In this document: positions 1 to 64,000 of the stretch, one piece after another
Layout of the letters: each line of letters begins with the position of its first letter
Position numbering within the stretch: the stretch's first letter is position 1
DNA from: Pectobacterium actinidiae
Lineage (GTDB): Bacteria; Pseudomonadota; Gammaproteobacteria; Enterobacterales; Enterobacteriaceae
Length of the DNA stretch: 64,000 nucleotides
Direction of reading: 5' to 3'
NCBI RefSeq assembly: GCF_000803315.1
Contig: NZ_JRMH01000001.1
Span: 3,658,001 to 3,722,000 of the forward strand
Program-made: the position numbers and the translations under genes
The notes under the pieces: model-generated
Told to the model about the DNA's origin: nothing
What the model saw: the letters and a program-made list of their open reading frames with translations, nothing else
Database searches by the model: none

Positions 1-1
1 C

Positions 2-403
2 CGTTTCATGTCTACGGCCATGTTCTACCCGTGCAACTACGGCTACATCAACCACACGCTGTCTCTGGATGGTGATCCGGTTGACGTTCTGGTGCCGACC
101 CCGTATCCGTTGCAGCCGGGCTCAGTGATCCGTTGCCGTCCTGTTGGCGTGCTGAAAATGACTGACGAAGCGGGTGAAGATGCCAAGCTGGTCGCCGTTC
201 CGCACAGCAAGCTGACTAAAGAATACGATCACATTAAAGACGTTAACGACCTGCCTGAACTGCTGCGTGCACAGATCGGCCACTTCTTTGAACACTACAA
301 AGATCTGGAAAAAGGCAAGTGGGTGAAAGTTGAAGGTTGGGATAACGCTGCGGCGGCAAAAGCCGAGATCGTTGCTTCCTTCGAGCGCGCGAAAAACAAA
401 TAA
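2..403 (+). CDS. ppa: Inorganic pyrophosphatase, 5' end cut by window
   Basis: Soluble family I pyrophosphatase, which hydrolyses PPi to two phosphates and pulls biosynthetic reactions forward in the cytoplasm. The reading frame is open from the first bases, so the true start lies outside the window; about 133 of the usual ~176 residues are present. The Mg-binding signature DGDPVDVLV and the segment [10 protein letters not shown] are typical of the family, and the C-terminal ERAKNK ending is close to the enterobacterial protein. It is followed at once by a strong terminator and faces the converging ytfP-tamBA operon, as in E. coli. Confidence 0.97.
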
Positions 404-423
404 GCGCCACTCAATGAATGATC

Positions 424-450
424 AAAAACACCGCCTTGCGCGGTGTTTTT
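424..450. terminator. Rho-independent terminator after ppa
   Basis: An 11-bp perfect stem (AAAAACACCGC pairing with GCGGTGTTTTT) with a 5-base loop, A-rich on the left and T-rich on the right, so it can serve ppa on the plus strand and ytfP on the minus strand. Confidence 0.9.
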
Positions 451-488
451 ATTTATGGCGACCATGAGACTTGATTGGCTACTCGGCC

Positions 489-845
489 TCAAGCCTCTTC
501 ATCTTCTTCGCTGCGCTTTAGCCAATCACCGCTGGCAATACGCGTCAGCCCTACAACAGGGTGTTTGTACAGATAGATCCAGGCACTGCCCAGAGGAGTA
601 CGAATCAGCTCACGTTGGTATTCGTGGCCGTCCCGCTTTAAGGCATCCAGCTCGGTCAAAATCGACGAACTAATGCGATAGACCTCGCAATGGATTTCTC
701 CATCACCGGGTACGACTGCCGGATAATGGCCGAGATCGTACAGCTCGAAACCCGCGAGCTGACAATCCCCTAACCATTGCGCATTTGTCATCCAATGACT
801 GTTTCCCTGTTTGCGTCGTAAACTGCCGTAAACAATAATTCGCAT
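489..845 (-). CDS. ytfP: Gamma-glutamylcyclotransferase-fold protein YtfP
   Basis: A 118-residue protein with the N-terminal signature VYGSLRRKQGN of the GGCT/AIG2 fold, close in length to E. coli YtfP (113). Family members cleave gamma-glutamyl amine or amino-acid conjugates; the substrate of YtfP itself is not settled. The gene starts 2 bases after the tamB stop, so it is the third gene of a tamA-tamB-ytfP operon. That linkage is conserved in enterobacteria, although its role in outer-membrane assembly is unknown. Confidence 0.93.
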   Translation of the reverse strand: MRIIVYGSLRRKQGNSHWMTNAQWLGDCQLAGFELYDLGHYPAVVPGDGEIHCEVYRISSSILTELDALKRDGHEYQRELIRTPLGSAWIYLYKHPVVGLTRIASGDWLKRSEEDEEA

Positions 846-847
846 CG

Positions 848-3800
848 CTAGAACTCAAACTGATAGAGCACATCTAATGCCTGGCTAATTCCAGACACCG
901 CTTCCAAGTATAGTTTTGGCATCAGACGATAACGTAGCGTTAACGTTGCCAAAGAATCGAATATGCCAACACCATATTTTACTTGCAGACCCGGAAGGAC
1001 GTAGCCGCTGACGACAACTTGAGAATTATCGCCAACACCCTGTGTATCCAGAGCTAAATTACTTACGCCAAAGGCCTCGCCGATTTTACCCACAACTTGA
1101 CCACTTTGTGCAACCCCTAAACCGACTAACATTGAGGTCATTGCCGAGCTATCTGCGCCACTGCTGTCCAAACCCTGTCCACGCAACAGATAAGAAAGTG
1201 CTTCCTGCTGCGACATTGTAGGATCGGAGAAGACTTCCAGCTTCGGCGTGGCGGCCATGCCAGTGACGCGCACGCCAGCGGTAACATCATCAGCGGTGTT
1301 GTCTGGATTACGAATGGCTTCGATATTCAGGATCGGCTGATCCGGCGGACCAGAGAACAGAATCAGCCCTTTACGGACGATCAGATCCTGTCCGTAGGCT
1401 TTAAAGCGCCCTGACGGAATATCGATCTGACCGTTCAGCCCTAGCCCGCGCTCATCCTGAACCATTTTCAGATCGCCCTGTAGACGAGCGACCAGCCCGA
1501 ACGCATCCAGCCGAACATCGTTACCAACGCGGATCGTCAGGTTACTGTTAATTGGAATTGCGGCGCTGGCTTTTTTCAGTGGCTGACGCTGAGCGTCCAG
1601 CATCACTTCATCCGACGACACCGCCACCGCACTTTCCGGCATGTCTTTAACGACAATGCGCGCCCACGGGATACTGACCGATCCGTTTAACGCGAACAGC
1701 TGCGGCGTGGCCTCGAAGACAATATCCGGCGAAACATCCAGCCGCGCCATCGGCGGAACCGTCACCCGCAGCTTCTGGCCTTTCGCGGCAATTCGCGCAC
1801 GCCAGGCATCTGGCCGCGACCAGTCTGCGTTCCCGCCGAGGTTCAACTGCCCGTTATCCGTTTTCAGGAAACCTTGCAGCGTCGACGACATCCCACTGAA
1901 ATTCACCGCCAGTCGCCCGTTGGTCAGATCGATCGGCATCCAGTTGCCATCAATATCCAACCGCTCCAGCACCATCTGGCCGAAGATCTGAGGACGCGCC
2001 GCATCCCCCGCCAAACGCAGGTTCGCATTCAGTATCCCGGCCGCTTTTTCTCCTTTACTCAGCGCAGGGTTAAGCAACGCCAGCGAAATATTATTGATCG
2101 TGACGCTGCCGCCGAGATTGCGCCGTCCCTGTGGATCGGTCACCTGAATATCACCGCTGAAGCGTCCGTTCTCTCGGATCGCCATCAGCCAGCCAAGCTG
2201 CGCCCGCCCGCGATCGAGCCCGGCATTCAGCGTAAAGGTGTCGAAATCAATCGGCAGCGTATTGCCCTGCATCTGCTGGCGAACGCTGACGCCGTTACCC
2301 ACGAGCGACACTTTCGCCTGCGGTAAACCTTGCCCTGCCTGCCAGCTGATATCCGCACCGCCGGTGAACGTCCCAGCTAGCACCGTATCCGCCGTCAGGA
2401 ACGGTTTCAGCATGGCGAGATCGAAGCGGTTCAATCGGATACTCGCCTGTCCGCTCGGTCCAGCCTCAATCGCTTTTGGTACGCAAAGCTCTGCGTTCGG
2501 ATTCCGCCAGCAGTGCGTGCCGATGGTGATCTTCTGCTGCGCGTTCAGGTAATCCAACGCCATATCCTGCGTCAGACGCCACTCACCCACCGGCGTGTCA
2601 AAGCGGGTATTGTTCAGCGTACCGCGCCAGCGTTGTTCCTGACGATCGAAACTGCCCGAAAGTGCCAGTTGCCCCGCAACCGGTTCGCCCTGCATATTCA
2701 GCCGGAGCTGGTGCTGTTTCTCGTTACCGCTGGCATCCAGCGTCAACAGCGCAATATTCAGGCCTTCTTGCTTCAGTGCTTCGAGGCGTATGGCCAGCTT
2801 GCCCTGAATTTGCTGTTCGGAGCGCACATCCCCTTCCACCCGCACCTGGCTAATCGTCATCGCCTGCCAGCGCAGGCCAGACGCAGTGATATCCGCCAGT
2901 ATCTGCGGTTCACGCAGATTGCCACGTAATTTGAGTGTGCCGATGGCGCGCCCTGCCAGACCGGGCAACATGCCGTCCAGCGACGGCGCATTGATGTCCG
3001 CATCCAACTGCCACTTATCGCTCAGGTCGCCTTTGACGTTCAACTGGTTGCGGCCTAACGCCAGATTCAGCGCTGGAATTGTCCACTGCCCCGCTGCGTT
3101 TCCGCGCAGTTCACCTCTGGCCGTGAGCTTATTCGCTTTCACGTTGCCATCTAGCCGTAGTTCCGGCACCTGTAACTGCCAGCTTCCGCCATAGACGCTA
3201 CCGCGCGTCGTTATTTTGCCGTCTATTTTCGCGGGCCATTCAGGCCACTGCTTCGCCGTGTTAATCCCGTTCAGCAGCAGCTCGCTGCGCCAACTGATGG
3301 CTTTGCTCCAGTCGATGAGCGCACTCAGGTCAGCATTTCCCTGCAATGCCGCCAGCCGCAGGCGACTCAGCGTAAACTGCTGTTCGTTACCTTTGCCATC
3401 CAGCAACAGCGTTGCGGGAGGAATGTCCGCCCCAGTCAGATCGCCGCGCAGCGACAGCGCATAGTCGGTCGCTTTACCATTAAAACGCAGCCTGACGTTG
3501 TCAGCCTGATATTGCGTCGCGCCCGTCAGCGGCCAACGCACGCGCTCGGTTTGCAGCGTTAACGCCAGCGGCAGCCCAGCTTCCGCCAGCTGAGTTTGCA
3601 AATCCAACTGGGCGCGCTGCGGCCCAGAGAGGTTCAGCGCCACATTCAACTGCTCGCGCAGGCCACCATCGACCGTCAACTTCAGCTTTTCGCCCTTGAG
3701 CGGATCGACGTTCAACACGCCGTTCGCTGTCAGCGAGACAGGCCAGTTATCGCTGAGCGTCGCTTCACCGCGCACATTCAATCCACCTTGCGGCGATTGC

Positions 3801-4885
3801 ACGATCAGTTTGTCCAGACGCAAATGTTGTTGCTGAGTCGACGCCTGTACGAACAAGTTATTAATCAAAATATCCTGATCGCCCGTCAGCCGCAGCTGTT
3901 CACCGTGAATCTCGACAATGTTCAAGTCCAACGGCAGCGTGAACTGCGGTAAATCCGGTAGTAACGGTTTGGAGAACAGCTCGCTCAGTCGTTCGCCCAG
4001 CGGCTGTTCAGGGACTGCTGGCCTGTCAGCGGCGCTATCCGTTTTTGACGTCGACGCTGTCGGTATCGGTGTCGTCGTCGTGGCGGCCGCTACCGTATTA
4101 TTTGCCTCTAGCACTTTATCGATTTGAAGCGTTTGCGAAGAGCCTTGCTCAGCCGCTTCGCGTACGTTCGCCGCCGTTTCTTTGATGACGGACGCCATTT
4201 CCGCCGCCGTCACTTTGCCATCCTCCAGTACATCGACGGGAGTTTTCGGCAAGGCCACCAGCAGTGCGCTGATTTTGGTCGGCAACAGCGTTAGAACACG
4301 GCCTTCCCACTGCATTCCCGTGCGGAATTCGCCTAGAGAAATCGCGGTGTCATCCACGGTAACCTGGACGCTATTGAGCACGAGTTGACGTAGAGAGATA
4401 GGGAAAGGTGCGGAGATTTCCGTGACTGGGGTCGAAGGCGGCGGTGGCTCTTCCGCCACAGGCAGGGCTTTGGTATCCACGACCACATCGACGCGGTTTG
4501 CTGAAAGGTCATTGATGCACAGCTGACTTTTGCGTAAACAGCCTAACGCGAGCGACAGGTGAAATTCATCACTCTTTACCGTCACACCCGGCATTTCGTA
4601 GCTAACGTTTTTCAGCGTTAAATCACGCCAGCCACCGCTTACACTGGCAATCTCCAGTCCCGGCACCACGCGTGCGGCGGTATTCAGCAACAGATGCAGA
4701 CCCGGCGTCGTTCCTACCAGCAATCCTAGCCCAACAATGAGAAGCAGTAAGAAAGTGACAAAGCCAATACCGATTCTTTTCCACCAGCGCCCTTTTCGCG
4801 CGGGCGTCGTCGGCACGTTATTCTGTGCAGCGCTCTCTTCCGCCAGCGGATCCTGTGCTTTTTTTTCGTTTTTCTCATCCATCAT
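848..4885 (-). CDS. tamB: Translocation and assembly module subunit TamB
   Basis: Giant inner-membrane-anchored periplasmic protein (1345 residues; E. coli TamB is 1259). It bridges to TamA in the outer membrane for assembly of some outer-membrane proteins, and its AsmA-like hydrophobic groove is also implicated in phospholipid transport. One N-terminal transmembrane helix lies at about residues 37-60, followed by long beta-rich repeats and the C-terminal DUF490 domain ending in LYQFEF. A Pro/Thr/Ala-rich stretch at about residues 225-310 (many TTTP and STSK runs) appears to be an insertion relative to E. coli and may explain the extra length. Its start overlaps the tamA stop by 4 bases, implying translational coupling. 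Confidence 0.97.
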
Positions 4886-6723
4886 AATTCAGGCCCCAGT
4901 GCGATATAGAACTGAACATCGTTCTTCTTCTCTGCATCGCCGATCGGCATAGCAACATCGAGCTTCACCGGGCCAATCGGCGAGGCCCAGCGAACACCGA
5001 CGCCCGAACCGGTCTTGAAGTTACTTCGTTTGATATCATTCACTGCTTCACCTGAATCAACAAAAACCGCACCCCACCATTTTCCCGTCACGTTGTATTG
5101 GTATTCGAGCGAACCCGTCGCCAGCTTGGATGCACCTGTCAGTTTGCCGTCGCTGTCACGCGGCGAAATAGATTTGTACTTATATCCACGGATGCTGCGA
5201 TCGCCACCGGCAAAGAAACGCAGTGAGGGGGGAACGCGGGAGAAATTATTGGTCTCAATCCAGCCCAGATTGCCGCGCGCGACAAAACGGTGTTTATCCG
5301 CCAGCGTACGAATCCAGACGTTTTGCGCCTGAAGCACGGCAAAGTCGATATCCGACCCCCAAATGGTGTCAGAAACATCAATAGAATAACGTTGCGTATC
5401 GCCCCACACCGGCATCAGCCCGCCGCGTTGGCGGGTTCGGTTAATGCTGACCCCCGGATAGATCAGCATCGTAGTATCCGTCACGCTTGCCTGCGTAAAG
5501 TGGTCGAGACTCCAGCGCAGGTTAATCGCCCGCTGCCAGCCGCTGGAAAGATCCCAGTAGCGCGCCACATTCAGCGTGGTGCCATCGGATTTGGTATCGT
5601 TGAGATCTTCGCGCTTGAAGCCGCCTTGCAGCAGGTAATACTGCTCAAGCGGGTTCTTCAACAAGGGGATTTTGTAGCTAAAATCGAGCGATTGCTCCGG
5701 CGCAGACACGCTCAGGCTACTTTCCAGACTGTGGCCCCGAGAGTTTACCCACGGCTTATTCCAGGTCGTTTTAAAGCGAGGGCCAACATCAGTGGCATAG
5801 CCGACCCCGGTTTCAATCCGATTACGGGTTCGCGGCGTCACCACGGCTTCCAGCGGCAACACCTTGGCGTTTTTCGACCGTTCGAAATCAGGTGACACCA
5901 CGACAGAGTTAAACCATCCCGTCGCAGAAAGACGGCGGTTTAGCTCGCCAAGATCTTCACTGGTGTAAGCATCGCCTTCGTGAAACGGCACCAAATTTTG
6001 CAGATAATCATCACGGATTTGTGCGCCCTGAAAGTGTACGGCGCCAAAGCGATAGCGTTCACCGCTATCAAAGTCGATATCCCAAAACGCTTCTCTCTCT
6101 TCCCGCATCACGCCGAGCTGGCTTTGCTGGAAGCGCGCATCGAAATAGCCTTTACGTAATGACAAACCGTTCAGCCCGCTTTTAAAGCGATCGAAGTCAC
6201 CGTGGTTCAATACCGAACCGATTTCGGGGCGATCGTCTTTAACCAGCTGTTGGTAGTCCTTATCGTCATGCGCACCGCCGCGCAGGGTGATGTTAACCCC
6301 AGCAATTTTTACCGGTTCACCGGGCGTGACGGTGGCAATCAATACAGGTCGTCCACCATTAACAGCAGGCCGGAATTCGAAACCAATCTGTGGATCGTAA
6401 TAGCCGAGCGCGCGCAATCCCTGACGGATCGCTTCATCGACGCGTGAGCGGAAACGCCCGTCGGCATTAACCTCATCGACCGCGATGGTGGATAAGCGAG
6501 CCCGTACATTCTTTTGTAACTGCCCTTCCAGCCCCATGACTTGCAGACGCACATTCGCCGCCTGACTCTCTGGGGCCAGCATAAGCAGCGCGCACATCAG
6601 GCCAAGAATCCGGTATCGTGGCGCACCGCAGCCAGCAAAGCTATTTTTTTGTCCTGCTATGCCTTTTTGCCCGGTAACGCTTTTTTTTCCAATGAAACTT
6701 TTCGTTGAGATGAAAATAGTCAC
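4882..6723 (-). CDS. tamA: Outer-membrane assembly factor TamA
   Basis: Omp85-family protein: three POTRA domains (about residues 60-300) followed by a 16-strand barrel ending in FYIALGPEL. It partners TamB. At 613 residues it is ~36 longer than E. coli TamA. The start chosen is GTG at 6721-6723 because AGGGAG lies just upstream; no other in-frame start gives a usable signal peptide, as the next Met is only 13 residues before the AXA-type cleavage site. The signal peptide therefore has an unusually long basic n-region (~35 residues) with a GQK-type repeat. The L6 barrel motif is seen as GGDRSIRGY. Confidence 0.96.
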
Positions 6724-7069
6724 TGAGCTCCCTGAAAAATCTGTCTGTCGCCTAAACCCTGTCGTCTAAAACCTATAGCATGGCTTTTATCACTTCGCCC
6801 GCCACATTGACGGCCGTCGCTGTACGCTGACCTGACAATCCGCCACGCAGCGCCGAAATCCCCTGCCAACTTTGCATGATATTAGTGATAAATACTAATT
6901 TTCCATCTTAAGAATAGATTTTCACCTATAAACATCAATTTACGGCATTACAGATAAACATTACCTTAACATTAAACACCATGAAGATATAAAGACAGCG
7001 CCATGCTTCTTGGTTATGCTTTCCATGAAAGCGGGTTATTTACCCAGTCTAGCTGGAGTTAACAACGTG
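6724..7069. other. Divergent intergenic region tamA/msrA
   Basis: 346 bases with no supported gene. The right half (about 6885-6990) is very AT-rich and should hold the msrA promoter, while the left part carries the tamA ribosome-binding site. No operator was recognised. Confidence 0.5.
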
Positions 7070-7708
7070 ATGAGTTCAATTGATAAAACACAGCGGATTA
7101 CGCAATCCGATGCTTTACCGGGGCGTTCCACGCCCATGCCGGTAGCCAGGCTGCATGTCGTTCATGAACATTCCATGACGCATGTGCCGGACTCGATGTC
7201 TGTCGCTATTTTTGCGATGGGCTGTTTCTGGGGCGCGGAGCGCTTGTTCTGGCAACAGCCGGGCGTCTACAGCACCGCGGCGGGTTACATTGGCGGTTAC
7301 ACGCCCAACCCGACCTACCGTGAAGTGTGCAGCGGGCAGACCGATCACGCCGAAGCCGTGCGTGTCGTTTTCGATCCTACGGTCATCAGTTACGAGCAGT
7401 TACTGCGACTGTTCTGGGAAAATCACGACCCCGCGCAGGGTATGCGTCAGGGAGGCGATATCGGCAGCCAATACCGCTCTGCTATCTATACGCTCACACC
7501 CGAGCAGGAACAGGCGGCACAGGACAGCCTTCAGCGCTTTCAGCAGGCGATGAGGGTGAACGGTGACAGCCGCGCTATCAGCACAGAAATCGAACCTGCG
7601 GGTCCGTTCTATTATGCGGAAGACGACCACCAGCAATACCTGCACAAGAACCCGAACGGCTACTGCGGGTTAGGCGGCATCAGCATCTGTCTTCCGCCTC
7701 CACGTTGA
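7070..7708 (+). CDS. msrA: Peptide methionine (S)-S-oxide reductase MsrA
   Basis: Repairs oxidised methionine (S-sulfoxide) in proteins and free amino acid, using thioredoxin. The catalytic GCFWG motif has Cys at residue 52, and the C-terminal resolving cysteines lie in [14 protein letters not shown]. The ATG at 7070 (GGAG 11 bases upstream) gives 212 residues, the same length as E. coli MsrA; the in-frame ATG at 7010 would add 20 unmatched residues. Divergent from tamA and followed by paeA, as in E. coli. Confidence 0.97.
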
Positions 7709-7733
7709 CCACTGGCGGTAAATTCACCGCTCC

Positions 7734-7860
7734 TGCTATAATGCGCCCAAACCGGGCGGATCGTTGCCCGGTTATAGACCTTCTAATTATTGCTATTAAT
7801 TTACTCACCTTTCTGAGGATCGCTGCGCTAACGTAGGCCCATGCGAAAACGTTAAAAATG
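7734..7860 (+). promoter_or_regulatory. paeA promoter and structured leader
   Basis: An extended -10 element, TGCTATAAT, lies at 7734-7742. Transcription from about 7750 would give a leader of about 110 nt. This carries a GC-rich hairpin at about 7751-7775 (ACCGGGC pairing with GCCCGGT) and ends at an ATG with no clear Shine-Dalgarno sequence. No known riboswitch class was recognised. The promoter call is inference from motif and position. Confidence 0.5.
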
Positions 7861-9186
7861 ATGTTAAACAGTTTATTGCTGATTCTTTGTCTCATTGCCA
7901 TCAGTGCGTTTTTCTCGCTGTCCGAGATCTCGCTGGCGGCGTCTCGTAAAATTAAACTCAAACTGATGGCCGATGAGGGAAACCTCAACGCCGATCTGGT
8001 GCTCAAGTTTCAGGAAACGCCGGGCATTTTCTTTACCGTCATTCAAATCGGCGTCAATGCCGTCGCGATTCTGGCGGGTATCATCGGCGATGCGGCATTT
8101 TCCCCGACGTTTTCCATACTGTTTGAACGCTTCATGTCACCCGAAGCCGCCGATAAAGTCAGTTTCATCTGCTCATTCGTACTCGTCACCAGCTTGTTTA
8201 TCCTGTTTGGCGACCTCACCCCGAAACGCATTGGTATGATTGCGCCGGAAACCGTCGCGGTCCGCATAATCAACCCCATGCGCTTCTGCCTGTTCCTCTT
8301 CCGCCCGCTAGTTTGGATCTTTAACGGCCTGGCTAACGTCATTTTCCGCCTGCTCAAGCTGCCGATGGTGCGTAAAGATGACATCACGTCCGATGATATT
8401 TATGCCGTGGTGGAAGCCGGTGCACTGGCTGGTGTGCTGCGTAAGCAGGAACATGAGCTCATCGAGAACGTGTTTGAGCTGGAATCCCGTACCGTGCCGT
8501 CTTCGATGACCTCACGCGAAAGCGTGGTCTACTTCGATCTGCGCGAGCAGGAAGACAGCATTAAGGAAAAGATCGCCCAGCAGCCGCATTCCAAGTTTCT
8601 GGTTTGTGATGGCACGATTGATCAGATCGTCGGCTACGTGGACTCTAAAGACCTGCTGATTCGGGTGTTAGGAAACCAAAGCCTGACGCTCAGTAGCGGC
8701 GTGCAGATTCGTCCTGCACTGATCGTGCCGGATACGCTGACGCTGTCCGAAGCGTTAGAAAGTTTTAAAACCGCAGGCGAAGATTTCGCGGTCATTCTGA
8801 ACGAATACGCGCTGATCGTCGGCATCATCACTTTGAATGACGTGATGACAACGCTGATGGGCGATCTCGTTGGTCAGGGAATGGAAGAGCAGATTGTCGC
8901 GCGCGATGAGAACTCTTGGCTGGTTGAAGGTGGTACGCCAATAGAAGACGTGATGCGCGCGCTGAATATTGATGACTTCCCGCATTCCGGCAACTACGAA
9001 ACCATTGGCGGCTTCATGATGTATACGCTGCGGAAAATCCCGAAACGTACCGATGCGGTGCGCTTCTCTGGCTATAAGTTTGAAGTGGTGGATATCGATA
9101 GCTACAAGATCGATCAGCTGCTGGTGACACGCCTAGAAGACCGCCCGATCGTTTCATCCAGCGTGAAGATTGATAGCGACGATTAA
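7861..9186 (+). CDS. paeA: Polyamine exporter PaeA (YtfL), CNNM-CBS family
   Basis: Membrane protein with a DUF21/CNNM transmembrane domain (about residues 1-190), a CBS pair (about 195-330, including GYVDSKDLL and VGIITLNDVMTTLMGDLVG) and a C-terminal CorC/HlyC domain. The E. coli/Salmonella orthologue is reported to export putrescine and cadaverine and to aid stationary-phase survival. The second of two adjacent ATGs (7858 and 7861) matches the E. coli start MLNS; neither has a good ribosome-binding site. Length 441 residues against 447 in E. coli. It faces ytfK across a bidirectional terminator. Confidence 0.94.
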   Translation: MLNSLLLILCLIAISAFFSLSEISLAASRKIKLKLMADEGNLNADLVLKFQETPGIFFTVIQIGVNAVAILAGIIGDAAFSPTFSILFERFMSPEAADKVSFICSFVLVTSLFILFGDLTPKRIGMIAPETVAVRIINPMRFCLFLFRPLVWIFNGLANVIFRLLKLPMVRKDDITSDDIYAVVEAGALAGVLRKQEHELIENVFELESRTVPSSMTSRESVVYFDLREQEDSIKEKIAQQPHSKFLVCDGTIDQIVGYVDSKDLLIRVLGNQSLTLSSGVQIRPALIVPDTLTLSEALESFKTAGEDFAVILNEYALIVGIITLNDVMTTLMGDLVGQGMEEQIVARDENSWLVEGGTPIEDVMRALNIDDFPHSGNYETIGGFMMYTLRKIPKRTDAVRFSGYKFEVVDIDSYKIDQLLVTRLEDRPIVSSSVKIDSDD

Positions 9187-9230
9187 CCGCCAGAAGACAT
9201 GCATGACAAACCATTCTTCATAAAAAACCA

Positions 9231-9253
9231 AAACGGCCCATGACGGGCCGTTT
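9231..9253. terminator. Bidirectional terminator paeA/ytfK
   Basis: A 9-bp stem AAACGGCCC/GGGCCGTTT, with an A-rich run on the left and a T-rich run on the right, between converging genes. Confidence 0.88.
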
Positions 9254-9262
9254 CTTTATCAT

Positions 9263-9469
9263 TCATCCCATCTCGGCCTGAAGCCGGATGACCTGGCGAT
9301 TCACTTCAGACATCACCAGTAGATGCTGCTTATCCTGTTTCTTTGGCAATAGAATTTTGCCGTAGTCGAACTCAAAAGCACCAACCCCTTTTATGTACAG
9401 CCGCCCACGAAATAGGGTTTTCACATACTTGGCGACTTTCAAAGGATTGTAACGTTCGAAGATCCTCAT
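9263..9469 (-). CDS. ytfK: Stringent-response modulator YtfK (DUF1107)
   Basis: A 68-residue protein of exactly the E. coli YtfK length, with the conserved segments [12 protein letters not shown] and [16 protein letters not shown]. In E. coli YtfK binds SpoT and favours (p)ppGpp synthesis during phosphate and fatty-acid starvation. Here it is a single-gene unit on the minus strand between paeA and ytfJ, keeping the E. coli order. Confidence 0.95.
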
Positions 9470-9815
9470 CGTTTTACGCTCCCGTTTTATTTTTTTACGC
9501 TCTCCCTTTCACCAACATGGCTGAGGTTCTGGAGCGCTAATGAGATAACGGATACTGCTAATTAGTACTGTAAAACAGCATTTAGTTCCCCACTATTCAG
9601 TATTCTTAACTGCTTTTACAGATTTTTACAGAGTAGTATTTAAGGAAACCCTTACTCATCAGTATAAACCTTCAAAAATAAGGGTTTTGTGCACTCAGGC
9701 ACAAACCGTTTTATCGCGGAGCAGGACAGACCAGTTTCCTGAATCTACGCTTATTCCATCGCCTGATATTTTCCATCTTTACCATCGCATCGGGCCCCAC
9801 ATTGAAGGATATACC
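9470..9815. other. Divergent intergenic region ytfK/ytfJ
   Basis: 346 AT-rich bases with no supported gene. A 9-bp inverted repeat, AAACCCTTA at 9646-9654 and TAAGGGTTT at 9679-9687, has a 24-base loop and could form in the ytfJ leader. No PhoB box could be confirmed by eye. Confidence 0.45.
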
Positions 9816-10394
9816 ATGATAAAAATACGCCACCTGCTCCTCGCGCTCTCTATCACACCTTTCTTGGGGCTTCTCTCACTCCCGGCTTCAGCCCATACGC
9901 TGGTACTTAACCAATTGGTTCCACCGGTTGGCGTCGCGGATAGGGGAGAACTTCAGTACCTTAATAATCAGTTTAGTTATAAAAACTGGAACAGTGCGCA
10001 ATTGCCCGGAAAAGTGCGGGTGATACAACATATCGCTGGCCGCACCTCAGCCAAAGAGATGAACGATCCGCTCATCTCTGCACTGAAGGCCGCTAACCTA
10101 CCGCATGATTATTACCAAACGACGACAATCGTGAATACCGACGACGCCATCATCGGCACCAGCATGTTTGTGCGCAGTAGCCTTGAGGACAACAAGAAAG
10201 CCTTTCCGTGGTCGCAGTTTATCGTCGACAGTAACGGCAACGTGCGGAAAACCTGGCAGCTACAGCCGCAAAGCTCAGCCATCGCCGTGCTGGATAAACA
10301 GGGGAAAATCCGTTTCGTGAAGGATGGCGCATTGAGCGGACAGGAAGTGCAGCAGGTGATTTCCCTGCTGCGCCAGTTGCTGGAAGAGAAATAA
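9816..10394 (+). CDS. ytfJ: Periplasmic YtfJ-family protein
   Basis: A 192-residue secreted protein related to E. coli YtfJ (184), with a thioredoxin-like fold in the family but no CXXC pair. The signal peptide runs from MIKIRHLLLALS to ASA at about residue 25. The ATG at 9816 has GAAGGA 6 bases upstream and starts directly at the signal peptide; an upstream in-frame ATG would add an implausible tail. Function unknown beyond a periplasmic location. Confidence 0.92.
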   Translation: MIKIRHLLLALSITPFLGLLSLPASAHTLVLNQLVPPVGVADRGELQYLNNQFSYKNWNSAQLPGKVRVIQHIAGRTSAKEMNDPLISALKAANLPHDYYQTTTIVNTDDAIIGTSMFVRSSLEDNKKAFPWSQFIVDSNGNVRKTWQLQPQSSAIAVLDKQGKIRFVKDGALSGQEVQQVISLLRQLLEEK

Positions 10395-10413
10395 CGAACC
10401 CGGCTCTAGCTGA

Positions 10414-11154
10414 TTAAAACAGAGAGACGCGAAAACCGGGGTTGAGGAAAGATTCACGCGGCGTGTAAGACAGAGTTTGCCCCTGCCAATCGTGAATCTG
10501 CGCCCCGGCCGCCACCGCCACCGCATGGCCTGCCGCCGTATCCCAAATGTTCGTCGGCCCGAAGCGTGGGTAAAGCTGTGCTTCCCCTTCCGCCACCAGA
10601 CAAAATTTTAGCGATGACCCAATCGCCACCGTCTGGTGTTCACCCAGTTGATTGAGATAGTCCTTTAGTTCGCTATCGGCATGGGAGCGGCTGACCACCA
10701 CTAACGGTGGCCGAGCCTGCTTCACGGTAATTTGCCGACGTTGGCCGTTCTCTTCTTTCCAGGCTTTGCCTTCCGCCGCGGAATACATCACGCCCGTAAC
10801 CGGCACGTAAACCACGCCAAGTACGGCCTGACCGTTCTCGATCAGCGCAATATTCACCGTAAACTCGCCGTTGCGGCTAAGGAACTCTTTGGTGCCATCC
10901 AGCGGATCGACCAGCCAATAGCGCTGCCAGTGCCGACGGATTTCCCACTCAGGCGGATCTTCTTCTGATAGCAAAGGAATATCGGGAAACGCCGCCGCCA
11001 GTCCGTCCTTAATGACCCGATGCGCCGCAAGATCGGCGGCGGTGACTGGCGAATCATCTTTCTTGTGCGCGACATCCACAGGATGTTGCCCTTCATAAAC
11101 CTGCATAATCGCAGTACCGGCATCGCGAGCCAGTTGGCAAACTGTTTCTAGCAT
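10414..11154 (-). CDS. cysQ: 3'(2'),5'-bisphosphate nucleotidase CysQ
   Basis: Mg-dependent phosphatase of the inositol monophosphatase superfamily. It removes the 3'-phosphate of PAP, the toxic by-product of sulfate assimilation. The metal motifs are visible: LLSEEDP at about residue 61, DPLDGTKEF at about 83-91 and [16 protein letters not shown] near residue 203. Length 246 is the same as E. coli. It stands alone, divergent from cpdB; both act on nucleotide 3'-phosphates, and the pairing is conserved. Confidence 0.97.
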
Positions 11155-11366
11155 GATCGACCTCGTCGTTATCGGTTACGCGACGATAGCGTAACGCAGA
11201 CTTCATCTCTGTCATTCATTATACATCTGTGAGGCAATCTACGATTATTGCCATTATTGATGTCATCCTCAGAATTTAGGGACGATAATCACTTTAACTT
11301 CATCATGATATGAAAGACACCCCGATCGTCTTACGCGTCGACAATCACCGCACAAGGAGTTACGCA

Positions 11367-13319
11367 ATGAAGCATTCACTGGCACTCAGCCTGTTTGCTA
11401 CGCTGGTCGCCACGACCGTTCATGCCGCCACCGTTGATCTACGGGTATTAGAAACCACCGATCTGCACAGCAATATGATGGACTTCGACTACTACAAGGA
11501 TACGCCAACCGATAAATTTGGTCTGGTGCGTACCGCCAGCCTCATTCACGCCGCACGCGAGCAAGCCACCAACAGCGTGCTGGTGGATAACGGCGATTTG
11601 ATCCAAGGCAGCCCGTTAGGGGATTACATGGCCGCGAAGGGTCTGAAAGCAGGCGATGTACATCCGGTTTATCAGGCGATGAACACGCTGGATTACTCCG
11701 TCGGCAATATCGGTAACCACGAATTCAACTATGGATTGGACTATCTGCACAAAGCGCTGTCCGGTGCAAAATTCCCTTATGTGAACGCCAACGTGCTGGA
11801 TGCGAAAACGGGTAAACCGCTGTTTACGCCTTACCACATTGAAAACAAGTCGGTCACCGACCGCGACGGCAAACCGCATACCCTGCGCATCGGCTATATT
11901 GGCTTCGTCCCGCCGCAGATCATGGTGTGGGATAAAGCTAATCTGACCGGAAAAGTCACCGTGGAAGACATCACCGCCAGCGCGAAAAAATGGGTACCGG
12001 AAATGCGTAAGCAAGGTGCCGATCTGGTGATTGTGATCCCACATTCCGGTCTTTCTGCCGAGCCGTACAAAGCGATGGCGGAAAACTCGGTTTACTACCT
12101 CAGCCAGGTTCCGGGCGTTGACGCGATCATGTTCGGCCATGCTCACGCGGTTTTCCCCAGCAATGACTTTGCCAACATCAAGGGCGCGGATATCAAACAG
12201 GGAACACTGAACGGCGTGCCTGCCGTGATGCCGGGACAATGGGGTGACCACCTCGGCGTTGTCGATTTCACGCTAAATAACGACAGCGGCACATGGAAGG
12301 TGGAACAGGCGAAAGCGGAAGCCAGACCGATCTATGACAAAGCGCAGAAGAAATCACTGGCAGCAGAAGACGACAAGCTGGTGAAGGTGCTGTCCGATGC
12401 CCACCAGAATACGCGTGAATTCGTCAGTAAACCGATCGGTAAATCCGCAGACAACATGTATAGCTACCTGTCGCTGATTCAGGACGATCCGACTGTACAG
12501 ATCGTCAACAACGCTCAGCGCGCCTATGTTGAGCACTTTATTCAGGGCGATCCCGATCTGGCCGATCTTCCCGTGCTGTCGGCTGCCGCGCCGTTTAAAG
12601 CCGGTGGGCGTAAAAACGATCCGGCCAGCTATGTCGAAGTAGAAAAAGGTCAGCTCACCTTCCGTAACGCTGCTGATTTGTATCTCTACCCGAATACGCT
12701 GGTGGTGGTGAAAGTCAACGGACAGCAGGTACAGGAGTGGCTGGAGTGCTCTGCGGGTCAGTTCAAACACATCGATCCGAGCAAGCGTGAGCCGCAATCC
12801 CTGCTCAACTGGGACGGCTTCCGCACGTATAATTTTGATGTGATCGATGGCGTCAATTATCAGATTGATGTGACGCAACCTGCTCGCTATGACAGCGAGT
12901 GCACGTTAATCAACGATAAGGCACACCGTATCAAAGCGCTGACGTTTAACGGCAAACCAATCGATCCTAAAGCGACCTTCCTGATCGCCACCAATAACTA
13001 CCGCGCCTACGGCGAGAAGTTTGCCGGTACGGGTGAAAAGTACGTGGCCTTCGCCTCGCCGGATGAAAACCGCTCTGTTCTGGCGGCCTACATCAGCGCG
13101 GAAACGCAAAAGTCGGGAGAGGTGAAGCCGCAGGCGGATAACAACTGGCGTTTGGCTCCTATCGTTAGCGATACGCCGCTGGATATCCGCTTTGAAACAT
13201 CGCCGTCAGAGAAAGCTACCGCGTTTATCAAAGAGAAAGCGCAGTACCCGATGACATCCGTCGGCAATGATGAAACGGGCTTTGCGGTTTATCGTCTCGA
13301 CCTGCAACACGCGAAATAA
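11367..13319 (+). CDS. cpdB: 2',3'-cyclic-nucleotide 2'-phosphodiesterase/3'-nucleotidase
   Basis: Periplasmic bifunctional enzyme (650 residues) that salvages nucleotides from RNA breakdown. A 19-20-residue signal peptide ([20 protein letters not shown]) is followed by a calcineurin-like metallophosphatase domain with [29 protein letters not shown] and FGHAHAVF, and then a C-terminal 5'-nucleotidase substrate domain. The start at 11367 is supported by AAGGAG 7 bases upstream and by placing the signal peptide at the N terminus. Confidence 0.97.
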
Positions 13320-13320
13320 G

Positions 13321-13367
13321 GGCTGACAAGGTAGTCAGCCCCAGGCTCCTGCTGCGGCAGGAGCCTG
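13321..13367. terminator. Two hairpins between converging cpdB and DUF2502 gene
   Basis: GGCTGAC/GTCAGCC at 13321-13340 and an 11-bp stem CAGGCTCCTGC/GCAGGAGCCTG at 13342-13367. Both are strong, but neither has a long T run, so termination may be only partly intrinsic. Confidence 0.6.
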
Positions 13368-13371
13368 CAAG

Positions 13372-13794
13372 CTAGTCGCGGAACGATTCTCGCCCATTGC
13401 GATAGTCACCATTTCCCCGCTCGTGACCGCGCCTGTCCGACTCGCCGCGACGCGGCCCACGCTTGTCAACATAACGAGGCTGATCGAAACGACGGTTGTC
13501 ATAATCACGTCTATCGCGCTGACTCTCACGCCACCAGCGGGCATCGCGCCAGCGCCAGCCATCCCAATAGTAACCGTGACGATTACGTTCACCACGATGG
13601 TAACCTCGGTGCTCCTGCCACCAGCGCTCGCTGCGCCAGTCATAGCCATCCCAGTAATTACCCCATCTGTCACGTTCGCCGATATTCAACGTGACGCCGG
13701 GCATCAGCTCAATGCTGGCACCCTTAGCCTCTGGCGCCGGCATAACCACAAACATTCCCATAAACAGGGCACTAATGACGAGTGGCTTAAACAT
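13372..13794 (-). CDS. Secreted Arg/Trp-rich DUF2502 protein (YpeC-like)
   Basis: A 140-residue protein with a signal peptide (cleavage near GAKG/AS, about residue 25). Repeats of the DUF2502 type follow: NIGERDRWGNYWDGYDWR, then HGYYWDGWRWR and further RWW-containing units. The tail is strongly charged (RRGESDRRGHERGNG). It resembles E. coli YpeC in layout. The function is unknown; aromatic/arginine repeats suggest a periplasmic or surface protein. Confidence 0.8.
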   Translation of the reverse strand: MFKPLVISALFMGMFVVMPAPEAKGASIELMPGVTLNIGERDRWGNYWDGYDWRSERWWQEHRGYHRGERNRHGYYWDGWRWRDARWWRESQRDRRDYDNRRFDQPRYVDKRGPRRGESDRRGHERGNGDYRNGRESFRD

Positions 13795-14097
13795 AGGGTT
13801 ACTCCTTGCTCACCGCGACTGCGGCCTGACAGAGATATACGGGGAATTGCTCTGCGTCACTATCAGATAAATGCGCATTTTCCTGATTTTACGGTTCTTA
13901 ACGTTTCGCTAACGCCAACGCGCGCTATTCATCAGTGCCCCATGAGTTAATTCATTAATAAATTTAATAATAAAATCTCTATCAAGTACGAATAAATGCA
14001 GGGTTAACGATTAACTATAGGGAATAAATATTAGAAATATTCACCTTATCACTAATACTTACTTTCAGAATATCCATCATTCATAGAGGAAACAGCG
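13795..14097. other. Divergent regulatory region before ipdC
   Basis: 303 bases, very AT-rich from 13940 to 14090, with AGAGGAAAC as the ipdC ribosome-binding site. A TyrR box would be expected from studies of ipdC in other enterobacteria, but no convincing TGTAAA-N6-TTTACA match was seen. Confidence 0.5.
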
Positions 14098-15765
14098 ATG
14101 GGCGAAAACTATACGGTGGGTGATTATTTACTGGATCGTCTGGCACAAATCGGTATTCAGCATCTCTTCGGCGTGCCGGGCGATTACAACCTGCATTTTC
14201 TCGATCATGTCATCAGGCACTCAGAGATCGCCTGGGTCGGCTGTGCGAACGAGTTAAACGCCGCTTACGCCGCCGATGGCTATGCGCGATGCCGGCCAGC
14301 GGCGGCTTTGCTCACCACCTTCGGTGTCGGTGAACTCAGCGCGATTAACGGTATCGCAGGCAGCTATGCGGAATGCCTGCCCGTCATTCACATTGCCGCT
14401 GCGCCCAGTCTCGCGTCACAACATAACGGTGAATTACTGCATCACACATTAGGCGATGGCGACTTTAGCCACTTCTCCCGTATGGCAGCAGAAGTCACCG
14501 TTGCGCAAGCCAGCCTCACCGTCGAGAACGCCACCACAGAGATCGACAGGGTTATTGGAGAAGCGCTTGCTCAGCACAAGCCAGTATATCTGTTTCTGCC
14601 ATTGGACGTGGCAGCAGCACCTACGGGTGCACGACCGCATAAACTCGTCATCCCTGAACCACTACGGTCTGATGAATCGCTGCAAGCTTTTACCGCCGCT
14701 GCCACCACGATGCTCAGCGAGGCAAAATCAGTCTCATTGCTGGCTGACTTTCTGGCTCAGCGCGTTGGCGTTGCAGGGCAAATCCAACGCTGGCTTGATA
14801 AAACACCGCTCCCCCACACCACCTTACTGATGGGGAAAGGCACGTTAAACGAGCAGCACCGCAGTTTTACCGGCACCTACGCGGGTGGTGGCAGTCATGA
14901 AGCGATCCGGGCACACATCGAAGACGCGGATGTCATTATCAGCATTGGCGTGCGCTATACCGATACGATTACCGCTGGCTTCAGCCACCAGATTTCCAGC
15001 GAAAAAAACATCGATATCCAGCCAACGCTGGCGCGCGTTGGAGGTCAGGTTTTCCCGGCGGTTCCGATGTCAGACGCTATCGCCGCGCTGGAAAACATCA
15101 CCACGATACTCTCGCCCCGTTGGGATCACCGCACCATTACGCCTCCAGCCTTACCGCAGTCAGAGCACACAGACACTCTCAATCAGCGCGAACTTTGGCA
15201 ACAGATGCAGCGCTTCCTCCGCTCTGACGATATTCTCGTGACCGACCAAGGCACTTCCTGCTTTGGTGCCGCTGCGCTTCGGTTACCCGCGGGCTGTCAT
15301 TTCATCGTCCAACCGCTGTGGGGGTCAATCGGCTATTCTCTGCCCGCCGCATTCGGCGCACAGATTGCCGAACCGAAACGGCGCGTGGTGCTGATGATCG
15401 GCGACGGCTCACTTCAACTCACCGTGCAGGAATTGGGTTCGATCATTCGGGATCGCCTGAACATGGTGATTGTGGTGCTGAATAACCAAGGCTACACCGT
15501 TGAACGCGCGATTCACGGCCCCGAACAACGCTACAATGATATTGCCGCCTGGAACTGGACACAGCTTCCTACCGCGTTAGGGGCGAATGAAGACGAGATA
15601 CTCTGCGAGCAGGTGCGCTCACCGGCCGCACTCGCGCAGGTGCTTGAGCAAGTGAACGCGGCATCGTGTTTGTCGCTGATTGAAGTGGTATTGCCGAGAA
15701 TGGATATTCCCGCGCTTTTACATACCATCACGCAGTCGCTTGAGACTCGCAATACCGTGCAGTAG
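14098..15765 (+). CDS. ipdC: Indolepyruvate/phenylpyruvate decarboxylase (TPP-dependent)
   Basis: A 555-residue thiamine-diphosphate enzyme of the pyruvate decarboxylase family. It is closest in length and layout to enterobacterial IpdC, which turns indole-3-pyruvate into indole-3-acetaldehyde in auxin (IAA) synthesis. The N-terminal PYR domain has FGVPGDYNLHFLD and the catalytic ELNAAYAADGYAR; the C-terminal PP domain has the TPP motif GDGSLQLTVQELGSI...NNQGYT. Substrate preference between indolepyruvate, phenylpyruvate and branched 2-oxoacids cannot be fixed by eye. It is monocistronic with its own terminator. Confidence 0.85.
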   Translation: MGENYTVGDYLLDRLAQIGIQHLFGVPGDYNLHFLDHVIRHSEIAWVGCANELNAAYAADGYARCRPAAALLTTFGVGELSAINGIAGSYAECLPVIHIAAAPSLASQHNGELLHHTLGDGDFSHFSRMAAEVTVAQASLTVENATTEIDRVIGEALAQHKPVYLFLPLDVAAAPTGARPHKLVIPEPLRSDESLQAFTAAATTMLSEAKSVSLLADFLAQRVGVAGQIQRWLDKTPLPHTTLLMGKGTLNEQHRSFTGTYAGGGSHEAIRAHIEDADVIISIGVRYTDTITAGFSHQISSEKNIDIQPTLARVGGQVFPAVPMSDAIAALENITTILSPRWDHRTITPPALPQSEHTDTLNQRELWQQMQRFLRSDDILVTDQGTSCFGAAALRLPAGCHFIVQPLWGSIGYSLPAAFGAQIAEPKRRVVLMIGDGSLQLTVQELGSIIRDRLNMVIVVLNNQGYTVERAIHGPEQRYNDIAAWNWTQLPTALGANEDEILCEQVRSPAALAQVLEQVNAASCLSLIEVVLPRMDIPALLHTITQSLETRNTVQ

Positions 15766-15778
15766 CACGGTATGCTTT
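15752..15778 (+). terminator. Terminator overlapping the ipdC stop codon
   Basis: A 9-bp perfect stem ATACCGTGC/GCACGGTAT with loop AGTA, followed by GCTTTT. The ipdC stop codon sits in the hairpin. Confidence 0.75.
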
Positions 15779-15814
15779 TACCGCCTACCTCGTAAGCGGT
15801 ATATTCAACGCATA

Positions 15815-15837
15815 AAGATGCATTTAAAATGCAATTT
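15815..15837. promoter_or_regulatory. NsrR operator upstream of ytfE
   Basis: The half-sites AAGATGCATTT and AAATGCAATTT are separated by one A, matching the 11-1-11 NsrR consensus almost perfectly. The site is 30 bases before the ytfE start. Nitric oxide damage to the NsrR cluster would relieve repression; the nsrR gene itself is at 29959-30384. Confidence 0.9.
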
Positions 15838-15866
15838 ATAAACTGCATTCGTTGAGAGGCATCATC

Positions 15867-16532
15867 ATGGCATACCGCGATCAATCCCTGGGTGAGTTAG
15901 CTATCGCTATTCCGCGCGCGACCAAACTCTTTCGTGAACTCAATCTGGATTTCTGCTGCGGCGGAAAGCAAACGCTCAGCCGCGCGGCTGGCAAAAAAGA
16001 TCTCAATATCGACGAGCTGGAAGCACAGCTAGAAAAACTGGCCGCACAGCCTTCCGACGCGCGGGACTGGCGTGAAGCACCGCTGGCTGACATTATCGCG
16101 TACATCATCCCTCGCTTTCACGATCGCCACCGTGAACAACTGCCAGAGCTGATTCTGATGGCAGAAAAAGTCGAGCGCGTGCATCACGATAAAGCCGATT
16201 GCCCGCACGGGCTCGCAAACCAGCTGACCGCCATCTATAACGAGCTGTCTCAGCATATGATGAAAGAAGAGCGCATCCTCTTCCCAATGATCAGTCAGGG
16301 CATGGGGTCGAATGCTGCTGCACCGATTTCCATGATGGAGCATGAGCACGATGACGCCGGACGTGATGTGGAAGTGGTCAAAGAGCTGACCAACGGTGTC
16401 GTACCGCCGGAAGGTGCCTGCAACACCTGGCGTGCGCTGTACTCTGGTATCAACGAGTTCATTACCGACCTAATGGAACACATCCATCTGGAAAACAATT
16501 TGCTGTTCCCACGCGCGCTGCGCGGTGAGTAA
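15867..16532 (+). CDS. ytfE: Iron-sulfur cluster repair di-iron protein YtfE (RIC)
   Basis: A 221-residue di-iron hemerythrin-like protein that restores Fe-S clusters damaged by nitric oxide or peroxide. An N-terminal ScdA domain carries the CCGGKQTL motif at about residue 31. The hemerythrin domain supplies the conserved His/Glu ligands in [32 protein letters not shown] and [13 protein letters not shown]. The ATG at 15867 matches the E. coli start MAYRDQ; a Met five codons upstream is less likely. The NsrR operator just upstream predicts NO induction. Confidence 0.97.
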
Positions 16533-16616
16533 TGTCGTTTCAATAAAAAAAGAAAGTCAGTAGAAAACAAGAAAGGCCGACGAGAGGGAATGACGGATAG
16601 ATTTGTCAACGAGCAG

Positions 16617-16642
16617 AAAGGCGCTCAGTGAGCGCCTTTTTT
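16617..16642. terminator. Terminator between ytfE and fklB
   Basis: A 10-bp stem AAAGGCGCTC/GAGCGCCTTT, then a T run, between converging genes. Confidence 0.9.
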
Positions 16643-16651
16643 GTCTGGAGA

Positions 16652-17272
16652 TTACAGAATTTCCAGCAGTTCCACTTCAAAAATCAGCGCGCTGAACGGC
16701 GGAATGGACGCACCCGCACCACGTTCGCCATACGCCAGATTGTGCGGAATATAGAGTTCCCACTTGGAACCGACTGGCATCAGCATCAACGCCTCAATCC
16801 AGCCTGGGATCACGCCGCTTACCGGGAACTCAGCAGGTTGACCACGCTGAACAGAGCTGTCGAACACGGTGCCGTCAGTCAGGCGACCGGTGTAATGCAC
16901 ACGTACGCGATCCTGACGGGCAGGGATCGAACCTTCACCCTGAGTCAACACACGGAATTGCAGACCGGATTCCGTGCTGTTCACGCCTTCTTTCTGCGCG
17001 TTTTCGGCCAGAAACTGTTGACCCTCTACCGCCAGCACCTGTTGGCGATCGCGACGTACCGCATCAGCACGCTCATGAACTTCACGTAGCGCACGATGAA
17101 CCACATCCACAGGCACCGCAGGCGCATTACCTTCCAGCGCATCGCGTAGACCAGCAAGCAGAGCTTCTGGGATCAGGCCTTCAAGACCTGATTCCTGTAA
17201 CTGTTGACCAACTTGTAAGCCGATGCCGTAACTTGCTTGCGCTTCGACGCTATCAAAAGAAGGAGTTGTCAT
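16652..17272 (-). CDS. fklB: FKBP-type 22 kDa peptidyl-prolyl cis-trans isomerase
   Basis: A 206-residue protein, the same length as E. coli FklB. An N-terminal helical dimerisation domain (about residues 1-95) precedes the FKBP domain (about 115-206) with [28 protein letters not shown] and [14 protein letters not shown]. It accelerates proline isomerisation during folding; the subcellular site is generally given as cytoplasm, and no signal peptide is visible here. Confidence 0.96.
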
Positions 17273-17655
17273 GGATGTTCCTTTTAATCTGTAAAAAACT
17301 GAAAGCGCAGCATAACAGCGACGGGGATTGGGGTAAAATCCTGTGTGCAGGCAATCACGTTAACCGCACACCAGCCAAGCCATTCCGAGAAGCTGGCCTA
17401 TACTGGTAATTCAACGCTTTCTGGTGCACCGCTTGCCTTAATCATCAACGCGTTAACTGGTCAGCTCATACGGATTGTCGGTATACTGGATTGCGTTATT
17501 ATCCTGATACTGTTTTATGCCGACGCCGTCTGGCGAGTGATACAGCGTAGTGGCTGGCATAGGCATAGATAGTTGAGCTGCCGATATAGCGTTGCTAATG
17601 ACATCATTTTTATATGATGCTGTTTTTATACTGAATTGTAGTAAGAGAGGTCACC
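17273..17655. other. Intergenic region fklB/ytfB
   Basis: 383 bases with no supported gene. The last 15 bases hold AGAGAGG, the ytfB ribosome-binding site. Nothing else was recognised. Confidence 0.4.
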
Positions 17656-18369
17656 ATGGGCAGAATTGCGCCCAGGAAGCGTAAAACCACCTGGGATTAT
17701 CAAACGCTAGTACGCTTCTGCCAGCGAATCATCCAGCGGCAGCCCTCACATGCTGTAGCCGTAGAAAACGACGAGGAACGTGAAGAGCAGGAACGTCTGC
17801 CCTCTCCTTCCCTGCGCGAGCGTCTTGGTGCCATGCTACAGAAAGTTTGGCATCTGCCCGACAGCTATCACTGGATGGAACCACTGCCGTTCCTCCACCG
17901 TCGCTGGATTTTAATCGCTATCGCACTGCTGCTCGTCGTGTTGCTCTGGCCTTACAGCGCCCAACATCCACAGCCTGCCCACACCACGCCCGTACCTCTT
18001 ACTCAGGCGGATAATCAGGCTGCGATGCAGGCCGTGATTATTGAAAGCCAGCCTTCAACACCACAGCAACAGCCTGCGGCTACCGAACCACCAACGCCGT
18101 CATCAGCACCGTGGCGACAGTATGAGATCGCCTCAGGGCAAACACTGGCCCAGCTCTTTCGCGATAACAATCTGCCCGTCAGCGATGTGTTCGCGATGGC
18201 TCAGGTGGAAGGCAGGGATAAACCACTCAGCAATTTACGGGCAGGTCAGGAAGTCAAATTACAGCTGAATGCACAAGGTGTGGTCGCAGAGCTGGAGATC
18301 GAAACCACGGCGAACCAGACAATTCGTTTCACCCGTGGTGCGGACGGTGCCTTTACTCGTACTCGCTAA
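17656..18369 (+). CDS. ytfB: OapA-family cell-division protein YtfB
   Basis: A 237-residue single-pass inner-membrane protein. A cytoplasmic N-terminal basic region carries the OapA N-terminal motif (KVWHLPDSYHWMEPLPFLHRR, split at about residues 63-84), followed by a TM helix at about 84-100, a Pro/Gln-rich linker and a C-terminal OapA/LysM-like domain (about 150-237, TLAQLFRDNNLPVSDVFAMAQ and EGRDKPLSNLRAGQ). E. coli YtfB localises to the septum and binds glycans. The N terminus is ~50 residues longer than in E. coli. Its end overlaps the converging DUF488 gene by 4 bases. Confidence 0.9.
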   Translation: MGRIAPRKRKTTWDYQTLVRFCQRIIQRQPSHAVAVENDEEREEQERLPSPSLRERLGAMLQKVWHLPDSYHWMEPLPFLHRRWILIAIALLLVVLLWPYSAQHPQPAHTTPVPLTQADNQAAMQAVIIESQPSTPQQQPAATEPPTPSSAPWRQYEIASGQTLAQLFRDNNLPVSDVFAMAQVEGRDKPLSNLRAGQEVKLQLNAQGVVAELEIETTANQTIRFTRGADGAFTRTR

Positions 18370-18728
18370 CGAGCCAGCCGTTCCGATAGAAAATCGCGCA
18401 GAACAATAGCATGGTTGTGCTGCGCGTCTTTACTGCCATAAAGCAGCGTGATGGCTTTCTTCCCATCAAGTAACGTCAATAGCCTGTCGCACGCCGAGCC
18501 TTGCGCTAACTCATTACGATAATAATCCACAAATTCCGCCCAGCGCTCGGGTTCGGCGTGAAACCATTTGCGCAGCTCGCTGCTCGGCGCGATGTCTTTA
18601 AACCACTCAACGCCCTCCAGACGCGCTTTGCTGATGCCGCGCGGCCACAGACGGTCAATCAGAAAGGTAGGAGAAGAGAAAGGGGCGTGCGCGTCATAGA
18701 CGCGAATGAGGTGAATTAAGTCAGACAT
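18366..18728 (-). CDS. DUF488 family protein (YeaO-like)
   Basis: A 120-residue cytoplasmic protein with the DUF488 signatures FLIDRLWPRGISK, APSSELRKWFH and ITLLYGSKD. The ATG at 18726-18728 is preferred because GGAGG lies just upstream; the longer frame would start in the neighbouring ERIC repeat. The molecular function of the family is unknown. Confidence 0.85.
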   Translation of the reverse strand: MSDLIHLIRVYDAHAPFSSPTFLIDRLWPRGISKARLEGVEWFKDIAPSSELRKWFHAEPERWAEFVDYYRNELAQGSACDRLLTLLDGKKAITLLYGSKDAQHNHAIVLRDFLSERLAR

Positions 18729-18755
18729 GCGGCCTCCGGCCTCATTTTTTAGGTA

Positions 18756-18881
18756 TATACCCGTCATACTTCAAGCTGCTTGTGCGTTAGCCGCCTTTAC
18801 TCACCCCAGTCACTTACCTGAGTAAGCTCCTGGGATTCGCTCAGTTGCCGCCTTCACGCAACTCGAATTATTTAGGGTATA
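18756..18881. repeat. ERIC (enterobacterial repetitive intergenic consensus) element
   Basis: A 126-bp element bounded by TATACCC and GGGTATA. Its centre contains the classical ERIC core (TCACCCCAGTCACTTAC and GTAAGCTCCTGGGATTC). It is a full-length copy, folding into one long imperfect hairpin. Confidence 0.93.
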
Positions 18882-18910
18882 GGTAATGATAGGCCATTTC
18901 CCGATCCCTA

Positions 18911-18942
18911 AAATGCAAAACGCTGGCACAAGGCCAGCGTTT
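18911..18942 (-). terminator. Terminator of the rpsF-rplI operon
   Basis: A 10-bp stem (AAACGCTGGC/GCCAGCGTTT), followed on the minus strand by TTTTGCATTTT, just after rplI. Confidence 0.85.
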
Positions 18943-18982
18943 CACATGTTAACTAAAGTATTAATTCAACGATAAACGTGAA

Positions 18983-19435
18983 TTATGCTTCAGCAACAAC
19001 AACTACATTCAGTTCAGCAAATACATCGCTGTGTACCTGGAAGCTCACTTCGTGCTCACCCAGAGTACGCAGAACGCCGTTCGGCAGGCGAACTTCGCTC
19101 TTAGCAATGTCAACACCGGCAGCCGTTACCGCATCAGCGATATCGCGAGTACCGATGGAACCGAACAGTTTACCTTCGTCGCCAGCTTTAGACGCGATGG
19201 TAACGCTACCCAGTTCTTTGATCTTAGCAGCGCGAGCTTCAGCAGCAGCCAGAACGTCAGCCAGTTTGGCTTCCAGTTCAGCACGGCGTGCTTCGAAGAA
19301 CTCAACGTTTTTCTTGGTTGCTGGGACAGCTTTGCCCTGTGGAACCAAGAAGTTACGAGCGTAGCCCGCTTTAACGTTTACCTGATCACCCAGGCTGCCC
19401 AGGTTTGCTACTTTATCAAGCAGAATAACTTGCAT
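18983..19435 (-). CDS. rplI: 50S ribosomal protein L9
   Basis: A 150-residue protein with the L9 signature [21 protein letters not shown] at residues ~17-36, a central helix and the C-terminal RNA-binding domain. Last gene of the rpsF-priB-rpsR-rplI operon. Confidence 0.99.
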
Positions 19436-19476
19436 TACTTTATCCTCTCAAAGTCTCGTTAATGGACAGTGGCCGA

Positions 19477-20029
<553 letters not shown>

Positions 20030-20034
20030 AACAA

Positions 20035-20445
<411 letters not shown>

Positions 20446-20452
20446 TTATTCA

Positions 20453-20487
20453 GCCTCCTGTCTGGGTCAACCGCGGCCCGTGGAGGC
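20453..20487 (-). promoter_or_regulatory. Probable S6:S18-binding leader hairpin of rpsF
   Basis: In the rpsF 5' region GCCTCC pairs with GGAGGC across a loop that contains a CCG triplet on the minus strand (GGGCCGCGG). This fits the published S6:S18 autoregulatory motif (hairpin with a conserved CCG bulge) in position and form. Binding is inferred. Confidence 0.65.
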
Positions 20488-20608
20488 AAGGAACGTGTGT
20501 ATGTGCGGCTGAAAAAATGACGCGTAAGTATAGTGCCCGACATTAAAGAACACAAGGAAGAAACACAGGAGTTTTCTGCGCGGCGATATTGACGCAATCG
20601 GGACAGGA

Positions 20609-21361
20609 TTACAGCGCTTGTCGGAAGAAATCCGCGCCCGCCCGCAACGCCGTTGGCGTAATACGGTGCCCTACGCCCGGTTCGGTCAGATACGTCAGAT
20701 TAGCCAGCTTGTCGCGTGCCTGTAATGCCTGATAGAGACGTGCGCTTTCTGCCGCTGGCACGACGTCATCCGCTTCACCGTGCCACACCAGCAGCGGTCG
20801 ATCGGACAACGCGTCCAGACGCGTCGTGACATCATAATCTGCCAGTTTGCTCGCTAGCGCCTGCAACACCGCCTGATTTTCCTCGCGATCGGCCGGAACC
20901 GGAGGGAACAGCGCGGACGATAGCGTAGAGAAGTAGCCGGATCCCATAAACGCCGCAACTGCCGTAATCCAGGGGTAGCGTGCCATGCATCCGAGAGCAC
21001 TCATTCCACCGAGTGACGCACCGCAAACACCAATCCGTTCCCCGTCGATCAGGCCACGCTGCCGATATTCCGCGACATAGTCGGGAAATTCTTCAATATT
21101 AGATTGCAGAATATCCCAGAAATGGCACAACCGCTGCGCTTCATCCCCGTTATAGCGCGCGCCGTGCATGGCTGCATCGGCCAAAATCACCCGAAACCCG
21201 GCCTGAGCCAACGCATAACCAAAATACGAATACACCTCTTTTGATGACGTGTAACCATGAAAGAAGAAAATCGTCGGGAGGGGCTGATCTCTCCTTCCCG
21301 CAGGTGTCGCGTGAATCGTTTCAATACCGCTACCGAGTTTATCCAATGACATTTCGACCAT
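20609..21361 (-). CDS. yjfP: Alpha/beta hydrolase esterase YjfP
   Basis: A 250-residue serine hydrolase. The HGYTSSKEVYSY segment supplies the oxyanion region, GASLGGMSALG is the nucleophile elbow (Ser at about 116), WHGEADDVVP the acid, and GVGHRITP the catalytic His. E. coli YjfP is a carboxylesterase; the physiological substrate is unknown. No signal peptide, so cytoplasmic. Confidence 0.93.
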   Translation of the reverse strand: MVEMSLDKLGSGIETIHATPAGRRDQPLPTIFFFHGYTSSKEVYSYFGYALAQAGFRVILADAAMHGARYNGDEAQRLCHFWDILQSNIEEFPDYVAEYRQRGLIDGERIGVCGASLGGMSALGCMARYPWITAVAAFMGSGYFSTLSSALFPPVPADREENQAVLQALASKLADYDVTTRLDALSDRPLLVWHGEADDVVPAAESARLYQALQARDKLANLTYLTEPGVGHRITPTALRAGADFFRQAL

Positions 21362-21530
21362 ATTTCCCTCGTTTTCCGTTCTGTCAGCCTATTTTTATGT
21401 AGCGAAATCGTATTTAGCAGAAAGGGGACGACCTTTTACGATAACCCGGCTCACAGCCATGTTCTTATCTCCGTGTCGCCTTGATTTCGTTCGGGTTTAA
21501 TCAGTGCGTTTATGTAAATAAAAAATTACA

Positions 21531-21544
21531 TTGATCCAGATCAA
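21531..21544. promoter_or_regulatory. Perfect FNR box upstream of a chemoreceptor gene
   Basis: TTGAT-CCAG-ATCAA matches the FNR consensus TTGAT-N4-ATCAA at all ten positions and lies 110 bases before the receptor start, in a 293-base AT-rich region. A weak -10-like TACACT at 21562-21567 would put the box near the usual class II activating distance. Confidence 0.75.
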
Positions 21545-21654
21545 TAACTGAAATGAATGTTTACACTCCGTGATTAATTTTTTTCCATCTACTGCCGTTA
21601 ACGCATGTGAAGCAAGACTAAAAAATAACCTTTTTTATTATAAGAGACACACAT

Positions 21655-23595
21655 ATGTTGGGACTTTCTTTTAAACACTGGGGCCTGGGTATCAAGTTAT
21701 CCGTCATCGCTTCCCTGAGCGTGGCAATACTTTTCATTGCATTCACCCTATCCCTCACCCGATCAGCAGGCAATCAGCTCAAAGTTCTGACCCTTAACGA
21801 CATGCAGAGCCAGGTGAATGGCGTCACCGACATGATCAACATGTACGATACCAGTCTACAAGCCGAGGTCAGCAACTATACGCGGCTACTGGCGAGCTTT
21901 CTGCCGACGCGGTTTTCATTGGATACCGTTAATCGCACTCCTTTCGGCGACACCTCGCACCCAACACTTAAGGCTGGCGATACGGTATTGAACCTCAACA
22001 CCGAAGTGCCGGACGACTTTCTGAGCCGTACCCACGCGATTTCAACGATTTTTGTCCGCGATGGCGAGGATTTCACGCGCGTCACTACCTCACTGAAAAA
22101 AGAAGATGGAACGCGCGCGATGGGCACCAAACTCGATCGTGAAAGCCCTGCCTATGCGCTCGTAGTGAAAGGTGAAACCTACAGCGGGTTAGCCACGCTA
22201 TTCGGCAAACAGTACATCACCCAGTATCAACCGATACGCGATAGTGACAATAAGGTTATCGGTATTCTATTTGTCGGTGTCGACATCACGAAGCAGTTTA
22301 CCGAGATGCAACAAACCATCCTGAACAAGAAAATGGGAGAGACAGGTCATTTCTTTGTACTTAGCACGAAAAAAGGAAAGGATGCGGGTAACTATCTTTA
22401 CCACCAAACCAATGCCAATCAGCGCCCTGACTGGTCAACAGGTGCGTTAGAGAACGTGCTGGCGACCAGTAATGGTACGCTTGAATACGACAACAACACG
22501 ATGACGGGCGAAGAAAGAACCCGAATCATGGTGTACCGCAGTATTCCGCAATGGAACTGGATTGTTGCAGGTACGGTGAGCAAAGAAAGTCTCATGGCAG
22601 AGGTTAATCACACCCGTAACTTGTTTTTGGGCGGCGGCATTATTCTGGTTCTGCTCTTCGCAGGATTTTTTGTCATGCTGACGCGCAAATGGCTAAGCCA
22701 GCCGCTGGTTGAAATCGTTAAAGTGGCGGAACAGTTTTCTGCTGGTAACCTGACGGCCACGCTTTCCAGCAACCGGAGCGACGAAGTAGGTCGCCTGATT
22801 GATGCGATTAACGGTATCGGACACGGGCTGACCACCATTGTGTCGCAGGTGAGAAATTCGGCAGAAGAAATCAGCACCGCGACCGATGCGTTGGCTGCCG
22901 ATAGTGAAAACATCAGCGAGCAGATTGCCCGTCAGGCTAGTAGCGTCGAAGAGACCTCTGCCAGCATGGAGCAGCTCTCCGCCAGCGTGAAACAGAACGC
23001 CGATAACGTCTCCGCCGCCAAAGATCTGGCAGAACAGAGCGCAGCAGCAGCACGAAACGGCAGTCAAACCGTCACCGACTCTGTCTCCACGATGAGCGAC
23101 ATCAAGAACTCCTCACAGCGGATTGCCGATATCACGACGGTGATCGAATCTATCGCTTTCCAGACCAATATTCTGGCGCTGAATGCGGCAGTTGAAGCCG
23201 CTCGTGCGGGTGAGCACGGCAGAGGCTTCGCCGTGGTTGCTGCTGAAGTGCGTGCGCTGGCACAGCGCAGTTCTACCGCAGTGAAAGAGATCGAAACTCT
23301 GATTGATGAGTCGCTGGAGAAAATCGAAGCGGGCTACCATTTCTCAGAAAAAACGCAGGCGGTAATGGACGACTTACGTAACCGCATCCTGCAAGTCAGC
23401 ACCATCGTGAACGATATTGATATCGCCTCACGCGAGCAGTCCGCCGGTATTGGTCAGGTCAATATCGCGATTGTACAGATTGGTCAGGCAACGCAGGAAA
23501 ACACCATTCTGGTCAATAACTCGGAAGACACCGCACAGAGTCTGCGCCAGAAAGGCCACCACCTCAGCGAGCTGGTCAGCGTATTTCGTATTTAA
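21655..23595 (+). CDS. Methyl-accepting chemotaxis protein, Cache sensor
   Basis: A 646-residue transmembrane receptor. TM1 spans about residues 12-33, a large periplasmic Cache_3-Cache_2-type domain about 40-315 ([14 protein letters not shown] and [11 protein letters not shown]), TM2 about 320-340, HAMP about 340-395, then the coiled-coil signalling domain with the conserved tip [21 protein letters not shown]. No NWETF-type C-terminal tether for CheR/CheB is present. The ligand is not predictable; single-copy Cache receptors of this type often sense small organic acids. The FNR box upstream suggests higher expression without oxygen. A palindromic hairpin without a T tract follows (23607-23638). 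Confidence 0.9.
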
Positions 23596-23701
23596 CCACC
23601 CGTCATGGCCATCGTGTTACAGATATTGCACGATGGCCCCCACTTGGGTATTATGCCGACGTTTTTTCATCCATCCCCCAACTGACAAAGGAGACGACAT
23701 C

Positions 23702-23746
23702 ATGACAACACTCACTCTGATTCTTTGCAGGACATCTCGGGACTAA
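23702..23746 (+). CDS. 14-codon leader reading frame before rtcB2
   Basis: ATG at 23702 with the strong ribosome-binding site AAAGGAGA 7 bases upstream, giving MTTLTLILCRTSRD and a TAA stop, 83 bases before rtcB2. It contains Arg codons AGG and CGG near its end. It may be a regulatory leader peptide or the stub of a lost gene; expression is not shown. Confidence 0.4.
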   Translation: MTTLTLILCRTSRD

Positions 23747-23829
23747 TTCCGCATTCTTTTCCGCTTTGCGTTATCCCCCCAGCTGTAGCCTGCCTTACCC
23801 TATTTTTAAATTGATCAGCAGGATGATCT

Positions 23830-24951
23830 ATGGGCAATGCTATTCGCTCTATTTCGGCGCGCGTCAGTGTGATCGCGACGGAAAATACCTGGATTGAAGA
23901 TAAAGCAATCCAACAGCTTCAAATTACATCACAACTTCCCGATATGGTTCGTGTGGCCGGCATGCCAGATTTGCATCCGGGACGTGGTTACCCTATCGGC
24001 GCTGCCTTTTTTTCACAGCAGCGTTTCTATCCGGCGCTGGTCGGAAACGACATCGGCTGCGGTATGGCACTATGGCGCACGAGCCTGAACGCCAACAAAA
24101 TTTCTCTGGATAAGCTGGAGAAACGGCTTGGCAATATCGATGGACCACTGGAAGACGATATCGACATTCCCCCATCGCTGGCGGATTTCCGCTATTCGCT
24201 GGGCACCATCGGCGGCGGTAACCACTTTGCGGAATTGCAGCAGCTTGATGAAATTTATCAGCCAGAGACGCTGCACGCTCTGCACATCGATCCTAAAGAG
24301 CTACTGCTGCTCGTACATAGCGGCTCGCGCGGCTTAGGACAAACCATACTGGAAGCCCACGTGCGGGAATTCGGCCATCAGGGGCTTGAAGCTAACACGC
24401 CAGCCGCTGACGCCTATCTGGAACAACATCAGTTCGCACTGACGTTTGCCATCAATAACCGGCGACTGATCGCTCAACGCATGCTGGAGCGCTGGCATAC
24501 GGAAGGCGATGTTGCACTGGACGTGAACCACAATCTGGTGACATCGACAACGATTGAAGGCATTGCTGGCTGGCTGCACCGCAAAGGCGCGACACCAGCC
24601 GACTGCGGACCGGTCATCATTCCTGGCTCGCGCGGTGACTACAGCTATATTGTGCAACCCATTCCTCACGCCGACAGCCTGTATTCACTGGCACATGGCG
24701 CAGGCAGAAAATGGATGCGCACAGAGTGTAAAGATCGGCTGTCTTCACGTTATAGCGTCCAGCAACTGGCACGTACTCGTTTCGGCAGCCGCGTGATTTG
24801 CCAGGACAGGCAACTGATTTTTCAGGAAGCGCCGGAAGCCTACAAGCCAATAGATAGCGTGATCGGCGCAATGCAACAGGCGGGATTAATCACGCTGATT
24901 GCTCGTCTGAAACCCGTACTCACCTACAAAACGTGCGGGGAGGACAAATGA
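23830..24951 (+). CDS. rtcB2: RtcB2-type RNA ligase/RNA repair protein
   Basis: A 373-residue member of the RtcB family, GTP/Mn-dependent ligases that join 2',3'-cyclic phosphate or 3'-phosphate ends to 5'-OH ends. The metal and catalytic motifs are visible: [28 protein letters not shown] (metal-binding Cys), [21 protein letters not shown], and [11 protein letters not shown] with the His that takes GMP. It is shorter than housekeeping RtcB (~408) and has no RtcA or RtcR beside it. The overlap with prfH (ATGA) identifies it as the RtcB2 type, reported to reseal 16S rRNA cut in the decoding centre. Confidence 0.9.
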
Positions 24952-25571
24952 TATTGCTTCAGCTTTCCGCCGCGCAGGGGCCGGACGAATGCATGCTGGC
25001 AACCGCAAAAGCGTTGCAGGCTCTGACACGAGATGCAGCACAGCGCGGCATCGAGTGTGAGATCATCGAAACCGAAGCGGGAAAACGTGCTGGTACGCTA
25101 CGTTCCGCCTTGGTGCTGTTAAACGGTGAGCAAGCGGAACCGCTGGCTACAAGCTGGTGCGGTACGCTTCAGTGGACGTGCAATAGCCCCTGGCGTAAAG
25201 GTGGCGGACGCAAAAACTGGTTTATCGGCATCGCACGCTTTCATCAGGAACAGGCGTTTGCGGATAACGAGATTCGTTTTGAAGCCACAAAATCCTCTGG
25301 TCCCGGCGGACAACATGTGAACAAAACCGAGTCTGCCGTCCGTGCGACGCATATCGCCAGTGGTATCACGGTGAAAGTACAGAGTGAGCGCAGCCAGCAC
25401 GCCAACAAACGGCTCGCCTGTTATCTCATCGCTTACCGTCTGGAGGCGTTGCAGCAGCAACAGCACGCCGAGCTACGGGCACAGCGGCGTCTGTTCCACC
25501 ACCAAATCGAACGCGGTAACCCGGTAAAAGTCTTCAAAGGCGAAGACTTCACGCTGGTTGCCTCACGCTAA
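24948..25571 (+). CDS. prfH: Peptide chain release factor-like protein PrfH
   Basis: A 207-residue class I release-factor homologue that keeps the catalytic GGQ loop ([20 protein letters not shown] at residues 120-122) but lacks the stop-codon-reading superdomain of RF1/RF2. In the published RtcB2-PrfH work PrfH releases the peptide from ribosomes whose 16S rRNA has been cut, after which RtcB2 repairs the rRNA. Its ATG overlaps the rtcB2 stop by 4 bases, so the two are translationally coupled. The internal start at 24948 is chosen for this overlap and the GGGGAGG upstream. Confidence 0.92.
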
Positions 25572-25580
25572 CCTCAACTC

Positions 25581-25613
25581 ACGGGCGGACACCGACTGCC
25601 GCCCGTTATTTTT
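25581..25613 (+). terminator. Terminator of the rtcB2-prfH operon
   Basis: An 8-bp stem ACGGGCGG/CCGCCCGT, then TATTTTTTCC. Confidence 0.9.
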
Positions 25614-25687
25614 TCCTCTTAAAGAGAATGCCATCGGTCCAATGATAGCGCTACACTCCCGCTATCGACTCCTGTCAGGCTGAAACG

Positions 25688-25996
25688 ATGAACCTCGTGC
25701 GGATACTTTTCTTACCCTTAATACTAATGCTGTCCGGCTGCCAGATGATACAAGGTAAGCCTGTCGCGGCACCGCCTCCTGCGGAGAAAGCACTCGAAAT
25801 TCGCTATGCGCAAACCAGCAAGTTGGAAAAAATGGGGACAATTTCGGTTAACGAGCGCGGAAATGCTGATGATGTGGATCGCGCCCTTCAACAGAAAGCC
25901 GATGCCTCCGGCGCGCATTATTATGTGATTGTGCTGAAATCCGAGGCAGCAACGCTACCCGGCATGTGGTTCGCGCGCGCCGTGCTGTATCGCTGA
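25688..25996 (+). CDS. bsmA: BsmA-like biofilm/peroxide-resistance lipoprotein
   Basis: A 102-residue lipoprotein with lipobox LSGC (Cys at about 18) and a C-terminal YdgH/BhsA/McbA-like domain ending in MWFARAVLYR. It matches E. coli BsmA (YjfO) in length, lipobox position and the end of the domain. Members of this group are induced by stress and affect biofilm formation, and the gene neighbourhood (near rlmB/rnr) is the same as in E. coli. Which membrane it reaches was not determined. Confidence 0.85.
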   Translation: MNLVRILFLPLILMLSGCQMIQGKPVAAPPPAEKALEIRYAQTSKLEKMGTISVNERGNADDVDRALQQKADASGAHYYVIVLKSEAATLPGMWFARAVLYR

Positions 25997-26059
25997 ATCT
26001 AAGGGACACACAGTAAAACAATACCGGGCAGTTCCCCGGTATTGTCACGCCACGGCACA

Positions 26060-26458
26060 TTAATACGACATACACGCCGCATTCAGGATCCCGCCGCTGA
26101 GCGAGGCAGCGCAGAGAAAGGTGCCGGAAGCGATATCGTTATTCTGAATATGCTGGCTGAGGCGCGGCATATACAGGCGCACAGCGAAATAAATCAGCAA
26201 TTGCACCACCAGCGCAACCACGCCCCAGGTGATGTAATCCACCAGACTCACCGAGTTAATCGCCGCACTGGAAAGCGGGATCACATAGCCAATCAATGCC
26301 CCACCAAACCCAATAGCAGCCGTACCGTTGTTCTCTTTAATCAGCGCCCATTCATCATGCGGCGTGATACGGGTGTAGATAAACAGAAAGGCTAGCACCA
26401 TAGCAAACCCGATAAAGAAATAGGACGCAAAAGCGAGTAGCGAGGTAACAATAGGCAT
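26060..26458 (-). CDS. yjfL: DUF350 inner-membrane protein YjfL
   Basis: A 132-residue protein with four predicted TM helices (about 8-28, 44-66, 74-96 and 110-130) and the DUF350 pattern NNGTAAIGFGGALIGYVIPL. The exact length of E. coli YjfL. Function unknown. The rest of the E. coli yjfIJKM cluster is absent here. Confidence 0.9.
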   Translation of the reverse strand: MPIVTSLLAFASYFFIGFAMVLAFLFIYTRITPHDEWALIKENNGTAAIGFGGALIGYVIPLSSAAINSVSLVDYITWGVVALVVQLLIYFAVRLYMPRLSQHIQNNDIASGTFLCAASLSGGILNAACMSY

Positions 26459-26597
26459 AGCATTATTCCTTTTAATAAGAGCTGTTGGCGTATCAGCGAT
26501 AAATCATCGAGATAAGAGAAAGAATATAGATGATTCTTGCATAGCAAAGCGTTTATACATGACTTTACGTGATAACCAATGCGAGCCCTCTAACGAC

Positions 26598-26623
26598 AGC
26601 GGGGTGCCTCATGGCACCCCGCT
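26598..26623. terminator. Strong hairpin downstream of rlmB
   Basis: An 11-bp perfect stem AGCGGGGTGCC/GGCACCCCGCT with loop TCAT, 20 bases after the rlmB stop. No T tract is seen, so it may stabilise the 3' end rather than terminate alone. Confidence 0.6.
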
Positions 26624-26643
26624 GCTATCAATCACCGTGCTGA

Positions 26644-27375
26644 TTACGCCCGTTGGCGAACGGCTTCAAACAGACATACGCCAGTAGCAACCGACACATT
26701 CAGTGAAGACACGCTGCCCGCCATCGGAATGCTAATCAATTCATCGCAGTGCTCGCGGGTCAGGCGACGCATGCCTTCCCCTTCCGCGCCCATTACCAGC
26801 GCCAGCGGCCCGGTCAGTTTGCTTTGGTACAGCGTATGATCCGCTTCCCCCGCCGTACCGACGATCCAGATATTACGCTCCTGCAACAGGCGCATCGTAC
26901 GCGCCAGATTGGTCACGCTGATAACCGGTACGGTTTCCGCTGCGCCACAGGCCACCTTCTTCACTGTCGCATTGAGTTGCGCGGAACGATCGCGAGGCAC
27001 AATCACCGCATGTACGCCAGCCCCATCCGCATTACGCAGGCACGCGCCCAGGTTGTGTGGATCGGTCACGCCGTCCAATATCAGCAGGAAAGGGGTTTCC
27101 AGATTGTCTAACAGCGCAGGCAGATCGTTTTCCTGATATTTCCGCCCTTCTTTGACTTTCGCGACGATCCCCTGATGCACCGCGTCGTCGGCCTGCTTAT
27201 CCAGCCATTGGCGATTCGCCACTTGAATGACGATGCCCTGCGCTTCCAGTTCTGCAATCACAGGCTGAAGGCGACGATCGTCACGCCCCTTCAGAACAAA
27301 AACTTCCAGAAAACGCTGTGGATCGCGCTCAAGCAGTGCCTTAACCGCGTGGATACCGTAAATAATTTCGCTCAT
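26644..27375 (-). CDS. rlmB: 23S rRNA (guanosine-2'-O-)-methyltransferase RlmB
   Basis: A 243-residue SpoU-family enzyme that methylates G2251 of 23S rRNA. An N-terminal L30e-like substrate domain ([14 protein letters not shown]) and a trefoil-knot SAM domain with [34 protein letters not shown] and [15 protein letters not shown] are evident. It follows rnr by 85 bases, with a 9-bp hairpin (27422-27447) in the gap. Confidence 0.98.
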
Positions 27376-27421
27376 TGATACTCTTCACATTGTGTAAAGC
27401 GAGATAACATTCGTCTTACGG

Positions 27422-27447
27422 GTTGTAGAGACCGAAGCCTCTACAAC
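27422..27447 (-). other. Inter-cistronic hairpin between rnr and rlmB
   Basis: GTTGTAGAG pairs with CTCTACAAC over an 8-base loop in the 85-base spacer. It has no T tract and probably sets relative mRNA stability rather than terminating (inference). Confidence 0.5.
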
Positions 27448-27460
27448 GTTAAGCCGTTCG

Positions 27461-29917
27461 TTATTCCTCAGATTTCTTCTTTGCTCGTTTAGCCTTTGTC
27501 GCGGCGGCGATTTTACGCGTTTTTTCCGCGTTCTTTTTCGCTTTATCGCGGTTCTTTTTCGGCTTGGCTTTTTGCTTATCCGACTTCGCGTTGCTATCGC
27601 CTTCTTTGCGGAATGCGGCATCCGGCTCAAAGTTTGCCGGCGCTTTGCTGGCGCTGCGACGACGTCGAACTGGCTTGGCCTCACGCGAATCCGGCTTCTT
27701 CACACGGTCGCGTGCAGTTTTACCTTCGCCGCGCACCTTGCGGGTGCTGGAAATCAGCGCGAAATCAATGTTGCGCTCATCCATATGAACGGCTTCAACA
27801 CGAATTTCGACTTCATCACCCAGGCGATAAACCTGCCCGCGCGATTCACCGATCAGCCGCTGTCCGATATTATCGTAGCGGTAGTAATCATTATCCAGCG
27901 TGGAAACGTGCACCAGCCCATCGATAAACAGCTCTTTCAGGCGCACGAAGAAGCCAAAACCGGTTACGCTGGAAATGATTCCCGTAAAGACTTCGCCAAC
28001 GTGATCCTGCATAAAGTCGCATTTCAACCAGTCCGCAACGTCACGCGTGGCTTCATCCGCACGGCGCTCTGTCATCGAGCAATGCATACCCAGCTGTAGC
28101 ATCTCGTTAATGTCGCTATGCCAGCCGCCCGTTGACGTCCAGCGCTCATGACGATCGCTCAACAGATACTTAATCGCGCGGTGCAGCGACAGGTCAGGAT
28201 AGCGACGAATCGGTGACGTAAAATGGCCGTAAGAGGTTAATGCCAGACCGAAGTGGCCTCGGTTCTCTGGGTCATAAACCGCCTGCTTCATTGAACGCAG
28301 CAGCATAGTTTGCAGCATTTCCCGGTCGGGACGTTCAGCCAACTCATTCATCAATTCCGCGTAATCTTTCGGCTGTGGCTTCATTCCGCCTTTCAGCGTC
28401 AGCCCCAGCTCACCCAGTACACTACGCAGGGCTAATACATGGTCTTCACTCGGTTGATCGTGTACGCGGAACAGCGCAGGCTCTTCATTTTTCTCCACAA
28501 ATTTCGCCGCGGAGATATTCGCCAGAATCATGCACTCTTCGATCAGCTTGTGCGCATCGTTACGCACCACCGCTTCCACACGGTCGATACGGCGTTCAGC
28601 GTTGAAAATGAACTTCGCCTCTTCCGTTTCAAACGCGATGCCGCCACGCAATTCACGCGCGTGTTCAAGCACCTTGTACATGCGATGCAGCTCTTCCAAT
28701 CCACCGACCAGCGGCTTGTAGTGCTCGCGCAGCTCGGCATCACCTTGCAGAATATTCCACACTTTGGTGTAGGTCAGGCGCGCATGTGAACTCATCACGG
28801 CTTCATAGAACTTATAGGACGACAGCTTACCCTGCGCCGAAATAGTCATTTCACAGACCATACACAGGCGATCGACTTGCGGGTTAAGCGAACACAGCCC
28901 GTTTGACAGGACTTCCGGCAACATCGGCACCACCTGCGATGGGAAATACACCGAGGTGCCACGCGCCCGCGCTTCATGGTCGAGCGGCGTATTCGGCCGA
29001 ACGTAATAGCTCACGTCCGCAATCGCAACCCATAAACGCCAGCCACCGCCACGTTTCGGTTCACAGTGCACCGCGTCATCGAAATCGCGAGCATCTTCGC
29101 CGTCAATGGTGACCAGCGGCAACTTACGCAGATCCACACGGCCTTTTTTCGCGGCTTCTGGCACCTCTTCGGAGAGATCTTTCACCTGCTCTTCCACTTT
29201 AGGTGGCCAGGTGTGCGGAATATCATGGGTACGCAGAGCGATATCCACCGCCAGCCCGGTGCCCATGTTGTCACCGAGGATCTCGACGATCTTACCCACC
29301 GCTTTCGTGCGGCGCGTGGCGCGTTGCGTCAGCTCAACCACCACCACGAAGCCCATGCGAGCGCCGTTAATTTCTTCTTTCGGGATCAGAATATCGAAGC
29401 TCAGTCGGCTATCATCCGGCACCACGAACCCGACACCCGCGTCGACAAAATAGCGGCCGACAATTTGTCCGGTACGCGGTTCCAGCACGCGCACAATGCG
29501 CCCTTCACGACGTCCTTTACGATCCGCACCCAGCGGCTGCGCCAGCGCAACATCGCCGTGAATCGCCCGTTTCATCTCTTCAGCCGACAGATAAAGATCG
29601 TCTTTACGGCCTTCCACGCGCAGGAAGCCGAAACCATCGCGGTGACCAATAACCGTACCGCGCAGCAGATCGAGTTTTTCCGGCAACGCATAGCACTGAC
29701 GGCGGGTAAAAATAAGCTGACCATCACGCTCCATCGCACGCAGGCGGCGGCGCAGCGCTTCGAGGGGTTCTTCTCCGGTTAATTGCAGGTCGGCGGCTAA
29801 TTCTTCCCGGCTAATTGGGGTATCGCGCTTGGCGATGTGCGCCAAAATATATTCACGACTGGGGATGGGGGATTCGTATTTTTCTGCTTCTCGTTCCAGG
29901 AATGGATCTTGTGACAT
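27461..29917 (-). CDS. rnr: Ribonuclease R
   Basis: An 818-residue processive 3'-5' exoribonuclease that degrades structured RNA and works in trans-translation and rRNA quality control. N-terminal HTH and two cold-shock domains (about 20-250), an RNB catalytic domain with [13 protein letters not shown] (metal-binding Asp residues), an S1 domain (about 640-725) and a Lys/Arg-rich tail. The start at 29917 matches E. coli (MSQDPF) and has GGAGG upstream; a Met 15 codons earlier would run into the nsrR end. Second gene of nsrR-rnr-rlmB, as in E. coli. Confidence 0.98.
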
Positions 29918-29958
29918 TGCGGTTCCTCCGTTGTCATCAGCAGGAGGCTGAACAAAAT

Positions 29959-30384
29959 TCATTCAACCAACAATAATTTATAAAGCGGTGGGTTTTCTTT
30001 GACCATATCAGCCAGCGTGTATTGATCCAGCTCTTGCAGGAAATTTTGTACCGCCTGTTGAAGCACCTGCTTCAAGCGGCAGGCTGGCGTAATGTGGCAA
30101 AAATCATGGCTACAGTTGACCAATGTGAGCGGCTCCAGTTCACGCACAACATCACCAATTCGGATGGTTTCTGCCGGTTTTCCAAGACGGATACCGCCAT
30201 TCTTGCCGCGCACGGCCATCACCAACCCAGCACGACTAAGTTGATTGATAATTTTGACCATATGATTACGGGACACGCCATACACTTCCGTTACTTCCGA
30301 AATGCTGGTCATTTTCCCGCCCGGCAGCGATGCCATGTAAATCAGCGCCCGCAAACCATAATCCGTAAAACTTGTTAACTGCAC
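29959..30384 (-). CDS. nsrR: Nitric-oxide-sensing repressor NsrR
   Basis: A 141-residue Rrf2-family regulator holding an NO-sensitive Fe-S cluster. A winged-helix HTH (about 5-60, [22 protein letters not shown] in two parts) and the three cluster cysteines in [13 protein letters not shown] at about 91, 96 and 102. The start is GTG at 30382-30384, as in E. coli. Its predicted target in this window is ytfE. It heads the rnr-rlmB operon. Confidence 0.97.
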
Positions 30385-30728
30385 ATAAACCTCGGATACC
30401 TCTGGGTATCATTGACTGGCGTATTGAGTACGCCCCTGAAAAACCAACGCTATTAACAGATAATAAACCAGGCGTAAACGCTACGGCTAATTATTTATAC
30501 CCTCATGTGTTAAGAGAAATATGTGTTGAGAGAAACCTTTGTTCTGAGAAGCCTGGGTTGCGGGAGGCTCTCAACGACATCCTTCTTGCCCAATCCCTTT
30601 TACGCCTGCCATATCTTTTTAATTTTATCTCACCACAACACAGATAACGTATTCTCTTGGATTGCACACACCACATCTAATGATGACTGGGTTATCACCC
30701 ACGAAGGCGGCGTAAGGAAAAGGACACC
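30385..30728. other. Divergent region nsrR / chemoreceptor
   Basis: 344 bases with no supported gene. AAGGAAAAGGA at its right end serves the downstream receptor. No sigma-28 or NsrR-type site was convincing. Confidence 0.4.
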
Positions 30729-32300
30729 ATGAGGTTGAAAAATATTTCTATCCGTACCGGCTTATTAACGTTATTGCTGCTAACCACCCTGTTACTGCTT
30801 ATCGTCAGCAGCATGGGCGTAGTCGCCATTAAGAAAGACAGGGAAACCCTGACAGCACAAAACCAGATTCAGGGCATTGAGCTGGGTAACCTGATGAGCG
30901 GCTATAACCAGACGCTCAGCGCGCGCGCCTCGGCAACGCTCGCCGTCAGGAAAATCGAAATCGGTCTGCTGGACGACGGTGCTAAGGAAACAGGGAGCGT
31001 AGAGAAGCATCTCCGCCAATCGCAGGAAGACATTGAACGCGTGATCAAATCGGCCAAGGCCGATCCCAAACAGCAGGCGCTGGCGCAAGACGTGTTGAAA
31101 ACCTATCAGGCTTATTTTCAGCAGGGCATGACGCCGATGCTGAGCGCACTGCAAAAACAGTATACCGACGAATATTATGACGTTCTGGAAAAACAGCTCG
31201 GCCCACTGAGCGAAGCCTTTGATTTGTCGATCCAGAATTTCCGACAGTATGCTCAGCAACTTTCTGAACAGGGTCTGGCGCAGTCCGAACGTAATGAGAG
31301 CATGATGCTATTACTCATTGCCATCGCCTGCCTGCTGTCCATCACACTGGTTGCACTAGCTTGGGTCGCACTGCGGCACATGCTGCTCAAACCGCTGGAC
31401 TATGCCATTGAGCAATTGGAACAGGTTGCCGCCGGTAACTTGACCCGTCGCCTGATTCAAGGCGGAAATAACGAACTGGGTCGGCTCAATGATGCCATCG
31501 GCCGTATGCAAGGGGCACTGCTGGAATCGGTTAGCCAGGTGCGCGATGCCAGCACGCAAATCGATCTCGGTAGCCGCGAACTGTTTGAAGAAAACGCCCA
31601 ACTTTCCCAACGCACTGAAGAATCCGTTGCCGCACTGGAACAGACAGCCGCAAGCATGGAGCAATTGAGCGCAACAGTGAAACTCAATGCCGATCACGCG
31701 GAACTCGCACATCAGCTCGCCAATAATGTCTCAAACACCAGCAGCCGCAGCAACGAGTCCGTCTGTTACGTTATTGAAAAAATGCAGGAGATCGCCACCA
31801 GCGCCAAGCGCATCAATGACATTCTCAGCGTCATTGACGGCATCGCGTTCCAGACTAACATTCTGGCACTGAACGCCTCCGTCGAGTCCGCTCGCGCAGG
31901 CGAACAAGGCAGGGGCTTTGCCGTCGTCGCCGGAGAAGTCCGTAATCTCGCGCAGCATAGTGCACAGGCGGCGAAAGAGATCCGCTCGTTGATTGTAGAT
32001 TCCCAGACGCGTGTGTCCGAAGGGCTTGAATTAGCCTCTAAAGCAGGCGAAACCATGGACGAAGTGACCGACGAAATCATCCGAATTACACAACTGATGC
32101 GAGACATTTCCACCGCCACGCAAGAACAGCATCGTGGTATTGAGCAGGTTAACGTCGCTTTCACACAGATCGACAAGGTCGCTCAGCACAACGCACAGCT
32201 CGTCAAAGCCTCATCTGCGACTACGCAGTCGTTGGAGCAGCAGTCCCAGCAGTTGATGCGATCTATGGCGCTGTTTCAGGTAGAACCTCGCCTTTCCTAA
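30729..32300 (+). CDS. Methyl-accepting chemotaxis protein, four-helix-bundle sensor
   Basis: A 523-residue receptor with TM1 at about 12-34, a TarH-like four-helix periplasmic domain (about 40-190), TM2 at about 194-214, HAMP, and a signalling domain with the tip [21 protein letters not shown]. Methylation helices flank it ([22 protein letters not shown]). The C terminus ends MALFQVEPRLS with no CheR pentapeptide, so adaptation must rely on tethered receptors of other types. Ligand unknown. A lone gene between nsrR and the diguanylate cyclase. Confidence 0.92.
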   Translation: MRLKNISIRTGLLTLLLLTTLLLLIVSSMGVVAIKKDRETLTAQNQIQGIELGNLMSGYNQTLSARASATLAVRKIEIGLLDDGAKETGSVEKHLRQSQEDIERVIKSAKADPKQQALAQDVLKTYQAYFQQGMTPMLSALQKQYTDEYYDVLEKQLGPLSEAFDLSIQNFRQYAQQLSEQGLAQSERNESMMLLLIAIACLLSITLVALAWVALRHMLLKPLDYAIEQLEQVAAGNLTRRLIQGGNNELGRLNDAIGRMQGALLESVSQVRDASTQIDLGSRELFEENAQLSQRTEESVAALEQTAASMEQLSATVKLNADHAELAHQLANNVSNTSSRSNESVCYVIEKMQEIATSAKRINDILSVIDGIAFQTNILALNASVESARAGEQGRGFAVVAGEVRNLAQHSAQAAKEIRSLIVDSQTRVSEGLELASKAGETMDEVTDEIIRITQLMRDISTATQEQHRGIEQVNVAFTQIDKVAQHNAQLVKASSATTQSLEQQSQQLMRSMALFQVEPRLS

Positions 32301-32946
32301 TCTACAGAGGTATTACATCGCCTGTGGTCAGCCTCAGCGCTGGCCACAGGCATTCTCCCGCCAATCCCCCCATTTACGTCATCCTCTTTAAAAATCGAAT
32401 AAATAATCGAACAAGGCAGGAACCCTCTTCACGCTTAACGCACTTATTTATAGGTATATACCCGTCATACTTCTAGCTGCATGTGCGTTGGCTACGTTCA
32501 TTCACCCGAATCACTTACCTGAGTAAGCTCATCGGGATTCTCTCTCTTGCCGCCTTCCTGCAACTCGAATTATTTAGGGTATAGTTTCAGATAATTTGAG
32601 TATTATTTTTTTACCGCTATTCTCTGTTTTTGTACATAGGCGTATAAATAGAGTGACAGCATAAAAGCGGCAAGAATAGCCGCATAAATATATTGAATAA
32701 AAAGACAATAAAAACATCTTATTGGTGAATGAAATCATACACTTCAGGTCACTAATTACATATCAATATAATATCCATTAATCTAATTAATAGCAGGCTA
32801 TTTTATTAATTCATTCCATTGATTTTCGCGTAAAAAAGGGGATTGCCGATCGCCCGATAACACCACAGACGGCATCACGATAAAATGACGCCTCTGACAA
32901 TAGCGAATCAAGGATAAAGACAGAAAGAATATAGGCAGAGATAAAC
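32301..32946. other. Long intergenic region with an ERIC element
   Basis: 646 bases: an ERIC copy at 32457-32583, then ~350 AT-rich bases (32584-32940) with no supported gene and no recognised regulatory motif. These lead to the cyclase start. Confidence 0.5.
32457..32583. repeat. ERIC element, full length
   Basis: 127 bp between TATACCC and GGGTATA, with the core AATCACTTACCTGAGTAAGC. Same orientation and ends as the copy at 18756, differing mainly in the central stem. Confidence 0.93.
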
Positions 32947-34773
32947 ATGAATAATCAGTCAGTTGATTTGATTACCAGGTTTGACAGTGAAGCCAAACTA
33001 CACGCGCTTGATTCCATTTATGCCATTGCCGAATTCGATCTGGCAGGAAAACTGGTTGAGGCCAATCCTCTTTTTTGCAAAATGCTGGGCTATAAAAAAG
33101 AAGATATTATTCAGAAAAATCATACATTTTTTCTGCCAGAAGCACAGCGCCAAAAACACGATCATTTCTGGCACGATGTGGTGAAAGGAAATATCAACGC
33201 AGGCGAATTCCAGCGCAAAACGCAAAAAGGAGAAATTATTTGGCTCCATGCTGCTTATACGCCAATTATCGATGACAAAGGCCGACGTATCGGCATCATA
33301 AAGCTGGCAACGGATATTACGCAGGAAAAACGTCTCGTGTCAGAGCATCGCGCACAGTTGGATGCGATTGAGAACGCGCAGGGCGTTATCGAGTTTGATA
33401 AAGACGGCTATATCACCCACATCAATAAACATTATCTGGTGCTGACAGGCTATGAGGAAAAGGAATTACTCGGTCAGCATCACAGGTTACTCTGCAACCC
33501 CGCAGATACCGAACAAGCAGACTACCAAACGTTTTGGGAAACCTTGCATCGCGGCCACCCGATCAGCGGGCGCTTCCACCGGCTGGGCAAAGACAGCCAT
33601 TCATACTGGATACAAGCGACCTACAGCCCAATCATGGATAGTGACGGTAATGTAAGAAAAATCATTAAATATGCTCACAACATCACGCAAAACGTCGAAA
33701 CCGAAAAGAAAGCCCATCAGCAAGGCATCATTCTCGATATCCTGCTGTCAGTCCACGACAGCTTTCTGCTCGACCACAATTTGCCTTCCGCCTGCGATAA
33801 AGTCTTTGAGCGGCTACTCAGCGTCACCAATAGCACCTTCGGCTTCATCGCCACATTGCAGGAAGATGAAGACGGCCAGTCGCTCTATCTTCCCGCGATA
33901 TCCAATCTTGCCTGGGATGAAGAAACCCTGGCATGGTACAGAAACCAGCGTAAAACCCACGGTGGCCTGAGGCTCCGTAAACTGGATAACTTGTTTGGCC
34001 ATGTGGTTACCCACAATACGGTGGTGTGCACCAATAATCTGCTGAGGCAAAAGGCTGGCCGGGATCTTCCCCCCATCCATCCCGCCCTGTATTCCCTGCT
34101 CGGGATTCCTATTACCCACAACGGCAAAGCGATCGGGATGATCGCGCTGGCTAACCGCCGTGAAGGTTACGACCAAACGATGATCGCGTTACTGGCACCG
34201 CTGGTGAAAACGCTCGGCATCATTATTCATGCGCGTTCACTTGAGGATGAACGCACACAAATAGAAGCCTCCCTGCGCTTTAACGCGGGACATGATTTTC
34301 TTACCGGACTACCGAATCGCAGTAGCTTCTTCGAGCAGGCTAGCGCCTTTTTTCTACTCAAGCAGCAAAGCCAGCACACGGACAAAGGCTGTCTGGTGAT
34401 TATCGATATCGATTTATTCAAAAACATTAACGATCAATACGGCCATTTGGCTGGCGATGCCGTCCTGAAAGAGCTGGCCATGCTCATGCGCATGTCGCTG
34501 CGTCAGGAAGATCTGGTCGCCCGCCTTGGGGGTGAAGAATTCATTATTCTGTTAAAAGATGTCGCTTATCAAACGGCAGTGGTAACGATTGAGCGTATTC
34601 GACAAGCCATTGAGCAGCATAGTCTGGAATACGATTGCCAGAATCTGCATTTCACAATTAGCGCAGGCATTGCCGCCTATCGTTCCGGCCTTGCTTCGGT
34701 TGAAGACTGGATTCAGTTAGCCGATGAAAACCTCTATGCGGCTAAACGGCAAGGGCGCAACTGCGTGAAATAA
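32947..34773 (+). CDS. Diguanylate cyclase with PAS-PAS-GAF sensor
   Basis: A 608-residue cytoplasmic protein that should make c-di-GMP. Two PAS/PAC domains (about 15-135 and 138-258; WLHAAYTPIIDDKG and WIQATYSPIMDSDG mark their ends), a GAF domain (about 265-430) and a GGDEF domain (about 440-606). The active loop reads RLGGEEF at about residue 528, preceded by an intact RxxD inhibitory site (RQED five residues before GGEEF), so product inhibition is expected. The bound ligands are unknown. Its 3' end overlaps the converging PilT-like gene by 32 bases. Confidence 0.92.
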   Translation: MNNQSVDLITRFDSEAKLHALDSIYAIAEFDLAGKLVEANPLFCKMLGYKKEDIIQKNHTFFLPEAQRQKHDHFWHDVVKGNINAGEFQRKTQKGEIIWLHAAYTPIIDDKGRRIGIIKLATDITQEKRLVSEHRAQLDAIENAQGVIEFDKDGYITHINKHYLVLTGYEEKELLGQHHRLLCNPADTEQADYQTFWETLHRGHPISGRFHRLGKDSHSYWIQATYSPIMDSDGNVRKIIKYAHNITQNVETEKKAHQQGIILDILLSVHDSFLLDHNLPSACDKVFERLLSVTNSTFGFIATLQEDEDGQSLYLPAISNLAWDEETLAWYRNQRKTHGGLRLRKLDNLFGHVVTHNTVVCTNNLLRQKAGRDLPPIHPALYSLLGIPITHNGKAIGMIALANRREGYDQTMIALLAPLVKTLGIIIHARSLEDERTQIEASLRFNAGHDFLTGLPNRSSFFEQASAFFLLKQQSQHTDKGCLVIIDIDLFKNINDQYGHLAGDAVLKELAMLMRMSLRQEDLVARLGGEEFIILLKDVAYQTAVVTIERIRQAIEQHSLEYDCQNLHFTISAGIAAYRSGLASVEDWIQLADENLYAAKRQGRNCVK

Positions 34774-35758
34774 GCCCATCCTGACAGCGCTGCTGGTAGC
34801 TTTGCTCAAACGTTTGCATTCCCGCAACGGCTCCCGTCTGAATCAGGCCGGGGAGCTGGTGCGTTTTCCCTTCCCGAATCAGGTTGCTGACTGCCGCAGT
34901 GGCGGTCAGTACTTCATAAAGCGCGATTCGTCCCCCTCGCGCGGCAGATAACAGTTTTTGCGTCACCACCGCCTGCAAACAGGTAGCTAACTGGCTGCGA
35001 ACATAGGCTTTCTCTTCACCGGGAAAGACGTCAATTAGACGATCGACTGCCTGCGCCGCGCTACGTGTATGCAGCGTCGACAACACCAGATGGCCGGTTT
35101 CTGCCGCCGTCAGCGCCAGCCGAATTGTCTCCGTATCGCGCAGTTCTCCCAGCAGAATGACATCGGGATCTTCCCGCAATGCGGCTCGTAGTGCCTGCGC
35201 AAACGACACGCTGTGCGCACCGATCTCCCGCTGTTGAATCAAACAGCGTCGGCTGGCATGGAGAAACTCGCTCGGATCCTCCAGCGTAATCACATGGCGA
35301 TCGCAGCTGTCGTTTAACGCCCCAAGCATTGCCGCCAGCGTCGTGGATTTGCCGCTCCCCGTCGCACCGGTAATCAGGATCAGTCCGTTCGGTTTTTCCA
35401 GCAGCGTAGAGAAAACGAGTGGCGCATGTAATGCATCCAATGACGGTTGAACGGACGGGATAACGCGCAGCGCCGCAGACAGCCCCTCACGCTGGCGAAA
35501 CACATTCACCCGCAGGCGCTGTCCATCGGGCAACATTAATGCCCCATCCACCTGACCGGCTTGCCGAAGTTGTTCGCTCTGAGCCGGTTCGAGCCAGGCA
35601 TCGCACCATTGCGCCACTTGATCTGGCGTTAAACGTGGTAAGGTATTTTCAGGCTGTAGCCGCCCATCCACGCGCAACACCGGCGGGTGGCCGCTACAAA
35701 GGTGCAGATCCGAGGCATTATGTTTTACACTACGCGCTATCCACTCATCCAATTCCAT
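34742..35758 (-). CDS. PilT-like type IV pilus retraction ATPase (YggR family)
   Basis: A 338-residue secretion ATPase of the GspE/PilT superfamily. N-terminal PAS-like domain (about 1-100; SDLHLCSGHPPVLRVDGRL), Walker A ITGATGSGKSTT at about 129-140, Asp box HVITLEDPSEF, Walker B PDVILLGELRDTETI and His box TGHLVLSTLHTRSAAQAVDRLI. It matches E. coli YggR and PilT. No pilus genes adjoin it, so its partners must be elsewhere. Divergent from yggS, which is 21 bases away. Confidence 0.93.
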   Translation of the reverse strand: MELDEWIARSVKHNASDLHLCSGHPPVLRVDGRLQPENTLPRLTPDQVAQWCDAWLEPAQSEQLRQAGQVDGALMLPDGQRLRVNVFRQREGLSAALRVIPSVQPSLDALHAPLVFSTLLEKPNGLILITGATGSGKSTTLAAMLGALNDSCDRHVITLEDPSEFLHASRRCLIQQREIGAHSVSFAQALRAALREDPDVILLGELRDTETIRLALTAAETGHLVLSTLHTRSAAQAVDRLIDVFPGEEKAYVRSQLATCLQAVVTQKLLSAARGGRIALYEVLTATAAVSNLIREGKTHQLPGLIQTGAVAGMQTFEQSYQQRCQDGLISRSCALAV

Positions 35759-35779
35759 AGATTAACCTCCTGAACAACC

Positions 35780-36493
35780 ATGATGACAATCCAGCAGAAT
35801 CTACAGGACATCCGGCAGCAAATCGCCACCGCCGCTGCGCATTGCGCGCGAGCGCCAGAAGAAATTACGCTGCTTGCAGTCAGTAAAACCAAACCTGTGA
35901 GCGCGATCGAAGAAGCCATCGCGGCAGGGCAAAGAGCGTTTGGCGAGAACTATGTTCAGGAAGGCGTGGAGAAGATTCATTATTTCCAGGAAAACCATCC
36001 GACTACGCCACTGGAATGGCACTTTATCGGCCCGTTACAGTCAAACAAAAGTCGGCTGGTGGCTGAGCATTTTGACTGGTTTCACACCGTGGATCGCCTG
36101 CGTATCGCGCAGCGTCTGAGTGAACAGCGCCCAACCGCCTTGCCGCCGTTAAACGTTCTGTTGCAGATTAATATCAGCGGCGAAGCGAGCAAATCCGGCA
36201 TTATGGTCGATGAACTCGCGGAGCTTGCCGCCAGCGTCGCCGCACTGCCCAACCTGCGACTGCGTGGGCTGATGGCGATTCCAGCACCGGAAACCGATTA
36301 CGAGAAGCAGTTGGCTGTTTTCAAGCAAATGGCCGCGCTGTTCCAAACGTTGTCTGCAAACCATCCGCAAATTGATACACTTTCTATGGGGATGACGGAC
36401 GACATGCGCGCGGCAATTACCGCGGGCAGCACGCTGGTGCGCATTGGTACGGCAATTTTTGGCGCGCGCGACTATTCAGCCAAAAGCGTATAA
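35780..36493 (+). CDS. yggS: PLP homeostasis protein YggS
   Basis: A 237-residue PLP-binding TIM-barrel protein (PLPBP family), with the PLP lysine in LLAVSKTKP (about residue 36) and SMGMTDDMRAAITAGSTLVRIGTAIFG near the end (in parts, about 200-230). It buffers pyridoxal phosphate and affects amino-acid and keto-acid pools, which fits its position before proC. Two adjacent ATGs start the gene; the first is reported. Confidence 0.96.
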   Translation: MMTIQQNLQDIRQQIATAAAHCARAPEEITLLAVSKTKPVSAIEEAIAAGQRAFGENYVQEGVEKIHYFQENHPTTPLEWHFIGPLQSNKSRLVAEHFDWFHTVDRLRIAQRLSEQRPTALPPLNVLLQINISGEASKSGIMVDELAELAASVAALPNLRLRGLMAIPAPETDYEKQLAVFKQMAALFQTLSANHPQIDTLSMGMTDDMRAAITAGSTLVRIGTAIFGARDYSAKSV

Positions 36494-36583
36494 CAGTCAG
36501 TAAAGGGCGCATAAACAGCAGAGTACGCGCTGAACGGCACGTCATCTTTGACAGAATACAAACGGAACAGGTGATCAGCGATA

Positions 36584-37411
36584 ATGCAGATGCAACAACG
36601 TAAAATAGCGTTTATTGGTGCCGGAAATATGGCGCAGGCCATTATCGCCGGATTGGTCAATGGCGGTTATCCCGCTCAACACATCAGCGTCTGCGCGCCC
36701 TCGGGTAAAAACCGTGATGCGCTGGCCGCACAGTATGGCATCGTCAGCAGCGCGGACAATGCACGCTGCGCTCAGGAAGCAGACGTCATTGTGCTGGCCG
36801 TTAAACCGCAGATGATGGCAACGGTGTGCGAACCACTACGTGAACAGGTCAATTTCAGCGGTAAGCTGGTGCTTTCGATTGCGGCAGGTATCAACATCGC
36901 CCGTTTTCAGGCACTGCTGGGTGAACCACTGAATATCGTGCGAATTATGCCAAACACGCCGTCTCTGGTCGGCAAAGGTATGAGCGGGATGTATGCCCCC
37001 GCCGCCGTTAGTCAGGCAGATAAAGACTTCACCGCACAGCTGATGCAGAGCGTCGGTAAAATTTGCTGGGTGGATAGCGAACAAGGTATTAACGGCGTGA
37101 TCGCCGCGGCAGGCAGCGCACCGGCCTATTTCTTCCTGTTTATGGAAGCGATGCAGCAGGAAGCCATCCGTCAGGGGTTCAGCCAGGCAACGGCTCGCCT
37201 ACTGGTGCAACAGGCCGCGTCCGGCGCTGCCGCACTGGTTGAAGCCAATCCCGATACGCCGCTGTCGATCCTGCGGGAAAATGTCACTTCCAAGGGCGGC
37301 ACCACGGCAGAAGCGTTGCGGGTATTTAACGAACAGCAGTTGACGCAAACGGTGGCTGAAGCCATGCAGGCGGCAATTGCTCGCGCACAGGAAATGGAAT
37401 CGCTTTTTTAA
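36584..37411 (+). CDS. proC: Pyrroline-5-carboxylate reductase
   Basis: The last step of proline synthesis, an NAD(P)H-dependent reduction. 275 residues. The Rossmann motif FIGAGNMAQAIIAGL is at about 8-22, MPNTPSLVGKGMSGMY at about 120-135 and the C-terminal P5CR signature region ENVTSKGGTTAEALRVF at about 229-245. Set between yggS and yggT, unlike E. coli, where proC lies far away. Confidence 0.98.
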   Translation: MQMQQRKIAFIGAGNMAQAIIAGLVNGGYPAQHISVCAPSGKNRDALAAQYGIVSSADNARCAQEADVIVLAVKPQMMATVCEPLREQVNFSGKLVLSIAAGINIARFQALLGEPLNIVRIMPNTPSLVGKGMSGMYAPAAVSQADKDFTAQLMQSVGKICWVDSEQGINGVIAAAGSAPAYFFLFMEAMQQEAIRQGFSQATARLLVQQAASGAAALVEANPDTPLSILRENVTSKGGTTAEALRVFNEQQLTQTVAEAMQAAIARAQEMESLF

Positions 37412-37460
37412 CCAACGCGAGTTCCCCGATTCTTTATCTTATTAAGGAAAAGACGTACTT

Positions 37461-38015
37461 ATGCTCACCCTGACTTTTCTGGTCAAAACGCTGGTCGACC
37501 TCTATGTAATGGTCCTGCTGCTACGCATCTGGATGCAGTGGTCACGCAGCGATTTCTATAACCCGCTGTCGCAGTTTGTCGTCAAAATCACCCAGCCGAT
37601 TGTCGGGCCGCTGCGCCGCATTCTGCCGTCATTAGGGCCGATTGACAGCGCGTCGCTGCTGCTGGCCTTTATTCTCACAACGATTAAATACCCGTTACTG
37701 TTGTTGATTCAGGTTGGCGCGATTTCCCTTAGCCCAATGAACCTGCTGGTCGGGCTCATTTCGCTGATTAAATCCGCGGGCTATCTGGTTTTCTGGGTCA
37801 TCATCATCCGTTCGATTATGAGCTGGGTCAGCCAGGGTCGTAGCCCTATCGAATATCTGCTGCATCAGTTGACCGAACCGCTGATGGCACCGCTCCGCCG
37901 CATTATTCCGGTGATGGGCGGCATCGATTTCTCCGCGATGGCCGTGATTCTGATTCTGTATATGCTCAACTATCTGGGCATGGATCTCTTCCCTGGGCTG
38001 TGGTTCCTGCTGTGA
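37461..38015 (+). CDS. yggT: YggT-family inner-membrane protein
   Basis: A 184-residue protein with two YggT repeats, each with TM helices and an RxxxMxW...P pattern ([17 protein letters not shown] and [20 protein letters not shown]). The family is linked to osmotic shock tolerance and, in other bacteria, to division-site proteins; the exact role is not established. GTGA overlap with yggU. Confidence 0.95.
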
Positions 38016-38302
38016 GTGCCATTACCCGCCACGGCGATGCGCTGGTGATTCGGCTGTATATTCAGCCGAAAGCCAGCCGGGATCAGATCGTGGGTTTGCA
38101 TGGCGACGAACTAAAAGTCGCCATCACCGCTCCGCCGGTTGATGGGCAAGCCAATGCCCATCTGACCAAATTCCTCGCCAAACAGTTTCGGGTCGCCAAG
38201 AGTCTGGTCGTGATTGAAAAAGGCGAACTCGGACGGCATAAACAGATTAGAATTACCCATCCGCAACACATCCCGGCTGACGTCGCGGGCTTCATTGAAT
38301 AA
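38012..38302 (+). CDS. yggU: DUF167 protein YggU
   Basis: A 96-residue protein from GTG at 38012, overlapping the yggT stop (GTGA). An ATG at 38000 would add four residues and is the alternative. The segment [24 protein letters not shown] and the Gly/Gln-rich [14 protein letters not shown] define UPF0235. Function unknown; the operon is conserved across enterobacteria. Confidence 0.95.
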
Positions 38303-38333
38303 ACACGATTGAATAAATACGCAGGACAAGACG

Positions 38334-38927
38334 ATGCAAAAAGTGGTTTTGGCTACCGGAAACCCCGGTAAAGTGCGCGAGCTCGCCAGCTTGCTGGCCG
38401 ATTTCGGTCTCGATATTGTGGCTCAAACCGAACTGGGTGTGGATTCTGCCGAAGAAACTGGCCTGACCTTTATTGAAAACGCCATCCTGAAAGCACGCCA
38501 TGCAGCACAAATCACAGGATTACCAGCGATTGCCGATGATTCCGGTCTGGCTGTCGATGCGCTGGGCGGTGCACCGGGCATTTACTCGGCACGCTACGCG
38601 GGTGTGGATGCCACTGACCAGCAAAATCTCGATAAGCTGCTGCTGACGCTAAAAGACGTACCGGATGAACAGCGCCGCGCCAGCTTTCACTGCGTGCTGG
38701 TTTATCTGCGCCACGCTGACGACCCAACGCCAATTGTCTGCCACGGTAGCTGGCAGGGTGTGCTGACGCATGAAGCGGCAGGCAGCGGTGGCTTCGGCTA
38801 TGACCCGATCTTCTTCGTGCCAGAGCTGGGTAAAACGGCAGCGGAACTCACGCGTGAAGAGAAGAACGCACAGTCTCATCGCGGTCAGGCGTTGCGCCTG
38901 CTGCTGGATGCGCTACGCAATGCTTAA
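38334..38927 (+). CDS. rdgB: XTP/dITP pyrophosphatase RdgB
   Basis: A 197-residue Ham1-family enzyme that hydrolyses non-canonical purine triphosphates (dITP, XTP) and keeps them out of DNA. N-terminal [18 protein letters not shown], active-site [37 protein letters not shown] and [12 protein letters not shown] are all present. Overlaps hemW by 8 bases. Confidence 0.98.
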
Positions 38928-40062
38928 GCTTCCCCCGCTCAGCCTGTACATCCATATTCCGTGGTGCGTACAGAAATGCCCGTATTGCGACTTCAACTCT
39001 CACGCGCTGAAAGGCGACGTGCCGCATCAGGAATATGTCGATCATCTGCTGGCGGATCTGGATGCCGATTTGCCGCTAGCGAGCGGTCGTGAACTGCACT
39101 CGATCTTTATCGGCGGCGGCACGCCCAGCCTGCTGAGCGCGGAAGCGATGCAGGCGCTGCTCGACGGCGTTCGGGCGAGAATTCCGCTAACACCGGATGC
39201 CGAAATTACGATGGAAGCCAATCCCGGAACGGTTGAAGCCGACCGTTTCAGCGGCTATCAGCGCGCGGGTATTAACCGTATCTCCATCGGCGTGCAGAGT
39301 TTCGATCCGCAAAAGCTGACGCGCCTCGGGCGTATTCATGGCCCGGACGAAGCCAAACGCGCCGCGCACCTGGCAGCCGGTCTGGGATTACGCAGCTTTA
39401 ATCTGGATCTGATGCACGGCTTACCGGATCAATCGCTGGACGAAGCGCTGGACGATCTGCGTCAGGCCATTGCGCTTAACCCGCCGCACTTATCGTGGTA
39501 TCAGCTCACCATCGAACCGAATACGCTGTTTAGCTCACGTCCGCCGACACTGCCGGACGACGACGCGCTGTGGGACATCTACGAGCAGGGCCACGCGTTA
39601 CTGAGTGCCGCGGGCTACCAGCAATATGAAACCTCCGCCTATGCCAAGCCGGGCTACCAGTGTCAGCACAACCTGAACTACTGGCGTTTCGGTGACTATT
39701 TGGGGATTGGCTGTGGGGCACACGGTAAGCTGACCTTCAGCGACGGCCGCATTCTGCGCACGGTAAAAGTCCGCCATCCTCGTGGCTATATGCAGGGCAC
39801 GTATCTGGATAAACAACACGATGTTGCTAACGACGATCGGCCTTTCGAGTTTTTCATGAACCGCTTTCGCTTGCTGGAAGCCGCTCCACGCGAGGATTTC
39901 ACGGCATATACCGGCCTGGAAGAACACAGCATCCGCCCGCAGTTGGATCAGGCGCTGGCGCAAGGCTACCTGACAGAAACCACCACGCACTGGCAAATCA
40001 CCGAACACGGCAAACTGTTCCTGAACTCCCTGCTGGAGCTGTTTCTGGCGGAAGAAGAGTAA
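38920..40062 (+). CDS. hemW: Heme chaperone HemW (radical SAM)
   Basis: A 380-residue radical SAM protein related to coproporphyrinogen III oxidase (HemN) but acting as a heme-binding chaperone. The cluster motif CVQKCPYC is near residue 17, followed by [17 protein letters not shown] and the HemN C-terminal domain. The ATG at 38920 matches the E. coli N terminus; the frame is open further upstream only because it runs inside rdgB. Confidence 0.96.
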
Positions 40063-40069
40063 TCATTCC

Positions 40070-40101
40070 GTGGGCAGGTTTTCTCTGACAAACCTGCCCA
40101 C
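40070..40101. terminator. Hairpin after hemW
   Basis: An 11-bp perfect stem GTGGGCAGGTT/AACCTGCCCAC, 8 bases after the hemW stop. No T run; probably the end of the yggS-hemW operon. Confidence 0.6.
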
Positions 40102-40219
40102 AGCTTCCCACCCTATTTCTTCTTTTGCAATGCTTACAAACCTTATTCCGAGCCGTCTCCCTTTTCCATCACGCGCCGCTTGTCCGCCGTGCGGAAATCC
40201 TTTTTCCTTGTGCTAGACG

Positions 40220-40269
40220 ACGATGTCATCGTTAAGTACGCTATTCGCTTCTGATAAGAACAAATCTTA
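40220..40269. promoter_or_regulatory. Putative ParD operator palindromes
   Basis: ACGATG-T-CATCGT at 40220-40232 and TAAGA-N5-TCTTA at 40255-40269, both directly upstream of the antitoxin gene where autoregulation would act. Binding is inferred from position. Confidence 0.4.
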
Positions 40270-40290
40270 CATCTGAGTACCGGAGGCATG

Positions 40291-40551
40291 ATGGCCAGAA
40301 CCATGACAATTGACCTTGGAGATGAACTTCGCCATTACGTGGAATCGCTGGTGGAATCAGGCGATTACCGCACGCAAAGTGAAGTCATTCGGGAAGCGCT
40401 GAGAATGCTACGGGAAAAACAGGCGGAGTCAGATCTGCAAACGCTGCGTCATTTACTCGCTGAAGGGATAAACAGCGGAGAGCCACAGGAGTGGAATAAA
40501 GATGAGTTCTTGCAAAAAATCAGAAGCAGGACGCGAACAGCCACCCGATAA
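40291..40551 (+). CDS. ParD-type ribbon-helix-helix antitoxin
   Basis: An 86-residue protein. The N-terminal RHH domain (MARTMTIDLGDELRHYVESL, and RTQSEVIREALRML at about 32-45) is the ParD/CopG DNA-binding fold; the C terminus should wrap the toxin. The second of two tandem ATGs is preferred, since GGAGG is 4 bases upstream. Overlaps the toxin gene by 50 bases, as is usual for parDE. Confidence 0.9.
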   Translation: MARTMTIDLGDELRHYVESLVESGDYRTQSEVIREALRMLREKQAESDLQTLRHLLAEGINSGEPQEWNKDEFLQKIRSRTRTATR

Positions 40552-40840
40552 AATCAAGCTAACACCGCTGGCGCAACGCGATCTGGAAGCGATTTATATC
40601 TACGGTTTACAGCATTTTAATGAGGAAAGCGCCAACACCTATCTGGAAACCATCGAACACGCGTTTTCCGCTATCAGGCACAATAAGATAGGGATTGAAC
40701 GTAAGGAACTTGGGCTAGGCTTGTACTCATTTCCCGTCGCCAGACATACGCTATTTTTTCTGTACGAAACAGATAGCGTCATTGTTGTTCGAATATTTCA
40801 TCAGTCGCAGGACATTGCGCGGCATCTTAAGTGGCTATGA
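40502..40840 (+). CDS. ParE/RelE-superfamily toxin
   Basis: A 112-residue protein with the ParE pattern LTPLAQRDLEAIYIYGLQHF, GIERKELGLGLYSFPVARHTLFF and the ending VVRIFHQSQDIARHL. Family members poison DNA gyrase (ParE) or cleave mRNA (RelE); the RHH partner favours ParE. The ~17-residue N-terminal extension is hydrophilic; no later start codon is evident. Intact, so the module may stabilise the adjacent island. Confidence 0.9.
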   Translation: MSSCKKSEAGREQPPDKIKLTPLAQRDLEAIYIYGLQHFNEESANTYLETIEHAFSAIRHNKIGIERKELGLGLYSFPVARHTLFFLYETDSVIVVRIFHQSQDIARHLKWL

Positions 40841-40944
40841 AACGTTTTCAGCACCCATAAGTAGTATTAGCTTAGGTTTGAACTGATCGTTTTCGCGGAC
40901 AGAACACTATTAAATCTGACAGGTTGTAATGAGCTAGGAGAAGA

Positions 40945-40997
40945 CATTAACACCGCGCTTTGCAGAAAATTTGTCCGACAGCAGCGCTTTGTTAAAT
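40945..40997 (-). repeat. attC-like integron recombination site
   Basis: Read on the minus strand it begins ATTTAAC (matching RYYYAAC), continues AAAGCGC, and closes with GCGCGG and GTGTTAATG (near the GTTRRRY core). TAACA pairs with TGTTA and GCGC with GCGC, the usual attC folding. The stop codon of the 440-residue gene lies inside its first core, typical of a gene cassette. Identified by eye only. Confidence 0.55.
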
Positions 40998-42314
40998 GCT
41001 TGATATCAGGAATTTGAGATCAAACCCATTAAACTTATGATTTGGCCAGTGCTCTACAATCAATGCTATTGTTTTACCCTCAACTTTCTCAGAATGTGAA
41101 TTACAACCTGAAATAGCATGTTTCATCTCTTCAGATAAAGGCAGGCTTAAGCTTGAGATACTCAAAGCTTCTGCCATGGCTTCTAACTTTTCACATGCCT
41201 GATAGGTTCTGGAAGAATCATTCACGTTCACTTCAAGCTTCAGTACTTTTGCAACGTCTTCAGAACCTTTAACATAATAAGCGATATTGTCCGGGATAAT
41301 ACCATCGCTAAATTTTTCCATTGGGGATGATGCAAACCATTCTTCTTCGAAAGATCTATTGTAGAATCCAGTACTCAACCCTTCGTTTACGAGAAATTCT
41401 TTGGCTTTATAAGGACTCCAACCTTGATTTGGTGGCACTTCCTTTGGATTTTTCTCAGAATATCTCGCTTTAAATATATATTTAAAGGTATCAATCAGAT
41501 CCGAGTATGATTCTATGTTTGTTTTGGCGACATGAAATGACCATCGCTCTAGCAGGCTGAGCCGGACATTAAACAATATAAACGCATAGAATTTAGCCAA
41601 ATATCTATGGAACCGGTTCTTTATTGAAAATCTAAGGCGAACAGAGACCTGCTCATATGTTGAATAAACCAACATAAAGAAAACGAATGGTAAGTAACAG
41701 AGAGTCAGCAATGGGGGAACAAAGAAGTCGTATGCAGTTTTTTCTTTCCCAAACTCACCAAAATCGGTCATTAACATGTACAAAGTGTAAATGATTAAGA
41801 CTACCCCGAATGAAGATAGGAAATATTCTAGAAGAATCTTTACCTGATGATTTTTTCTGTTGGTTTCAGCAATAGCTAGCATAGCTCCCAATAATGCTAA
41901 AACAGGGACTAATAGGGTTTCGACCCAAAGAGAGAAAGTATATACACCAACGACAAATTGAAGAATCGCTAATAGTTTCAAGTTATCTAAAACTGAGCAC
42001 TTGAAAAAATCCTTATCTCTTTTAATTTTCTCAAGATTAAATAGCGACATAAAACCAACAGAAATGGACCAAAAAACAGTATTTTTTAGCTGTTCAAAAT
42101 TCCATAATTTCAACTCATAAAGCCAGTAAATTACAATTGCCATGTAAGCAACCATCAAGCAAAAGACGGAAATTATTTGTCTAACAAATAAAGCCTCTAA
42201 GACGCCTTTGAAGGCACTTCTGGCCTCCGCCATTTTTGAGGAAAAAAAAATGTAAACCGAAATTGCTAGAATCCATAACGCAATTGCAATCTCTCGATCA
42301 TTTAGAATATCCAC
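40992..42314 (-). CDS. Multi-pass membrane protein of unknown function in a cassette-like unit
   Basis: A 440-residue protein that I do not recognise. The N-terminal half has about six TM helices (near 8-26, 44-66, 78-94, 112-160 as two, 168-188 and 198-222); the C-terminal half (~225-440) is soluble and mixed-charge. Composition is AT-rich compared with neighbouring core genes, suggesting transfer. It starts with GTG 15 bases after the right attC core and ends inside the left attC, so it sits as one integron cassette. A defence role is possible for such cargo, but no motif here supports it. Confidence 0.7.
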   Translation of the reverse strand: MDILNDREIAIALWILAISVYIFFSSKMAEARSAFKGVLEALFVRQIISVFCLMVAYMAIVIYWLYELKLWNFEQLKNTVFWSISVGFMSLFNLEKIKRDKDFFKCSVLDNLKLLAILQFVVGVYTFSLWVETLLVPVLALLGAMLAIAETNRKNHQVKILLEYFLSSFGVVLIIYTLYMLMTDFGEFGKEKTAYDFFVPPLLTLCYLPFVFFMLVYSTYEQVSVRLRFSIKNRFHRYLAKFYAFILFNVRLSLLERWSFHVAKTNIESYSDLIDTFKYIFKARYSEKNPKEVPPNQGWSPYKAKEFLVNEGLSTGFYNRSFEEEWFASSPMEKFSDGIIPDNIAYYVKGSEDVAKVLKLEVNVNDSSRTYQACEKLEAMAEALSISSLSLPLSEEMKHAISGCNSHSEKVEGKTIALIVEHWPNHKFNGFDLKFLISSI

Positions 42315-42328
42315 GAGCTTCCTTGCGC

Positions 42329-42416
42329 ATTTAACGCCTAATTTAGGGTTCGGCGCTGCTTAGCAGCAAAGGCACAGCATAATTGTGGGCGACTACAATT
42401 ACTGCTATGCGTTTTT
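42329..42416 (-). repeat. Second, degenerate attC-like site
   Basis: On the minus strand the 3' core is GGCGTTAAAT (GTTRRRY fits). Internally GCATAGCAG-TAATTGT pairs with ACAATTATGCTGTGC, leaving an unpaired G, as in attC folding, and GCTGCTAAGCAGC forms a second stem. The 5' core is poorly conserved. The stop of the next small gene falls in the site. Confidence 0.45.
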
Positions 42417-42590
42417 CAAAATAGGAATTCTTATTTTTATAAAACTCATACCACACAATCCCTCCAGTTTTCCTTCATGGTGAGTTTTGCATAATTGAAC
42501 ATATTCATTCGCATCAAAACTACACCTTTCTAATTCGCACTTTACCCTAGTTACAATTTCACTATAAGTTCTAGTTTTTCCTAAACACAT
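42405..42590 (-). CDS. Small hypothetical protein
   Basis: 61 residues starting MCLGKTRTYSEIVTRVKCELERC, split here as an N-terminal basic stretch and a Cys/His-containing centre (QLCKTHHEGKLEGLCG) that could bind metal. No family recognised. Its stop lies in the attC-like site, so it may be the cargo of a neighbouring cassette. It may also be chance coding. Confidence 0.35.
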   Translation of the reverse strand: MCLGKTRTYSEIVTRVKCELERCSFDANEYVQLCKTHHEGKLEGLCGMSFIKIRIPILKNA

Positions 42591-42598
42591 AACAGTTA

Positions 42599-42798
42599 TT
42601 AAGTAGGCATCTCCGTAATATCTGAGAAATCAACTAACAAATCATCATTTGACGTACCTATTTTAAACAACCTACTCACGTTTTTTTCAATAGGATACTT
42701 TCGCCGTCCCCCTCAGGGCCATTATGAAGCGGGTAGGCCGTTTCCGGCACTTTCTCTGTCCATATTGCCCAAAAAAGACCGTGATGACTTCTGCGCAT
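42599..42798 (-). pseudogene. Frameshifted gene remnant
   Basis: An ATG at 42796-42798 opens a frame reading MRRSHHGLFWAIWTEKVPET and then AYPLHNGPEGDGESILLKK, stopping at 42676. Allowing a one-base slip at a run of seven A (minus strand, 42681-42687) it continues as NVSRLFKIGTSNDDLLVDF and SDITEMPT to a stop at 42599. The protein-like composition on both sides suggests one broken gene; family not recognised. Confidence 0.35.
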
Positions 42799-43111
42799 CT
42801 ATAATGGATATGCACGGGATGACTGGCGGGCATTTAGAATAAATATTAAAGCCAGCACAACGTTTTAAGCGCAAATTCAACATGCATTAGTTAACGGGAG
42901 ATTGGTCGGCTTTTGGCACAAAACTGCCGTCAGATTAGATTTAGCCCCATGCCGTAACCGTACCAACTCAGGCCTGAGCGAATACACATCAGCAGCAACA
43001 TAATCTCAAACAATATCAGCTGGTTCAGGGCTCTCGAGGATTGAATTTTGACCTGCGGTTATGACACAGTAGAGACCTATCACGCTCTGTATCAACAACC
43101 TGCGGGTAACG
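42799..43111. other. Right flank of the accessory island
   Basis: 313 bases with no supported gene. A minus-strand frame here is broken by stops and is not recognised. The ecnA promoter should lie near 43045-43100 (TTGACC at 43048-43053). Confidence 0.35.
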
Positions 43112-43243
43112 ATGATGAAACGTATAACAACAATCGTAGTAGCGTTGCTGGTCACAGCAACATTGAGCGGCTGTAACACCACGCGTGGTTTTGGCCAAGA
43201 TGTGCAGAAGCTGGGTAGTAAAATTTCGCACGCTGCTAGCTAA
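43112..43243 (+). CDS. ecnA: Entericidin A-type lipoprotein
   Basis: A 43-residue small lipoprotein starting MMKRITTIVVALLVTATLSGC, shown here only to the lipobox LSGC; the mature part is CNTTRGFGQDVQKLGSKIS followed by HAAS. It resembles E. coli EcnA (41 residues, ends RAAS) more than EcnB. Entericidins A and B are described as an antidote/toxin pair; here only the A type is found in the window and efp is not adjacent. Followed by a strong terminator. Confidence 0.85.
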   Translation: MMKRITTIVVALLVTATLSGCNTTRGFGQDVQKLGSKISHAAS

Positions 43244-43263
43244 CCCTCCGTCAGACAACAAAA

Positions 43264-43290
43264 AACCGGCAATACGTTAGCCGGTTTTTT
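43264..43290. terminator. Terminator between ecnA and elaA
   Basis: Stem AACCGGC/GCCGGTT flanked by A and T runs, usable in both directions. Confidence 0.9.
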
Positions 43291-43315
43291 CTTTACACCG
43301 CTGGCACGATATCCC

Positions 43316-43771
43316 TCAGAACACCGACAGCATATCAATATGCGGAATGCCGTCTTCGTCGTACTCCTCACCGGTCGCCACAAAGCCGAACGCGCCGTAG
43401 AACGCTTGCAGGTGAGCCTGCGCAGACAGGAACAGATGCTTTTGCGGCCAGTGGCGTGCGCAGGCAATCAGCGTGTGTTCCATCAATTGATGCCCCAGAT
43501 GTTGCCCGCGGGCATGCGGCGCGACAATCACGCGCCCAATCGTCACCACATCGTTGTTCGGATGGGGCGCGAGCAATCGGGCGCATGCGGCCAGCTTGCC
43601 GTCACGGTACGCCGTAATATGGCGATTGCCGTCCACCAGATCGCGGCCATCAATATCCAGATAGGGGCAGGTTTGCTCAACCACGAATACCTGATTGCGC
43701 AGCGCCAATATGTCATGCAGTGAATACACGTTAAGGTCTGCCACATCCCAGTCATGCCATATCAGACTCAT
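43316..43771 (-). CDS. elaA: GNAT-family acetyltransferase ElaA
   Basis: A 151-residue N-acetyltransferase-fold protein with RNQVFVVEQTCPYLDIDGRDL near the N terminus (in parts, about 27-47), acetyl-CoA loop VIVAPHARGQHLGHQLM and the end EEYDEDGIPHIDM. Length and motifs match E. coli ElaA. Substrate unknown. Confidence 0.94.
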   Translation of the reverse strand: MSLIWHDWDVADLNVYSLHDILALRNQVFVVEQTCPYLDIDGRDLVDGNRHITAYRDGKLAACARLLAPHPNNDVVTIGRVIVAPHARGQHLGHQLMEHTLIACARHWPQKHLFLSAQAHLQAFYGAFGFVATGEEYDEDGIPHIDMLSVF

Positions 43772-43829
43772 TCACCCATCCCTCTTACACAATACGTTTA
43801 TTACACCAGACGTTTATTACACCAGACGT

Positions 43830-45059
43830 TTATTCTTTAGCTGCGCCGATGGAACGATCGCGGCGCTTAGCAAAAATCAGCCATATCCACAGCAACGCAA
43901 TCGCCAGCGCAAACAATACGCCAAAGCCGATTCCGATGGCGATGACCGACACACCCAGTTTCACCACCAGAGAATAGAGCCCCAGCATTAACAGCATAGC
44001 GCCGTTCTCACCCAAATTCTGTACAGCGATCGCATTCCCCGCACCGACGCTGGCCTTACCACGTTCCTGTAACAGCGCATTTAGCGGGACGATAAAGAAC
44101 CCACCCAGCGCCCCCAGCAGAATTAGCAGCGAGTAGGCGCTCATGAGGTTATGCTGAAGCGTGAAAATCACCACCACCACGCCGATCAGGAAGCCCGCAG
44201 GCAGGCAGCGCCGTACGCTATCGAGGGTCACCAGTTTCGCCGCCGCCCCGGCTCCCACCACGATGCCTACCGCGACCATCGCGTTAAGCAGCGTCGGCGT
44301 CGCATTGTCGGTAATACCGAGCGCATGCGGCACCCACAGCACCAGAAGAAAGCGCAGCGTGACGCCCGCCCCCCAGAACATACTGGTGCCAATCAGCGAC
44401 AGCCTGGCATCACCATCGCGCCACAGCACCCGACAGGCAGAAAAGAAGCTGCTCGCCATCTGCACAGGGTGCCACGGCTGCCCTGGTCGTGCCGCGTTGA
44501 GACGAGGAATCAGCATATTCGCCCCCAGCGCCACGCCGTACGCCACCGCACAAACCGACAGCGCCCCGTAAATGTTCCAGTCCGCCAGCACGCCCCCTGC
44601 CACGGAACCGGTCAGGATCGCCGCAATCGTCGAGGCTTCCATCAGCCCATTGGCCTTGACCAACTGATCGCCGCGCGTGATCTCACCCAGAATGCCGTAT
44701 TTCGCTGGTGAATAGGCGGCGGCACCGATCCCCACCAGCGTGTATCCCAGAAACGGATTCCCGCCCACGCAAATCAGCAGCGCCCCCGCCAGCTTCAGGG
44801 TATTGGCGAACATCATCACCTGCCCTTTGGAGAAGCTATCCGCAATTTGCCCGACAAACGGTGCCAGAATGATGTACGCAGCAACAAACCCCATCTGCAA
44901 AAACGGTTGGCTCCAGTCGGGATACACCAGCTGTTTGATCAGCGCTAGCGTGGCAAACAGCAGCGCATTATCGCCAAACGCGGAGAAGAACTGCGCGATA
45001 ATCACCGCACTCATACTGCGCGACAGCAAAGGCGTCGCGGGTTCAGTCTGTTGACTCAT
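43830..45059 (-). CDS. lplT: Lysophospholipid transporter LplT
   Basis: A 409-residue MFS-fold protein with about 12 TM helices. It flips lysophosphatidylethanolamine across the inner membrane for re-acylation by Aas. The N-terminal [20 protein letters not shown] segment (about 12-31) is typical. Overlaps the aas stop by 4 bases (translational coupling). Confidence 0.97.
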
Positions 45060-47227
45060 GCATTGTGCTCCGACATGGTAGTTACGGACTCTTCGGCCAT
45101 CTGGCGCAGCGTGACAAAGTCAGGCTTGCCGCTGCCGAGTAGCGGTAAAGCTTTCACATAGCGAATATCGCGCGGCACCGCCAGTTCCGGTACACCGCTG
45201 CTACGCGCCTGTGCCAATAGCACGTCACGAGTGATCTGGTTGTCCGTCGTAAACAGCACCAACGCTTCGCCTTTGCTGCTGTCACTTTTCGCACTGGCCG
45301 CATGCTGCGCTTCTGGCGACACCTTCACCGCCAGTTGTTCCACGCTTTCCAGCGAGACCATCTCCCCCGCCAGCTTGGCAAAGCGCTTCACGCGGCCGAT
45401 GATGGTGCAGAAACCTCTTTCATCCAGCTCGACGATATCGCCCGTGTCATACCAGCCCTGCTGCAACTCGCCTTGTGCGTTTTCTGCCGCAGGCGCTTCG
45501 AGCACGCCGGGATTTTCCACCCGCAGATAGCCTTTCATGATATTCGGCCCGCGCAGTTGCAGACGGCCACCGCGCGTGATGCCCGGCACTGTAATCAAAC
45601 GCGCTTCGATTTCCGGTAATAACAGGCCGACGGAATGGATTTTCGTCGCCATCGGTACGTTGATCGCCACTACTGGCGCGCATTCAGTCACGCCGTATCC
45701 TTCCAAAATGCGGATACCAAATTTATCCTGCCAAACCTGACGCGTGGTTTCAGACAGTTTTTCTGCCCCCGCAACCACATAGCGCAGACGAGCAAAATCA
45801 TACGGATGAGCAAAGCGCGCGTAGTTGCCTAAGAACGTTGACGTCCCGAACAGCACGGTGCAGTTCTGGTCATAAACCAGCTCCGGCACAATGCGATAGT
45901 GCAACGGGCTGGGATAAAGGAACACGCGGGCGCCGGTCATTAGCGGCGTTAACAGCCCCACCGTCAGGCCAAACGCATGGAACAGCGGCAGCGCAGACAT
46001 AAAGCGGTCGCGTGGGGTGAAATCCGCCACAGTGCGAATCTGCTCAACGTTCGCCAGCAGGCTGTCATGGGAATGCACAACGCCTTTCGGATTGCCCTCG
46101 GAACCGGAGGTAAACAGCACGATAGCCGCATCGTCAGGTTTCTGCGGCAGCATCGCGCGGGCAGGAAACAGCAGATGAAACAGGATCCATAGTTTATCGG
46201 TCAGCGTCACCGTGTCTTTCAAATCCTCCAGATAAACCCAGTTGGCCTCGCCGACCTGCTTTGGCAGATCCGTCAATTTGCCTTTTTCAAGAAACTGACG
46301 AGATGTGACGATCGTTTTGATCCCCGCCGCTTTCATCGCGCTTTGCAGCCCTTTGGCACCCGCGGTGTAATTCAGCATGGCAGGAATACGGTTGCGCAGC
46401 GATGCGCCCAGGATAGATGCGGCAGTGATCGTCGCATTGGGCAACAGCATGCCAACATGTTCATCGGCGCGGGTGAAGCGCTGCAAAATACGCGACACGC
46501 CCAGCGATTTTTTCAATAACCCCTGATAGCTATCTTCGTTGAAGGAGATGTCGGCAATGCTGGGGGTGCGCCGTCCGTAGCGGGTTCTCGCTGCCAGAAA
46601 GGCCTGATACAGCGTATGCTGCGGACGTGTTTCCATCCGCGCTTTCATCATAATCTGGTGCAAGTGCTCACCAGCCAATGCGCGGCGAGCTCTGGCGCTG
46701 CTGGCTTCCGGCATTGGCAACGTGGTCGGTGGCAAATACGTAATCGTAATCTGCGGGAGACAGCGGCGTTTAAATACACCTGCCAGCCGACCAAACGGCG
46801 TGAACTCTGCCCCATCAATCCGTACGGGGATAATCGTTGCACCGGATTTCGCCGCGACAAACGCCGCGCCACTGTAAATCTTCATCAGCGATCCGGTGAT
46901 GCTGATACGCCCTTCCGGGAAAACCACGACGGGCTGACCGCGCTCGATCACCTTGATTAACCCTTTGATCGCCAGAGGCTTGGTGGGATCTAACGGCACA
47001 AAATCGATGTAAGGCTTCAGCCAGCGCATAAACCAGCGATCGGAGATGGAAGAGTACACGGCAAAAACGGGCTTTATCGGTAAGAATAACGCCAGCAAAA
47101 CGCCATCAAGGAACGAAACGTGATTCGGGGTGATGAGCAATTTGGATTGCTGAAACTGGCTGCTGTCGCCCTCGATCCGGATGCGATACAGACGCTGGAA
47201 TACCCAACGTAACAGAGTATGAATCAT
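45056..47227 (-). CDS. aas: 2-acyl-GPE acyltransferase / acyl-ACP synthetase Aas
   Basis: A 723-residue bifunctional membrane enzyme. An N-terminal PlsC-like acyltransferase ([11 protein letters not shown] with the NHX4D motif; [12 protein letters not shown]) and a C-terminal AMP-binding synthetase ([39 protein letters not shown]). The start at 47227 is chosen because GGGAGAAGG precedes it and the product aligns with the E. coli N terminus. Operon with lplT. Confidence 0.96.
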
Positions 47228-47601
47228 GCCTTCTCCCAATAGACAGATAAATGGATTGATCCTTCGGCCGATCTCTCGTGATATCCGTACATCGCGATCG
47301 GCACAGAACAAAGGGTATTATACTATTTCTTTGCATATCATAACCTGCATGTAAAAAATCATGACAATAAAGGTTATATACTCTGAATAAGCATAACCCT
47401 TCCCGTCTCATTCTTATTCTGGCTATCTCATTCCTCCACACGCCACATTGACTCGAACACTGAGCCTTCGTTTCACTACCGCACAAAAAGACGAAAAACA
47501 GCCTCTGTCTCACATTGACATAGGTTCCAAATGAAATTAAAACTATACCGTACGGTTTAATTTTAAAAACCTATTCGCCCATCATGTCAGGAGAAAAGAA
47601 G
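47228..47601. other. Divergent region aas / micro-lipoproteins
   Basis: 374 bases with no supported gene. AT-rich stretches at about 47320-47390 and 47530-47580 probably carry promoters for the two directions. AGGAG at 47589-47593 serves the first micro-lipoprotein. Confidence 0.4.
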
Positions 47602-47673
47602 ATGAAAATTCTATTTCTACTTAGCTGTGTCGCGTCGGCATTTATGCTAAGCGGCTGTGTTTCTTTGTTTTAG
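47602..47673 (+). CDS. 23-residue micro-lipoprotein
   Basis: MKILFLLSCVASAFMLSGC followed by VSLF. Nearly the whole product is a lipoprotein signal peptide with lipobox LSGC; the mature part would be only CVSLF, five residues. The ribosome-binding site AGGAG is 8 bases upstream. A related gene follows 39 bases later. Function unknown. Confidence 0.55.
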   Translation: MKILFLLSCVASAFMLSGCVSLF

Positions 47674-47712
47674 TTCAAGCATACAAGAGCGTTTATGTTA
47701 CGTGGAGAAAGT

Positions 47713-47796
47713 ATGAAAAACCTATTTCTTGCCAGTTGCATCGCCGCAACGTTCCTGCTGAGCGGTTGCCTTTCTATCGGTAGCCACCTCAACTAA
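47713..47796 (+). CDS. 27-residue micro-lipoprotein, paralogue of the preceding gene
   Basis: MKNLFLASCIAATFLLSGC plus LSIGSHLN; the lipobox is again LSGC. It aligns with the first copy over the signal peptide (MK-LFL-SC-A--F-LSGC-S), so the pair arose by duplication. GGAG lies 6 bases before the ATG. A strong terminator follows at once, supporting a transcribed two-gene unit. Confidence 0.6.
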   Translation: MKNLFLASCIAATFLLSGCLSIGSHLN

Positions 47797-47801
47797 CCTT
47801 T

Positions 47802-47838
47802 CGCGCTATGGTACTCCCCATCATAGCGCGATATTCTT
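47802..47838 (+). terminator. Terminator of the micro-lipoprotein pair
   Basis: A 9-bp stem CGCGCTATG/CATAGCGCG with an 11-base loop, then ATATTCTTTCCTTT. Confidence 0.75.
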
Positions 47839-47892
47839 TCCTTTCCTCAGACCGATCTTTTACGTCATCAGCCACCAACGACAAATGACAGG

Positions 47893-47985
47893 CAAAAAAA
47901 AACCTACGCATCCGCGTAGGTTGGTGTAATCAAATGGTTTCAATGTACAGAGCACATCGATATATCACCAATCAATACCTCTGGG
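47893..47985 (-). ncRNA. omrA: OmrA/OmrB-type Hfq-dependent small RNA
   Basis: About 93 nt on the minus strand. The 5' end CCCAGAGGTATTGATTGGTG is the conserved Omr seed. The 3' end is CACCAACCTACGC, loop ATCC-type, GCGTAGGTT and a run of nine T, the intrinsic terminator shared by E. coli OmrA and OmrB. Location between aas and the sugar regulator/lysA is the E. coli omr location. Omr RNAs are OmpR-EnvZ induced and repress outer-membrane proteins such as TonB-dependent receptors and curli control genes; that the same targets apply here is inference. Only one copy is seen. Confidence 0.93.
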
Positions 47986-48097
47986 ACTTGTTACTCTAAG
48001 GATCGCCACCCATCTTCACCAGCGATGAATCGAAAGAGTTATTCTATAAGTGCAACCAACTGTAAGATTCTGGCGAATCATGTAAGCCCGCCGCCTT

Positions 48098-48583
48098 TTA
48101 GCGCATTTTCTCGCTTGATAACGACTGGTGATACAGCCGCACAGCTTTGTCCGGGTAGTCCACCCCATCACCGATATAACGCCAGCCGTGTTTTTCGTAA
48201 TAGCCGCTAAACGTGGCGTACAGATAGAGATCGTCAAAGCCCTGACGGCGGCAGAAATCCAGTACGTGCTGTTGCAACGTAATACCCAGCCCTTTGTCGC
48301 GCTGGTTTTCTTCCACGTACAGCGATGCCAGCCAGGGCGTCAGATCCTGTCGGCTGATTAAATCGCAGCGCCAGAGCCCCACCGTCCCGACTAAGCGTTC
48401 CCCCTCCAGCGCGATAAACGTCAGCGGCATCGACTTAGGGTTCAGGCTATTGCGCACCACGCTGGCAAAGAATTCACGGCTGTTCTGGCTGCCGAACGCC
48501 TGCCATATCCAGTCAATCACCTGTTCCTGATGCTGGGGATGATCCGCCAGATAACCAATCTTCACCCGAGTCATGCCCGCCAT
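48098..48583 (-). CDS. GNAT-family N-acetyltransferase
   Basis: A 161-residue acetyltransferase with an acetyl-CoA loop (LYVEENQRDKGLGITLQQHVL) in two parts at about 90-110 and a C-terminal YLYATFSGYYEKHGWR. Starts 2 bases after the GntR regulator stop, so probably co-transcribed with the PTS operon. Substrate unknown; an internal Met (48574) is the alternative start. Confidence 0.8.
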   Translation of the reverse strand: MAGMTRVKIGYLADHPQHQEQVIDWIWQAFGSQNSREFFASVVRNSLNPKSMPLTFIALEGERLVGTVGLWRCDLISRQDLTPWLASLYVEENQRDKGLGITLQQHVLDFCRRQGFDDLYLYATFSGYYEKHGWRYIGDGVDYPDKAVRLYHQSLSSEKMR

Positions 48584-48585
48584 AA

Positions 48586-49353
48586 CTACACCAGTTTTCC
48601 TTGAAAAATCGGTACAGAATCAAATAAATAGCCGTCAAACTCCGGCGCATCAGCGTCAGAGATTTCCATCAGCGTATTTTTAACATTTTCAAGGTGCTGC
48701 CACATGGCCTGATAAGAACCAGACACATCGCGACGCCGCAGCGCCGCCAGAATAGCCTGATGATCCGCCAGCCACTTCAGGCGATAGCCCTGCGTGCCAA
48801 CGTGAGTGTAAAGCTGCTGCCAGAGCGCGTTATCGTCACGGCACGCCCAGATATTGCTGACCGTTTCCAGCAGCATTTGGTTTTGCGTCGCTCCCGCAAT
48901 TTGCAGGTGAAACAGACGGTCGAAATCGCCACGGTAATCTTTTCCGGCAATCGCCGCCTGCTCTTGTTCCAGCGTCTTACGCAGGTTTTCGATATCCGCC
49001 CGCGTTGCCATACGTGCCGCAAATGCCGCGATGTTGCTTTCCAGCAACTGGCGAGCCTGTAGCATTTCAAACGCGCCGATATGGTTTTTAGTGCCGTCTG
49101 CCGCCTCATCTTCATCGGGAATGCGCAGGACATAAACCCCGGAGCCCTGACGAATATCGACCGTGCCTTCCAGTTCAAGCATCAGCAGCGCTTCACGCAC
49201 TATCGTCCGGCTAACGCCATAGGTTTCCGCAATATTTCGTTCAGGAGGAAGGCGCGATCCGACGGGATAATCCCCTGACTGAATCTTCTGACGCAAATCA
49301 CAGCCGATTTCCTGATATTGCTTCTTCTCTTGCAGAACCACATCCTTCGCCAC
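48586..49353 (-). CDS. GntR/FadR-family regulator (UxuR/ExuR-like)
   Basis: A 255-residue protein with an N-terminal winged helix (GDYPVGSRLPPERNIAETYG; VSRTIVREALLMLELEG) and a C-terminal FCD ligand domain containing the metal-type histidines and the LAMWQHLENVK-like AMWQHLENVKNTLME. Closest in layout to UxuR/ExuR-group regulators of hexuronate use, but placed in a beta-glucoside PTS operon. TTTGG-CATA-CCAAA boxes upstream of the operon suit this family, so it is a candidate local regulator. Confidence 0.85.
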   Translation of the reverse strand: MAKDVVLQEKKQYQEIGCDLRQKIQSGDYPVGSRLPPERNIAETYGVSRTIVREALLMLELEGTVDIRQGSGVYVLRIPDEDEAADGTKNHIGAFEMLQARQLLESNIAAFAARMATRADIENLRKTLEQEQAAIAGKDYRGDFDRLFHLQIAGATQNQMLLETVSNIWACRDDNALWQQLYTHVGTQGYRLKWLADHQAILAALRRRDVSGSYQAMWQHLENVKNTLMEISDADAPEFDGYLFDSVPIFQGKLV

Positions 49354-49412
49354 GCTTTCACCCTACATGCACTGTCACCCTGAGTGCGGGCGTCAGGCCC
49401 GCTCTGATTTTT

Positions 49413-49449
49413 CCCGCCATACTTCGAGCTGCAACTCGAATATTTAGGG
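49413..49449. repeat. Miniature ERIC remnant (ends joined)
   Basis: CCGCCATACTTCGAGCTGC is joined directly to AACTCGAATATTTAGGG: the two outer arms of an ERIC element with the ~90-base centre deleted. It lies in the IIB-GntR gap. Confidence 0.7.
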
Positions 49450-49486
49450 CACGTCTCCAGCCACGTACTGACATGGCAGTGGGGCA

Positions 49487-49804
49487 TTAGTTTACCAAAC
49501 TCAGCGCCTGATCCAGTACTTTTGCGCCATTTAATGTGCCGTAGGCGACAGGGTCGATCACCGCGATAGGAATCTGGTAGCTGTCCGTCAGCTTTTTATT
49601 TTCGTTAAGCTTGAAGCGCACCTGCGGCCCCAGCAGAACCGCAATAATGTCGCCGCCGAACTCCTGTAACTCATCCCGCAAGTTTTGCTCTGGGATGGCG
49701 TAAATTTTCAATTCCATTCCTCGCGTCTCCGCTTCCTTCTCCATTTTGGTGACCACCAGTGAGGTCGACATTCCTGCTGAGCAGGCCAGTACGATTCTTT
49801 TCAT
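49487..49804 (-). CDS. PTS lactose/cellobiose-type IIB component
   Basis: A 105-residue phosphocarrier. The phosphorylated cysteine is Cys8 in MKRIVLACSAGMSTSLV. It passes phosphate from IIA to the sugar crossing IIC. Encoded 29 bases after the 6-phospho-beta-glucosidase, on the same transcript. Confidence 0.94.
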   Translation of the reverse strand: MKRIVLACSAGMSTSLVVTKMEKEAETRGMELKIYAIPEQNLRDELQEFGGDIIAVLLGPQVRFKLNENKKLTDSYQIPIAVIDPVAYGTLNGAKVLDQALSLVN

Positions 49805-49833
49805 ATTCCGTTCCTCATTTTGGTTATCTGCCC

Positions 49834-51270
49834 CTATTTCTCTTCATCATCCAGCGTCAATTCAAGCCGACGCGTGTCGTGCAGTTGGCGAAACCAGGCG
49901 GCAGATTTTTTCGGCCGCCGTTGCCGATCCTGTTCCAGATCGATTTCAATTAATCCGTAACGGTTTTTAAACGCGTTCATCGGCGAGACGTTGTCGGTAA
50001 ACGCCCACAGCATGTAGCCGCGACAGTTTGCCCCCTCCTCCTTCGCCTTGAGCGTCCAGTAAAGGTGCTCGGCAATAAACGCGATGCGGTAATCGTCCTG
50101 AATCACGCCCGCGTCGTCTTTAAAACGCGCCTCGTTCTCGATTCCGATACCGTTTTCCGCCACAAACCACGGCGCGTTGCCGTAGTCGCGCTGGATGCGT
50201 TTTGCCATGTCGTAAATAATTTTGGGATTGATCTCCCAGCCACGCGAGGTGTTCATTCGACGCCCCGGTAGCTCAAAATGCTCGTAGTAATAGGCCGGGT
50301 GGAACGGTGTGTCCTTGTTCCATTCGCGGCTGGGCGCTTTTACCCGATGTGGGTAATACAGGTTGATCCCCACCTCATCGACCGTATTATCCCGAATGAT
50401 CGCCAGCTCTTCTTCCGTGTAATCCCACTTCACCTGATGCTGTGCCAGTAGCGCCATCAGTTCTGCCGGATATTCACCTTTTAACGCCGGATCGAGAAAA
50501 ACCCGGTTATAGAACAAATCGTAAAGGTGTGCCGCTTTCACATCATGCGCCGCACGGGATCGCGGATACGTGACTTCAGGATTGAGGATCACACCGATCG
50601 AGCCGCCCTCCTGGTGATAGCCCTGCTGCCTAAACCGCTGCACCACTTTTGCCGTCGCCAGATTCTTATGGTGATTCCACTGCATCCAGGTGTGCGTGTT
50701 CTGCTCATAAGGGTAGCGTAGCGCGTCCAGATAAACGCGCGTCTGCACCACAATCGGTTCATTGAAGGTAAACCAGCGCTTCACTTTCCCGGCATAGCGG
50801 GCGAAAACCGCATCGGCGTACAGCACAAACCACTCCACCACCTGCTTGGATGACCAGCCCTGGTACTTATCCAACAGGCAGGCGGGCAGCTCATAATGTT
50901 CAAGGCAGATCATTGGTTCGATCCCCTGCCGGTGCATTTCATCCAGCAGGTTATCGATATAGGCTGCATACTCCTCATCGACGATGCCTTGCTCATAGTC
51001 CAGCATAAAGCGTGACCAGTTGATCGACGTGCGATAGTTCGTCAGCCCCGCCAGTTTCATCAGCGCCACGTCTTCCCGATAGCGATTAAAAAAGTCCGTC
51101 GCTTTTGCCGGGCCATAGCCGTTGTGCCAGACCTGACGATCCTGCTTGTACCAGAGATCCAAATAGGAATCCTGCCCTGCCTTTTTGCCGCTCCATCCTT
51201 CCGTTTGCCACGCTGATGCCGCCGCGCCCAGAATAAAATCCGGTGGAATAGTCAGTGCAACCTTACTCAT
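49834..51270 (-). CDS. GH1 6-phospho-beta-glucosidase
   Basis: A 478-residue glycoside hydrolase family 1 enzyme that should split phosphorylated beta-glucosides delivered by the adjoining PTS. The acid/base Glu lies in FTFNEP (about residue 171), the nucleophile in VAENGIG (about 370), and the N-terminal FILGAAASAWQTEG is typical. It differs from ascB/bglA-type enzymes in detail, so the aglycone preference is unknown. IIC is 24 bases upstream. Confidence 0.92.
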   Translation of the reverse strand: MSKVALTIPPDFILGAAASAWQTEGWSGKKAGQDSYLDLWYKQDRQVWHNGYGPAKATDFFNRYREDVALMKLAGLTNYRTSINWSRFMLDYEQGIVDEEYAAYIDNLLDEMHRQGIEPMICLEHYELPACLLDKYQGWSSKQVVEWFVLYADAVFARYAGKVKRWFTFNEPIVVQTRVYLDALRYPYEQNTHTWMQWNHHKNLATAKVVQRFRQQGYHQEGGSIGVILNPEVTYPRSRAAHDVKAAHLYDLFYNRVFLDPALKGEYPAELMALLAQHQVKWDYTEEELAIIRDNTVDEVGINLYYPHRVKAPSREWNKDTPFHPAYYYEHFELPGRRMNTSRGWEINPKIIYDMAKRIQRDYGNAPWFVAENGIGIENEARFKDDAGVIQDDYRIAFIAEHLYWTLKAKEEGANCRGYMLWAFTDNVSPMNAFKNRYGLIEIDLEQDRQRRPKKSAAWFRQLHDTRRLELTLDDEEK

Positions 51271-51294
51271 GCGTTACCTCTCTTCTCGTCCGTT

Positions 51295-52632
51295 TCAGGC
51301 TTTTTCCGCTGCGGCCTGCTTTTCTGCTTCCAACTGCGCCAGTTCAGCACGACGGGACGCCACTTTGACAAACGGCAGATAGATCAGCATCGCGACGATG
51401 ATGCATACGATCTGTGTAGCAACCGCTCCCATCGACCCCGCCGTCGACAGCCAGGCGTTAATGATCGGCGGTGTCGTCCACGGCACCATCACCACGGCTT
51501 TGCCCGCAAATCCCATGCTGGTGGCGAAATAACCAATCGTGCCCGTCACTAACGGTGTGATAATGAAGGGAATCGCCAGAATCGGGTTGAGCATAATCGG
51601 CATACCAAAAATTACCGGCTCATTAATATTGAACACGCTAGGGCCGAAAGAAATTTTGGCGATCTCTTTCATCTCTTTGCGCTTGGAAGCAATCATCACC
51701 GCCAGCAGCAGGCCAATCGTCAGGCCGGAACCCCCGATGCTCATGTACACATCCCAGAACGGCATAGTGATAATGTTCGGTATTTCCTGCCCTTGTTCGA
51801 ACGCGGTCATGTTGACGGCAATCGCCCCCAGCAGCAGCGGTTCACGAATTGGCTTAATCATCTGGTTGCCGTGAATCCCGATCACCCAGAACAACTGAGC
51901 GACAAACATCAGCACCAGTAAACCGGGCAGGCTTTGCACCACAGATTCCAGCGGCTGCTGCACGACTTTATAGACGGCGTCATACAGATACATGCCCGTC
52001 ACGCGGTGGAACACAAACCCAAAGGTGGCAATCGCAACGACCGTGATAATGGAGGGAAACAGCGCCGAAAAAGAGGCCGCGACGTTGGGCGGCACGCTGT
52101 CTGGCATTTTAATCTGCAACCGATCGACATTTTGCAGCTTGGTATACATCTCGACAGACAGGATGGCGATGAACATCCCCAGAAACAGGCTTTTGGTATC
52201 AGAGAACTGTTTCGCCAGCACGTCTTTTACCACCATCATCTGCCCGTTGACGGCCATTTCGATGGTGGTTGGCGTAACGGCAATAAAGCAAATCACCGCC
52301 AGCAGGCCGGGAAACAGCCCGCGTGAACCGTTAATCTTCCCAAGCTCGATACCAATCAGGAAGACGGCACCGATCGTCAGAAAGCTGAGCGTAGCGTAGT
52401 TAATGCCGCTCATAATCGGTTTAAGTTCCGCCAGGAACGAAAACATAGAAAAACTGGCCAGACCATTTTTGGGGTCCATCACCATGTTGGAAATCAGAAC
52501 GGAAAACGCCCCGACGATAATGACTGGCATCAGCGTAATAAAGGATGCCTTAATCGCCATAATGTAACGCAGACTGTTAAATTTATTGGCAAAGGAGCCC
52601 AATGAATCAATCAGTTGGTCCTTAAATGACAT
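51295..52632 (-). CDS. PTS lactose/cellobiose-type IIC permease
   Basis: A 445-residue permease of about ten TM helices, with the glycan-binding pattern INEPVIFGMPIMLNP and MVPWTTPPIINAWL. It carries a cellobiose, lichenan or aryl-beta-glucoside-type sugar. First gene of the IIC-GH1-IIB-GntR operon; AGAGGTGG precedes its ATG. C-terminal tail rich in Ala/Glu (AQLEAEKQAAAEKA). Confidence 0.93.
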   Translation of the reverse strand: MSFKDQLIDSLGSFANKFNSLRYIMAIKASFITLMPVIIVGAFSVLISNMVMDPKNGLASFSMFSFLAELKPIMSGINYATLSFLTIGAVFLIGIELGKINGSRGLFPGLLAVICFIAVTPTTIEMAVNGQMMVVKDVLAKQFSDTKSLFLGMFIAILSVEMYTKLQNVDRLQIKMPDSVPPNVAASFSALFPSIITVVAIATFGFVFHRVTGMYLYDAVYKVVQQPLESVVQSLPGLLVLMFVAQLFWVIGIHGNQMIKPIREPLLLGAIAVNMTAFEQGQEIPNIITMPFWDVYMSIGGSGLTIGLLLAVMIASKRKEMKEIAKISFGPSVFNINEPVIFGMPIMLNPILAIPFIITPLVTGTIGYFATSMGFAGKAVVMVPWTTPPIINAWLSTAGSMGAVATQIVCIIVAMLIYLPFVKVASRRAELAQLEAEKQAAAEKA

Positions 52633-52726
52633 AACACCACCTCTTTCATCATCATATTGTTATATCGCGTGTGACACGCGGGATGGCCGTTACGCGCAGG
52701 GTAAATGCAGGTACCGCGCTTTCGCG

Positions 52727-52835
52727 TTTGGCATACCAAAAATCAACCATAATGAATTATTTTTCTGTGACATGATTCTCACAAGGCGATATTGGAATTC
52801 CAATATGATGAAAATGTGATTTTTGGCATACCATA
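52727..52835. promoter_or_regulatory. Three palindromic operators between IIC and IIA
   Basis: Box 1 TTTGG-CATA-CCAAA (52727-52740), box 2 the perfect 18-bp palindrome ATATTGGAATTCCAATAT (52789-52806), and box 3 TTTGG-CATA-CCATA (52822-52835). Centres are 64 and 31 bases apart, near six and three helical turns, so the sites face the same side. A weak CRP-like TGTGA-CATGAT-TCTCA is at 52766-52781. Boxes fit GntR-FCD-type sites (TTGG-N4-CCAA); LacI-family binding of box 2 is also possible. Confidence 0.65.
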
Positions 52836-52886
52836 AGTTGTCAGCCGACTTAGGCTGCGTTCCTGACCGCGATAAGGACACCTACG

Positions 52887-53231
52887 ATGAAAGATACAGA
52901 AAACGTTCCTGCATTCGATATGGAACAAACCGTGATGGAACTGCTGATTAATGCAGGTGAAGCGCGCTCAAACGCCATGATGGCCATTCAGGCCGCGCGT
53001 CAACGGGAGTGGCAACAGGCTGACGAGCTGCTCGCTGCGTCACAGGAGGCGGCACGCGCGGCTCACCGCGTTCAAACTCAGCTGATCGGTCTGGACGAAG
53101 GGCAAGGAAAGGTGCCCGTCAACCTGATCATGGTGCATGCACAAGATCATCTGATGACCGCCATGCTATGCCGGGATTTGGCGGAAGAGATTGTCTTGCT
53201 ACGCCGAGAAATGGCTGCATCACAAAACTGA
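52887..53231 (+). CDS. PTS lactose/cellobiose-type IIA component
   Basis: A 114-residue three-helix phosphocarrier. The phosphorylated His is in IMVHAQDHLMTAML (about residue 84). It is encoded divergently from the IIC-GH1-IIB operon, an uncommon split, and shares the operator region. Upstream of it lies box 3. Confidence 0.93.
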   Translation: MKDTENVPAFDMEQTVMELLINAGEARSNAMMAIQAARQREWQQADELLAASQEAARAAHRVQTQLIGLDEGQGKVPVNLIMVHAQDHLMTAMLCRDLAEEIVLLRREMAASQN

Positions 53232-53297
53232 CAAAAATCTGATTGAGAAACGAACATCAGGCGTTAAACCCAGCAATATGCCTATGGTAATATATTA

Positions 53298-53570
<273 letters not shown>

Positions 53571-53633
53571 GGGTGTTCGTAACAGGGATGGATAGGCGTT
53601 TAGCCCGTCATCATACTCAATTAAGGTGCAGCG

Positions 53634-54647
53634 ATGAAAACCATGCTTGAGGTGGCAAGACGTGCAGGAGTGTCTAAAGCGACCGTTTCCAGAGTGCTAA
53701 ACGGCACGGGTCAGGTCAAACAGGCAACACGCGACGCGGTATTTCGGGCAATGGATGAGCTAGGCTACCGTCCTAATTTTCTGGCACGTTCGCTGGCTCG
53801 CCGTACATCAAACAGCATTGGTCTCGTTATTTCCAATTTTGACGGCCCCTACTTTGGCCGCCTGTTGCGCCGTGCTACGGATATCGCGGAAAGCCACGGT
53901 AAACACCTGATCGTGACCGACGGACACGATACGCCGGAAGACGAACAGCGTGCGGTGCAGCTTCTGTCTGACAGGCAGTGCGACGCCATCATTCTCTATA
54001 CCCGCTATATGTCCGAAACGGACCTCATGGCACTGCTCAACACGCTGACTATTCCGATGATCGTGATGAATCGCGATCTGCCGCAGGCGCGAGAGCGCTG
54101 TATTTTCTTCCGCCAGCAGCAGGCCGCGTTTGACGTGGTGAATTACCTGATCGAACAGGGTCATCGCGAGATTGCCTGCATCACCGCGCCGATGCAGACG
54201 CCGACGGCACAGGCACGGCTCGCGGGCTATCAGCAGGCATTAACTACCCATCAGATTGCGCTTGAACCGCGCCGGGTAGCGCACGGAACCAGTATGGTAG
54301 CCAGCGGCTATCAGGCCACACGCCAGTTGCTGAATAGCGGCATCAGCTTTAGCGCACTGTTTGCCAGTAACGATCATATGGCAATTGGCGCGATGAAAGC
54401 GCTGTATGAAGCGGGGAAAAAATTACCGCAGGATGTCTCCGTCTTCGGCTTTGACGACGAACCCTGCGCGACCTATCTGCACCCTTCGCTTTCCACCGTC
54501 TACATGCCGATTGAAGAGATGGCCGCCACCGCGATTACGCAAGTGCTGGATTTAATCGCAGGCAAAGAGGTCCAGACGCTGCAACCTTTTACCGGCGAAC
54601 TTAAACTGCGCGAGTCGGTTCAAGAAGGGCCGTATTACACGACGTAA
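53634..54647 (+). CDS. LacI-family transcriptional regulator (AscG/CasR-like)
   Basis: A 337-residue repressor-type protein. HTH at the N terminus (MLEVARRAGVSKATVSRVLNG; ATG at 53634 or the in-frame one at 53643) and a periplasmic-binding-protein-like sugar domain. It is nearest to AscG-type regulators of aryl-beta-glucoside operons. It occupies the place of E. coli galR and probably controls the PTS locus with the GntR protein. Confidence 0.88.
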   Translation: MKTMLEVARRAGVSKATVSRVLNGTGQVKQATRDAVFRAMDELGYRPNFLARSLARRTSNSIGLVISNFDGPYFGRLLRRATDIAESHGKHLIVTDGHDTPEDEQRAVQLLSDRQCDAIILYTRYMSETDLMALLNTLTIPMIVMNRDLPQARERCIFFRQQQAAFDVVNYLIEQGHREIACITAPMQTPTAQARLAGYQQALTTHQIALEPRRVAHGTSMVASGYQATRQLLNSGISFSALFASNDHMAIGAMKALYEAGKKLPQDVSVFGFDDEPCATYLHPSLSTVYMPIEEMAATAITQVLDLIAGKEVQTLQPFTGELKLRESVQEGPYYTT

Positions 54648-54686
54648 AACTCACTCCGTGCAAACAGCCTGCACGGGGTCATCTCT

Positions 54687-55280
54687 TTAGCCATGTTCAA
54701 TCAACATCACCGCGCTCGTATCCGCTTCCAGTGCGTCAAACAGATGCGGGACATCCGCCGAATAGCTGATGTAATCCCCTGCGCTCAGTTCAACGGGCTG
54801 TGCGACAGGCCCGATCCTGGCACGACCGCGACTCAGAATCACATGTTCTATCGTTCCCGGCATATGTGGTTGCGAGATTCTGGCCTCGCCCGGCTGCACC
54901 TTAAGCCGATAGATATCACGCTGTACGCCTGCCGGACACGCTGCCAGCAGCGTCGCGGCATAGTTTGCCTGCTCCGAATAGGTGGCCGCGCCTTCATTAG
55001 CCCGAATAACCTGTACATGCTGACGAGACTGACCAATTAACTGGCTGACCTGCACATCAAGCGCCATCGCCAGCGCCCAGAGCGTTTCCAGGCTCGGGTT
55101 ACCGATCCCAGTCTCCAACTGTGAAAGCGTTGATTTAGCCAGCCCCGCACGCTTTGCCAGCTCGGTCACTGACAGATTTAGCCGCTCACGCTCGCGCCGA
55201 ATAGAGACAGCCAGCCGTGCGATAGGCGTAGCAACCTGCATCCCCTCTTGTGCGCCATTTCCCTGATTATCGTTCTTCAT
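54687..55280 (-). CDS. XRE regulator with C-terminal cupin
   Basis: About 197 residues. HTH_XRE (about 25-80; LSVTELAKRAGLAKSTLSQLE) and a cupin domain (about 110-195; MPGTIEHVILSRGRARIG). The Met at 55280 is preferred over 55301. It is divergent from an EamA exporter, a common pairing in which the regulator controls the transporter. Inverted repeats with GTTCG-N6-CGAAC (about 55302-55325) in the shared promoter are candidate operators. Confidence 0.85.
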   Translation of the reverse strand: MKNDNQGNGAQEGMQVATPIARLAVSIRRERERLNLSVTELAKRAGLAKSTLSQLETGIGNPSLETLWALAMALDVQVSQLIGQSRQHVQVIRANEGAATYSEQANYAATLLAACPAGVQRDIYRLKVQPGEARISQPHMPGTIEHVILSRGRARIGPVAQPVELSAGDYISYSADVPHLFDALEADTSAVMLIEHG

Positions 55281-55425
55281 ATTGTTCACCATAACAATCA
55301 ATCGTTCGACTTGACGAACAATCGATTCATGTTCATTATTTCGCTCTATTGTTCATTATAAAAAATATTGTTCGATATAAAAGTACGTTCACACAGATTT
55401 TTTCACACTGACAGGCAGGAAAAAG

Positions 55426-56334
55426 ATGACACCCCAGACGCGCGGCACGATAGAAATGGCTATCGCGATGATCATTTCCGGTACGGTTGGCTGGTTCGTC
55501 CTGACGACAGAGCAATCCCCTATGACGGTAGTTTTCTGGCGTTGCGCGTTCGGCGCATTGACGATGCTGATCGTCTGCGGGCTATTGGGCTTGCTGCGAC
55601 ACGGCATCATGAACAGGAAGCAGGTTGGCATTGCCATACTCGGCGGTCTGGCGCTGGTGCTCAACTGGACGCTGCTGTTCGGCGCTTACTCGCACGCCTC
55701 TATTGCCGTCGCCACCGTGGTTTATCACACGCAGCCCTTTATGCTCGTGGGGCTAGGCGCGCTCTTTTTCAGGGAAGTGCTGACCTTCAACAAAGTCTGC
55801 TGGTTACTGTGTGCCTTTAGCGGCATCGTCCTGATCGTCAGTGCTCAAACAGGAACCGCCAGCGATAGTAACGGCTACCTCTCTGGCGTACTGATGGCGT
55901 TGGGTGCTGCATTCTTTTATGCCGTGGCGGCCGCGATAACGAAAAAGCTGTCAGGAATTCCGCCGCATCTACTCGTGCTGATACAGCTACTCGTTGGTGT
56001 CGTGGTTCTTGCGCCCTTTGCGGCAATCCCCGCTTCTCCTACGGCTTCACAGTGGGGAATGCTTATAGCGATTGGTGTGATCCATACCGGCCTGATGTCG
56101 ACGCTATTGTACAGCGCAATCCAGAAAATCCCGACCACACTGGTTGGCGCACTGTCGTTCATCTATCCCGTCATCGCGGCGCTGGTAGACTGGGCGGCTT
56201 TTGGGCATGGGTTGGATGCCATGCAGCTTGCCGGGGCGGTGGCGATTCTGCTGTCTGCCGCCGGAATGACGTTCGGCTGGCGCATCACGCTCAGGGGAAA
56301 AGCAGAGCGCATCTCCCCTGATACCACCGAATAA
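55426..56334 (+). CDS. EamA/DMT-family exporter
   Basis: A 302-residue transporter with ten predicted TM helices and two EamA repeats (AMIISGTVGWFVLTTEQSP and GVLMALGAAFFYAVAAAITKK mark their starts). Such proteins export amino acids or related metabolites; the substrate is unknown. Adjacent divergent XRE-cupin gene suggests substrate-induced expression. Its 3' end is 6 bases from the converging lysA stop. Confidence 0.9.
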   Translation: MTPQTRGTIEMAIAMIISGTVGWFVLTTEQSPMTVVFWRCAFGALTMLIVCGLLGLLRHGIMNRKQVGIAILGGLALVLNWTLLFGAYSHASIAVATVVYHTQPFMLVGLGALFFREVLTFNKVCWLLCAFSGIVLIVSAQTGTASDSNGYLSGVLMALGAAFFYAVAAAITKKLSGIPPHLLVLIQLLVGVVVLAPFAAIPASPTASQWGMLIAIGVIHTGLMSTLLYSAIQKIPTTLVGALSFIYPVIAALVDWAAFGHGLDAMQLAGAVAILLSAAGMTFGWRITLRGKAERISPDTTE

Positions 56335-56340
56335 AACCGA

Positions 56341-57603
56341 TTAAAGCGCTTCCAGCGTCAGCAGCTCGTCCAGCGTCTGGCGACGGCGAATCAGGCGCGG
56401 TTCGCCGTTTTCAAACAGCACTTCCGGCAGCAGCGGGCGGCTGTTGTAGTTCGAGGACATGGATGCACCGTACGCACCGGTGTCATGGAATACCAGATAG
56501 TCGCCAACCTGCGCCTCCGGCAGCGCGAACGTTTCCACGCCGCCGCCCGCCTGTTGGGTAAACACATCGCCGGATTCACACAGCGGCCCGGCAATCACGC
56601 TGTCGCGCAGCATGGACTGGCTGATATCACGGCCATCGCCCGACAGCAGAGAAACATGGTGATAGCTGCCGTACATCGCCGGACGCATCAGATCGTTAAA
56701 TCCGGCATCAACCAGCACAAAGTGACGGCTTCCCATCGATTTTATCGCCCGCACTTCCGCTACCAGCACGCCGGATTCTGCGACCAGAAAACGTCCCGGC
56801 TCGATTTCCAACGTCACCGGATGGCCGAGGTGCGCAGCAATTTTCTCGCGCGCCGCGTTCCACAGCCCGTAGTAGTGTTCAGTATCAATCGCTTCTTCGC
56901 CGTGGCGATACGGAATCGACAGCCCGCCGCCCGCTGAAATCGCCTCGATATCCTGACCCAGCTCAACGACCTGCTGCACCATCGCCTCGCACACCTGTTC
57001 CAGATGGCCGTAATCGACGCCGGAACCAATGTGCATGTGGATCCCCACCAGCTTCAACTGATAACGCTGAATGTGGGCCAGCGCCAGCGGCAAATCGCCG
57101 TACCAGATACCGTGCTTGCTGTTCTCGCCGCCGGTGTTAGTTTTCTGGCTGTGACCATGACCAAAACCTGGATTCACACGCAGCCACACCGGATGCCCCG
57201 GAGACTGCCGCCCGAGCTGTTCCAACATATCGACTGAACCGGCGTTCACCGGAATGTTCAGTTCGGAAACGCGTTGCAGCGTCGGGCGATCCAGCAAATC
57301 GGCAGTAAACACGATCTCATGCGCATCAGTACCCGGTACAAATCCAGCAATCAGCGCACGCTCGATCTCACCCAGCGAGACCGAATCCACTTTCACCCCT
57401 TGCTCACGCATCAGGCGCAAAATATGCGTGTTGGAACACGCCTTCTGCGCGAAGCGAATGGTGTCGAACTGGCGCAGTTGGGCGATGCGGTTAACGATGG
57501 TCTGTGCATCATAGGCCCAAACCGGGCAACCAAAGCGGGCAGGCAGTTCACGCAGGCTTTGGGCATTTAGAGCATGGGTTACATCATTCAGGTCGTGTGG
57601 CAT
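56341..57603 (-). CDS. lysA: Diaminopimelate decarboxylase
   Basis: A 420-residue PLP enzyme that makes lysine from meso-diaminopimelate. The PLP lysine is in FAQKACSNTHIL (about residue 54); GFGHGHSQKTNTGGENSKHG, EIEPGRFLVAESG and GPLCESGDVF are present. Divergent from its activator lysR, as in E. coli. Confidence 0.98.
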   Translation of the reverse strand: MPHDLNDVTHALNAQSLRELPARFGCPVWAYDAQTIVNRIAQLRQFDTIRFAQKACSNTHILRLMREQGVKVDSVSLGEIERALIAGFVPGTDAHEIVFTADLLDRPTLQRVSELNIPVNAGSVDMLEQLGRQSPGHPVWLRVNPGFGHGHSQKTNTGGENSKHGIWYGDLPLALAHIQRYQLKLVGIHMHIGSGVDYGHLEQVCEAMVQQVVELGQDIEAISAGGGLSIPYRHGEEAIDTEHYYGLWNAAREKIAAHLGHPVTLEIEPGRFLVAESGVLVAEVRAIKSMGSRHFVLVDAGFNDLMRPAMYGSYHHVSLLSGDGRDISQSMLRDSVIAGPLCESGDVFTQQAGGGVETFALPEAQVGDYLVFHDTGAYGASMSSNYNSRPLLPEVLFENGEPRLIRRRQTLDELLTLEAL

Positions 57604-57737
57604 AAAAAGTTACCGATTTACAGGTTAAACGGAATTGAGAAACACTATAAAAATCCCCCAACGGGTAAACAAATATCGTTTTAAGCATACTCTATTCATT
57701 TCTGATATGGTTTATGAACATAAATGAAGGAGGCGAC

Positions 57738-58664
57738 ATGGCGGCAATATCTTTGCGGCACATAGAGATTTTCCATGCGGTCATGACCACCGGGAATCTG
57801 ACGGAGGCGGCGGATCTGCTGAACACCTCGCAGCCGACCGTCAGCCGCGAGCTGGCACGTTTTGAGAAACTGATTCAGATGACGCTGTTCGAGCGGCTGC
57901 GCGGCAGGCTTTACCCCACCGCACAGGGGCTACAGCTGTTTGAAGAAGTGCAGCGCTCTTACTATGGACTGGATCGGATTATCAACGCCGCCAGCGATAT
58001 TCGCCGTTTCCAGCAGGCGCAGCTTTCTATTACCTGTCTGCCCGTGTTCTCACAGTCGCTGCTGCCCGACGTCTGCAAGCCGCTGCTGACGCGTTATCCG
58101 CTGCTGAACCTGCACATCATTCCGCAAGAATCGCCGCTGCTGGAAGAGTGGCTGTCTGCCCAGCGCCACGATTTGGGTCTAACGGAAAATAGCCTCACGC
58201 CAGCCGGAACCGAGCGGCAAACGCTGATGTTACTCAATGAAGTGTGCGTGCTGCCTGCCGGGCATCCGCTGGCGCAAAAAACGGTGCTCACACCGCAGGA
58301 TTTTGCCGATGAGCCCTTTATCAGCCTGTCGAGCGCCGACAGCTATCGCCAGTTGCTGGACAAACTGTTTCAGGAACAGAGCGTGTCGCGCAGGATGGTG
58401 CTGGAAACCCACAGCGCGGCGTCGGTGTGTACGATGGTCAGGGCGGGCGTAGGGTTGTCCATCGTCAACCCGCTCACTGCGTTGGATTATGCCGCCTCCG
58501 GCGTGGTCGTGCGGCCTTTCAGCATAGACGTCCCCTTTACGGTCAGCCTGATTCGTCCGCTGCACCGCCCTGCTTCGGCGCTGGTCGATACCGTAATTGA
58601 TCAACTCAAGCAGTACGCCGCCGGCGTACCTTCACGTCTGGAGCAGGTCTTGCAGCGCTCATAA
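57738..58664 (+). CDS. lysR: LysR, activator of lysA
   Basis: A 308-residue LysR-type regulator (E. coli LysR 311). HTH at about 3-60 (LRHIEIFHAVMTTGNLTEAADLL) and a C-terminal effector domain that senses diaminopimelate/lysine. The start at 57738 (GAAGGAGG upstream) is used instead of the earlier frame start. Adjoins lysA divergently, with the shared control region at 57604-57737. Confidence 0.96.
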   Translation: MAAISLRHIEIFHAVMTTGNLTEAADLLNTSQPTVSRELARFEKLIQMTLFERLRGRLYPTAQGLQLFEEVQRSYYGLDRIINAASDIRRFQQAQLSITCLPVFSQSLLPDVCKPLLTRYPLLNLHIIPQESPLLEEWLSAQRHDLGLTENSLTPAGTERQTLMLLNEVCVLPAGHPLAQKTVLTPQDFADEPFISLSSADSYRQLLDKLFQEQSVSRRMVLETHSAASVCTMVRAGVGLSIVNPLTALDYAASGVVVRPFSIDVPFTVSLIRPLHRPASALVDTVIDQLKQYAAGVPSRLEQVLQRS

Positions 58665-58689
58665 CGTCATTCGCTGGTGATTAGCGCCG

Positions 58690-59610
58690 TCACTGCGCAG
58701 AGGGTTGTGTCAGCGCCCGCCAGCGAGGATCGTGAGCAAACCAGTCCACCAGAAAATCCAGCAGGGTACGCAGCGCAGCGGGCATCTGGCGACGCGAGGT
58801 GTAAATACCATAAATCCCCATCGCCTGCGGACGGTATTCTGGCAACAGCGCGACCAGCTGTCCGTTAGCGAGATAAGGTGCAACAGAATAGCGCGGTTGC
58901 AGCGAGATACCAGCCCCTTCCAGCGCGCCGGCCAGCAGCACCAGCGACTCATTGCCGCTCAGGTTACCGCTAACGGGAATCGTAAACTTTTCACCATCGC
59001 GGGAAAAATGCCACAGGCTTTTGCCAAAATAGGTGTAGGTGAGGCAATTATGAATCGAGAGATCGGTTAGCTGTCGCGGAATTCCGTGCTCATTCAGATA
59101 AGAAGGCGACGCACACAACACTGACTCACAGCTCGCCAGTGGACGCGCGATCAGATTAGGATCCAGCTCATTGGTAATGCGCAGCGCCAGATCGATACGT
59201 TCCTCAACCAGATTCACCGTCCGGTTATTCATTTGCAGATCGATAGCGACCCGAGGATGCCGCCGCAGGAAGGCCGTTATCGCCATTCCGAGCGCCCCCT
59301 GTGCCAGCGACTGTGAACAGCTAAGGCGCAGCAGGCCACTTAACGTGGCATCGTCAGTATCGGCCTCGACGCGCATATCCGCCGTCAGAGCCAGCATCTC
59401 CCGACAGCGCGCCAGCGTTTTTTCTCCCGCATCCGTCAGGCTCAGCTTGCGCGTGGTGCGGTGCAATAACCGCGCCCCCGCCCACGTTTCCATCTCCGCC
59501 AGATAGCGCGTCACCATCGCACGGGACATATCCAGCGTATCCGCCGCCGCGATCATGCTACCGCGGTCTATAATCGTCACAAATACTTCGGCTGCCGTAA
59601 TACGATCCAT
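58690..59610 (-). CDS. LysR-family transcriptional regulator
   Basis: A 306-residue regulator with an N-terminal HTH (AAEVFVTIIDRGSMIAAADTL; DMSRAMVTRYLAEME) and a LysR substrate domain (DLALRITNEL, ESLVLLAGALEGAGISLQP). It lies divergently beside the secreted MBL-fold gene at a 107-base gap, so it is its likely regulator. Confidence 0.88.
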   Translation of the reverse strand: MDRITAAEVFVTIIDRGSMIAAADTLDMSRAMVTRYLAEMETWAGARLLHRTTRKLSLTDAGEKTLARCREMLALTADMRVEADTDDATLSGLLRLSCSQSLAQGALGMAITAFLRRHPRVAIDLQMNNRTVNLVEERIDLALRITNELDPNLIARPLASCESVLCASPSYLNEHGIPRQLTDLSIHNCLTYTYFGKSLWHFSRDGEKFTIPVSGNLSGNESLVLLAGALEGAGISLQPRYSVAPYLANGQLVALLPEYRPQAMGIYGIYTSRRQMPAALRTLLDFLVDWFAHDPRWRALTQPSAQ

Positions 59611-59717
59611 AAATTAGTCCGTTTTATGCAACAAACAATTGCCCGTTTTGCGGTTTTTCGTACGATTAATGCAACATAACATGAACCCACTTTCTGTCAT
59701 ACCTGTGGAGTATCACC

Positions 59718-60599
59718 ATGTCTAAATCTATCGCTTTTACCGTCTCTTTACTCGCGGCATCGCTAGGCCTGGCTTCTGCTGCTAACGCCGCCGAGTTAAA
59801 AATCGATGTGTTTAATCCAGGTGAAGCCAGTGTATTCCCGGTTTCCTCTGAAATTATCAGCGGCGATAAAGAAGTCGCCCTGATCGATGCACAGTTCCAG
59901 CGTAACGATGCTCAAACGCTGGTTGATCGCATCAAAGCCACCGGAAAAAAACTGACCACCGTTTATATCAGCCACTCCGATCCTGACTACTATTTCGGTC
60001 TGGACGTGATTAAAGCCGCGTTCCCAGACGCTAAAATCGTTGCGACCCAAGCCACCATCGATGCGATTAACGCCAGCAAAGACGGCAAAGTGGCACACTG
60101 GGGCCCGGTTCTGAAAGAAAATGCACCGAAAGAAATCGTCGTTCCTCAAGCGCTGGAAGGTGATAGCTTTACCGTTGACGGCAAAAAACTGGAAGTGAAA
60201 GGTCTGAAAGGGCCAACGCCGGATCGCACGTACGTCTGGATCCCTTCGCTGAAAGCCGTGGTCGGCGGTATTCCGGTGTCTGCCAACATTCACGTCTGGC
60301 TTGCCGATACCCAAACGCCAGAATCTCGCGTTCACTGGCGTGAAACGCTGAAATCCATTGAAGCGCTGAAGCCAACCACCGTCGTGCCGGGTCACTTTAT
60401 CGCACCAACGGATTACACCTTGAAAAACGTGACCTTTACCCTGCAATATCTGGAAACGGTGGAAAAAGAGCTGGCAAAAGCGAAAGATTCTGCCGCATTG
60501 ATCGCAGCAATGAAAAAACACTACCCGACGCTGAAAGAAGAGTCAGGTCTTGAATTGAGCGCCAAAGTCCTGAAAGGTGAAATGAAGTGGCCACAGTAA
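59718..60599 (+). CDS. Secreted metallo-beta-lactamase-fold protein with altered metal site
   Basis: A 293-residue protein with a Sec signal peptide (about 1-24, ending ANAA). The MBL fold is recognisable from SHSDPDYYFGLD and VVPGHFIAP, but the usual HxHxDH is HSDPDY, that is His-x-Asp-x-Asp-Tyr, so two of the standard zinc-binding histidines are replaced. Substrate unknown; beta-lactam hydrolysis cannot be assumed. The stop is overlapped by the following DsbA-family gene (13 bases). Confidence 0.8.
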   Translation: MSKSIAFTVSLLAASLGLASAANAAELKIDVFNPGEASVFPVSSEIISGDKEVALIDAQFQRNDAQTLVDRIKATGKKLTTVYISHSDPDYYFGLDVIKAAFPDAKIVATQATIDAINASKDGKVAHWGPVLKENAPKEIVVPQALEGDSFTVDGKKLEVKGLKGPTPDRTYVWIPSLKAVVGGIPVSANIHVWLADTQTPESRVHWRETLKSIEALKPTTVVPGHFIAPTDYTLKNVTFTLQYLETVEKELAKAKDSAALIAAMKKHYPTLKEESGLELSAKVLKGEMKWPQ

Positions 60600-61243
60600 G
60601 ACTGCATTACATTTACGATCCGTTGTGCGGCTGGTGCTACGGCGCCGCCCCACTCGCACTGGCCGCGCAGGAGATTGACGGGCTGGATCTGATCCTCCAC
60701 GGCGGCGGTATGATGACCGGCAGCAATAGCCGTACCATCACCTCAGAGTGGCACGATTATGTGATCCCCCACGATCGCCGTATTGCGCAAATGACCGGGC
60801 AAACTTTCGGAGAAGCGTATTACGAAGGGCTGCTGCGCGACACCAGCGTCGTGCTGGATTCCGCGCCGCCGACGGCTGCCGTACTCGCTGCGGAAACAAT
60901 GGATGACAAAGGCATGGTGATGTTGCACCAAATCGAGCGTGCGCATTACGTTTCCGGGCTCAAAATCGCCGACGTCGCCGTGCTACGTCAGTGTGCGGAA
61001 GCAATCGGGCTGGATGGCGACGCCTTCAGCACCGAGTTCGCCTTTATTCAGGCAGAAACGCTGTCAAAACACATCAGCGCTAGCCGGGAATTACTGGCGA
61101 AAGTGCGTGGACAAGGCTTCCCCACGTTTGCGCTGGAAGACGCCAACGGGAATTTCCAGCAAATCCCGGCGGCAAACTACCTCGGTCAGGTAGACGCATG
61201 GCGCAAAGTGCTGACACAGATGGTCAGCCGCGCAGCAGCATAA
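60587..61243 (+). CDS. DsbA/FrnE-like thiol oxidoreductase
   Basis: A 218-residue thioredoxin-fold protein with the CXXC active site CGWC at about residues 14-17 and the cis-Pro region GQGFPTFALE. It starts with GTG inside the end of the MBL gene, so translation is coupled. No signal peptide, so cytoplasmic, like FrnE proteins; the partner MBL is exported. A shared pathway is inferred from the coupling only. Confidence 0.85.
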   Translation: MATVRLHYIYDPLCGWCYGAAPLALAAQEIDGLDLILHGGGMMTGSNSRTITSEWHDYVIPHDRRIAQMTGQTFGEAYYEGLLRDTSVVLDSAPPTAAVLAAETMDDKGMVMLHQIERAHYVSGLKIADVAVLRQCAEAIGLDGDAFSTEFAFIQAETLSKHISASRELLAKVRGQGFPTFALEDANGNFQQIPAANYLGQVDAWRKVLTQMVSRAAA

Positions 61244-61396
61244 TCGTCCTCATCAACCTTCATCAAGGAGCAGAGCAAACAGCCTGCTCCTTTTTTCGTT
61301 CCCGATGCCGTTTGTATCTCATCCCCTTAAACCGCTACAGTATCGCCAACGAACGAGTTACAGAGTCAAAGCTAACAATAATGTGGGAGATTGGCG

Positions 61397-61690
61397 ATGA
61401 AGTTAAGCCATAGCTTTAGCAGTGCATTAAGAACCTTTGCCTATTTCATGGCCAGCGGCACCCAAAATACGCTTAAAGGCATTGATTACCTTTCATTGTA
61501 CGGTGAAGAGCCCAGCGCGTTTGAACAGGTTTTTGCTATTTACGCCAATGTGCTAGAACTGGATGAAGACGGCAACGTATTGAACGCCAAATATGCCGAA
61601 AAACGCGCTACAGACTATTTACGACACTACTGCGACCCCAGTTTCACCGTCGAACCGCCTTATGAAGACTGGGAAGTTGAGCTGCATTAA
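61397..61690 (+). CDS. Small uncharacterised protein
   Basis: A 97-residue acidic protein beginning MKLSHSFSSALRTFAYFMAS. The middle (EQVFAIYANVLELDEDGNVL) and the end (PPYEDWEVELH) look well conserved in style. The ATG at 61397 is preferred over a TTG two codons upstream, with GGGAGA nearby. I cannot name a family with confidence; a DUF7677 assignment is possible. Confidence 0.6.
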   Translation: MKLSHSFSSALRTFAYFMASGTQNTLKGIDYLSLYGEEPSAFEQVFAIYANVLELDEDGNVLNAKYAEKRATDYLRHYCDPSFTVEPPYEDWEVELH

Positions 61691-61808
61691 TTTCCCGAGA
61701 TAATTCAACATGCTCAAATGAAAATAGCTGTTGACCACTGGCAGAATAAGCAGTTTGATACATTATTTTAAATTTCAATGTCACCCTTTCTCATTTGAGA
61801 TAATTTAT

Positions 61809-62591
61809 ATGAATATAATTTACCCTAGTGATTACTTTGATGATTCCAAAGTGGATGAGATTTTTGAAGCGGAATACCACTCCGCGCAAGAAAGTGGTTT
61901 ATCGTGCCTATTACTCTCGACACAGCATGCATCCAGTGGGAAATACAGGTTTTCAGGAAAGTTTGAATCTGGTATGCCTGTCATTTGGCGAGGCTGGATG
62001 CTCAAATATGATGAATATAAAAAATTGAGCAATGCCGTGACTCAGAATAGCAGTAACATGCTCGTTTCTTTAGAGGATTATATCTCAAGCCATCATATTA
62101 CGGGATGGTATAACTCATGCGAGAAATACACGCCAGAGACCGTTTTCTTAAAAGAAGATGATGATATCGATCAGATTACTTGCCAGCTAAAATGGCCCGC
62201 CTATTTTGTTAAAGACTATGTGAAGTCGCTTACCACATCCAGAGGTTCTATCGCTACAAATGCTGAAGAGATCCGAGAAATAATAGCCTCTATTAAGCAA
62301 TTTCGTGGCGACATTGAAGGCGGAATTAGTCTGAGAAAAGTTGAAGAGATTATAAAAACCAGCGAAAGGCGCTATTTTTCCTTTAGAAATAACGTTTACT
62401 CTTCTGACGGTATTCTTCCAGAACGTGTTATTGAAATAGCACAACATATCCGCTCACCCTTTTTCTCGATTGATATGGCTGAAAACACTTCTGGTGAACT
62501 TCGCCTGATAGAAATTGGTGATGGACAAGTCTCTGATACAAAAGAATGGAATGTCGACAAGTTTGTTCAAATATTTATTAATACACAGTAG
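61809..62591 (+). CDS. ATP-grasp-like protein
   Basis: A 260-residue AT-rich gene. MNIIYPSDYFDDSKVDEIF starts it; later LKWPAYFVKDYVKSLTTSR and FSIDMAENTSGELRLIEIGDGQVSD match the ATP-binding and metal sites of short R2K-clade ATP-grasp proteins. Such proteins are often found in toxin-immunity and phage-related regions. A role as an immunity or modification factor is possible but unproven. Confidence 0.6.
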   Translation: MNIIYPSDYFDDSKVDEIFEAEYHSAQESGLSCLLLSTQHASSGKYRFSGKFESGMPVIWRGWMLKYDEYKKLSNAVTQNSSNMLVSLEDYISSHHITGWYNSCEKYTPETVFLKEDDDIDQITCQLKWPAYFVKDYVKSLTTSRGSIATNAEEIREIIASIKQFRGDIEGGISLRKVEEIIKTSERRYFSFRNNVYSSDGILPERVIEIAQHIRSPFFSIDMAENTSGELRLIEIGDGQVSDTKEWNVDKFVQIFINTQ

Positions 62592-62725
62592 CTCAGATTT
62601 GGGCTGCCGCTTTTGTGAGCCAAAGCAATACTTACTCTGACGGACGGCTACCGGAGCAGCTTCTTAAGGCATACTCCGGTATATTTCACGAATTTAGCGT
62701 GTATCTTTCTTTCATGCAAGAAGCA

Positions 62726-62998
62726 TCAAAGAAGCTTGAAGTTTTTCAATGTGGTTTTTACTTCTTCTCTCAGACCAATTTCGTCAAATTCGTAATTTTC
62801 ACGATCCGGTTCTGGATTATAGCAATCGGCCAAGCAAAAAATACCAGATGATGCTTCGTCTACTTCTTTTCCATCGATTGACAGCCTATTGCTATCTCTC
62901 TCCTCTTTCCACATGAGAATGTATGAGTCTGAAAATTTATCAGCATTAATTTTAGATTCAACAAAACTTCTCGCAAAATCAATAAGTTTATTGCTCAT
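62726..62998 (-). CDS. Colicin D-type immunity protein
   Basis: A 90-residue intact gene. KLIDFARSFVESKINADKFSDS at the start, and NPEPDRENYEFDEIGLREEVKTTL with the ending KNFKLL, follow the pattern of the colicin D immunity protein. It would block the tRNA-Arg-cutting nuclease tip. The stop codon of the broken toxin overlaps its ATG by 4 bases. Confidence 0.8.
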   Translation of the reverse strand: MSNKLIDFARSFVESKINADKFSDSYILMWKEERDSNRLSIDGKEVDEASSGIFCLADCYNPEPDRENYEFDEIGLREEVKTTLKNFKLL

Positions 62999-63407
62999 CT
63001 TAAAACCCCATTATTAACGTAATTTTTATACTGCTGAGAACCAACGTCCAACTTCCACCCAGAAATAAATTTGTTATTTTCACTCATGACAACAACATTC
63101 TTCGTATTCGGGTTAAAAAAAACCTTTTAACCTTTAATAAGTAGATACGTTCCTTTTTCAAAAGTTTCTTTTTCCTCTAAGTGTAGAATAACTGCATCTC
63201 TGAATTTAGTCAGTGTTTCACTATTTTTTTAGTATCAGTGACACCAAAATCCTTGGCATGCTTAAGATACTTTTTGTCCAATTGTTTACGAGTAAACCGC
63301 TCTGAGTCCAGAGGTTCATTAAACACCACATAAATCGGTTCAACCCCGGTGCCATTAGCCGCTGGCATCTTGGTCGAGTCGCTTAAAATAATACGGACAA
63401 TGTAGAT
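62995..63407 (-). pseudogene. Broken colicin D-type tRNase tip
   Basis: Read on the minus strand, a pyocin S-like linker (SDSTKMPAANGTGVEPIYVVF) leads into KQLDKKYLKHAKDFGVTDTKK. The frame is lost by one missing base at an A7 run (63224-63230), then continues ETLTKFRDAVILHLEEKETF to an in-frame TAA (63127-63129, where colicin D has a Ser-containing codon) and KVFFNPNTKNVVVMSENNKF, SGWKLDV to the stop. This matches the colicin D catalytic domain in order, including the active-site HAKDFG-type His. No 5' part of a full toxin is present (TAA upstream at 63408), so it is an orphan tip. Confidence 0.8.
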
Positions 63408-63500
63408 TTATTATTATATAAAAGTAAAAAGCCCGTTATTTAAGACGAGGCCTAGTATTTTGAAGTGCAATAATTACTTCACGTGAATAAAAATTAATCA

Positions 63501-63758
63501 TTAGCCTACTTTAAATCCAAACTTGCCATTTTTAGCGCGCCACTCCTTAATCTCTTTGATAATGGCTTCAGGACTTCCATTATTATTGTCTTCTGGATAA
63601 TAAATTAGATCTGAACCACTAGGATGCTCAGTAACACTGACAAAGTGCTCAAGATTATTATCCTGAACTTTCTCATCACCTTCACAATTGATGATCGCCT
63701 CAATAATTTTTTTGAATTCGGCTTCAGTGTAATCACTAATACTTCTTTTCAGTTCCAT
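63501..63758 (-). CDS. Colicin E-type DNase immunity protein (Im9-like)
   Basis: An 85-residue intact protein: [19 protein letters not shown], then [19 protein letters not shown] and [16 protein letters not shown]. These are the signature segments of Im2/Im7/Im8/Im9, with the [11 protein letters not shown] helix-III motif that contacts the DNase. It begins 2 bases after the broken DNase gene stop. Confidence 0.93.
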
Positions 63759-63760
63759 TA

Positions 63761-64000
63761 CTATTTACCTCTGTGAATATCAATATGGCGCTTAGGTGTA
63801 GTCACACGAACATTGTCCATATCATAGACTCCACCGTCCTGACTGATTAGTTTGTCATGATGAAGCTCGAATGAACGGCGTCCCCCACAATATCTTTATT
63901 ACTAGCCCGCGGAGCCAATCCTTGACTCAAGCGTTTTTTATTAGCCTGAATGAATTGTCTACTCAGTTCAGGATCTTTACTCACTTCCAACTAAAACGCC
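63761..64000 (-). pseudogene. Broken colicin E-type HNH DNase tip, cut by window
   Basis: On the minus strand: [31 protein letters not shown], then a lost base at a G5 run (63882-63886) and onward [19 protein letters not shown] and [21 protein letters not shown] to a TAG. The HNH residues (HH and terminal H..H) remain readable. A second lesion, TAG at 63991-63993, replaces the Trp of the conserved FW. The upstream part lies past base 64000. Confidence 0.8.

Follow-up and report, generated by a model that had tools for sequence, protein, structure and literature searches.

A short leader gene that probably switches on the RtcB2-PrfH ribosome repair genes of Pectobacterium actinidiae when ribosomes fail to translate it

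How a cell would time the production of enzymes that repair its ribosomal RNA is the question raised by an rtcB2-prfH operon of Pectobacterium actinidiae, located in an analysed stretch of 64 kb (the window in the following) of a genome of 4.9 Mb in 3 contigs. The reading preferred here, in which we place considerable confidence, is that the operon has its own promoter and is kept low by a leader-peptide attenuator of the type of PA5471.1 from Pseudomonas aeruginosa. The new part is this leader; the operon itself has already been published (PMC1586002, PMC9223846).

The rtcB2-prfH operon and its relatives

The first gene of the operon, rtcB2 (positions 23830-24951, + strand, 373 aa; an orthologue of armZ), encodes an RNA ligase that reaches 619.4 bits against TIGR03073 (cut-off 271.8; NCBIfam profile search) and 580.4 bits against PRK09588. 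The second gene, prfH (24948-25571, + strand, 207 aa), encodes release factor H with 332.4 bits against TIGR03072 (cut-off 166.65; NCBIfam profile search), and Pfam assigns an RtcB domain to the first protein and an RF-1 domain to the second. These scores bear out the pair of an RtcB-family ligase and PrfH, with coordinates and strand, that had been proposed in an earlier sequence-only reading of this DNA. The same reading regarded the two genes as fused in translation through an ATGA overlap; the overlap is present at 24948-24951 with both genes on the + strand, and by it the genes are coupled, not fused. In RtcB2, 15 of 15 checked columns are identical to the other RtcB2 rows, and alignments to RtcB proteins of the PDB were made as well; these 15 presumably include the catalytic residues of the ligase active site. 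Among solved structures, PDB 7sa4 and 9mor, which both carry the name release factor H, are nearest to PrfH, and 7sa4 ('Peptide chain release factor H') was aligned to PrfH residues 1-201 with an E-value of 3e-79. The GGQ motif, which PrfH had been said to keep, is found in its sequence. The accompanying claim that PrfH lacks a stop-codon-reading domain does not hold, as PrfH residues 4-194 align with RF2 positions 120-314, so that PrfH retains a modified decoding region and lacks domain 1, in line with the absent domain 1 and altered decoding region described in PMC1586002, in which the RFH operon was reported in 2006. The window operon resembles this RFH operon and the operon of E. coli ATCC25922 in the families encoded, the gene order, the overlapping ORFs, the GGQ motif and the missing domain 1.

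Downstream of prfH, an intrinsic terminator (25581-25613, + strand) is formed by a stem at 25581-25606 followed by a T-rich stretch; with -16.6 kcal/mol and a z-score of -4.48 it was matched by none of 200 shuffles, and its description as a clean terminator stands. Judged by eye, the operon is flanked by a probable chemoreceptor gene and a probable gene for a small lipoprotein, and neither rtcA nor rtcR was seen among the ORFs beside rtcB2, in agreement with the RtcA/RtcR partners reported as missing before.

Two further RtcB genes are encoded in the source genome, L001 (C1:229868) and the longer L002, reaching 104.7 and 138.9 bits against TIGR03073, the cut-off being 271.8. The divergent gene beside L001 is presumably rtcR. 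The rtcBA operon with RtcR shares with the window operon a ligase of the RtcB superfamily, but it corresponds to the separate gene L001. In a tree of 29 rows, the window RtcB2 falls into a clade of 22 rows (100/98) together with the other RtcB2 proteins, including E. coli RtcB2 and ArmZ of P. aeruginosa PA7, and it groups with the RtcB2 proteins of Brenneria, Lonsdalea, Serratia, and Xenorhabdus; L001 and L002 lie outside this clade. Phylogeny had been suggested as a check beforehand, and it places the window protein with RtcB2 and not with housekeeping RtcB. Family scores and tree thus agree with the designation as an RtcB2-PrfH ribosome repair and rescue operon. The window RtcB2 is 96% identical to a protein of Pectobacterium brasiliense; within the 80 best of 521 confirmed candidates, identity reaches 98% in a P. 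carotovorum locus.

Several observations concern copies elsewhere. In L042/L024 (Pectobacterium sp. PL152/G020) rtcB2 is split over two frames, and a rtcB2 over the cut-off is missing in 5 of 25 genomes of the genus, indicating decay or loss within it. A conjugative IncC plasmid (L116, NZ_CP086440.1) carries rtcB2-prfH with leader between qnrA6 and sul1, and 30 plasmid records, some of them chromosome-sized, contain a relative at an E-value of 1e-60. RtcB-like proteins are encoded in 281 of 50,697 phage records (E-value 1e-20); the closest is 59% identical and stems from a record of 4.8 kb, the next about 33%. On a plasmid of Skermanella rosea (L119), rtcB2-prfH has in its vicinity a gene for a polynucleotide kinase-phosphatase with an RNA repair annotation. 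In L178-L181, a PrfH over the cut-off is encoded beside a divergent RtcB (26-45% identical), without a motif-bearing leader, which perhaps constitutes a second PrfH system.

A leader gene ahead of rtcB2 and its distribution

Upstream of rtcB2, from which it is separated by a spacer of 83 nt, lies a leader ORF of 14 aa (MTTLTLILCRTSRD; 23702-23746, + strand), preceded by the Shine-Dalgarno (SD) sequence AAAGGAG (23687-23693, + strand); judged by its sequence, it is the counterpart of PA5471.1. A candidate leader peptide had been noticed earlier, and it proves to be shared by related loci: applying fixed rules, a leader with an SD of at least 5 bases was found upstream of rtcB2 in 79 of 80 named loci, these being the 80 of 521 confirmed candidates most similar to the query, compared to 69 of 4000 shuffles, 1 of 80 opposite strands and 46 of 1886 other blocks, with the proviso that near relatives among the loci make p-values too good. 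The remaining locus, L094, has a leader with a 4-base SD. The leader region of the window folds no better than its shuffles (z +0.80), as would be expected if the 14-codon ORF were meaningless and the operon constitutive. This explanation is highly improbable given the counts above, the likeness to PA5471.1 as an experimentally studied leader, the promoter-like site placed for the leader, and the conservation and covariation of the motif described below. No Rfam family matches the leader region.

The candidate sigma-70 promoter, TTGCAC-17-TATTAT (23626-23654, + strand), has a -10 element that starts 53 nt before the leader ATG. Its generalized form TTGNNN-16..18-TANNNT, which was framed after the upstream sequences had been viewed, precedes the leader in 67 of 83 loci versus 120 of 2490 shuffles; the spacing is 17 in 51 of these 67 sites, and in 63 of them the -10 element starts 43-61 nt before the leader ATG. 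A generic promoter scan with a stricter cut-off found no promoter.

The leader is present as well in E. coli SMS-3-5, on an E. coli plasmid, in Proteus and in a Klebsiella IncC plasmid copy. The operon of E. coli SMS-3-5 is located beside yafP and pepD, that of the window elsewhere, and the record of this strain shows no annotation at the leader position; the word 'leader' is absent from the main text of PMC9223846 and PMC1586002. The GCAG motif of the leader, treated below, is absent from three alphaproteobacterial and one actinobacterial plasmid copies, although two of these possess a short ORF led by an SD. When genomes were drawn evenly across the order, 25 of 247 had a PrfH above the cut-off. 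Outside the genus, 20 of 22 such genomes were fetched (G041 and G200 were omitted for contig ends and internal stops), and an RtcB gene was found in 19 of the 20, L163 being without rtcB2. The fixed rules were passed in 17 of the 19, and as L178 and L180 lack the motif, a GCAG-motif leader is counted in 15 of 19; the four copies without the motif are divergent, with identities of 45% or 26-27%.

Draws at wider levels gave rtcB2 over the cut-off in 6 of 369 genomes (class) and in 11 of 398 (phylum). Among the ten new operons obtained, for which start codons were placed by alignment only, one has no upstream sequence, two have the leader, each identical to that of a named Pseudomonas, six have no rule-passing ORF, and one (L186) has an ORF without the motif. 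A motif-bearing leader is therefore missing in 7 of 9 further operons from these draws, some of which are 52-53% identical to the query and so no more distant than order-level copies with leader. The leader is thus widespread, yet not universal.

A strict pattern scan for orphan leaders matched 33 of 274 genomes of the class, and these matches look by eye like chance coding sequence; a direct DNA search with the window leader yielded one match in E. coli, by chance. For the E. coli leader region itself (156 bases), some match exists in 5347 of 5426 E. coli genomes, with a coverage of at least 80% in 3808. In L045, L055, and L117 (Serratia, an Enterobacteriaceae bacterium and the E. coli plasmid copy), the spacer contains by eye an insert between leader and rtcB2, which we take to be ERIC-like, and an inverted-repeat search of these spacers found none. 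The insert may uncouple the leader from rtcB2.

RNA pairing in the leader and the read-out at the rtcB2 start

A stretch resembling CTTTGCAGG is kept inside the leader. In 67 of 83 loci it is read in one frame (LCR and like), in 10 in another (SFAGL, PFAGP and like), and 6 are without the pattern; conservation of a motif in two reading frames argues for selection at the level of RNA, as expected for RNA pairing. In the leader-peptide attenuators of antibiotic-resistance and amino-acid operons, the position of the ribosome on a short ORF chooses between RNA folds. The system proposed here would work by the same principle, but unlike in the classic cases what is conserved in this leader is a motif for RNA pairing, located towards the end of the ORF and found in two reading frames, so that no fixed peptide seems to be needed.

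In the window, segment 1 (GCAGGAC; 23727-23733, + strand) constitutes the 5' arm of the leader stem inside the leader, and segment 2 (GTAGCCTGCC; 23785-23794, + strand) is predicted from duplex energies and the switch fold to have two alternative partners, segment 1 and the rtcB2 start. Across loci, the leader GCAGGYC pairs with a downstream GRCCTGC in 6.32 of 7 positions over 22 distinct combinations, a count made after eight rows (all seven of L048-L054, and L056) had been shifted by hand by one column on the CCTG motif after viewing; re-dealt partners reach at most 6.18 of 7, with 0 of 10000 re-deals attaining 6.32, and slid partners form 1.3-3.6 pairs. Compensatory changes from A-U to G-C are seen in L046, L060, L113, and L118, from G-C to A-U in L110, L115, and L118, and from G-C to U-A in 4 of 6 Xenorhabdus rows, the other two having a mismatch. 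The stem of the window itself has 5 of 7 pairs. In held-out loci, a 7/7 partner for segment 1 was found in 15 of 15, in a search in which shuffles also give 7/7 in 1-46 of 200 per locus. No consensus pair was predicted by RNAalifold from a MAFFT alignment of 63 rows, and an unfiltered ranking by mutual information did not single out the leader stem. This alignment comprises 63 of 69 listed regions, the near copies L036, L037, L040, L062, L078, and L083 being omitted, and the list itself omitted L094, 13 loci with spacers of more than 100 nt and one further MQKN-type leader. Segment 1 starts 17 nt before the leader stop in the window and in 69 of 98 loci, so that a ribosome on the stop codon would cover it.

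These features suggest the following course. A healthy ribosome would read the 14-codon leader to its stop and cover segment 1, so that segment 2 would be available for pairing with the rtcB2 start (OFF). Upon stalling or failure of the ribosome within the first codons, segment 1 would stay free and pair with segment 2, by which the rtcB2 start would be released (ON). In this way, failure of ribosomes to translate the tiny leader gene would probably turn on the repair genes. Once made, PrfH would free stalled nascent chains and RtcB2 would rejoin cut 16S rRNA. Both the induction by failing ribosomes and the roles of the enzymes in this organism are inferred from work in P. aeruginosa and E. 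coli; rRNA-cut ribosomes may be the natural inducer.

The elements of this switch at the rtcB2 start are predicted folds. In the fold of the window sequence, the element GTTATCCCCCC (23770-23780, + strand) pairs with CGGGACTAA of the leader in the early-stall state, the hairpin TTGATCAGCAGGATGATC (23811-23828, + strand) holds the rtcB2 SD in its loop, and the rtcB2 start region (23830-23843, + strand) is the partner of segment 2 in the OFF fold. As segment 2 of the window, GUAGCCUGCC has a duplex energy of -16.4 kcal/mol with the leader and of -14.9 kcal/mol with the rtcB2 start region. To model the two ribosome states, the remaining sequence was folded with the first 22 nt masked (early stall) or with the mask extending to 9 nt beyond the stop (leader finished). 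Over 83 loci, the mean probability that rtcB2 AUG..+9 pairs upstream is 0.109 after an early stall versus 0.517 with the leader finished, rising in 72 loci and falling in 1 (from 0.26 to 0.56 in the window), whereas the value is about 0.28 in either state for spacer shuffles, which show a rise in 15-29 of 83 loci (eight shuffle sets). Codon 2 of rtcB2 is GGC in 74 of 74 Gly cases, compared to 59% GGC among the other Gly codons of the same genes, and where codon 3 encodes Asn, AAT is used in 61 of 64 cases with 27.1 expected, in a count that reads L042 in one frame despite its split rtcB2. In a swapped-partner test on 75 representatives, in which segment 2 was chosen by complementarity and is misplaced in the window, the own partner beats the swapped one in 65 for leader:downstream pairing, in 57 for the segment-2 flank with its own RBS (-7.61 versus -6.02 kcal/mol) and in 51 for spacer:start pairing. 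The net openness of the RBS (-16..+3) is unchanged between the ribosome states (0.441/0.436) and that of the start region (-3..+9) changes little (0.434/0.376). In held-out loci the switch at the start site was repeated in only 6 of 15, with a mean end-state pairing of 0.172 versus 0.256 in shuffles. With these held-out repeats, the missing RNAalifold consensus and the small change in openness, the leader stem is trusted strongly and the modelled start-site read-out moderately.

The 9 of 15 held-out loci without the switch count in favour of transcription attenuation, in which the same leader and sensing would be read out by intrinsic or Rho-dependent termination between leader and rtcB2. The published model for armZ is of this kind, with full translation of the leader letting a terminator form (PMC13041342, legend of Fig. 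6), and a weak terminator-like hairpin at 23738-23751 overlaps the leader stop of the window. Terminator-like sites within 23500-25750 are at chance level, however, with 3 found versus 2.5 expected. With segment 2 again chosen by complementarity, a TTTT run starts within 4 nt of it in only 2 of 98 loci; in 55 the run begins 7-16 nt further downstream, and 20 have none, which speaks against the leader stem acting as an intrinsic terminator by itself. The synonymous constraint at rtcB2 codons 2-3 points instead to the start site, and in PMC3575510 and PMC3884212 the term translational attenuation is used. We give termination somewhat less than an even chance.

The armZ leader, E3-type toxins and the origin of the switch

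In P. aeruginosa, the counterpart of the operon is PA5471 (ArmZ)-PA5470, which is co-transcribed, and the resemblance between PA5471 and the E. coli pair has already been published, as has the induction of ykfJ, a truncated homologue in E. coli K-12, by 4-azaleucine, which interferes with translation (PMC3516279). ArmZ is the anti-repressor of MexZ and is listed as an RtcB-like RNA ligase (PMC12057347). Its expression is set by the 13-aa leader PA5471.1 and is raised by ribosome-targeting drugs, loss of SuhB or Cca, the Q3amber mutation or removal of the leader region (PMC13041342; for ribosome inhibitors, Q3amber and removal of the leader region taken together, see also PMC12057347 and PMC3516279). 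The leader of strain PA7 (L091) is MIQFSTLCRLRLA, with 13 aa and with the Q3 and F4 reported for PA5471.1 (PMC13041342, PMC3516279). It has the LCR/GCAGG core in common with the 14-aa leader of the window, and the RtcB2 protein encoded by armZ-PA5470 of PA7 is 64% identical to that of the window, belongs to the same clade and has the same 15 checked residues. The two differ in the spacer, 212 nt in PA7 versus 83 nt in the window, and in the additional role of ArmZ as anti-repressor of MexZ. In PA7, the prfH after armZ (L091, from about 4137) appears cut short with about the first 45 residues readable; downstream of armZ the window PrfH finds no match at an E-value of 1e-15, and the 15 checked ArmZ residues are all kept.

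The known inducers of the leader comprise many kinds of translation failure, which speaks against the operon being a dedicated guard against E3-type bacteriocins of its own or neighbouring bacteria with the leader being incidental. The published link to E3-type cleavage, correctly named in the sequence-only reading, comes from the E. coli orthologue: RtcB2-PrfH of E. coli ATCC25922 was reported in 2022 to protect from colicin E3, not from the tRNase colicins E5 and D, and PrfH to act on ribosomes cut at the decoding centre (PMC9223846). For the E3-type domain PF09000, no match was found in the genome of P. actinidiae itself, a weak negative as 0 of 14 control genomes matched either. Within the order, PF09000 occurs in 3 of 247 genomes, 1 of which has a PrfH over the cut-off, compared to 25 of 247 overall; these counts are too few for an association and unusable for co-occurrence. 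The colicin-type toxin remnants seen earlier in the window are, as far as located, immunity genes, namely PF09204 (62726-62998, - strand) and PF01320 (63501-63758, - strand), both identified by Pfam, 37 kb from the operon and of other families, so that the suggested tie between local colicins and the operon finds no support. A dedicated guard is thus rather unlikely. The window scan also found a ParD/ParE toxin-antitoxin pair (40288-40840, + strand).

The leader is read here as an attenuator sensing failing ribosomes that is older than the role of ArmZ in efflux control. The armZ leader has been described as unique to MexXY control, and no statement on conservation of the leader outside P. aeruginosa was found in the literature searched, the original 2006 PA5471 and 2009 PA5471.1 papers and a PNAS paper on PrfH/RtcB lying outside that scope. 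Going further, the leader could be an old, widely inherited damage sensor, in which a ribosome cut or blocked at the decoding centre cannot finish the leader and thereby switches on its own repair; the armZ leader would then represent a special case, with an intact RtcB2 ligase having been recruited later as MexZ anti-repressor, a proposal for which we see the chances as evenly balanced.

Two literatures have so far been separate, one on ribosome repair by RtcB2-PrfH and one on the drug-inducible control of MexXY via ArmZ and its leader. According to the comparison made here, the leader is part of the repair operon in many Beta- and Gammaproteobacteria, among them E. coli, and ArmZ may still be an RNA ligase. 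The leader thereby offers a testable answer to the question of how a cell knows when to make its rRNA repair enzymes.
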